Positions 1 to 21,892 of a DNA stretch of 21,892 bases are shown here, piece by piece. The position numbers and the translations under genes are program-made. The notes under the pieces were generated by a model. It was not told the origin of the DNA, ran no database searches, and saw nothing but the letters and a program-made list of their open reading frames with translations. The stretch comes from a virus: the IMG/VR virus record IMGVR_UViG_3300029309_000390, positions 1 through 21,892 of that record; one strand, given 5' to 3'. How positions within the stretch are numbered: the stretch's first letter is position 1; every line of letters starts with the position of its first letter.

Positions 1-663
1 ATTCTGATGGTATGCGATATTCTTACCAGCAGTGATTGCAGAGGTTGAGAAGATGTTGAAACCAAGAAACTGCTTCATAGTCATGCCGCCTGCGAATGGA
101 AGATTCTGCTCACCAACAAAGTCAGACGATGCAAACTCGTTGATAAGGAACAGATCAGCAAAACCTTTCGGGTGCATCGCAAGATAGCGTTGGCCATCTT
201 CCGGTACATTTGCAGTACCAAAGGTTTCAAACAGAGTCAGAAGATCAGCCTTTTCTACGGCCGAGCTTGTGTCATGGATTTGCGTAGAGTTCGCACCCGC
301 ATCCATAGCGGTGTAGATAAGCTCGTCAGTCTTACGACCAAGTGCAGCAGCAGCCGAGGTGGCTACAGCTTGACGCTCATCAATATTGGTCTTGAGTTCA
401 TCGAGCTTGTCGATGTACTCGGCTGCATAATGGTCTTCCATCGTCGCCTCGACGTTGGTGTGTACCAACTCCATAGGCGTGATATTGCCGTTACGCGATT
501 TTGTGGAAGCAGTTCCTGCGCCGATTTTTTGGAAACGAACAACATTTCCGCTCACCTGCTGATTACGAATAGTGTTCTTTAGCTTAGAACCCATACGCTG
601 ATAAGCCATGTGAACTTCGGACTCAAACTGCTTGATAAAGGCGGTATCTAAAGTAGACGCCAT
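1..663 (-). CDS. Major capsid protein, N-terminal 221 codons (partial)
   Basis: This frame is open from an ATG at 663 to the window edge, so the C-terminus is missing. The visible 221 residues begin MASTLDTAFIKQF. They include a conserved-looking block around residues 40-75 (VVRFQKIGAGTAS, then the segment before DHYAAEYID) and an alanine-rich helix near residues 100-108. This is the pattern of the HK97-fold capsid proteins of T7-like and marine podoviruses, which form the shell. A good ribosome site (AGGAAGGA at about 672-679) lies 8-10 bases upstream and sits in the loop of a small AACAG/CTGTT hairpin. Position after portal and scaffold supports the call. The family assignment is from memory of such proteins, not from a search. 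Confidence 0.85.
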   Translation of the reverse strand, partial: MASTLDTAFIKQFESEVHMAYQRMGSKLKNTIRNQQVSGNVVRFQKIGAGTASTKSRNGNITPMELVHTNVEATMEDHYAAEYIDKLDELKTNIDERQAVATSAAAALGRKTDELIYTAMDAGANSTQIHDTSSAVEKADLLTLFETFGTANVPEDGQRYLAMHPKGFADLFLINEFASSDFVGEQNLPFAGGMTMKQFLGFNIFSTSAITAGKNIAYHQN

Positions 664-743
664 AACAACAGTCCTTCCTGTTACAAGATTTTACAAGTCC
701 CGGTTGTCCGCGTCTCTCGTCATATGGTTATCCGAGTGGGCCA

Positions 744-1283
744 TCAGTTTGACGCAGGCCGTTCGTCCTCCTCGAATGACACTTCTATATTAGATGCGCA
801 ACGCACAAATCTTAATACTTCGTAGCTATTCACTATTGTTGGAGTATATGCAAAACAAAAACCAAGACTACGCAACCATTTAATGCTGCGCACATGATCA
901 ATCGGAACAACATTCTCAAGGATATCATACTGCGTTTGGAAATAAGAGACCATGTCTTTCACCATCCTGTGAAAGTCCAAAGCATGATCTTCGACTAATG
1001 GTGAACCAAGAAGCCAGATAGACCCGATGCGATCTTCTGCATCATGGAAAGGCAACACGCCACCCATGCAGATTGGTGTTTTGCCAACCAAGGCTGTGAA
1101 TGTTTCAGCATCATTTATAGTAAGAGGTAAGTGTAAAGCCCGCCACGGTGTCGAACCTTGAATCATACACTCACGCAAATCTGTCAACCGGAGGAGGTGT
1201 TGCAGCTTTCCAGCATGAGTTGCCGTAGCAGGCTTTACCTTTATCTGGCCATACCTAGCCTTGATACATTTTGGAGAAACCAT
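744..1283 (-). CDS. T7 gp13-like / GNAT-fold virion-associated protein
   Basis: The protein has 179 residues. Its start ATG at 1283 is preceded by AGGTGG at a 3-base gap, inside the 3' end of the scaffold gene (29-base overlap). Near residues 132-141 the segment SIKWLRSLGF matches the last helix-turn of GNAT acetyltransferases and of the DUF2833 family, which includes T7 gp13, a protein needed for internal core assembly. The middle (ICMGGVLPF, then IWLLGSP) also fits the acyl-CoA-binding strand region in outline. No acetyl target can be named. Placement between scaffold and capsid supports a structural or assembly role. It contains one copy of the 13-base repeat CAACGCACAAATC at 799-811. Confidence 0.6.
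   Translation of the reverse strand: MVSPKCIKARYGQIKVKPATATHAGKLQHLLRLTDLRECMIQGSTPWRALHLPLTINDAETFTALVGKTPICMGGVLPFHDAEDRIGSIWLLGSPLVEDHALDFHRMVKDMVSYFQTQYDILENVVPIDHVRSIKWLRSLGFCFAYTPTIVNSYEVLRFVRCASNIEVSFEEDERPASN
799..811 (-). repeat. 13-base repeat CAACGCACAAATC, copy 1
   Basis: An exact copy of the 13 bases that also occur at 4059-4071 and 8442-8454, in the same orientation. This copy lies inside the coding region of the gp13-like protein, where it encodes RFVR, and its flanks do not match the other two copies. Confidence 0.45.
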
Positions 1284-1974
1284 CGTCCACCTGCTTCACA
1301 AATGCTGGATCACGAGCGCCTTGTTTCCAATAGCGTTCATCCATCATCATGGAGCGCAGTTCGTCTTCAGACAACTGGGTTCCAGCTTCTACATTACCAG
1401 CAACCGGAGTTATGTTGATTGCTGACATGACTTTTTCGAGGACCTCGATGCCTTGGGCTGTTTCACCAAGACGTTCAACAGCATCATATTGTTCCTCACT
1501 AAAGAACTGGTTTGCCCATAGCTTAACAGCTTCAATACGAGCGTCAGCGTTTTCACCGAGCTTTGTGTGTTCTTCTTCAAGATCGATACCTCCGGTAAGG
1601 GCATCGACATACTTCTCAATCCCCGCCTCGAACTTATCTTGGCCAAAGCCATGATCGTAAGAAAACTGCGCCCACCAGTTAAGGAGATCGTCACCAACAG
1701 CCGCCTCTTCATCAAGGGATTCTGGGATAGTATAATCACCAACGGTGGCTGGTCGATCTTGCCATTGTTCTTGGTGCAACTCTTCTTTGACTGCTGCACG
1801 CAACTCTTCGTCAGTCTTGCCCAACTTGCTTTCAAGATGTGAATAAGATGAGACAAGGTCTTCTGGGGTTTTAAACTTTTCAGGAAGCCACTCAGGACGT
1901 TCTACGGATTCAGATTGGATACCGTCAACAGGTGCTTCGGTTTCTGCAACCTCCACATTATCTGCATCATTCAT
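1255..1974 (-). CDS. Capsid assembly scaffolding protein
   Basis: A 239-residue acidic protein with the typical podovirus scaffold opening: an acidic disordered N-terminus (about 1-25), then RPEWLPEKFKTPEDLVSSY near residues 26-44, followed by a long helical, Glu-rich middle. T7 gp9-like scaffolds coat the inside of the procapsid and leave before DNA packaging. The C-terminus is short and basic-acidic mixed (FVKQVDDGFSKMYQG), as expected for the capsid-contacting end. The ATG at 1974 overlaps the end of the upstream Bbp19-like gene by 8 bases. Order portal, small protein, scaffold, capsid is the usual one. Confidence 0.85.
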   Translation of the reverse strand: MNDADNVEVAETEAPVDGIQSESVERPEWLPEKFKTPEDLVSSYSHLESKLGKTDEELRAAVKEELHQEQWQDRPATVGDYTIPESLDEEAAVGDDLLNWWAQFSYDHGFGQDKFEAGIEKYVDALTGGIDLEEEHTKLGENADARIEAVKLWANQFFSEEQYDAVERLGETAQGIEVLEKVMSAINITPVAGNVEAGTQLSEDELRSMMMDERYWKQGARDPAFVKQVDDGFSKMYQG

Positions 1975-2230
1975 CAGTTTTTATCCTTTCGGCATGTTTG
2001 ATACGACGTTCGATAACGCCAACAAGATATCGCTGACCCTCTAAATGTCTGAGTTCAGCATCACTTACGTTCCCTCCACTGACTGCTTCAATAGTAATAG
2101 AACGCAAATACCTCAACACCTCTTTACCAGAAGCGGTATTGAATAATTGAGATATTGTTAATGAAATTTGTTTGTCAGCTTCTTCAGCACGATTAAAGCC
2201 GTCAAGTCTGACCTTCATTTGGTTGGACAT
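1967..2230 (-). CDS. Bbp19-like small phage head protein
   Basis: I chose the ATG at 2230 (MSNQMKVRLDG, 87 residues) because AGGGGA lies about 9 bases upstream. An earlier in-frame ATG at 2290 would overlap the portal gene by 89 bases and adds a Cys/Arg-rich segment that does not look coding. The core QLFNTASGKEVLRYLRS (about residues 27-43) and a later LEGQRYLVGVIERRI resemble the Bbp19 family, small proteins found beside portal genes in many podoviruses, with unknown exact role. It overlaps the portal end by 29 bases and the scaffold start by 8, suggesting coupled translation. Confidence 0.6.
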   Translation of the reverse strand: MSNQMKVRLDGFNRAEEADKQISLTISQLFNTASGKEVLRYLRSITIEAVSGGNVSDAELRHLEGQRYLVGVIERRIKHAERIKTDE

Positions 2231-3737
2231 TCTGCTGCATCCCCTGCATTTGTGCCATCGCCTGAACGATTTGTTCACGCTGCGCAGCATCTCTAATCAA
2301 AGTGTCTGGGACACCAAACTTCTTTGCAAGATACGTTGCAGCCTCTTCTGAAGAGACTAGCAGGTTTACCATCTGTGGTCCAAAACGACCACCTACCATT
2401 TCAAGAAAACGATCAATCGATGCAATATCTTGATTTGCTTGAGCCTGTGCGAGGGGAGATACAGAGCGAACCTTTACCTCACGACCATTCAGTGTTGGTA
2501 TTTCAATGCGACCTTGCTTCTTCAGAATAAAGACAACACGCTGAAGTACAGGTTGGATAAACTCTGCTTGCAAACGCCCGAAGGCAGAGCCGATGCGACG
2601 GGAGAGATCAGCCATCCGCTCTGCTACTTCAGTCGCTGTTGCAGGTGTACGGTTTGGGTCACCAAGCATATCATTATACAAAGCACGTTTGATATTGTTA
2701 CGCATATCACTGAGGATGAGATTCGCAACATCAAAGGAACCAGCGGCACGTATTGGCTGTAACCCAGAGCTTGTCGGTGACTTTGGTATGATCGTGCCGG
2801 GAATCAGATTGATCGTGTCTGTGTTGATAACACCATCATCATCCATCTGATAGATGCCGCTTATAGCCATCTGTGCGTTCTCAAGCACAAGTTCGATTGT
2901 GAGGTTAGTAGTCTTAATAGCCGACAGAGAATTGACAAGTGGACCCCGCCCATACACTTCACCTGCCGCTTTCGACCAGCGGAAGCAAACAAAAGGATTT
3001 GAGCCAGCACCCTCAAACTCCTCTTCGTATAGCAACTCACCATCTTCTTTAGTGATAACATAGAACGCATGTCGTTCTACGTTTGGCTTATCATACAGCT
3101 TGCAAACAATTTCGATAATTTTGCATTTACGATCAGGCTGATTCATTACCTTAGACGCCATATCCGCAGACAAAACAGCCTTTGGATATGCAATAGGTAA
3201 ATCTCTCATTCGCAACTCACGTTCACGATAGACATGATCAATACGATCATCAGGTCCATTTTCAAGAACGATTTGCGGCAATGGCACGGCGTTAAACCGC
3301 ACAGGGTTGATTGCATCCCCTTCTTCTACAAGAAGACATCCAGTTCCAACTGCAAGGTCTAGGAAGCTCTCGTGCGCTTCTTGCCCGAAGTTTGAGTTTT
3401 GGATGATCTCGAAAACATATTCCGTGACTTCATCCAGTTCATTATTGATGCGATCTTGATTAACATCTTCAACTTCAGACCCAGCAATAAAATCTGCCCA
3501 CCTAGCAAAGTTCGGGCAAATGCCGTTCTGCAAACGTGAGGCAAACTCTTGCACGCCGACAACAGCCGTTTCATCGAATATCCGATCATCTCTACGTTGA
3601 CCGGGAGACATTTTCGTAAAGCCTTCACGTTGCGGGAGAGCATATTCATAACATTCATCAAACAGGTTCTCGAAAAGTTGACGGTGCGACTTAGCTTTTT
3701 CGTACCGTTGGAGGTAATTCTTTGCCAAGCCGTGCAT
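2202..3737 (-). CDS. Portal (head-tail connector) protein
   Basis: At 511 residues it matches the usual length of T7 gp8-like connectors, which form the twelve-fold ring through which DNA is packaged and to which the tail attaches. Recognisable blocks are a helical N-terminus with YEYALPQREGF near residues 30-40, VCFRWSKAAGEVYGRGP in the middle, then a long helix containing LVLENAQMAISG, and ATEVAERMADLSRRIGS in the stem/wing. A Gln/Met/Asn-rich tail (MAQMQGMQQNVQPN) ends the protein. Start ATG at 3737 overlaps the preceding stop by one base (TAATG), with AGGA about 8 bases upstream. Confidence 0.92.
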   Translation of the reverse strand: MHGLAKNYLQRYEKAKSHRQLFENLFDECYEYALPQREGFTKMSPGQRRDDRIFDETAVVGVQEFASRLQNGICPNFARWADFIAGSEVEDVNQDRINNELDEVTEYVFEIIQNSNFGQEAHESFLDLAVGTGCLLVEEGDAINPVRFNAVPLPQIVLENGPDDRIDHVYRERELRMRDLPIAYPKAVLSADMASKVMNQPDRKCKIIEIVCKLYDKPNVERHAFYVITKEDGELLYEEEFEGAGSNPFVCFRWSKAAGEVYGRGPLVNSLSAIKTTNLTIELVLENAQMAISGIYQMDDDGVINTDTINLIPGTIIPKSPTSSGLQPIRAAGSFDVANLILSDMRNNIKRALYNDMLGDPNRTPATATEVAERMADLSRRIGSAFGRLQAEFIQPVLQRVVFILKKQGRIEIPTLNGREVKVRSVSPLAQAQANQDIASIDRFLEMVGGRFGPQMVNLLVSSEEAATYLAKKFGVPDTLIRDAAQREQIVQAMAQMQGMQQNVQPNEGQT

Positions 3738-3955
3738 TACTCATTCCTATTCGGGTTGTAAAATCCGATGCCGCCACTCTGACCAGTAAGCAGAGAGCGT
3801 GCGCCAGAGCCTTTTTTACGACGAGTCACCTCGCCCTCAAGGGCTTCTTGCTTGCGCTGACGCGCATCTGCCATTTCTTGAGCCATACGTTCTTGTCGTT
3901 CTGCTTCGACAGAAGGATCAGGACCGGGAAGGCTTGGAGTCTGAAATACACACAT
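3737..3955 (-). CDS. Small phage protein with MCVF N-terminus
   Basis: A 72-residue protein with a Pro-rich start (MCVFQTPSLPGPDPS), a charged helix rich in Glu, Arg and Gln (about 17-47), and a Gly-rich end (SLLTGQSGGIGFYNP). Short proteins of this style sit next to portal genes in many marine podovirus contigs and are usually called hypothetical. The stop overlaps the portal ATG by one base. The cysteine at position 2 is shared with the 227-residue protein at 6341-7024, which begins MCVG. No function is assigned. Confidence 0.7.
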   Translation of the reverse strand: MCVFQTPSLPGPDPSVEAERQERMAQEMADARQRKQEALEGEVTRRKKGSGARSLLTGQSGGIGFYNPNRNE

Positions 3956-4058
3956 ATCTGTCTCTCAAGTGGTGGCTGGACAGTGTACGTCCGATTTAAT
4001 CTCGCCTAAGCCTAGGAACCAGCGAAAACCACCTTTAACGCGCACCTATTATACAAAG

Positions 4059-4090
4059 CAACGCACAAATCACATACGCGCCCATAAGCC
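4059..4090 (-). repeat. 32-base gene-end element, copy at terL 3' end
   Basis: It matches 8442-8473 at 27 of 32 positions by hand count, all differences being transitions. It covers the last codons of terL (GLWARM and TGA) and 11 bases beyond. The 114-base gap 3956-4069 between terL and the next gene otherwise shows nothing I can name. Confidence 0.55.
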
Positions 4091-5584
4091 TTGCCTACGC
4101 TTCTTTGGTTGTCTAGTGAAAACATCAAAGTCTGTTCTTGCATTAAACGCACGTCCTTGTGCATTGTGATTTAAAACCTGACGACCTTCACCAGCACCAA
4201 GCATCAAATATTGAAGGGCATCATGGATATGACTAAAGCGATTCTTCTCCGGTCGATCATCATAACGCTCGCCAGAAACCTGTATGCGGCGATACGCATA
4301 ACCACCTTCAAACCCTTTGATCAATTCTTTACACCTATAGTCAATCAAAAAACCTGCATTACCATCAACCATCCTGTTGAGCGGTGTGCTTACAGCTTCA
4401 AGCCTCAGAGACACATCATTACTCGGAGCGGGGCGAGCTACTAAGCCAGCACCATGCAATACTTGAAATGGTGTCGATTCATCTGTCTGTGCTCGAAAGT
4501 CACCAGATGGATCACCAAATATATGAACGTCACAGTTTGCATAGCGCGTTGCAATCTCAGCACGCAACAGTTCAGCAAAACGAACAATACCCATATCAAA
4601 TGCTACAATCTCTTGCAGAATAAACCAGCGGCCACGCACCTTCTGTCCAAACACAGCAGCAGGAGTCAAACCAAAGTCTAGGCCACAGTAGAGAGGCATT
4701 GAGTCAGCTACTGGAATCTCTTCCTTGGCTATGTGTGTATCGCTAACAAACATGTTGTAGACAGGCTTGCCGTCTTGGATAGTGCCAAGTCGATTCATCA
4801 CATACACGTCTATCCATGTCTTACCCTTACCTTGTATTAGATTTGGATAGTAGCTCTTGAGCATGTGCTTAGCATTCTCAGCCTCTTCATTGACAGCATA
4901 ACTTTGAACTTCACCATCTTCATCGCGCTTTTCTTTCATGCCGGGAGGCTGAACGTAAAAGCACCAGTTATCAGGCTTCACCAACATCTTTGCTTCAGAA
5001 GCAGGGATGTGGTCAGGGATTGGAACCTCCCCCGCCATGATTGGCCACCAATGATCTTCTTCGGGAGCATTTGTATCTGCAATAACACCGGACCAGCTAG
5101 GGCCACCCTCACGCATTGAAGGGAAACGACCAACACGCATAGTACACGCATCAATAATCGACTTTGGTATTTCTCGTGCTTCGTTTATCCAGATGCCTGT
5201 AAGCTCAAGAGACAACAGCTTCTTCACATCCTCAGGACGATCAAGAGCAAGAAAGATCACCTCAAGCTCAATGTCACCCTGTTTAATATTATGCGTATAT
5301 GGCACAGACCACGAGAACTTACCCCACTGATCTTCGGGAAACCAGTCGAGCCACGTTTTGATAGTTGTTGTTCGCAGTTGCGGGTTGGTGTTACGAACGA
5401 TAGCCCAGCGACTTTTTCGTTTGCCGTCACTGTTTTTCTCCTGCTGTAAGGCCCTGCGGAATACTTCAACGCAGCAAGCTACAGACTTGCCAGAACCGAC
5501 AGGGCCACGAATGCCACGAAAAAACGTGTCATCCCTCATAAAACTTTTGAGCACTTCACCATCAGGCTTGTACTTAAATTTCAT
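4070..5584 (-). CDS. terL: Terminase large subunit (packaging ATPase and nuclease)
   Basis: A 504-residue motor protein that pumps DNA into the prohead and cuts it. Walker A is GPVGSGKS at residues 27-34 and Walker B is IWINEARE at 131-138. The RNase H-fold nuclease domain follows with acidic residues in GLDFGLTP (D303), FGDPSGD (D358) and SHIHDALQYL (D455). Both halves are therefore intact. The ATG at 5584 overlaps the upstream small gene by 11 bases and AAGGTAG precedes it. The stop codon lies inside a 32-base element (4059-4090) that recurs at the end of the gene at 8441-8614; the shared bases encode GLW in both proteins. Confidence 0.95.
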   Translation of the reverse strand: MKFKYKPDGEVLKSFMRDDTFFRGIRGPVGSGKSVACCVEVFRRALQQEKNSDGKRKSRWAIVRNTNPQLRTTTIKTWLDWFPEDQWGKFSWSVPYTHNIKQGDIELEVIFLALDRPEDVKKLLSLELTGIWINEAREIPKSIIDACTMRVGRFPSMREGGPSWSGVIADTNAPEEDHWWPIMAGEVPIPDHIPASEAKMLVKPDNWCFYVQPPGMKEKRDEDGEVQSYAVNEEAENAKHMLKSYYPNLIQGKGKTWIDVYVMNRLGTIQDGKPVYNMFVSDTHIAKEEIPVADSMPLYCGLDFGLTPAAVFGQKVRGRWFILQEIVAFDMGIVRFAELLRAEIATRYANCDVHIFGDPSGDFRAQTDESTPFQVLHGAGLVARPAPSNDVSLRLEAVSTPLNRMVDGNAGFLIDYRCKELIKGFEGGYAYRRIQVSGERYDDRPEKNRFSHIHDALQYLMLGAGEGRQVLNHNAQGRAFNARTDFDVFTRQPKKRRQGLWARM

Positions 5585-5771
5585 CTACCTTGTGATCCTT
5601 GCCAATACGAACAAGCGTGGCAGCGGTTTCTGGTCCAATAGTTGCTATGAGCTTGTCTGCTTCATAGTCAGTGCAAAACTCTTTTGGAAAATATTTAAAA
5701 TGCACATGCTTTACAACCTTGCGTAGCAAGCGCCGTTCTTCTGGCTTGAGAGAATGCAGAAAAGAACTCAT
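5574..5771 (-). CDS. Small protein upstream of terL, unknown
   Basis: A 65-residue protein beginning MSSFLHSLKPEERRLLRKV, basic in its first half (KHVHFKYFPK) and ending in acidic VDEI. It looks like a compact helical protein. It overlaps the upstream DUF5872-like gene by four bases (ATGA) and terL by 11 bases, so it belongs to the packaging operon. Proteins of this look are commonly found immediately before terL in marine phages; I know of no assigned function. The ribosome site (AGCGAGA) is weak, consistent with coupling to the upstream gene. Confidence 0.75.
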   Translation of the reverse strand: MSSFLHSLKPEERRLLRKVVKHVHFKYFPKEFCTDYEADKLIATIGPETAATLVRIGKDHKVDEI

Positions 5772-6019
5772 CTGTATCTCGCTGTCTTTCTTGCTATTTT
5801 TTTAGGCTGTTTGACAAATTGTTTTCCGGCTTTTTTACCTCTTCGCTTTGCTCTTGAGGTGGCTGCATATTCGCTGGCCGAAAGGGATTCAATAGCCGCC
5901 GTCGGGAGGTAACGCTCGCCTGTAGCTTTTGGACCCTGTGTCGAGGGTTTGCCACTCTTCGTCCTCCACTTCTGTTTTGTCCAGTTCATCAATGAGCGTT
6001 GTGACTTAGAGCGCGACAT
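5768..6019 (-). CDS. DUF5872-like basic protein
   Basis: An 83-residue, very basic protein. The N-terminus MSRSKSQRSLMNWTKQKWR, the middle KATGERYLPTAAIESLS, and a Lys/Arg-rich tail (KKAGKQFVKQPKKIARKT) match what I remember of the DUF5872 family, common in phages and metagenomes and without a known function. The composition suggests nucleic-acid binding, perhaps in the virion or on packaged DNA; that is inference. Its ATG overlaps the previous gene's TGA by one base (TGATG) and its end overlaps the next gene by four. Confidence 0.8.
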   Translation of the reverse strand: MSRSKSQRSLMNWTKQKWRTKSGKPSTQGPKATGERYLPTAAIESLSASEYAATSRAKRRGKKAGKQFVKQPKKIARKTARYR

Positions 6020-6168
6020 CAGGTGCCGACTTTCTTTTGAGCAGCCTTATGTGCCTTGGTAAATGATTGTCCTTTGGACATCAGGCTTCTCATAAATTTC
6101 ATGTGCTTTGATGAGTGATGCTTTGCATGCTTTAGCAAAGTTTTCTTTTGCCTTTCGCTGAGCTTCAT
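6019..6168 (-). CDS. Small basic phage protein (49 residues)
   Basis: Read directly from the sequence: MKLSERQKKTLLKHAKHH at the start and SKGQSFTKAHKAAQKKVGT at the end, rich in Lys and His. I recognise this as a small family common in marine phages, of unknown function. The ATG at 6168 overlaps the upstream stop by four bases (ATGA) and has a very strong ribosome site, GGAGGAGGT, five bases upstream, lying inside the last codons of the upstream gene. A longer competing frame over the same bases (6047-6256) lacks these supports. Confidence 0.8.
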   Translation of the reverse strand: MKLSERQKKTLLKHAKHHSSKHMKFMRSLMSKGQSFTKAHKAAQKKVGT

Positions 6169-6341
6169 CGGTAACCTCCTCCAGCTTTTTTGTATTGTAA
6201 AGCAAGCATCTGAGCTTTACGCGCTGACCACTGACCGGGAGCGCCACCTTTGCCACCAGCCTTGATGCGATTGAAAAGATTCTTACGCATCGTTGGCTTG
6301 GTATAGTTACCGGCTTCGTTTACGCGAGACTTCTTTTTCAT
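6165..6341 (-). CDS. Small basic phage protein (58 residues)
   Basis: The protein starts MKKKSRVNEAGNYTKPTMRK and ends KAQMLALQYKKAGGGYR, with GGKGGAPGQWSARKAQ in the middle. This is a short family I know from many marine phage contigs, always near packaging genes and without a known role. Its ATG at 6341 overlaps the upstream TAA by one base (TAATG). The last codons (GCT GGA GGA GGT) double as the ribosome site of the next gene, a compact coding/regulatory overlap. Strong positive charge suggests nucleic-acid contact, by inference. Confidence 0.82.
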   Translation of the reverse strand: MKKKSRVNEAGNYTKPTMRKNLFNRIKAGGKGGAPGQWSARKAQMLALQYKKAGGGYR

Positions 6342-7024
6342 TACAAGCCTGTCCCTCTTCTGCCCGGGCCACGAGATGCTGCTGAGCTCCTAGCCTGACG
6401 CAAAGGAATCATCGAGCGACGATTAGTATCTGTTACTACTGGATTAGTAGCAGATGCTATTGGACGATCTGGCACTTCCGAGTCACGCTCTCTTGCATTT
6501 TTTGCAGCACGAGCACGATTTGCTTCTGCAATGGTATTATAGGAAATACCACCAACAGTTAGATCATCACGACCCTCCTTAAGTATTCCGGTATCTGGAT
6601 CACGTGAGCCAATGACATCACCACTTGATCCATACACAGGGTCTTGTCCTGCTTGCAGACCACGGATCAATCGCTCTGCAAAAAAATTGCTCATAGCATT
6701 TACAACATTCAACACATTGCCGCCGGGAACAAACGGATTCACAGTATCATTTCGATCATCAATCCGTTTTTGGATATTGCGAACAGCAAGGTCACGCATC
6801 TCTGGTGTAGATGGACGCTCGCGTGGGTCGTCAGTTGTTGCTTGCCTGACGCCAGTAGCTTTTTCAGCTACCTTCCCACGACCGCGCTCTTGCTCATAGA
6901 ACCCAGTCTCAGACATGCGAGGCTGCGGACGCCGCTCGACAAAGCCAGCCTTCAGATTAGTCGGAAGACGATCCGATGAATCTTTGGTGGCACCTTCCTT
7001 GGGTTCTGGAGAGCCAACACACAT
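6341..7024 (-). CDS. Hypothetical protein with MCVG N-terminus, disordered
   Basis: 227 residues, unrecognised. It opens MCVGSPEPKEG and is mostly polar, Arg-, Asp- and Pro-rich. A single more hydrophobic stretch near residues 96-125 (VPGGNVLNVVNAMSNFFAERL) and a Gly/Arg-rich C-terminus (SRGPGRRGTGL) stand out. The composition suggests a largely disordered structural or accessory protein. The MCV start is shared with the 72-residue protein beside the portal. It is tied to its neighbours by TAATG overlaps on both sides. No function can be given. Confidence 0.7.
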   Translation of the reverse strand: MCVGSPEPKEGATKDSSDRLPTNLKAGFVERRPQPRMSETGFYEQERGRGKVAEKATGVRQATTDDPRERPSTPEMRDLAVRNIQKRIDDRNDTVNPFVPGGNVLNVVNAMSNFFAERLIRGLQAGQDPVYGSSGDVIGSRDPDTGILKEGRDDLTVGGISYNTIAEANRARAAKNARERDSEVPDRPIASATNPVVTDTNRRSMIPLRQARSSAASRGPGRRGTGL

Positions 7025-7167
7025 TACTTCTTCTTTGCTTTCATAATTCTGTTTTGAAGAGACTTAGGAAGTGTCTTCTGTTTTGCCGTAAGACCGCCAG
7101 CCTTCTTAGCTGCTGCTTTCTTAGGACGACCACGTTTTGAACCATAAGTTCCGGGACCCATAGGCAT
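7024..7167 (-). CDS. Small basic phage protein (47 residues)
   Basis: Begins MPMGPGTYGSKRGRPKK and ends TLPKSLQNRIMKAKKK. This very short Lys-rich family, with the MPMG.GTYG start, is frequent in marine phages next to packaging genes; its role is unknown. The GSKRGRPKK segment looks like an AT-hook-type or nucleic-acid-binding basic patch, which is inference. Both ends overlap neighbours by one base in a TAATG arrangement. Coding is supported by the exact fit of stop and start codons to both neighbours and by the recognised sequence. Confidence 0.8.
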   Translation of the reverse strand: MPMGPGTYGSKRGRPKKAAAKKAGGLTAKQKTLPKSLQNRIMKAKKK

Positions 7168-7487
7168 TAGGCTTTACTCCTCTTCTTCTTCGCTTTGTTA
7201 CGCTTAGAAATGGCTGCTGCTTTACGCTTCGCATCAGCCTTCGATGAAGCTCCCCACGCACGTAGCGAAAGAAGCAAACGAGTAGGACGTCCTTTGGAGT
7301 CACGCTCCGGTCCGGGCATCCCACCCATTCTTGCAAGGAAACTCGCACGACGCGGGTTGTCTCCTGATCGTACCGGCGCTCTTAGCTTGCCGCCTTTATA
7401 AGAAGCACGCCCTTTTGCATTGAGGCCCCCCTTCGGATTTTTACCTGCCTTGCGAGTCCAAGCTGGAGTTTTTGGTTTTCTAGCCAA
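7167..7487 (-). CDS. DUF6321-like basic protein
   Basis: I chose the TTG at 7487, giving MARKPKTPAWTRKAGKNPKG, 106 residues, because the family as I recall it starts this way and GAGAAG lies just upstream. Another TTG at 7502 would add five residues. No ATG start exists. The middle NPRRASFLARMGGMPGPERD and LRAWGASSKADAKRKAAA are the hallmark segments of DUF6321, found in phages and of unknown function. The tail is almost all Lys and Arg. It overlaps the preceding gene by 8 bases. Confidence 0.8.
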   Translation of the reverse strand: MARKPKTPAWTRKAGKNPKGGLNAKGRASYKGGKLRAPVRSGDNPRRASFLARMGGMPGPERDSKGRPTRLLLSLRAWGASSKADAKRKAAAISKRNKAKKKRSKA

Positions 7488-8409
7488 GTCTTCTCGCCTC
7501 AACAGCTACAGTGTCTTCTTCTGGCTCGATTGAATCAATCAACCTCTGCCTCTGTGTTGGTTTTGATTGAGGCATAGCAACAGGCTTGCGCTTCAAATCT
7601 TTCATAGTTTCTTCAGTAGCAAACATTGCTTCCGCAGGTGGAAAGAGAGCATTGAGAGCGGTATCAAGCAAACTCTTACGCTCTTCATCCATAGGAGTGG
7701 CTGGGAATACTGGCGGGATATTATCATTCTCAAACCAAGTAGGCCTAGGTGATGGCCTATCTTCTTCTACTGCATCTTCGGGAGGAATAAAGATATCTAC
7801 ATATTTTGCGCCGCCCTCTTCTGGCGATACAGTGTCTGGCGCAAACTGGTTTCCAAGCACGCGCAGGTATGGGTACACCCTACCCATCATGCCTTTATCT
7901 TTATTCATACTGGATCGCCGCATAGCAGCTTTGAACTGGGTGACAAAATCAACGTCATTGCCTTGATCTTGCATCACCTCCCCTATCTCTTCGAGATATT
8001 CCATCACAAAGCTAGGGTTGCTTGAGAAGTCATACTTATCAGAAATACGATATCCTTCGCCATCACGCTTCACAGAAAACGTGCCGAGCATCATCTTCAA
8101 ATCTGTAGAAAAGCCCTGATCTTCAAAATCTTTGAAGAAGCTACTGGTGCCAAAAAAATCATTGGTCAGGCGATAATCAATCTGGTTAGCGCGTAACGCA
8201 CGAACCTCACGATCCTTCCCTGCCGCTTGATACTTTCTAATATGCGCAGCAGTCGTTGCATCGTCTTTGTAATAGTGATCGCTTATCTTGCGCAGGACAG
8301 CCAAAAGCTCAGGCGACACGCTCTCAGCAGTCAACCTGTCAGAGTCCATAAACTCAGGAAGCAGTGAGTTGAATGCGGCTTTTAGAAAAACTGATTGATA
8401 ATCTCTCAT
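7480..8409 (-). CDS. Hypothetical phage protein (309 residues)
   Basis: Not confidently recognised. The first two thirds look folded: a helical region, then KMMLGTFSVKRDGEGYRISDKYDFS near residues 105-130. That segment resembles the LG.F.....G...I.D.YDF motif seen in domains of large virion or lysozyme-like phage proteins. The C-terminal third is acidic and Pro-rich (PPEDAVEEDRPSPRPTWFEND) and probably disordered. The ATG at 8409 has only a weak GAAGATG upstream. It follows the 57-residue membrane protein by 31 bases and overlaps the DUF6321-like gene. A virion or accessory role is inferred from position only. Confidence 0.75.
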   Translation of the reverse strand: MRDYQSVFLKAAFNSLLPEFMDSDRLTAESVSPELLAVLRKISDHYYKDDATTAAHIRKYQAAGKDREVRALRANQIDYRLTNDFFGTSSFFKDFEDQGFSTDLKMMLGTFSVKRDGEGYRISDKYDFSSNPSFVMEYLEEIGEVMQDQGNDVDFVTQFKAAMRRSSMNKDKGMMGRVYPYLRVLGNQFAPDTVSPEEGGAKYVDIFIPPEDAVEEDRPSPRPTWFENDNIPPVFPATPMDEERKSLLDTALNALFPPAEAMFATEETMKDLKRKPVAMPQSKPTQRQRLIDSIEPEEDTVAVEARRLG

Positions 8410-8440
8410 GCCGCATCTTCATCGAATAGTTAACGAGATA

Positions 8441-8614
8441 TCAACGCACAAATCGCGCACGTACCCATAAGCCAAAAAACAACAGAATCAATGCAGGCTG
8501 TAAGAAAACAAACAGAATCAAGTTCCATGCTTCATAGCTTATGCCTGATGCAGCTTCCATCCACAGAATGACATCGACGCAGTAAAGGAACCAGTAGTTG
8601 ACTTGCTCTGTCAT
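8441..8614 (-). CDS. Small membrane protein (57 residues)
   Basis: Read directly: MTEQVNYWFLYCVDVILW at the start, then SYEAWNLILFVFLQPALILL and FFGLWVRARFVR at the end. The C-terminal half holds one clear membrane segment (about residues 31-50) followed by Arg residues, so the C-terminus is probably cytoplasmic. The first half may form a second, amphipathic segment. The ATG at 8614 has a near-perfect AGGAGGT six bases upstream, which strongly supports translation. Just before it lies the palindrome-like TGCATATGTGCA. The gene's last codons and stop lie in a 32-base element also found at the end of terL. Function unknown. Confidence 0.82.
   Translation of the reverse strand: MTEQVNYWFLYCVDVILWMEAASGISYEAWNLILFVFLQPALILLFFGLWVRARFVR
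8442..8473 (-). repeat. 32-base gene-end element, copy at membrane protein 3' end
   Basis: The partner of 4059-4090. Here the bases encode GLWVRARFVR plus the first two stop-codon bases of the 57-residue protein. In terL one transition (CGA to TGA) stops the frame four codons earlier. Confidence 0.55.
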
Positions 8615-8627
8615 AGCGACCTCCTAG

Positions 8628-8639
8628 TGCATATGTGCA
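8628..8639. promoter_or_regulatory. Operator-like palindrome TGCATATGTGCA
   Basis: Twelve bases with TGCA at both ends, four bases from the ribosome site of the 57-residue membrane protein gene. The same form, TGCATA followed by two variable bases and TGCA, occurs at 12833-12844 and 14676-14687, each time in front of a gene. A shared repressor site is a reasonable guess; the window encodes two small HTH proteins that could bind it. Confidence 0.4.
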
Positions 8640-8732
8640 ACAAGCCTTTTTTAGCAGGAATGTTTGTATAGGTCCATTGCAGTATGCCTGCCGCCTACTT
8701 TTGCCCCCCACCCCCTACATCTACACTAGGCC

Positions 8733-9110
8733 CTAGCTTAGATCGATCGACACAGATATCTCACCTGCGTGTAGGTGCATCATCCTGTCCGGACTCTTGA
8801 AGCCAGCCCTGTCGAGGATGTCCTTGCTTGCCTCCAGCTGTACGTACTCTGACCGTGCGCCCTGTGCCAACTGCATTACCTTTGCAGCCGCTGTCGTAGC
8901 ATTCAGTCCTATCGTCTCAGATACTCTCTGCATCATATACTGTTGTACGTGTGGCAGCTTCAAAGCCTTACTGGCTGTCACTCTCCCGGCTTCACCCTTA
9001 GCGTACCCGGCGGCATGCGCTGCTTCTGTGATGCTACATCCTGTTGCTACAAGCGTATCCACCAGCGCAGTCTGTTTATCTGTCAGCTTTCGGGTTGCTA
9101 CATCAGTCAA
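8733..9110 (-). CDS. terS: Terminase small subunit
   Basis: The region KLTDKQTALVDTLVATGC, then ITEAAHAAGY, is the helix-turn-helix DNA-recognition domain typical of small terminases that select packaging DNA. It is followed by SKALKLPHVQQYM and a C-terminal region with DILDRAGFKSPDRM. Start choice is uncertain. TTG at 9110 (125 residues) has AAGGGGGG about 8 bases upstream. An ATG at 9233 gives 166 residues with a weak GGAAA site, but the extra residues (Cys- and Gly-rich) do not look coding. It is the first gene of the leftward packaging operon, directly downstream of the divergent control region. Confidence 0.82.
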   Translation of the reverse strand: MTDVATRKLTDKQTALVDTLVATGCSITEAAHAAGYAKGEAGRVTASKALKLPHVQQYMMQRVSETIGLNATTAAAKVMQLAQGARSEYVQLEASKDILDRAGFKSPDRMMHLHAGEISVSIDLS

Positions 9111-9268
9111 GGCTTCAGCCCCCCCTTGATCCCCCCCACGTTTACATACGGCAAAACCGCCTGTCAACGTACAAGAAGGCCGTCTACATTTACTTGTTTT
9201 GCTTTGCGTCGCGCTGAGTGGCCGTTGCGCCATTGTGTATTTCCACATCACGCCAACCCACCAGCAGC

Positions 9269-9316
9269 GCTTCTGGCAACCCTGATATTGTTGCATTTGC
9301 TAATGTTGCCAGAAGC
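9269..9316. repeat. 12-base perfect inverted repeat before terS
   Basis: GCTTCTGGCAAC at 9269-9280 is the exact reverse complement of GTTGCCAGAAGC at 9305-9316, with 24 bases between. It lies in the leader of the terS transcript. It could be an RNA stem, a repressor site or a terminase recognition site; nothing in the sequence decides. Confidence 0.6.
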
Positions 9317-9416
9317 TCTCGTGTACACAATGCCGGACGTTCCACCGCGCTCTCTTGCTCCGCAGGGTCTTTGCAGACGGCTTAATGTGTCTTCGCTACC
9401 GCTCGACTACTACTTA

Positions 9417-9498
9417 CAATCATTACCGTCAAAAACTGCTAAAAACGGTAAGCATTTGTGAGAATGTCCGGGCGTCGCATTGCTTCTTTCTAAGTCAT
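9417..9498 (-). pseudogene. Decayed copy of the start of the first early gene
   Basis: On the minus strand, ATG at 9498 is followed by ACT, then the stop TAG where the intact gene at 9808 has AAG, then AAA GAA GCA exactly as in the intact gene. After one extra codon the frame reads DILTNAY, identical to the intact protein, and then meets TAG again. The only base change within the DILTNAY codons is synonymous (AAT for AAC). The preserved upstream ribosome-site region and the premature stop fit a broken duplicate. Alternatively it is a leader kept for its RNA. Confidence 0.55.
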
Positions 9499-9612
9499 GC
9501 GTAAGCCTCCCAGACTCTGCTCACAGCCTCTGCCTAGGTTCCCAATCGGATCACATCTCCTCGCTCTTGTCATGCATCAACCGGCGACTGCCACGCTGTG
9601 CGACGACCGCGC
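9417..9612 (-). repeat. Left arm of inverted leader duplication
   Basis: Read on the minus strand, this arm contains in order GCGCGGTCG, GCATGACAAGAG (9564-9575), GGGAACC (9537-9543), a ribosome-site-like GGGAGGC (9505-9511), ATGACT (from 9498), and GACATTCTCACAAA (to about 9455). The same blocks occur in the same order on the plus strand at 9649-9887. The last strong block (9447-9469) matches its partner at 22 of 23 bases. Weak similarity continues to AATGATTG at 9417-9424. Confidence 0.7.
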
Positions 9613-9648
9613 TCCGCAGGGCGTCGGCAGAGCCTCCGCGTCTGCTTG

Positions 9649-9887
9649 GCGCGGTCGGGGATGTTTTACAGTGCGACGCCTATTGGACGCATGACAAGAG
9701 GACCGCGTCTCCGCGCGTCACGCGGAGGGCGGTCCCCACGGGGCTGCGGGATGCGATCACGAGGGAACCATACGGCAGATGCCGCAACCAGAGCCTAGGA
9801 GGCAAACATGACTAAGAAAGAAGCAACACGACTGGACATTCTCACAAACGCTTACCTTGTGATCATCAACTCTTACGACAATGATTG
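9649..9887 (+). repeat. Right arm of inverted leader duplication
   Basis: The plus-strand copy contains GCGCGGTCG (9649-9657), GCATGACAAGAG (9689-9700), GGGAACC (9763-9769), AGGAGGC (9797-9803), the ATG at 9808 and GGACATTCTCACAAACGCTT (within 9834-9856). It differs from the left arm mainly by an extra GC-rich hairpin segment at about 9701-9748. This arm is the functional leader and start of the first rightward gene. Confidence 0.7.
9700..9735 (+). other. GC-rich hairpin in early leader
   Basis: GGACCGC (9700-9706) pairs with GCGGTCC (9729-9735), and CTCCGCG (9709-9715) pairs with CGCGGAG (9721-9727), around a CGTCA loop, with a small internal bulge. No T-run follows, so it is not a standard terminator. 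It is missing from the left arm of the inverted duplication, so it was either inserted here or lost there. Confidence 0.6.
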
Positions 9888-10239
9888 GCGTAAAGAAAAC
9901 AAAGCTGCTGGTTTCTGTTATGCGATTTCGCGTGACATCGAGTTCAAGGAGAACCAACAGCGTAACCTCAAGGTTGAGATGGCTGCTTTGATGCCGACAA
10001 AAGGTGAGTCAACAGACAGTGACAATCCTTCCGAGGTTATCTCGATTCAGCTTGCACGCAAGTGGGACTTGTTCAACCTTGGTGCCATTGAGCTTGTCGA
10101 TCTGAATGAAGACCTCGACGCTGCCAAAGCGGCCTTCCTCGCCACCACAGGTGAGAAGTGGGTTCCAAAGCCCAAGCGCACTGGCCGCTCAGATGTTGGT
10201 GCTACAATGGCAGACATTGCCAAAGTGCTCGCTTCATAG
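9808..10239 (+). CDS. First early gene, hypothetical protein (143 residues)
   Basis: Starts MTKKEATRLDILTNAYLVI, with AGGAGGC five bases from the ATG. The body is mixed helical and charged. The end GATMADIAKVLAS looks like a short helix after a basic linker (KWVPKPKRTGRSD). I do not recognise it. It is the first gene of the rightward operon and is followed directly by a strong intrinsic terminator, so it may be expressed on its own, early and strongly, as expected for a host-takeover or regulatory protein; that is inference. A broken copy of its first codons lies on the other strand at 9417-9498. Confidence 0.8.
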   Translation: MTKKEATRLDILTNAYLVIINSYDNDWRKENKAAGFCYAISRDIEFKENQQRNLKVEMAALMPTKGESTDSDNPSEVISIQLARKWDLFNLGAIELVDLNEDLDAAKAAFLATTGEKWVPKPKRTGRSDVGATMADIAKVLAS

Positions 10240-10247
10240 ACCACAAG

Positions 10248-10281
10248 AGCCTCGGTGCTTCGGCATCGGGGCTTTTTCTTT
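10248..10281 (+). terminator. Rho-independent terminator with TTCG loop
   Basis: AGCCTCGGTGC pairs over 11 positions (two of them G-U) with GCATCGGGGCT around a TTCG tetraloop, followed by TTTTTCTTT. It lies nine bases after the first early gene's stop, so that gene can be a separate transcript, with later genes read by antitermination, leakage or a further promoter. Confidence 0.9.
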
Positions 10282-10453
10282 GGTCGCAGTCTGCTTCTGG
10301 CAGTCGGCCCCGCTGCGCGCCCCCGAACCCCTCCCTGCTACGCCAACCCACACCACGGTGCCTCACCAAGAGCCTGCAACCCCGGGGGTGACCCGCTTCT
10401 TGCCTCCGGCATTTCTGGCCAAATTCATTTCGTTTTGGAAAAGGAGTGACTTC
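10282..10453 (+). other. C-rich stretch between early genes
   Basis: These 172 bases after the terminator are unusually C-rich in parts (for example GCGCCCCCGAACCCCTCCC) and include a short self-complementary CCCCGGGG. I see no gene. The ribosome site AAGGAG for the next gene is at the end. A promoter for the downstream genes would be expected here but none is obvious. Confidence 0.4.
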
Positions 10454-10639
10454 ATGTCTGTCATCGATACCATATGCTTCACGTTTGCATTTAGCTCACT
10501 GATCTTCATGGTCTGCACACTTGGATTGATTGCCACGTCCGGCAACTTCTTCATTGGATTCATGTTGGTTCTATCAGCCATTGTTGTGCTGACCTCACTA
10601 GCAACGCTGATCTACGTTGCATTCGTCATGGACGATTGA
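10454..10639 (+). CDS. Small two-helix membrane protein (61 residues)
   Basis: Starts MSVIDTICFTFAFSSLIFMV and ends IYVAFVMDD. Almost the whole protein is hydrophobic, with two probable membrane segments (about residues 6-28 and 33-57) joined by a short polar turn (TSGNF). The ATG at 10454 has AAGGAG eight bases upstream. A longer reading of this frame from 10106 would cross the first early gene and the terminator and is not credible. Its role is unknown; small early membrane proteins of phages often act on the host envelope or superinfection, but nothing here shows that. Confidence 0.75.
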   Translation: MSVIDTICFTFAFSSLIFMVCTLGLIATSGNFFIGFMLVLSAIVVLTSLATLIYVAFVMDD

Positions 10640-10932
10640 TGATGAGATCACGCGAAGATTATCTCGATCTAAAACTTTCCAAGGTCATTGATGCTATCGA
10701 CAAAGAGATCGATGTTCTCAAACACGTAGAACAAAATAGACCCGGTGATTTTATGGAAATGGCAGTGCGTAATGAAATCTTACAAAACATCATTGATGCA
10801 ATGCTGAGTGTTGGAACATATGGTGACAATGTTGATTGCACCAATGAATGTGATTACGCATCCCTACGAGCCGGTGAATGCGAATGCTTCAACCGCAAAC
10901 AAGATGAAATCGAATCGAGGTGTCCAGTATGA
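10639..10932 (+). CDS. Hypothetical protein with Cys-rich C-terminus (97 residues)
   Basis: Start ATG at 10639 overlaps the membrane protein's TGA (TGATG); a second ATG follows at once. The first 60 residues look like two long helices (LDLKLSKVIDAIDKEID, then EMAVRNEILQNIIDAML). The last third has six cysteines in CTNEC, CEC and a final C, a spacing that could bind a metal. I do not recognise the family. It overlaps the DnaA-like gene by four bases (ATGA), which suggests coupled expression and perhaps related function in replication. Confidence 0.7.
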   Translation: MMRSREDYLDLKLSKVIDAIDKEIDVLKHVEQNRPGDFMEMAVRNEILQNIIDAMLSVGTYGDNVDCTNECDYASLRAGECECFNRKQDEIESRCPV

Positions 10933-11423
10933 TCGATCAAGGTAGACTGATTGCACAGATTGTACTTGGTGTTTGCGAACTACGTAACTGCCAAGCCAAC
11001 AGCATCCTCGCACCACGTCGCCACAAGGAAGCGATGTACAACAGAATGTTGGTATATCTAATCGCTCACGATTATTGCCAACTGTCATACTCTGCTATTG
11101 GTAGAGTATTGAACCGGGATCACACCACGGTAATACACGGTGTGAAACGTGCGATTGGTGAATACGAAACCAACGCAGACTTTCGTAAGGACTACATCCA
11201 GCTCACACAGGAGGTCAGATTATGGATGGAACAACAACTCTCAACGACTTCGACTTCCCCGTCGAACTCGTTCCACTCTCGTGTCTTACAAGCGATGGAC
11301 ACAATATCGACGTACCCGAGAACATGTCCCGCGCCCTCATACGGCCAGATACACATGACGTGCTCGGTGTCCATGGTTCCAAGTACAGAATCACCACGCA
11401 CAGTCAGGTCGTTGACACGGTAG
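10929..11423 (+). CDS. Stand-alone DnaA domain IV-like DNA-binding protein
   Basis: 164 residues. SAIGRVLNRDHTTVIHGVKR at about 55-74 is the signature of DnaA domain IV, the helix-turn-helix that binds DnaA boxes. The preceding RRHKEAMYNRMLVYLIAHD matches the helices in front of it. There is no AAA+ ATPase domain, so this is only the DNA-binding part. It could recognise the phage origin or compete with host DnaA; this is inference. From about residue 99 on, the frame overlaps the DUF932 gene and reads as a Ser/Thr/Pro-rich tail unlike any domain. A GTG at 10920 could add three residues. Confidence 0.82.
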   Translation: MIDQGRLIAQIVLGVCELRNCQANSILAPRRHKEAMYNRMLVYLIAHDYCQLSYSAIGRVLNRDHTTVIHGVKRAIGEYETNADFRKDYIQLTQEVRLWMEQQLSTTSTSPSNSFHSRVLQAMDTISTYPRTCPAPSYGQIHMTCSVSMVPSTESPRTVRSLTR

Positions 11424-12079
11424 AAGAAGCTGTCGTTCAAGCAAACTTGAGCAGCGACCGCACAATGAGAATCGATGTCTACGAGAATGGCGCACTACTC
11501 AAAGGCACCATCAGCTTCAACGACATCACTATTCAGCCTGTTGTTGGTGACTACATTCGCTTCGACATCAACTTCTGGAACTCATACAACGGTCAGTGGT
11601 CTATCCAGATTACTGGTGAAGGACGCCGCTTGTTTTGTATGAATGGGTGCAGCACCCCACATTCTGTAGCACGTACCTTCCGCAAGCACAGTTCCAGCAT
11701 TAATCCACAACAAGAAGCAGCCAAGCTATCGAAGTCTCTCGATATCTTCTTTAATCAGAAAGATGTCTGGAGTCAGTGGGCAAATTGCTCAGTATTCTTG
11801 GATGATGTTGAGCACTTCTTCAAAGAAGAATTGTGTCAGTATCCGAGCAACTCAAGCTGGGAACGATACAACATGAAGCAGCTTGATGCACTAATGAAGC
11901 AGTATCACGAAGAGCGTCAGACTCTCGGCAACACTGCTTGGGCTGCTTACAATGCAATGACTCATTGGGCATCACATCCTGATGCGTCAAAGCCATACAA
12001 TGTAGAACGTTCACGATCTAATGCAGTTGCAAAAGCGTTGCGTTCAAACACGTGGAATACCAAGGTACTTTGCTTGTAG
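11222..12079 (+). CDS. DUF932 / phage-plasmid-like protein
   Basis: 285 residues, resembling the DUF932 family (also called phage/plasmid-like protein TIGR03299), frequent near replication genes of phages and plasmids but without a proven activity. Supporting segments are VLGVHGSKYRITTHSQVVD near residues 48-66, YIRFDINFWNSYNGQWSI in the middle, and CMNGCSTP near 138-145. The start is strongly supported by AGGAGGT six bases before the ATG. The 5' end overlaps the DnaA-like frame by 202 bases. Confidence 0.8.
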   Translation: MDGTTTLNDFDFPVELVPLSCLTSDGHNIDVPENMSRALIRPDTHDVLGVHGSKYRITTHSQVVDTVEEAVVQANLSSDRTMRIDVYENGALLKGTISFNDITIQPVVGDYIRFDINFWNSYNGQWSIQITGEGRRLFCMNGCSTPHSVARTFRKHSSSINPQQEAAKLSKSLDIFFNQKDVWSQWANCSVFLDDVEHFFKEELCQYPSNSSWERYNMKQLDALMKQYHEERQTLGNTAWAAYNAMTHWASHPDASKPYNVERSRSNAVAKALRSNTWNTKVLCL

Positions 12080-12248
12080 GGAGGCTTTTCCTTGCGCGGC
12101 ACTAGCAGATGCCGGTCGCCAGATATCCAGCGGTCCCAGATTCTTTGTGTGTGTTTCTGTTTGGTGCCGTCAAGCTCGTGCCTCCCGGCTGTCAAAAAAA
12201 AGCTGTGCAACACTGACAGTTATTATGGCGAGTATGGTTATCATCTGC

Positions 12249-12282
12249 GGGGGTCAGTCTTGCTCCGTATCGGCTGACCCCC
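12249..12282. other. Nine-base-pair hairpin
   Basis: GGGGGTCAG (12249-12257) pairs exactly with CTGACCCCC (12274-12282) across a 16-base loop. No T-run follows on either strand, so it is not a textbook terminator; it may be an RNA stability or processing structure, or a protein site. Confidence 0.55.
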
Positions 12283-12295
12283 ATCCCTAAAACTA

Positions 12296-12319
12296 GTGAA
12301 GAACCTGCTATTTCTTCAC
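12296..12319. other. Eight-base inverted repeat
   Basis: GTGAAGAA (12296-12303) and TTCTTCAC (12312-12319) are separated by eight bases and end 23 bases before the next start codon. It may be an operator or a leader hairpin. Confidence 0.5.
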
Positions 12320-12342
12320 CACTTTCTGACTTGGAGGTCACG

Positions 12343-12648
12343 ATGAATCTCAATATTACATGCAAACCAAATGGGATGACCGTTCAACGCATCGTTCATT
12401 CAGACTTCACTACTGTTTTGTTTACCTTTGAAGATGCTGCTGGCGGCAAACTAAAAGTAAGCGTAAACGAATACGACACAGCAAAATGTTCACATTCAAA
12501 GTATCCACGCATACGAGAAGAACACGCGTATATTTCTGCTGCTAGTGGAGATTCAAACGTCGAGCAACGTGCAAGATATCCTATCTTTCTTCAGCAGATG
12601 ACTGATGTGGACGAATGGGAGACTCGTGATGACTACAAAATTGCGTGA
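12343..12648 (+). CDS. Hypothetical early protein (101 residues)
   Basis: Begins MNLNITCKPNGMTVQRI at the ATG that follows GGAGGT by six bases; a TTG 12 bases earlier has no ribosome site. The first half looks like beta strands (TTVLFTFEDAAGGKLKVSV) and the second half is polar and acidic (MTDVDEWETRDDY). I do not recognise it. It overlaps the next gene by 20 bases, so the two are probably translated together. No function is proposed. Confidence 0.7.
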   Translation: MNLNITCKPNGMTVQRIVHSDFTTVLFTFEDAAGGKLKVSVNEYDTAKCSHSKYPRIREEHAYISAASGDSNVEQRARYPIFLQQMTDVDEWETRDDYKIA

Positions 12649-12820
12649 TCGCATCTACAGAGTAAATGTACATATAACAGCATTTATTGATGTCATTGAT
12701 ATCAATGATGCGTCGGCCCGCATTGTCGCTTGTGAAAAGCTTCGCAAAAAAATCGATGACAATTTCAAATATGATGTCATCGAAACTGAACTGTATGATG
12801 TTGACGAATTGCCACGGTAG
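12629..12820 (+). CDS. Hypothetical small early protein (63 residues)
   Basis: Starts MTTKLRDRIYRVNVHITAFI at the ATG at 12629, with GGGAG about seven bases upstream. The alternative ATG at 12605 lies deep in the previous gene without such a site. The rest (VIDINDASARIVACEKLRKK, then FKYDVIETELYDVDEL) alternates strands and a helix, consistent with a small alpha-beta fold. The family is unknown. It is followed by a 45-base gap that holds the TGCATA-type palindrome. Confidence 0.65.
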   Translation: MTTKLRDRIYRVNVHITAFIDVIDINDASARIVACEKLRKKIDDNFKYDVIETELYDVDELPR

Positions 12821-12832
12821 TTGTCAGCCACT

Positions 12833-12844
12833 TGCATATCTGCA
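12833..12844. promoter_or_regulatory. Operator-like TGCATATCTGCA
   Basis: It differs by one base from the site at 8628-8639 and lies 21 bases before the ATG of a small HTH protein, a position where autoregulation would be natural. Confidence 0.4.
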
Positions 12845-12865
12845 TCCTTTGTGAATACTGTGTGC

Positions 12866-13072
12866 ATGGATAGTTACTTTGCACAACTAAAAACCCTTTC
12901 AAATCAAAGGGATGTAGATTTACGTGCTGCTTTCTCATGGGCCAACATACCCGGCAGCACGTACTACCGTGCTAAAAAACGTGACGACATGAGATACGAC
13001 ACAGCGTTGAAAGTCCTCGATGCCATCAACAGAATTCACGCATCTCAGACAGCCAGTCAACATCGACCCTAA
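12866..13072 (+). CDS. Small HTH regulator (68 residues)
   Basis: Start ATG at 12866 (MDSYFAQLKTL). The segment DLRAAFSWANIPGSTYYRAK at about residues 15-34, followed by YDTALKVLDAI, has the layout of a Cro/CI-type or phage-repressor helix-turn-helix: helix, turn at NIPG, recognition helix, then a closing helix. No ribosome site is visible before this start, so translation may be weak or leaderless. The operator-like palindrome at 12833 is directly upstream. The 3' end overlaps the next HTH gene by 53 bases. A regulatory role is inferred from the fold only. Confidence 0.65.
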   Translation: MDSYFAQLKTLSNQRDVDLRAAFSWANIPGSTYYRAKKRDDMRYDTALKVLDAINRIHASQTASQHRP

Positions 13073-13271
13073 CTGGCTACGTACCGTCGAGTGTCTTGTC
13101 GAGGCGCGTCACGCACATTCTCTGTCACAAGAAGCACTAGCCCACAAGATCGGCTGCGCTGCTTCTCTCATACACAAATGGGAACAGTACAAACGACTGC
13201 CATCAGGCTTCATGTTCTTATGCTGGCTGGAGGCTCTCGATTGTGAAATCCAAGTACGACCGCGTGGGTAA
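13020..13271 (+). CDS. XRE-family HTH protein (83 residues)
   Basis: Residues about 23-62 (VECLVEARHAHSLSQEALAH, then CAASLIHKWEQYKRLPS) form a classic XRE helix-turn-helix: the SQEALAHKIG helix, the recognition helix SLIHKWE and the KRLPS turn. The only ATG is at 13020, inside the previous gene, giving a 53-base overlap and about 15 N-terminal residues of little interest; no good ribosome site is visible. It also overlaps the zinc-ribbon gene by 29 bases. It may control the early operon with the preceding HTH protein. Confidence 0.7.
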   Translation: MPSTEFTHLRQPVNIDPNWLRTVECLVEARHAHSLSQEALAHKIGCAASLIHKWEQYKRLPSGFMFLCWLEALDCEIQVRPRG

Positions 13272-13512
13272 AGCAAAAAACTGCGATGCCTGTGGAACGC
13301 GCACCCATTACTATGTCTGTCCGCTCAAGCACAGCGGAGGATCGTACAACATCTGTCTAAACTGTTACGAGAGAGACTCATGGCAAGCCGCGCTCGCGCT
13401 AAAGGAAACTACCACGAAAACTGGTTCATCAAACTATTCGAAACGTGGAAGATCAAAGCCAAAAAGCAGCCGCTCTCTGGCAGCTTGGGCGGCGAGTATC
13501 GAGGAGACATAG
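13243..13512 (+). CDS. Small zinc-ribbon protein (GTG start)
   Basis: GTG at 13243 gives 89 residues. Cysteines at about 14 and 17 (CDAC), 26, 38 and 41 (CLNC), with histidines at 22 and 30, make a credible treble-clef or zinc-ribbon site. After residue 46 the frame runs out of phase through the next gene for 133 bases, and this Ser/Lys-rich tail looks unselected. The region 13272-13379 has no other gene, which supports the zinc part being real. Such proteins in phages often accompany endonucleases; its neighbour is a nuclease. Confidence 0.55.
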   Translation: MKSKYDRVGKAKNCDACGTRTHYYVCPLKHSGGSYNICLNCYERDSWQAALALKETTTKTGSSNYSKRGRSKPKSSRSLAAWAASIEET

Positions 13513-13697
13513 TTCTCACAATCAATGGTGTCGAACTTATCACCGAGGTTAAGTATAGAAAAGGCACGTTTCCCTCACCCTTTACTGTACTCGACCGTAG
13601 AGATGCTGCTATATATAAGAGAGGCAACGGCACCGACCCCAAGTGGGTATTGATCCTGCCAGATCATGTCGTTGAAAGGATATGGAGGTCCAAGTGA
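13380..13697 (+). CDS. PDDEXK-type resolvase-like endonuclease
   Basis: 105 residues from the ATG at 13380 (MASRARAKGNYHENWF), preceded by a purine-rich GAGAGAG. GGEYRGDIVLTING followed by ITEVKYRKG contains the D-(12)-ExK arrangement (D43, E56, K58) of small archaeal-type Holliday junction resolvases and related phage nucleases. A basic N-terminus and an aromatic ending (VVERIW) agree. It probably resolves branched DNA made during replication and recombination before packaging. Only one base separates it from the next gene's start. Confidence 0.75.
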   Translation: MASRARAKGNYHENWFIKLFETWKIKAKKQPLSGSLGGEYRGDIVLTINGVELITEVKYRKGTFPSPFTVLDRRDAAIYKRGNGTDPKWVLILPDHVVERIWRSK

Positions 13698-13698
13698 A

Positions 13699-14304
13699 AT
13701 GGCATACAAACTTGTTGATGATGTCATCAACCATGACGTTGGCGATGCTATTGCCAAACTCATCCTCATTGCACTCGCTCGTTTTGCAAATCAAAACAAT
13801 CAGTGCTTCCCCAGCCTAGCAAAAATCTGTGAAGTCACGCACCTTTCAAACGCCACCGTGTGTAGAAAGTTGAATTGGCTTGAACAAAACGGGTTTGTTT
13901 CACGTGAAACATCGAAAGGTGTCTCAACACGATACACCCTACGTGTCTCACAGCGAGACCAAGTAGTCTCAGACAGAGACACTAATCTGTCAGTAAGCAA
14001 TACAAAACATACAATACCGGATGAGTGGGAAGCATCGAAGGAGTTGCGCAACTCCATCAATGCTAAGCTCAAGTTGGAGGTCGACCATGACTATGAAGAA
14101 AATCGGTTCCGTAGCTGGAACCAAGCTCACGGTAAAAAACTCAGAGATTGGGACGCAGGCTATAAGCTCTGGTGCAATCGTATTGACCCAGAAAGAAGCC
14201 CAAGGAGCTTTGGAAGTATTATCCCAGCCAGATCGTCAGCCAAGCGGCACCAACCTCAATCTTCTTTCTTCTCTCGCGCAGCACGGAGTCTCACTGGAAC
14301 CTGA
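13699..14304 (+). CDS. Winged-helix replication protein
   Basis: The ATG at 13699 (MAYKLVDDVI, 201 residues) has GGAGGT nine bases upstream. Residues about 35-75 (CFPSLAKICEVTHLSNATVC, then LNWLEQNGFVSRE) are a winged helix-turn-helix typical of phage replication initiators. Near residues 133-160, FRSWNQAHGKKLRDWDAGYK followed by LWCNRI resembles the DnaT-like DNA-binding module found at the end of such proteins. It is therefore a candidate origin-binding or replisome-organising protein. The last 218 bases overlap the next gene in another frame. Confidence 0.75.
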   Translation: MAYKLVDDVINHDVGDAIAKLILIALARFANQNNQCFPSLAKICEVTHLSNATVCRKLNWLEQNGFVSRETSKGVSTRYTLRVSQRDQVVSDRDTNLSVSNTKHTIPDEWEASKELRNSINAKLKLEVDHDYEENRFRSWNQAHGKKLRDWDAGYKLWCNRIDPERSPRSFGSIIPARSSAKRHQPQSSFFSRAARSLTGT

Positions 14305-14674
14305 GTTCACATCGAACTATGAGGTAAAAAAATTCAAACCAACCTTGGCTCATGACGTCAACCTAGATGATTGTCGTCGTATGATTAAAATGGCCATGGT
14401 TCCCATGCCTGTTGCTGATATGGAGAAAGCATTGCTGACATCGATGATGCTGATGACCAAGACTCCCGGTGATACAGCCGAAGACTGTGCAATGCGTTGC
14501 AAACTGTATGCTAATCAAATGCAAGACTGGCCTGCGGACTGCTTCAACTACACACTGAAGGTTGTAACCCGGCATCACAAATGGTGGCCTGCCTTTTCTG
14601 ATTTCTACAAAGAATACTCATGGATTGTACGTCCACGATTGAAGATGCAAGAATGTCTTTCGGACTTGACCTAG
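14087..14674 (+). CDS. Possible helicase-loader-like replication protein
   Basis: 195 residues from the ATG at 14087, chosen because TTGGAGGT lies just upstream, as for several other early genes. The C-terminal half has LYANQMQDWPADCFNYTLKV and then HHKWWPAFSDFYKEY. This resembles the Y...L.dyP.d.....A......W.P...E pattern of phage helicase loader/inhibitor proteins of the G39P type. The order after a winged-helix initiator supports this. The first 72 codons overlap the initiator's 3' end out of frame. The assignment is tentative. Confidence 0.5.
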   Translation: MTMKKIGSVAGTKLTVKNSEIGTQAISSGAIVLTQKEAQGALEVLSQPDRQPSGTNLNLLSSLAQHGVSLEPEFTSNYEVKKFKPTLAHDVNLDDCRRMIKMAMVPMPVADMEKALLTSMMLMTKTPGDTAEDCAMRCKLYANQMQDWPADCFNYTLKVVTRHHKWWPAFSDFYKEYSWIVRPRLKMQECLSDLT

Positions 14675-14675
14675 G

Positions 14676-14687
14676 TGCATAAATGCA
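14676..14687. promoter_or_regulatory. Operator-like TGCATAAATGCA
   Basis: With flanking bases it forms GTGCATAAATGCAC, a perfect six-base inverted repeat around AA. It lies in the AT-rich gap before the exonuclease gene, after the loader-like gene's stop. It is the third member of the TGCATA-type set. TATATT at about 14693-14698 could be part of a -10 element, but no convincing -35 pairs with it. Confidence 0.45.
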
Positions 14688-14717
14688 CTAAATATATTCT
14701 AACGATTGGAGGTCGTA

Positions 14718-15503
14718 ATGGAACGCACTGGATTTATTGGCGGCTCTGACATGATGACTATCATGGACGGAGATTGGGAATATCTTTGGCAAATCAAAAC
14801 AGGTCGTGCAGTACCTGATGATCTGTCAAATGTCTTCCCGGTACAGCTTGGCATCGCCACCGAAGAGTTCAACATGTCACTAGTTGAAGACGCAACACTG
14901 CCAATGGATCGGCAGCATGTTGTTGCAAACTGGTGGGAAGGCGTGCCACTCAAGGCAACGCTCGATGGGTATCGCCGTGATCTTAATGGCAATGGCGTTG
15001 GTGTAGAGTGCAAGCATACTTACGAACGCAACACCCTTGATAACCAGCTTCAGAAATATATGCCGCAGCTTCAGTTCTACATGTGGGTTGCTGATTGCGA
15101 GTATATGTATTTTGCCAACATCTTTGGTAACCGCGATTGGAAGATGTGCAAGGTCCAGCGTGATACTGCATACATCGAAGCAATGCAGACACCACTCAAA
15201 GAGTTCTGGCATTTCGTCAACACCGATCAGCAACCACAGCTTCCGCACTATCCTGTCATGCAACCCGGCATCAAGCACATCCCGATTGATGACATGATCA
15301 GCCGTGACATGAACAGCGACAATCAGTTTATGGATCGCGCCCACACCTTCATCGAAACGAAGGACGCGCACAAGGTCCACGAATCAGCCAAGGCTGATCT
15401 CAAAGCCATGCTCGGTGAAGACGAGCGTGAGCTTGTATCGGACATCCTGTCCGTCAAACGCACCAAGTCAGGTGTACGCATCACAGCCAAAAAGGAGGTT
15501 TAG
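14718..15503 (+). CDS. YqaJ-type phage recombination exonuclease
   Basis: 261 residues starting MERTGFIGGSDMMTIMDGDW at an ATG six bases after GGAGGT. The opening GGSD, LWQIKTGR, and GIATEEF near 45-51 are the usual first motifs of YqaJ/lambda-exonuclease-like nucleases. TLDGYRRD (D83) and VECKHT (E97, K99) supply the catalytic D-ExK. The enzyme would chew 5' strands to give single-stranded DNA for the ERF protein encoded two genes downstream, the standard phage recombination pair. All catalytic residues appear present. Confidence 0.85.
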   Translation: MERTGFIGGSDMMTIMDGDWEYLWQIKTGRAVPDDLSNVFPVQLGIATEEFNMSLVEDATLPMDRQHVVANWWEGVPLKATLDGYRRDLNGNGVGVECKHTYERNTLDNQLQKYMPQLQFYMWVADCEYMYFANIFGNRDWKMCKVQRDTAYIEAMQTPLKEFWHFVNTDQQPQLPHYPVMQPGIKHIPIDDMISRDMNSDNQFMDRAHTFIETKDAHKVHESAKADLKAMLGEDERELVSDILSVKRTKSGVRITAKKEV

Positions 15504-15504
15504 T

Positions 15505-15747
15505 GTGACGCAGAATCAAAAAATCCTAGCAGCCTTGAGGGATGGCAAACGTATCAGTCCGCTGTCCGCTCTACAAGATTATGGCTGCATGAGACTTGCG
15601 GCTCGCATCTATGATCTGCGAGATCAGGGCTGGAATATTCAGTCCGTTTCCACAACCAACGGCAAGGCCACTTGGATGGAATATAAAATGGCCGAGGACG
15701 CTGCCACATCCCCGGCCAGTGTTCAAACAGATTGGAGGTCAGTTTGA
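15505..15747 (+). CDS. HTH_39-type winged-helix protein (GTG start)
   Basis: GTG at 15505 with AGGAGGT five bases upstream gives 80 residues: MTQNQKILAALRDGKRISPL. The segment ISPLSALQDYGCMRLAARIY and then DLRDQGWNI is the recognisable HTH_39 pattern found in small phage proteins, likely DNA-binding. The end after about residue 60 is polar. It is placed between exonuclease and ERF and overlaps ERF by one base (TGATG), so it is probably co-translated; whether it regulates or takes part in recombination is unknown. Confidence 0.75.
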   Translation: MTQNQKILAALRDGKRISPLSALQDYGCMRLAARIYDLRDQGWNIQSVSTTNGKATWMEYKMAEDAATSPASVQTDWRSV

Positions 15748-16253
15748 TGACTAAACCTACCCCGAAGGATGCACCGATCAAAGCGAAAAGTGATCCGAAG
15801 AAAGCGCCACTCATACCAGATATTGAGCATGCTTTGGTTGCTTGGCACAAGACCTTGCCCTCTGCAAGCAAGGGCGGCACTAATCCACACTTCCGCAGCA
15901 ACTACTCAACTCTGGAAGAAGTCATTGCTGTTGTTGAAACGGCAACAGAGTTTGGACTTACGTTTACTCAGCTGACTGATTTTTCAGTCATTGAGGGTGG
16001 CGTTGTCGAGTTTGTCAAGACTGTCATCTTGCACGAAAGCGGTGATCGCCTAGAAGGCCGTACTCTCATCAAGGCTAAAGATAAATCCAATCCACAGCAG
16101 ATGGGGTCCGGTATCACATATGCTAAACGCTACGGCTTGCAAGCTGCGTTTGGCATCCCATCCGAAGACGACGACGCAAATGCTGCCACTAAGCCAAAAG
16201 CTGAAGAGGTCGTCGAGTTTGGCAACAAGGCAACAGACAACGGAGGTTGGTAA
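15747..16253 (+). CDS. erf: ERF-family single-strand annealing protein
   Basis: 168 residues. PHFRSNYSTLEEVIAVVE near residues 48-65 and GSGITYAKRYGLQAAFGI near 121-138 are the marker motifs of ERF proteins, which anneal complementary single strands during phage recombination and genome circularisation. The N-terminus is a short basic Lys/Pro stretch and the C-terminus after DDDAN is acidic and disordered, as usual. The ATG overlaps the preceding TGA and GGAGGT lies upstream. It works with the YqaJ-type exonuclease. Confidence 0.88.
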   Translation: MTKPTPKDAPIKAKSDPKKAPLIPDIEHALVAWHKTLPSASKGGTNPHFRSNYSTLEEVIAVVETATEFGLTFTQLTDFSVIEGGVVEFVKTVILHESGDRLEGRTLIKAKDKSNPQQMGSGITYAKRYGLQAAFGIPSEDDDANAATKPKAEEVVEFGNKATDNGGW

Positions 16254-16254
16254 T

Positions 16255-16506
16255 ATGCCTGTATTTAAGTCTGGGGTGACTATCCCACCAAAAAAGAATC
16301 CTATCCGTCCCAAGGGAACCAAGAAGTATGCTTGGCTTGCCAACTGGAAGTTCATGGATTGTATCGAGGTTGATACCGAAGAAGACTGCCAGCGCATCGA
16401 TGGTGCGGTACGGAAGTTTGGATTTGGTGGTGTGCCGGGTAAGCTGTCACGTCGTAAGATCAACGAAAATGGTCAGACCTTTTATCGTTTATGGAGGATT
16501 GCTTGA
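16255..16506 (+). CDS. Hypothetical early protein (83 residues)
   Basis: Start ATG at 16255, one base after the ERF stop, with GGAGGT eight bases upstream; a longer reading from 16120 would lie inside erf and is rejected. The protein begins MPVFKSGVTIPPKKNPIRPK, is basic at first, and has an aromatic middle (YAWLANWKFMDCIEV) and a Gly/Lys-rich end (FGFGGVPGKLSRRK, then FYRLWRIA). I do not recognise it. Its place between ERF and the SSB-like protein suggests a role in recombination or single-strand binding. The stop overlaps the next start. Confidence 0.7.
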   Translation: MPVFKSGVTIPPKKNPIRPKGTKKYAWLANWKFMDCIEVDTEEDCQRIDGAVRKFGFGGVPGKLSRRKINENGQTFYRLWRIA

Positions 16507-16880
16507 GTCAGTATGACGATACGGATCGTGGGGCGGCATTCCCGCCTCGCGAGAACCAGCAGATGATTCTGTCTGGTCCAATCAATGAGAACGGCGAGGA
16601 CTCGCGCGTCGCCGTTGTCAAATCAATGCTGCCAGATGGTAGGGTCATTTTTGATCTGTATCAGAAGGTCGGCACCTTGTTCGACAATGAGTCGGAGAAG
16701 CCCAACGCACCGCACTTCACCGGCCCATGGAAAGGTCGGCGAGTCGCTGCTTGGAAAGCAGAAAAAGACGATGGCACAAAATACATGCAACTTCGTCTGT
16801 CAGACCGCGTGGCAAAAGAACAGCCAGCAGTCCACCAAACTGAAGCCACACCGCTTCCGGCCGATGACATCCCGTTCTAG
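16503..16880 (+). CDS. SSB-like protein with acidic C-terminal tip
   Basis: 125 residues from TTG at 16503, which follows GGAGG by about five bases; ATG at 16491 has no ribosome site but would add four residues. The N-terminus reads YDDTDRGAAFPPRENQQM. The core has strand-rich segments (VIFDLYQKVGTLF, then GRRVAAWKA and YMQLRLSDRV) consistent with one small OB-type fold. The protein ends PADDIPF, almost the same as the tip of bacterial SSB (DDDIPF), which recruits repair proteins. A phage single-strand-binding role fits the exonuclease and ERF neighbours, but the family is not certain. Confidence 0.6.
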   Translation: MSQYDDTDRGAAFPPRENQQMILSGPINENGEDSRVAVVKSMLPDGRVIFDLYQKVGTLFDNESEKPNAPHFTGPWKGRRVAAWKAEKDDGTKYMQLRLSDRVAKEQPAVHQTEATPLPADDIPF

Positions 16881-17001
16881 GCTGTACGCCGCCGCACTGC
16901 TCCCTACAAAGCGAGTGCGGCGGCGATCACGCTTTCGGCAACGAGCTGCCTTAGTTATACTCGTTGCCCTTGTAACAACCTTCATTCTGATTGGAGAGTA
17001 G
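16864..17001 (+). CDS. Possible small single-pass membrane protein (45 residues)
   Basis: ATG at 16864, overlapping the SSB-like gene by 17 bases, gives MTSRSRLYAAALLPTKRVRR, then RSRFRQRAALVILV and a final TTFILIGE. A strongly basic first half followed by one hydrophobic segment is a normal N-in membrane topology. No ribosome site is visible and the hairpin 16889-16923 falls inside it, so it may equally be an untranslated gap. Without it, 16881-17002 is a 122-base gap holding only that hairpin. Confidence 0.35.
   Translation: MTSRSRLYAAALLPTKRVRRRSRFRQRAALVILVALVTTFILIGE
16889..16923. other. Ten-base-pair GC-rich hairpin
   Basis: CCGCCGCACT (16889-16898) pairs exactly with AGTGCGGCGG (16914-16923) around a 15-base loop that can itself pair GCT with AGC. 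No T-run follows. It may be a Rho-dependent or RNA-processing element between the recombination genes and the last two early genes. Confidence 0.55.
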
Positions 17002-17002
17002 T

Positions 17003-17206
17003 ATGCCATATGCGCAATACGCAGACAGACATCTCGTTGGTGGTGCCATTGAAGGCACAAACCACGGCGTTAATGACCGTGTTATTCAACAAAGAAACAA
17101 AGAAGCATGGAAAAAAGTCTCTGAAAGTTTACCTGACAATGCGTTTGCTGATGACGTTGTATTTGTAGATACAATTCCTTTTGTAAGGGGGTTCAGCACA
17201 CAATGA
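17003..17206 (+). CDS. Hypothetical early protein (67 residues)
   Basis: Begins MPYAQYADRHLVGGAIEGTN at the ATG at 17003, with GGAGAG six bases upstream. A single helix-like stretch (QQRNKEAWKKVSESLPDN) is followed by VVFVDTIPFVRGFSTQ. I do not recognise it. The stop overlaps the next ATG by four bases (ATGA), so the last two plus-strand genes form a unit at the end of the early operon. Confidence 0.65.
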   Translation: MPYAQYADRHLVGGAIEGTNHGVNDRVIQQRNKEAWKKVSESLPDNAFADDVVFVDTIPFVRGFSTQ

Positions 17207-17448
17207 TTCGTGACAATCAACCAGTAATCTTAGTCATACCAAGAGATGACGGACTCAAGGTCAGTGTTTCCGGCAAAGTATATGATGTGCCAATGACACC
17301 TGCTCAAATGCAGGCAATGGCTATTCGCTTCCAAGAAGCAGCAATGAATATGCTTATACAGGAACGGCGAGGAGTCGCATCTTCTCTATCAGACGCTCGG
17401 CACGGTTCGGAACCTGACGATACCATCGACTCGATTCCATCTCATTAG
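17203..17448 (+). CDS. Hypothetical last early gene, overlaps lysozyme gene
   Basis: 81 residues: MIRDNQPVILVIPRDDGLKV, then VSGKVYDVPMTPAQMQAMAI and a helix to about residue 56. These features look like a small folded domain. The last 31 codons (from about GVASSLSD) run antisense over the end of the lysozyme gene and look unselected. A weak AAGGGGG lies 11 bases before the ATG. Family unknown. Convergent overlap with the minus-strand lysis genes is 95 bases. Confidence 0.65.
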   Translation: MIRDNQPVILVIPRDDGLKVSVSGKVYDVPMTPAQMQAMAIRFQEAAMNMLIQERRGVASSLSDARHGSEPDDTIDSIPSH

Positions 17449-17806
17449 CGGCTGTGTCCCAATCTCTGTCATCGACCGCAGCCTTCATCTTCTTGAATTT
17501 AGAAAGACGCGGTAAGCCCATGTTGAACATCATGTTGGCGATGATAAGCTGAGCATCTTCGGGAAGGTCGTTGAAGTCAGGATAGAGCTTCAAACAATCT
17601 AGCCTGACACGATCAACGTCCTTCTCGAACACCTCACGTACACGCTCCTCTGATACTGGCGTACCTAGTGGCTGACCAAACTCAGGGTCATCTTGAGTAA
17701 CGAGATGGCCAATTCCAAATGTAGCGTAACCGAGATGATCGTTATAAATTTCAAACTTACAACCTTCATCAACTTCTAACGCTGTAATTAGTTTTTCAAT
17801 GTTCAC
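17354..17806 (-). CDS. Endolysin, T4-type lysozyme (GH24)
   Basis: GTG at 17806 overlaps the holin stop by four bases (GTGA) and has AAAGGA about eight bases upstream, giving 150 residues starting MNIEKLITALEVDEG. Catalytic residues fit T4 lysozyme: E14 in DEG, D23 and T29, with the same spacing as E11, D20 and T26 of T4, followed by FGIGH. It cuts the sugar backbone of host peptidoglycan at lysis. There is no signal peptide, so it should need the holin to reach the wall. A longer reading from 17977 is rejected. Confidence 0.9.
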   Translation of the reverse strand: MNIEKLITALEVDEGCKFEIYNDHLGYATFGIGHLVTQDDPEFGQPLGTPVSEERVREVFEKDVDRVRLDCLKLYPDFNDLPEDAQLIIANMMFNMGLPRLSKFKKMKAAVDDRDWDTAANEMESSRWYRQVPNRAERLIEKMRLLAVPV

Positions 17807-18180
17807 TTCTTCAATCCTTTCAGTCCGCGTAAACCAAAGCTCGCTGCTATCGAGGCGTACATTGCCCATTGAAACCAACTCGGCGTGGCCCCCAGCGCAG
17901 TGAAGCCACGCTCCACATATGGCTGCAACGGCGGTATGAAACACATCGCAATGATCACTATAAATAATATAGTCCATGCCTCGTCCTTCCAGCTTTCTTT
18001 GCTGGCTTCAGCCATGACACGCTCCCACCCCGCCTCATGCGTAGCTGCGACACGCATCACCTCGGCTTCCGCTTCGGCTCGTGCAACCCTGACTTGGCTC
18101 TGTGCTGCCTTCTCCGCTGCCTTACCTTTTAGCCACCCACCAGCTAACTCTCCAACAATCGGTATCAATGCTTGTATCAT
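17803..18180 (-). CDS. Holin, GTA 3-TM type
   Basis: 125 residues: a hydrophobic or amphipathic N-terminal segment (about 1-16), a long Ala/Glu-rich helix (20-60), then KESWKDEAWTILFIVIIAMC with a membrane span at about 69-84 and another at about 103-117, ending in Lys. This matches the holin family named from gene transfer agents (three segments, KDE before the second). It makes the inner-membrane lesion that lets lysozyme out. The ATG overlaps the upstream stop by four bases and AGGAAG lies seven bases upstream. Confidence 0.85.
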   Translation of the reverse strand: MIQALIPIVGELAGGWLKGKAAEKAAQSQVRVARAEAEAEVMRVAATHEAGWERVMAEASKESWKDEAWTILFIVIIAMCFIPPLQPYVERGFTALGATPSWFQWAMYASIAASFGLRGLKGLKK

Positions 18181-18383
18181 TTTTCGCTTCCTAGCCAGAC
18201 GGCGAATGCCCCTGTCATTGCGCCAGTGACCGTGGCCGTCAACGCTGTAGCCTGTGAAGTCATCGCCTCAGGAGGCAACAAAATGAACCATTCAATCACG
18301 CGTATGTACATAAACGTCATCGTAAACATCATCACACGAGGCAGTATTTTCCAAGCAAGAAAACGCTCCATAGTCACTTCCAT
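18177..18383 (-). CDS. Small membrane protein of the lysis cassette (68 residues)
   Basis: I chose the ATG at 18383 (MEVTMERFLAWKILPRVMMF), which overlaps the upstream TGA by one base and has AAGGGAG six bases upstream; the next ATG at 18371 is also possible. Two membrane segments are likely, about residues 17-33 (MMFTMTFMYIRVIEWFI) and 48-65 (TATVTGAMTGAFAVWLG). I recall near-identical proteins in many marine phage lysis cassettes, annotated as hypothetical. It may be an antiholin or second holin; that is inference from position and topology. Confidence 0.75.
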   Translation of the reverse strand: MEVTMERFLAWKILPRVMMFTMTFMYIRVIEWFILLPPEAMTSQATALTATVTGAMTGAFAVWLGSEK

Positions 18384-18814
18384 CACAGTCTCCCTTGATG
18401 GTGTAGAATCAACATAACCAAAGCTCCGAGAACAGCTAAACAAGAAAGAACAAAAATAGAAATGATTGTCCATTCGACAATCTTCTTACGTTGATGTTCA
18501 GCAGCAATTTCAGCTTCACGTCTCGCCACTCTAGCTTTTGCTTGAAAGCGTTGCCAATCATGCCAAAGACCGGGGCGGCCCAAGATAATCATCATTTGTT
18601 TGAGTTCTTCTTCTTTTTCACGAATCTGTTCAAGAGCCATAAACTCTTCCAGATCGGAACTATTACCTTTTTTAGCAGCTTTGGATTGTAGCTTTTCTTT
18701 TGCACCGACAAACTCAGCAATGGCGCTTCCGGCTTTAGCTATGTCGCCAGAATTCTGCACAGCTTGCTTAATAACTGCAAAGGCAGCATTGGCTGCGGCA
18801 AGCTCGGCAAGCAT
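18383..18814 (-). CDS. Phage coiled-coil protein with C-terminal membrane anchor
   Basis: 143 residues. MLAELAAANAAFAVIKQAVQ opens the protein, a start I know from a widespread marine phage family. A Lys/Glu-rich coiled-coil-like region follows (about 50-115, including RPGLWHDWQRFQAKARVARR), then one membrane segment (about 116-137, ISIFVLSCLAVLGALVML). The family has no proven role; location beside holin and lysozyme makes a spanin-like or lysis-accessory function possible. GAGGA precedes the start. Confidence 0.75.
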   Translation of the reverse strand: MLAELAAANAAFAVIKQAVQNSGDIAKAGSAIAEFVGAKEKLQSKAAKKGNSSDLEEFMALEQIREKEEELKQMMIILGRPGLWHDWQRFQAKARVARREAEIAAEHQRKKIVEWTIISIFVLSCLAVLGALVMLILHHQGRL

Positions 18815-19002
18815 CAGTAGGTCCTCACATCTTCATTTACCAGCCTCGGCAAACAATAAGCAGTGATGTTGTGACCCTGTTTGTGCAATCTCTGGGCAAA
18901 GTACACGCAGTCATCGACACTACGAAAATACATATCATTGCTAGTGAGCCGCTTATCCTCACCAATCCCTACATAAACAAACAACAAAAAAACATGAATC
19001 AT
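18814..19002 (-). CDS. Small protein with hydrophobic N-terminus (62 residues)
   Basis: Starts MIHVFLLFVYVGIGEDKRL and continues DMYFRSVDDCVYFAQRL, ending AYCLPRLVNEDVRTY. The first 13 residues could be a short signal or membrane anchor; two cysteines (in DDC and AYC) may form a disulphide if the body is periplasmic. This small family is frequent in marine phages next to the tail and lysis genes, function unknown. The ATG overlaps the preceding TGA by four bases; no strong ribosome site is seen, so coupling is likely. Confidence 0.75.
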   Translation of the reverse strand: MIHVFLLFVYVGIGEDKRLTSNDMYFRSVDDCVYFAQRLHKQGHNITAYCLPRLVNEDVRTY

Positions 19003-19169
19003 TCATTAACTATAATTCCTATCAGCAGCAATATCGTTGTGCCAGCACTCCCAACCATAATGGCCTCAAGCCGCTTTACACGGCTGAGTAGCTCAATGAA
19101 ACGCTCTTGGCTAACGGCTGTCAGAGTGTCGAGTTCAGCCTTGACCGAGGTAACGGTGGGCTTGCTCAT
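18999..19169 (-). CDS. Small membrane-anchored protein (56 residues)
   Basis: Read directly: MSKPTVTSVKAELDTLTAVS, then a helix (ERFIELLSRVKRLEAIMV) and a C-terminal membrane segment GTTILLLIGIIVNE. I recognise it as a short family common in marine phages, in which a heptad-like helix precedes a tail anchor. Both ends overlap neighbouring genes (TGATG upstream, ATGA downstream). A holin- or spanin-like role is possible from topology but not shown. Confidence 0.8.
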   Translation of the reverse strand: MSKPTVTSVKAELDTLTAVSQERFIELLSRVKRLEAIMVGSAGTTILLLIGIIVNE

Positions 19170-19348
19170 CAGTCAGCGTCAGCGATTGTCAAGTCACCGG
19201 CTGCGACCTGTCGTTGGATTTCGGCAAAGTGGCGATTAGCTGGGTCTAGGGGTACGGACATTGTGACTCCATCAATCACCACCGTGATGCTGACATTAGT
19301 GCCGTCAATAGCCACATATTTTGATGATGTAATTGTCATTTCGTCCAT
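19169..19348 (-). CDS. Small conserved phage protein (59 residues)
   Basis: Start ATG at 19348 (MDEMTITSSKYVAIDGTNVS) with GGAG about nine bases upstream, two bases after the fibre gene's stop. A longer reading from 19381 would overlap that gene. The sequence alternates short strands (SITVVIDGVTMSVPLD) and ends with a helix and DLTIADAD. I know it as a frequent hypothetical protein beside tail genes of marine phages. It overlaps the next gene by one base. No function is assigned. Confidence 0.75.
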   Translation of the reverse strand: MDEMTITSSKYVAIDGTNVSITVVIDGVTMSVPLDPANRHFAEIQRQVAAGDLTIADAD

Positions 19349-19350
19349 GT

Positions 19351-20340
19351 TTACAACTCCGCATCTGCCTGATAGCTGCAATAATATCCTATGCCCTGAT
19401 TAAACCCTGTAGATTTTGACAATTGCAGGACGCCTTGATTTGATATGTTAGCGGCTGATACGCCGGTTATTTTGGACCCATCATGCACTTTATATATAGC
19501 GCCTGATGTTCCATCTTGATGAAACAAAGTGACAGTAGGAACGGCCCTCATTTTATTTTTGAATTGAAAACCAGAAGCTGCGGATGTCGTGGCGTTGTGC
19601 GTAGATGCCCCCCATCCAAAAATTACGTTTGCGCCATCAAACTGAGAAGTATCGCCATCATCAGAACTTTGTATGAAATAACGCATACACCTATTTAACT
19701 CATCCGACCGATGCTCGAACGGCGTGGCCTGTTCGCCGACTTCAAGCTGGAGCAGTGCAATATCCACATTGATGCTTGGGCCTGCGCTTAAACTGCGAAC
19801 AAAAGCCGCCGAAAGATAACTACCAGCACCTACCGTTTTTCCAGATATCGAGGGGCAACTAAGCGTAAACTCAAAACGCTGGAAAGACGTGGTGATGTCA
19901 TAATTTTGAGTGCCAAACGCTACAGCACTGCTGCCACCGGAGCCAAAACTTTGCGTCAGTTCAATGCTGGAGGTGTGTGCAGAACTAGCCTTTGCGTAAA
20001 AGCTCAAAGTTATAGATTGACCTGACGCAGTGTAAACATCCTCTATGCGTGTCTCCAACACACGGTTCGCGGTTGCAGCACCAAATGCAAAGCGAAGAAA
20101 GTTTTTCGGAGAGCCGGGGACATCGGTTTGCCCAGCAGTAAATGTTTGCTGTGAAATTGTGTCGGCTGAATTGGCTTGAGCACAGCGCATACGGTCAAGC
20201 GTGTATGTCCCGTTTGGGGCTGAGAAGCTGGCTCCGCGTTGTGAGATAGCAAACGAACCGTTCACCACAAGATTCCTGCCCGTGATACCACCCGCATCAG
20301 CCGAACCGGCCAAGTCTGCAAATTCTCTTGCTCTGCTCAT
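19351..20340 (-). CDS. Tail fibre / carbohydrate-binding-like protein
   Basis: 329 residues. GRNLVVNGSFAISQRGASFS near 21-40, followed by YTLDRM, and strand-rich segments such as ITLSFYAKASSAHT and FQRFEFTLSCPSI, are typical of carbohydrate-binding-module-like domains in phage fibres and tail tips. EVGEQATPFEHRSDELNRCM at about 201-220 is the usual linker before a variable C-terminal domain. It probably recognises the host surface. The ATG overlaps the S74 fibre's stop by four bases, so the two are made together and may share a trimer or baseplate. Confidence 0.8.
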   Translation of the reverse strand: MSRAREFADLAGSADAGGITGRNLVVNGSFAISQRGASFSAPNGTYTLDRMRCAQANSADTISQQTFTAGQTDVPGSPKNFLRFAFGAATANRVLETRIEDVYTASGQSITLSFYAKASSAHTSSIELTQSFGSGGSSAVAFGTQNYDITTSFQRFEFTLSCPSISGKTVGAGSYLSAAFVRSLSAGPSINVDIALLQLEVGEQATPFEHRSDELNRCMRYFIQSSDDGDTSQFDGANVIFGWGASTHNATTSAASGFQFKNKMRAVPTVTLFHQDGTSGAIYKVHDGSKITGVSAANISNQGVLQLSKSTGFNQGIGYYCSYQADAEL

Positions 20341-21892
20341 TCTCCGGCCTCCAGTGCTGCGACCTTTGTTTCTAGTGTCTCAATCTTGGTGATGGCTTCG
20401 CGTAATGCTCCGGTGAGCAAAGGTATTAACTTGCTCTGATCGATCTGCTGATAGATGGGGTTGTCGTCATCGTCTACTGCATCTTTATTGCCGGTCACAG
20501 CCTCCGGCACGATGGCCTGTGCCTCATGGGCAAGAAAGCCGTCCACATTTGCGGCATCAAGCTCGTCCACAATCCAGCTAAATCTCTTGGGAGAAAGCTG
20601 TTTGACCCTTGCGATTGCGCCGGTCATGTCAGCTATATTTTCCTTTAATCTGGCGTCTGAACTTGTGTTGTAGGAGGTGTTGGAACTAGTTGTAATGATA
20701 CTGCCAACGACGCTGGAACCATGCTTGAACGCAATCTTGTAGCCATTACCACTATCCCCATTCATCAGGATATTGTAGTGGCCGTTTGTCGATGCGCCGT
20801 TGATTTCTAGATTTGCAGATGTAGACCCTACATTTTGTGAAATGATGGTTCCGTTGTTATTAATACGCATCCGTTCTGTGTCACCACCAGCACGGAATAC
20901 CAGACTGGCGCTATTTGCAGCCTGACCAATGCCGAAAATACTAGCGCCTGTTGTGCTTGTTCCTGATGTGAACTTGATGCCAGCACCGTCACCGGCTGTT
21001 GTGCCGGGATTGTGAAGCCTAACGGCATCTGCTTGACCAGAACCGTTTGCACCACCGTTGTCGATGTGCAGAAAAGTAGATGGGCTGGTCTCATTGATGC
21101 CGACGTTGCCGCTGCTGTTAATACGCATCTTCTCATCAGCAACATCGACGACATTTGAAATGTCGCTGTTGTCTTTGATATTGAATGTGATGTTTCCAGA
21201 GCCGCCACTAGCACCACCGCCAACATAGGCAATAGCTCCACCTACGCCTGTGCCGTTTACGTCTGCACGGTTGTGGAAGCCGATTGCGGAAATGCTGTCA
21301 TTGGAAGCGAATGAATTGTTAACCTGCACTCCAAAATCAAAGGCTGATGTGCTGGTCGATGAAGTTTGAGTTGTCAGATGACTGTTAGGAGAAGTTGTCC
21401 CGATGCCGACGTTGCCGCCGAAGGTTGCGCCACCGTTGAATACAGCCTTACCAGCATCTGACATATCCAGCGTCAAAGCCGATATCTCGCTTGAGCCGTC
21501 AATGCCATTGAAGATAATATCTTTATCAGCGATAGGATTAAGAATAAGAAAGTTATTAGTGCTGTCTACAAACCGACCCCACTCTGTGCCAGCATGTTTT
21601 AGCCGGATATCTGCTCCGTCTGCATCGATGATGACATCGCCAACAGCATCAAGCGTCATGTCACCGCTGGTAGTCGAAATGGTGTTGCTGTCAATGCGGA
21701 TGTTGTCCACGTCGAGCCGTGCTGTGATATTGACATTGCCAGCAAACGTACCGCCAGCCGAAGCAGAAACCATGTCAGCCGTGGTAAAACTTTTGAACGC
21801 ATAGATATTTATGAGACTACCAGCAGCAGCGCCAGTCGCCAGCACAACAGATGTGCCGTTGGTAGCTGTAAAATCTGACGGGTCAAGGACAA
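20337..21892 (-). CDS. Tail fibre with S74 self-cleaving chaperone (N-terminus outside window)
   Basis: The frame stays open to the right edge. The in-frame GTG at 21845 is probably not the start, since the bases beyond it encode a sensible continuation (DPSDFTATNGTSVV). The middle consists of repeated strand motifs (GNVGIGTTSPNSHLT and GNVGINETSPSTFLH), the usual trimeric fibre shaft. The last 107 residues (20340-20660) start SDARLKENI, the Ser/Lys site of peptidase S74 intramolecular chaperones, which fold the fibre and then cut themselves off. The end is a coiled coil (AITKIETLETKVAALEAGE). Host recognition is the likely role. Confidence 0.9.
   Translation of the reverse strand, partial: VLDPSDFTATNGTSVVLATGAAAGSLINIYAFKSFTTADMVSASAGGTFAGNVNITARLDVDNIRIDSNTISTTSGDMTLDAVGDVIIDADGADIRLKHAGTEWGRFVDSTNNFLILNPIADKDIIFNGIDGSSEISALTLDMSDAGKAVFNGGATFGGNVGIGTTSPNSHLTTQTSSTSTSAFDFGVQVNNSFASNDSISAIGFHNRADVNGTGVGGAIAYVGGGASGGSGNITFNIKDNSDISNVVDVADEKMRINSSGNVGINETSPSTFLHIDNGGANGSGQADAVRLHNPGTTAGDGAGIKFTSGTSTTGASIFGIGQAANSASLVFRAGGDTERMRINNNGTIISQNVGSTSANLEINGASTNGHYNILMNGDSGNGYKIAFKHGSSVVGSIITTSSNTSYNTSSDARLKENIADMTGAIARVKQLSPKRFSWIVDELDAANVDGFLAHEAQAIVPEAVTGNKDAVDDDDNPIYQQIDQSKLIPLLTGALREAITKIETLETKVAALEAGE

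Follow-up and report, generated by a model that had tools for sequence, protein, structure and literature searches.

Plasmids and phages encode cis-antisense RNAs, such as RNAII of pMV158, that are short, lie on the strand opposite their target and cover its translation start (PMC4485353). Obelisks and related viroid-like agents form an unbranched, bulged rod of ~1 kb, with the gene for a small helical protein in one arm (PMC11922315, PMC13096302). GOLLD, ROOL and similar RNAs in Rfam are large, highly structured and phage-borne, and long inverted repeats, including invertible switches, have two inverted arms around a small centre. The element described here has something in common with each of these: a family of uncultured marine phages keeps an imperfect hairpin of 0.3–1.4 kb over the start of the first early gene.

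The window (the whole stretch analysed, 21,892 nucleotides) is IMG/VR virus record IMGVR_UViG_3300029309_000390, classed as linear. Its late genes are on the minus strand, running outward from the small terminase subunit gene (terS), and the early genes are on the plus strand; the nearest cultured relative is the Pelagibacter phage Hodr, whose large terminase subunit (terL) is 64% identical. A first-pass annotation had reported a large inverted duplication here, and this is borne out by alignment of the reverse complement of 9400–9620 with 9640–9900, which gives a local score of 98, as against a mean of 17.4 and a maximum of 28 in 2000 dinucleotide-preserving shuffles of the same comparison. 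The repeat is the sole such site in the window, with scores elsewhere never above 23 in the same test. The sequence blocks that the annotation named are present at the coordinates it gave (9447–9469 matches 9834–9856 at 22 of 23 positions), both ATGACT[TA]AGAAAGAAGCA and GCATGACAAGAG are found in each arm, and the minus-strand copy keeps the ribosome-site region and ATG and reads ATG ACT TAG, with a stop as codon 3. The part of its interpretation that stands is the inverted copy of the early leader and early gene start, and its call for a comparison with relatives was warranted; its suggestions of a relic arm, a shared leader and a recombination switch fare less well, as described below. Coordinates are collected in Table 1.

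Table 1. The inverted repeat and its neighbours in the window
Feature	Position	Strand	Remarks
terS-domain ORF, first late gene	8733..9296	-	Pfam Terminase_2, 1.4e-9; PHROG 51
Candidate late (terS) promoter, TTGACA-17-TAAACG	9139..9167	-	Reads away from the rod; consensus match only
Whole rod, minus-strand G.U pairs allowed	~9401..9905	-	Continuous; apex near 9632
Left arm (strict)	9417..9557	-	Imperfect copy of early leader, ribosome site, ATG and ~26 codons, TAG as codon 3
Inner part of rod	9558..9749		Partly paired; holds the GCATGACAAGAG/CTCTTGTCATGC pair and a plus-arm side hairpin at ~9699-9737
Right arm (strict)	9750..9887	+	Leader (from -58) with ribosome site, then ATG and the first 26 codons of the early gene
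First early gene, 143 aa	9808..10239	+	Predicted helical-hairpin protein; homologous to relatives' first early genes
Stretch outside right end, ~36 nt	9888..9925		Synonymous change suppressed in relatives too; candidate minus-strand promoter, no consensus
Intrinsic-terminator-like hairpin	10245..10276	+	Immediately 3' of the early gene

Predicted RNA folds of 9401–9905 are strong on both strands, at -288.9 kcal/mol (z -17.0) for the minus strand and -242.2 kcal/mol (z -15.4) for the plus strand. Alignments lenient towards G.U pairs scored high in shuffles too, and the counts given below therefore come from strict alignments. One relative, L004 (terL 97% identical to that of the window), has the same arms, with the left arm 98% identical, and one block is altered in both arms jointly, GCATGACAAGAG/CTCTTGTCATGC becoming CGAGACAAAAG/CTTTTGTCTCG. 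The side hairpin inside the rod at 9699–9737 is a strong 36-base structure on the plus arm (GGACCGCG...GGCGGTCC); the left arm has no partner for it, and L004 retains it.

The product of the first early gene is predicted to form a helical hairpin (pLDDT 82.6). It has no significant match among PDB structures and no Pfam family at E<=0.001, with only weak matches, to PHROGs of unknown function; its top BFVD matches are to phage proteins that carry no functional name. Further downstream, 10920–11423 on the plus strand encodes a small early protein with the C-terminal helix-turn-helix domain of DnaA (Pfam 1.4e-13), the rest of DnaA being absent, and the phage also encodes an O-like initiator. Near the terS start, two C-runs on the plus strand (G-runs on the minus strand) flank a short spacer at 9118–9139, adjoining the putative late promoter; at the matching site in many relatives, CCCCCCTTGTGTTCCCCCCC precedes CTTGTCAACGCACAA.

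To place the repeat among relatives, 154 distinct terL-bearing contigs were oriented and the position of the strongest inverted repeat in each was recorded. In about 45 of them, including the isolate Hodr, the largest inverted repeat occupies the interval from the late terS promoter to the first early gene, with scores up to 809; background repeats elsewhere in these contigs score 24–60. About 22 contigs with adequate upstream sequence have no strong repeat; when scanned more leniently they yield peaks of modest size, several of them near the expected interval. The feature is common among terL-bearing contigs, its universality not being established. All 31 loci fetched through the related early-protein family, and having adequate upstream sequence, contain the repeat, with right arms that extend 41–74 nt beyond the first aligned codon; the alignment of this family (A1) is too diverse to scan the collection with. 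The right arm nearly always spans the ribosome site, the start codon and at least 20 codons, and in five phages (L111, L055, L157, L061 and L007) it spans the entire gene and ends 14–55 nt past the stop, which in L055 and L111 is just past the early gene terminator.

Distant relatives have a common architecture and no common sequence. The inverted repeat that Hodr carries in the corresponding interval is 694 nt long and unrelated; there (L005, ~5930–6200) the left arm enters the 5' part of terS, so that two divergent genes have mutually complementary 5' coding ends. An assembly artefact is ruled out, both by the presence of the rod in this isolate and by near-identical rods recovered from separate metagenomes (L203, L205–L207). 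Three contigs (L232–L234) binned in metagenome-assembled genomes as Gammaproteobacteria or Euryarchaeota carry this terminase, two of them (L232 and L233) with the rod too, and appear to be of phage and not of host origin.

The pairing of the arms bears several marks of selection. Close relatives conserve both arms at 94–99%, and L021 and L028 are 96–100% identical across most of the rod, as against 60–86% in the genes that follow. Synonymous differences among relatives amount to 10–16% in codons 1–32 versus ~25–40% beyond, and there are none in codons 1–27 between the window and L004. As a mean over 12 pairs of relatives, the low synonymous change persists for ~36 nt beyond the right end of the rod, a promoter-sized stretch. 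In a nine-sequence alignment 121 pairs are 99.5% paired, with 13 changed on both sides; double-change cells number 38, versus 14 in shuffles (none of 500 as high) and 0–3 when the partner is slid. Close pairs show ~21 double changes against 2.6 expected, 18 of which keep Watson-Crick pairing. Compensatory changes thus exceed the controls, as in a base-paired structure under selection. The mismatch rate does not differ between codon positions, and most mismatches therefore come from changes in the non-coding left arm. Between L203 and L204, whose early genes are 99.8% identical, 25 paired positions differ in the left arm and none in the right, possibly through recombination or fast change of the left arm.

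The length of perfect helices is capped as well. Perfect Watson-Crick runs are shorter than under random placement of interruptions (P<0.05 in 15 of 31 loci) and usually no longer than 15 bp, and with minus-strand G.U pairs counted the runs reach 23–33 bp in some rods. This capping may reflect an RNA duplex that is kept while a long perfect DNA palindrome is avoided. Taken together, the sequence comparisons establish a conserved two-arm element between the late promoter and the first early gene, with base pairing under selection. They rule out the proposal that one arm is a relic: both arms are conserved, paired bases covary, and dozens of relatives of unrelated sequence have the same layout.

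Which strand would act as the structured molecule is suggested by wobble pairs. Mismatches forming G.U on the minus strand number 390 in a set of 45 rods and those forming it on the plus strand 145, where composition would predict 296 of the 535 for the minus strand. Composition or mutation bias was considered as the cause and falls short of the 390 seen, leaving a correlation between regional strand composition and wobble asymmetry (Spearman 0.44). In counts split by position, for a set of loci that overlaps the 45 rods and is not identical to it, the region from -40 outward through the coding part has 309 minus-strand and 60 plus-strand G.U pairs (36 of 39 loci; 10 of 12 clades), the -40 boundary having been picked after binned counts were seen, so that its exact place should not be over-read. 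The apex has no such excess (104 versus 86), and wobble is neutral or weak in the AT-rich giants (L111 and L055) and in much of the Hodr group. From this asymmetry we infer a minus polarity: a minus-strand single strand is favoured and a plus-strand leader hairpin disfavoured, a polarity that is supported, not proven. One reading of the early transcript is that it would start inside the left arm, leaving the apex alone common to both transcripts.

Where a late terS promoter can be recognised, it is directed away from the rod; its site is level with the outer edge of the left arm or further left, except in the Hodr group, in which it falls within that arm. The first-pass suggestion that both outgoing transcripts share one leader is unsupported as stated, and a late-mRNA leader is ruled out for groups with a recognisable late promoter left of the rod.

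Our leading proposal, quite possible if short of probable, is that the element encodes an antisense RNA of the minus strand that is caged and would turn off the first early gene at the switch from early to late expression. The RNA would start close to the right arm's outer end, within the first early gene or, in some phages, just past it, and would run leftward across both arms. Its 5' arm would be perfectly antisense to the translation start of the early mRNA, the minus strand of the right arm being complementary to ribosome site and ATG, as in cis-antisense RNAs. Its 3' arm would be an imperfect mimic of the early mRNA, so that self-folding would give a bulged rod. Within this rod the pairing includes G.U pairs and bulges, while the early mRNA offers the antisense arm perfect complementarity, and for this reason that arm should favour the early mRNA once the rod is opened. 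Both the antisense action and the timing of the turn-off are guesses. A point against an antisense RNA is that in the giants the early gene's plus-strand terminator is soon followed by the end of the rod, which would suit a plus-strand unit equally well.

Of the other readings, the one that survives best, although we consider it rather unlikely, is that the element acts as DNA, as a single-stranded or cruciform hairpin that would serve, for example, in packaging, as a signal next to terS, or in replication, as an origin or single-strand initiation site. The rod does adjoin terS and lie upstream of the replication genes, the phage encodes both the DnaA C-terminal domain protein and the O-like initiator, and wobble at the apex is symmetric. 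Moreover, a sigma-70 promoter for the minus-strand RNA was sought to the right of the rod across relatives, and neither clustering nor a consensus was found. Against it, the arms traverse coding sequence and in five phages take in the whole early gene, and a strand asymmetry concentrated at the translation start and coding part is unexpected for duplex DNA.

Another reading is a plus-strand leader, in which the early mRNA would start left of the rod and its ribosome site would be locked in the hairpin for translational control of the first early gene. This is unlikely: although ribosome site and start codon are nearly always under the right arm and plus-strand RNA is predicted to fold strongly too, the G.U pairs that would keep it paired are the rare class (60 versus 309 outside the apex), with no plus preference in the apex, and the promoter-like plus-strand sites near the left end at some loci lack a consistent position. 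Quite improbable is a decoy, a left-going RNA from the apex that would carry the left-arm copy of the leader alone and titrate a factor or an antisense RNA binding the early mRNA; read on the minus strand, the left arm indeed retains a ribosome site, an ATG and further codons, but a factor-binding mimic requires no G.U bias toward antisense-strand pairing, and no promoter was identified at the apex. Least credible is a functionless, self-maintaining repeat, an old inverted duplication whose arms are kept alike by template switching or conversion, processes known for quasi-palindromes that would yield paired changes. Conversion leaves unexplained why synonymous change is suppressed, why wobble is in excess on the minus strand, why perfect runs are capped and why the repeat has a fixed position over the start codon in unrelated sequences.

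That the arms drift in sequence yet change together suggests a large structured element, of RNA (or DNA), hitherto undescribed. Covariance-model searches of Rfam 15 and searches of Pfam gave no match to it or its family, and the literature searched contains no description of such an element; what is conserved is its pairing and its place, not its sequence, and ordinary homology searches therefore miss it. If the caged antisense RNA is correct, marine phages may have a new class of giant rod RNAs, composed of a minus-strand antisense and a target mimic, that controls the first early gene. With the same reserve, such a class could be described as sequence-drifting, up to ~1.36 kb long, sometimes enclosing a whole gene, and DNA-encoded, with an Obelisk-like architecture. 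Throughout a marine phage family that includes Hodr, an isolate on a SAR11 host (HTCC1062), the element lies over the first early gene's start, and Hodr with this host makes it directly testable.

Among known systems, long inverted repeats and invertible switches resemble the element in their two inverted arms and small centre, but the phage arms are only ~80% alike, with capped perfect runs, and aligned relatives have no inverted centre and the same orientation throughout, so that the recombination switch of the first-pass annotation has no support. GOLLD, ROOL and their like are comparably large, structured and phage-borne; the phage rod differs from them in having no Rfam match, in being a single rod, and in a sequence that is not conserved between clades. 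With cis-antisense RNAs such as pMV158 RNAII the putative RNA would have in common its origin on the opposite strand over a translation start; those RNAs are short, whereas the phage element joins an antisense arm to a target mimic of several hundred bases in a predicted rod of 0.3–1.4 kb. The Obelisks and other viroid-like rods are similar in overall form to the phages whose right arm encloses the small helical protein gene (L111, L055, L157, L061 and L007). A rod-like fold of ~1 kb is seen in the longest rods only, with domains of 1155 nt in L061 and 1234 nt in L055 (the latter from a folded span cut at 1500) and >470 stacked levels, the window's rod of ~505 nt being outside this range. The GYxDxG motif of Oblin-1 is absent from the window protein and its relatives in A1, and is also missing in some Oblin-1 clades (PMC13096302). 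Unlike Obelisks, the phage rod has a fixed place in a DNA phage genome and is known here from DNA records; if it is an RNA, it would give phages a new means of controlling their first gene and viroid-like rods a counterpart encoded in DNA.
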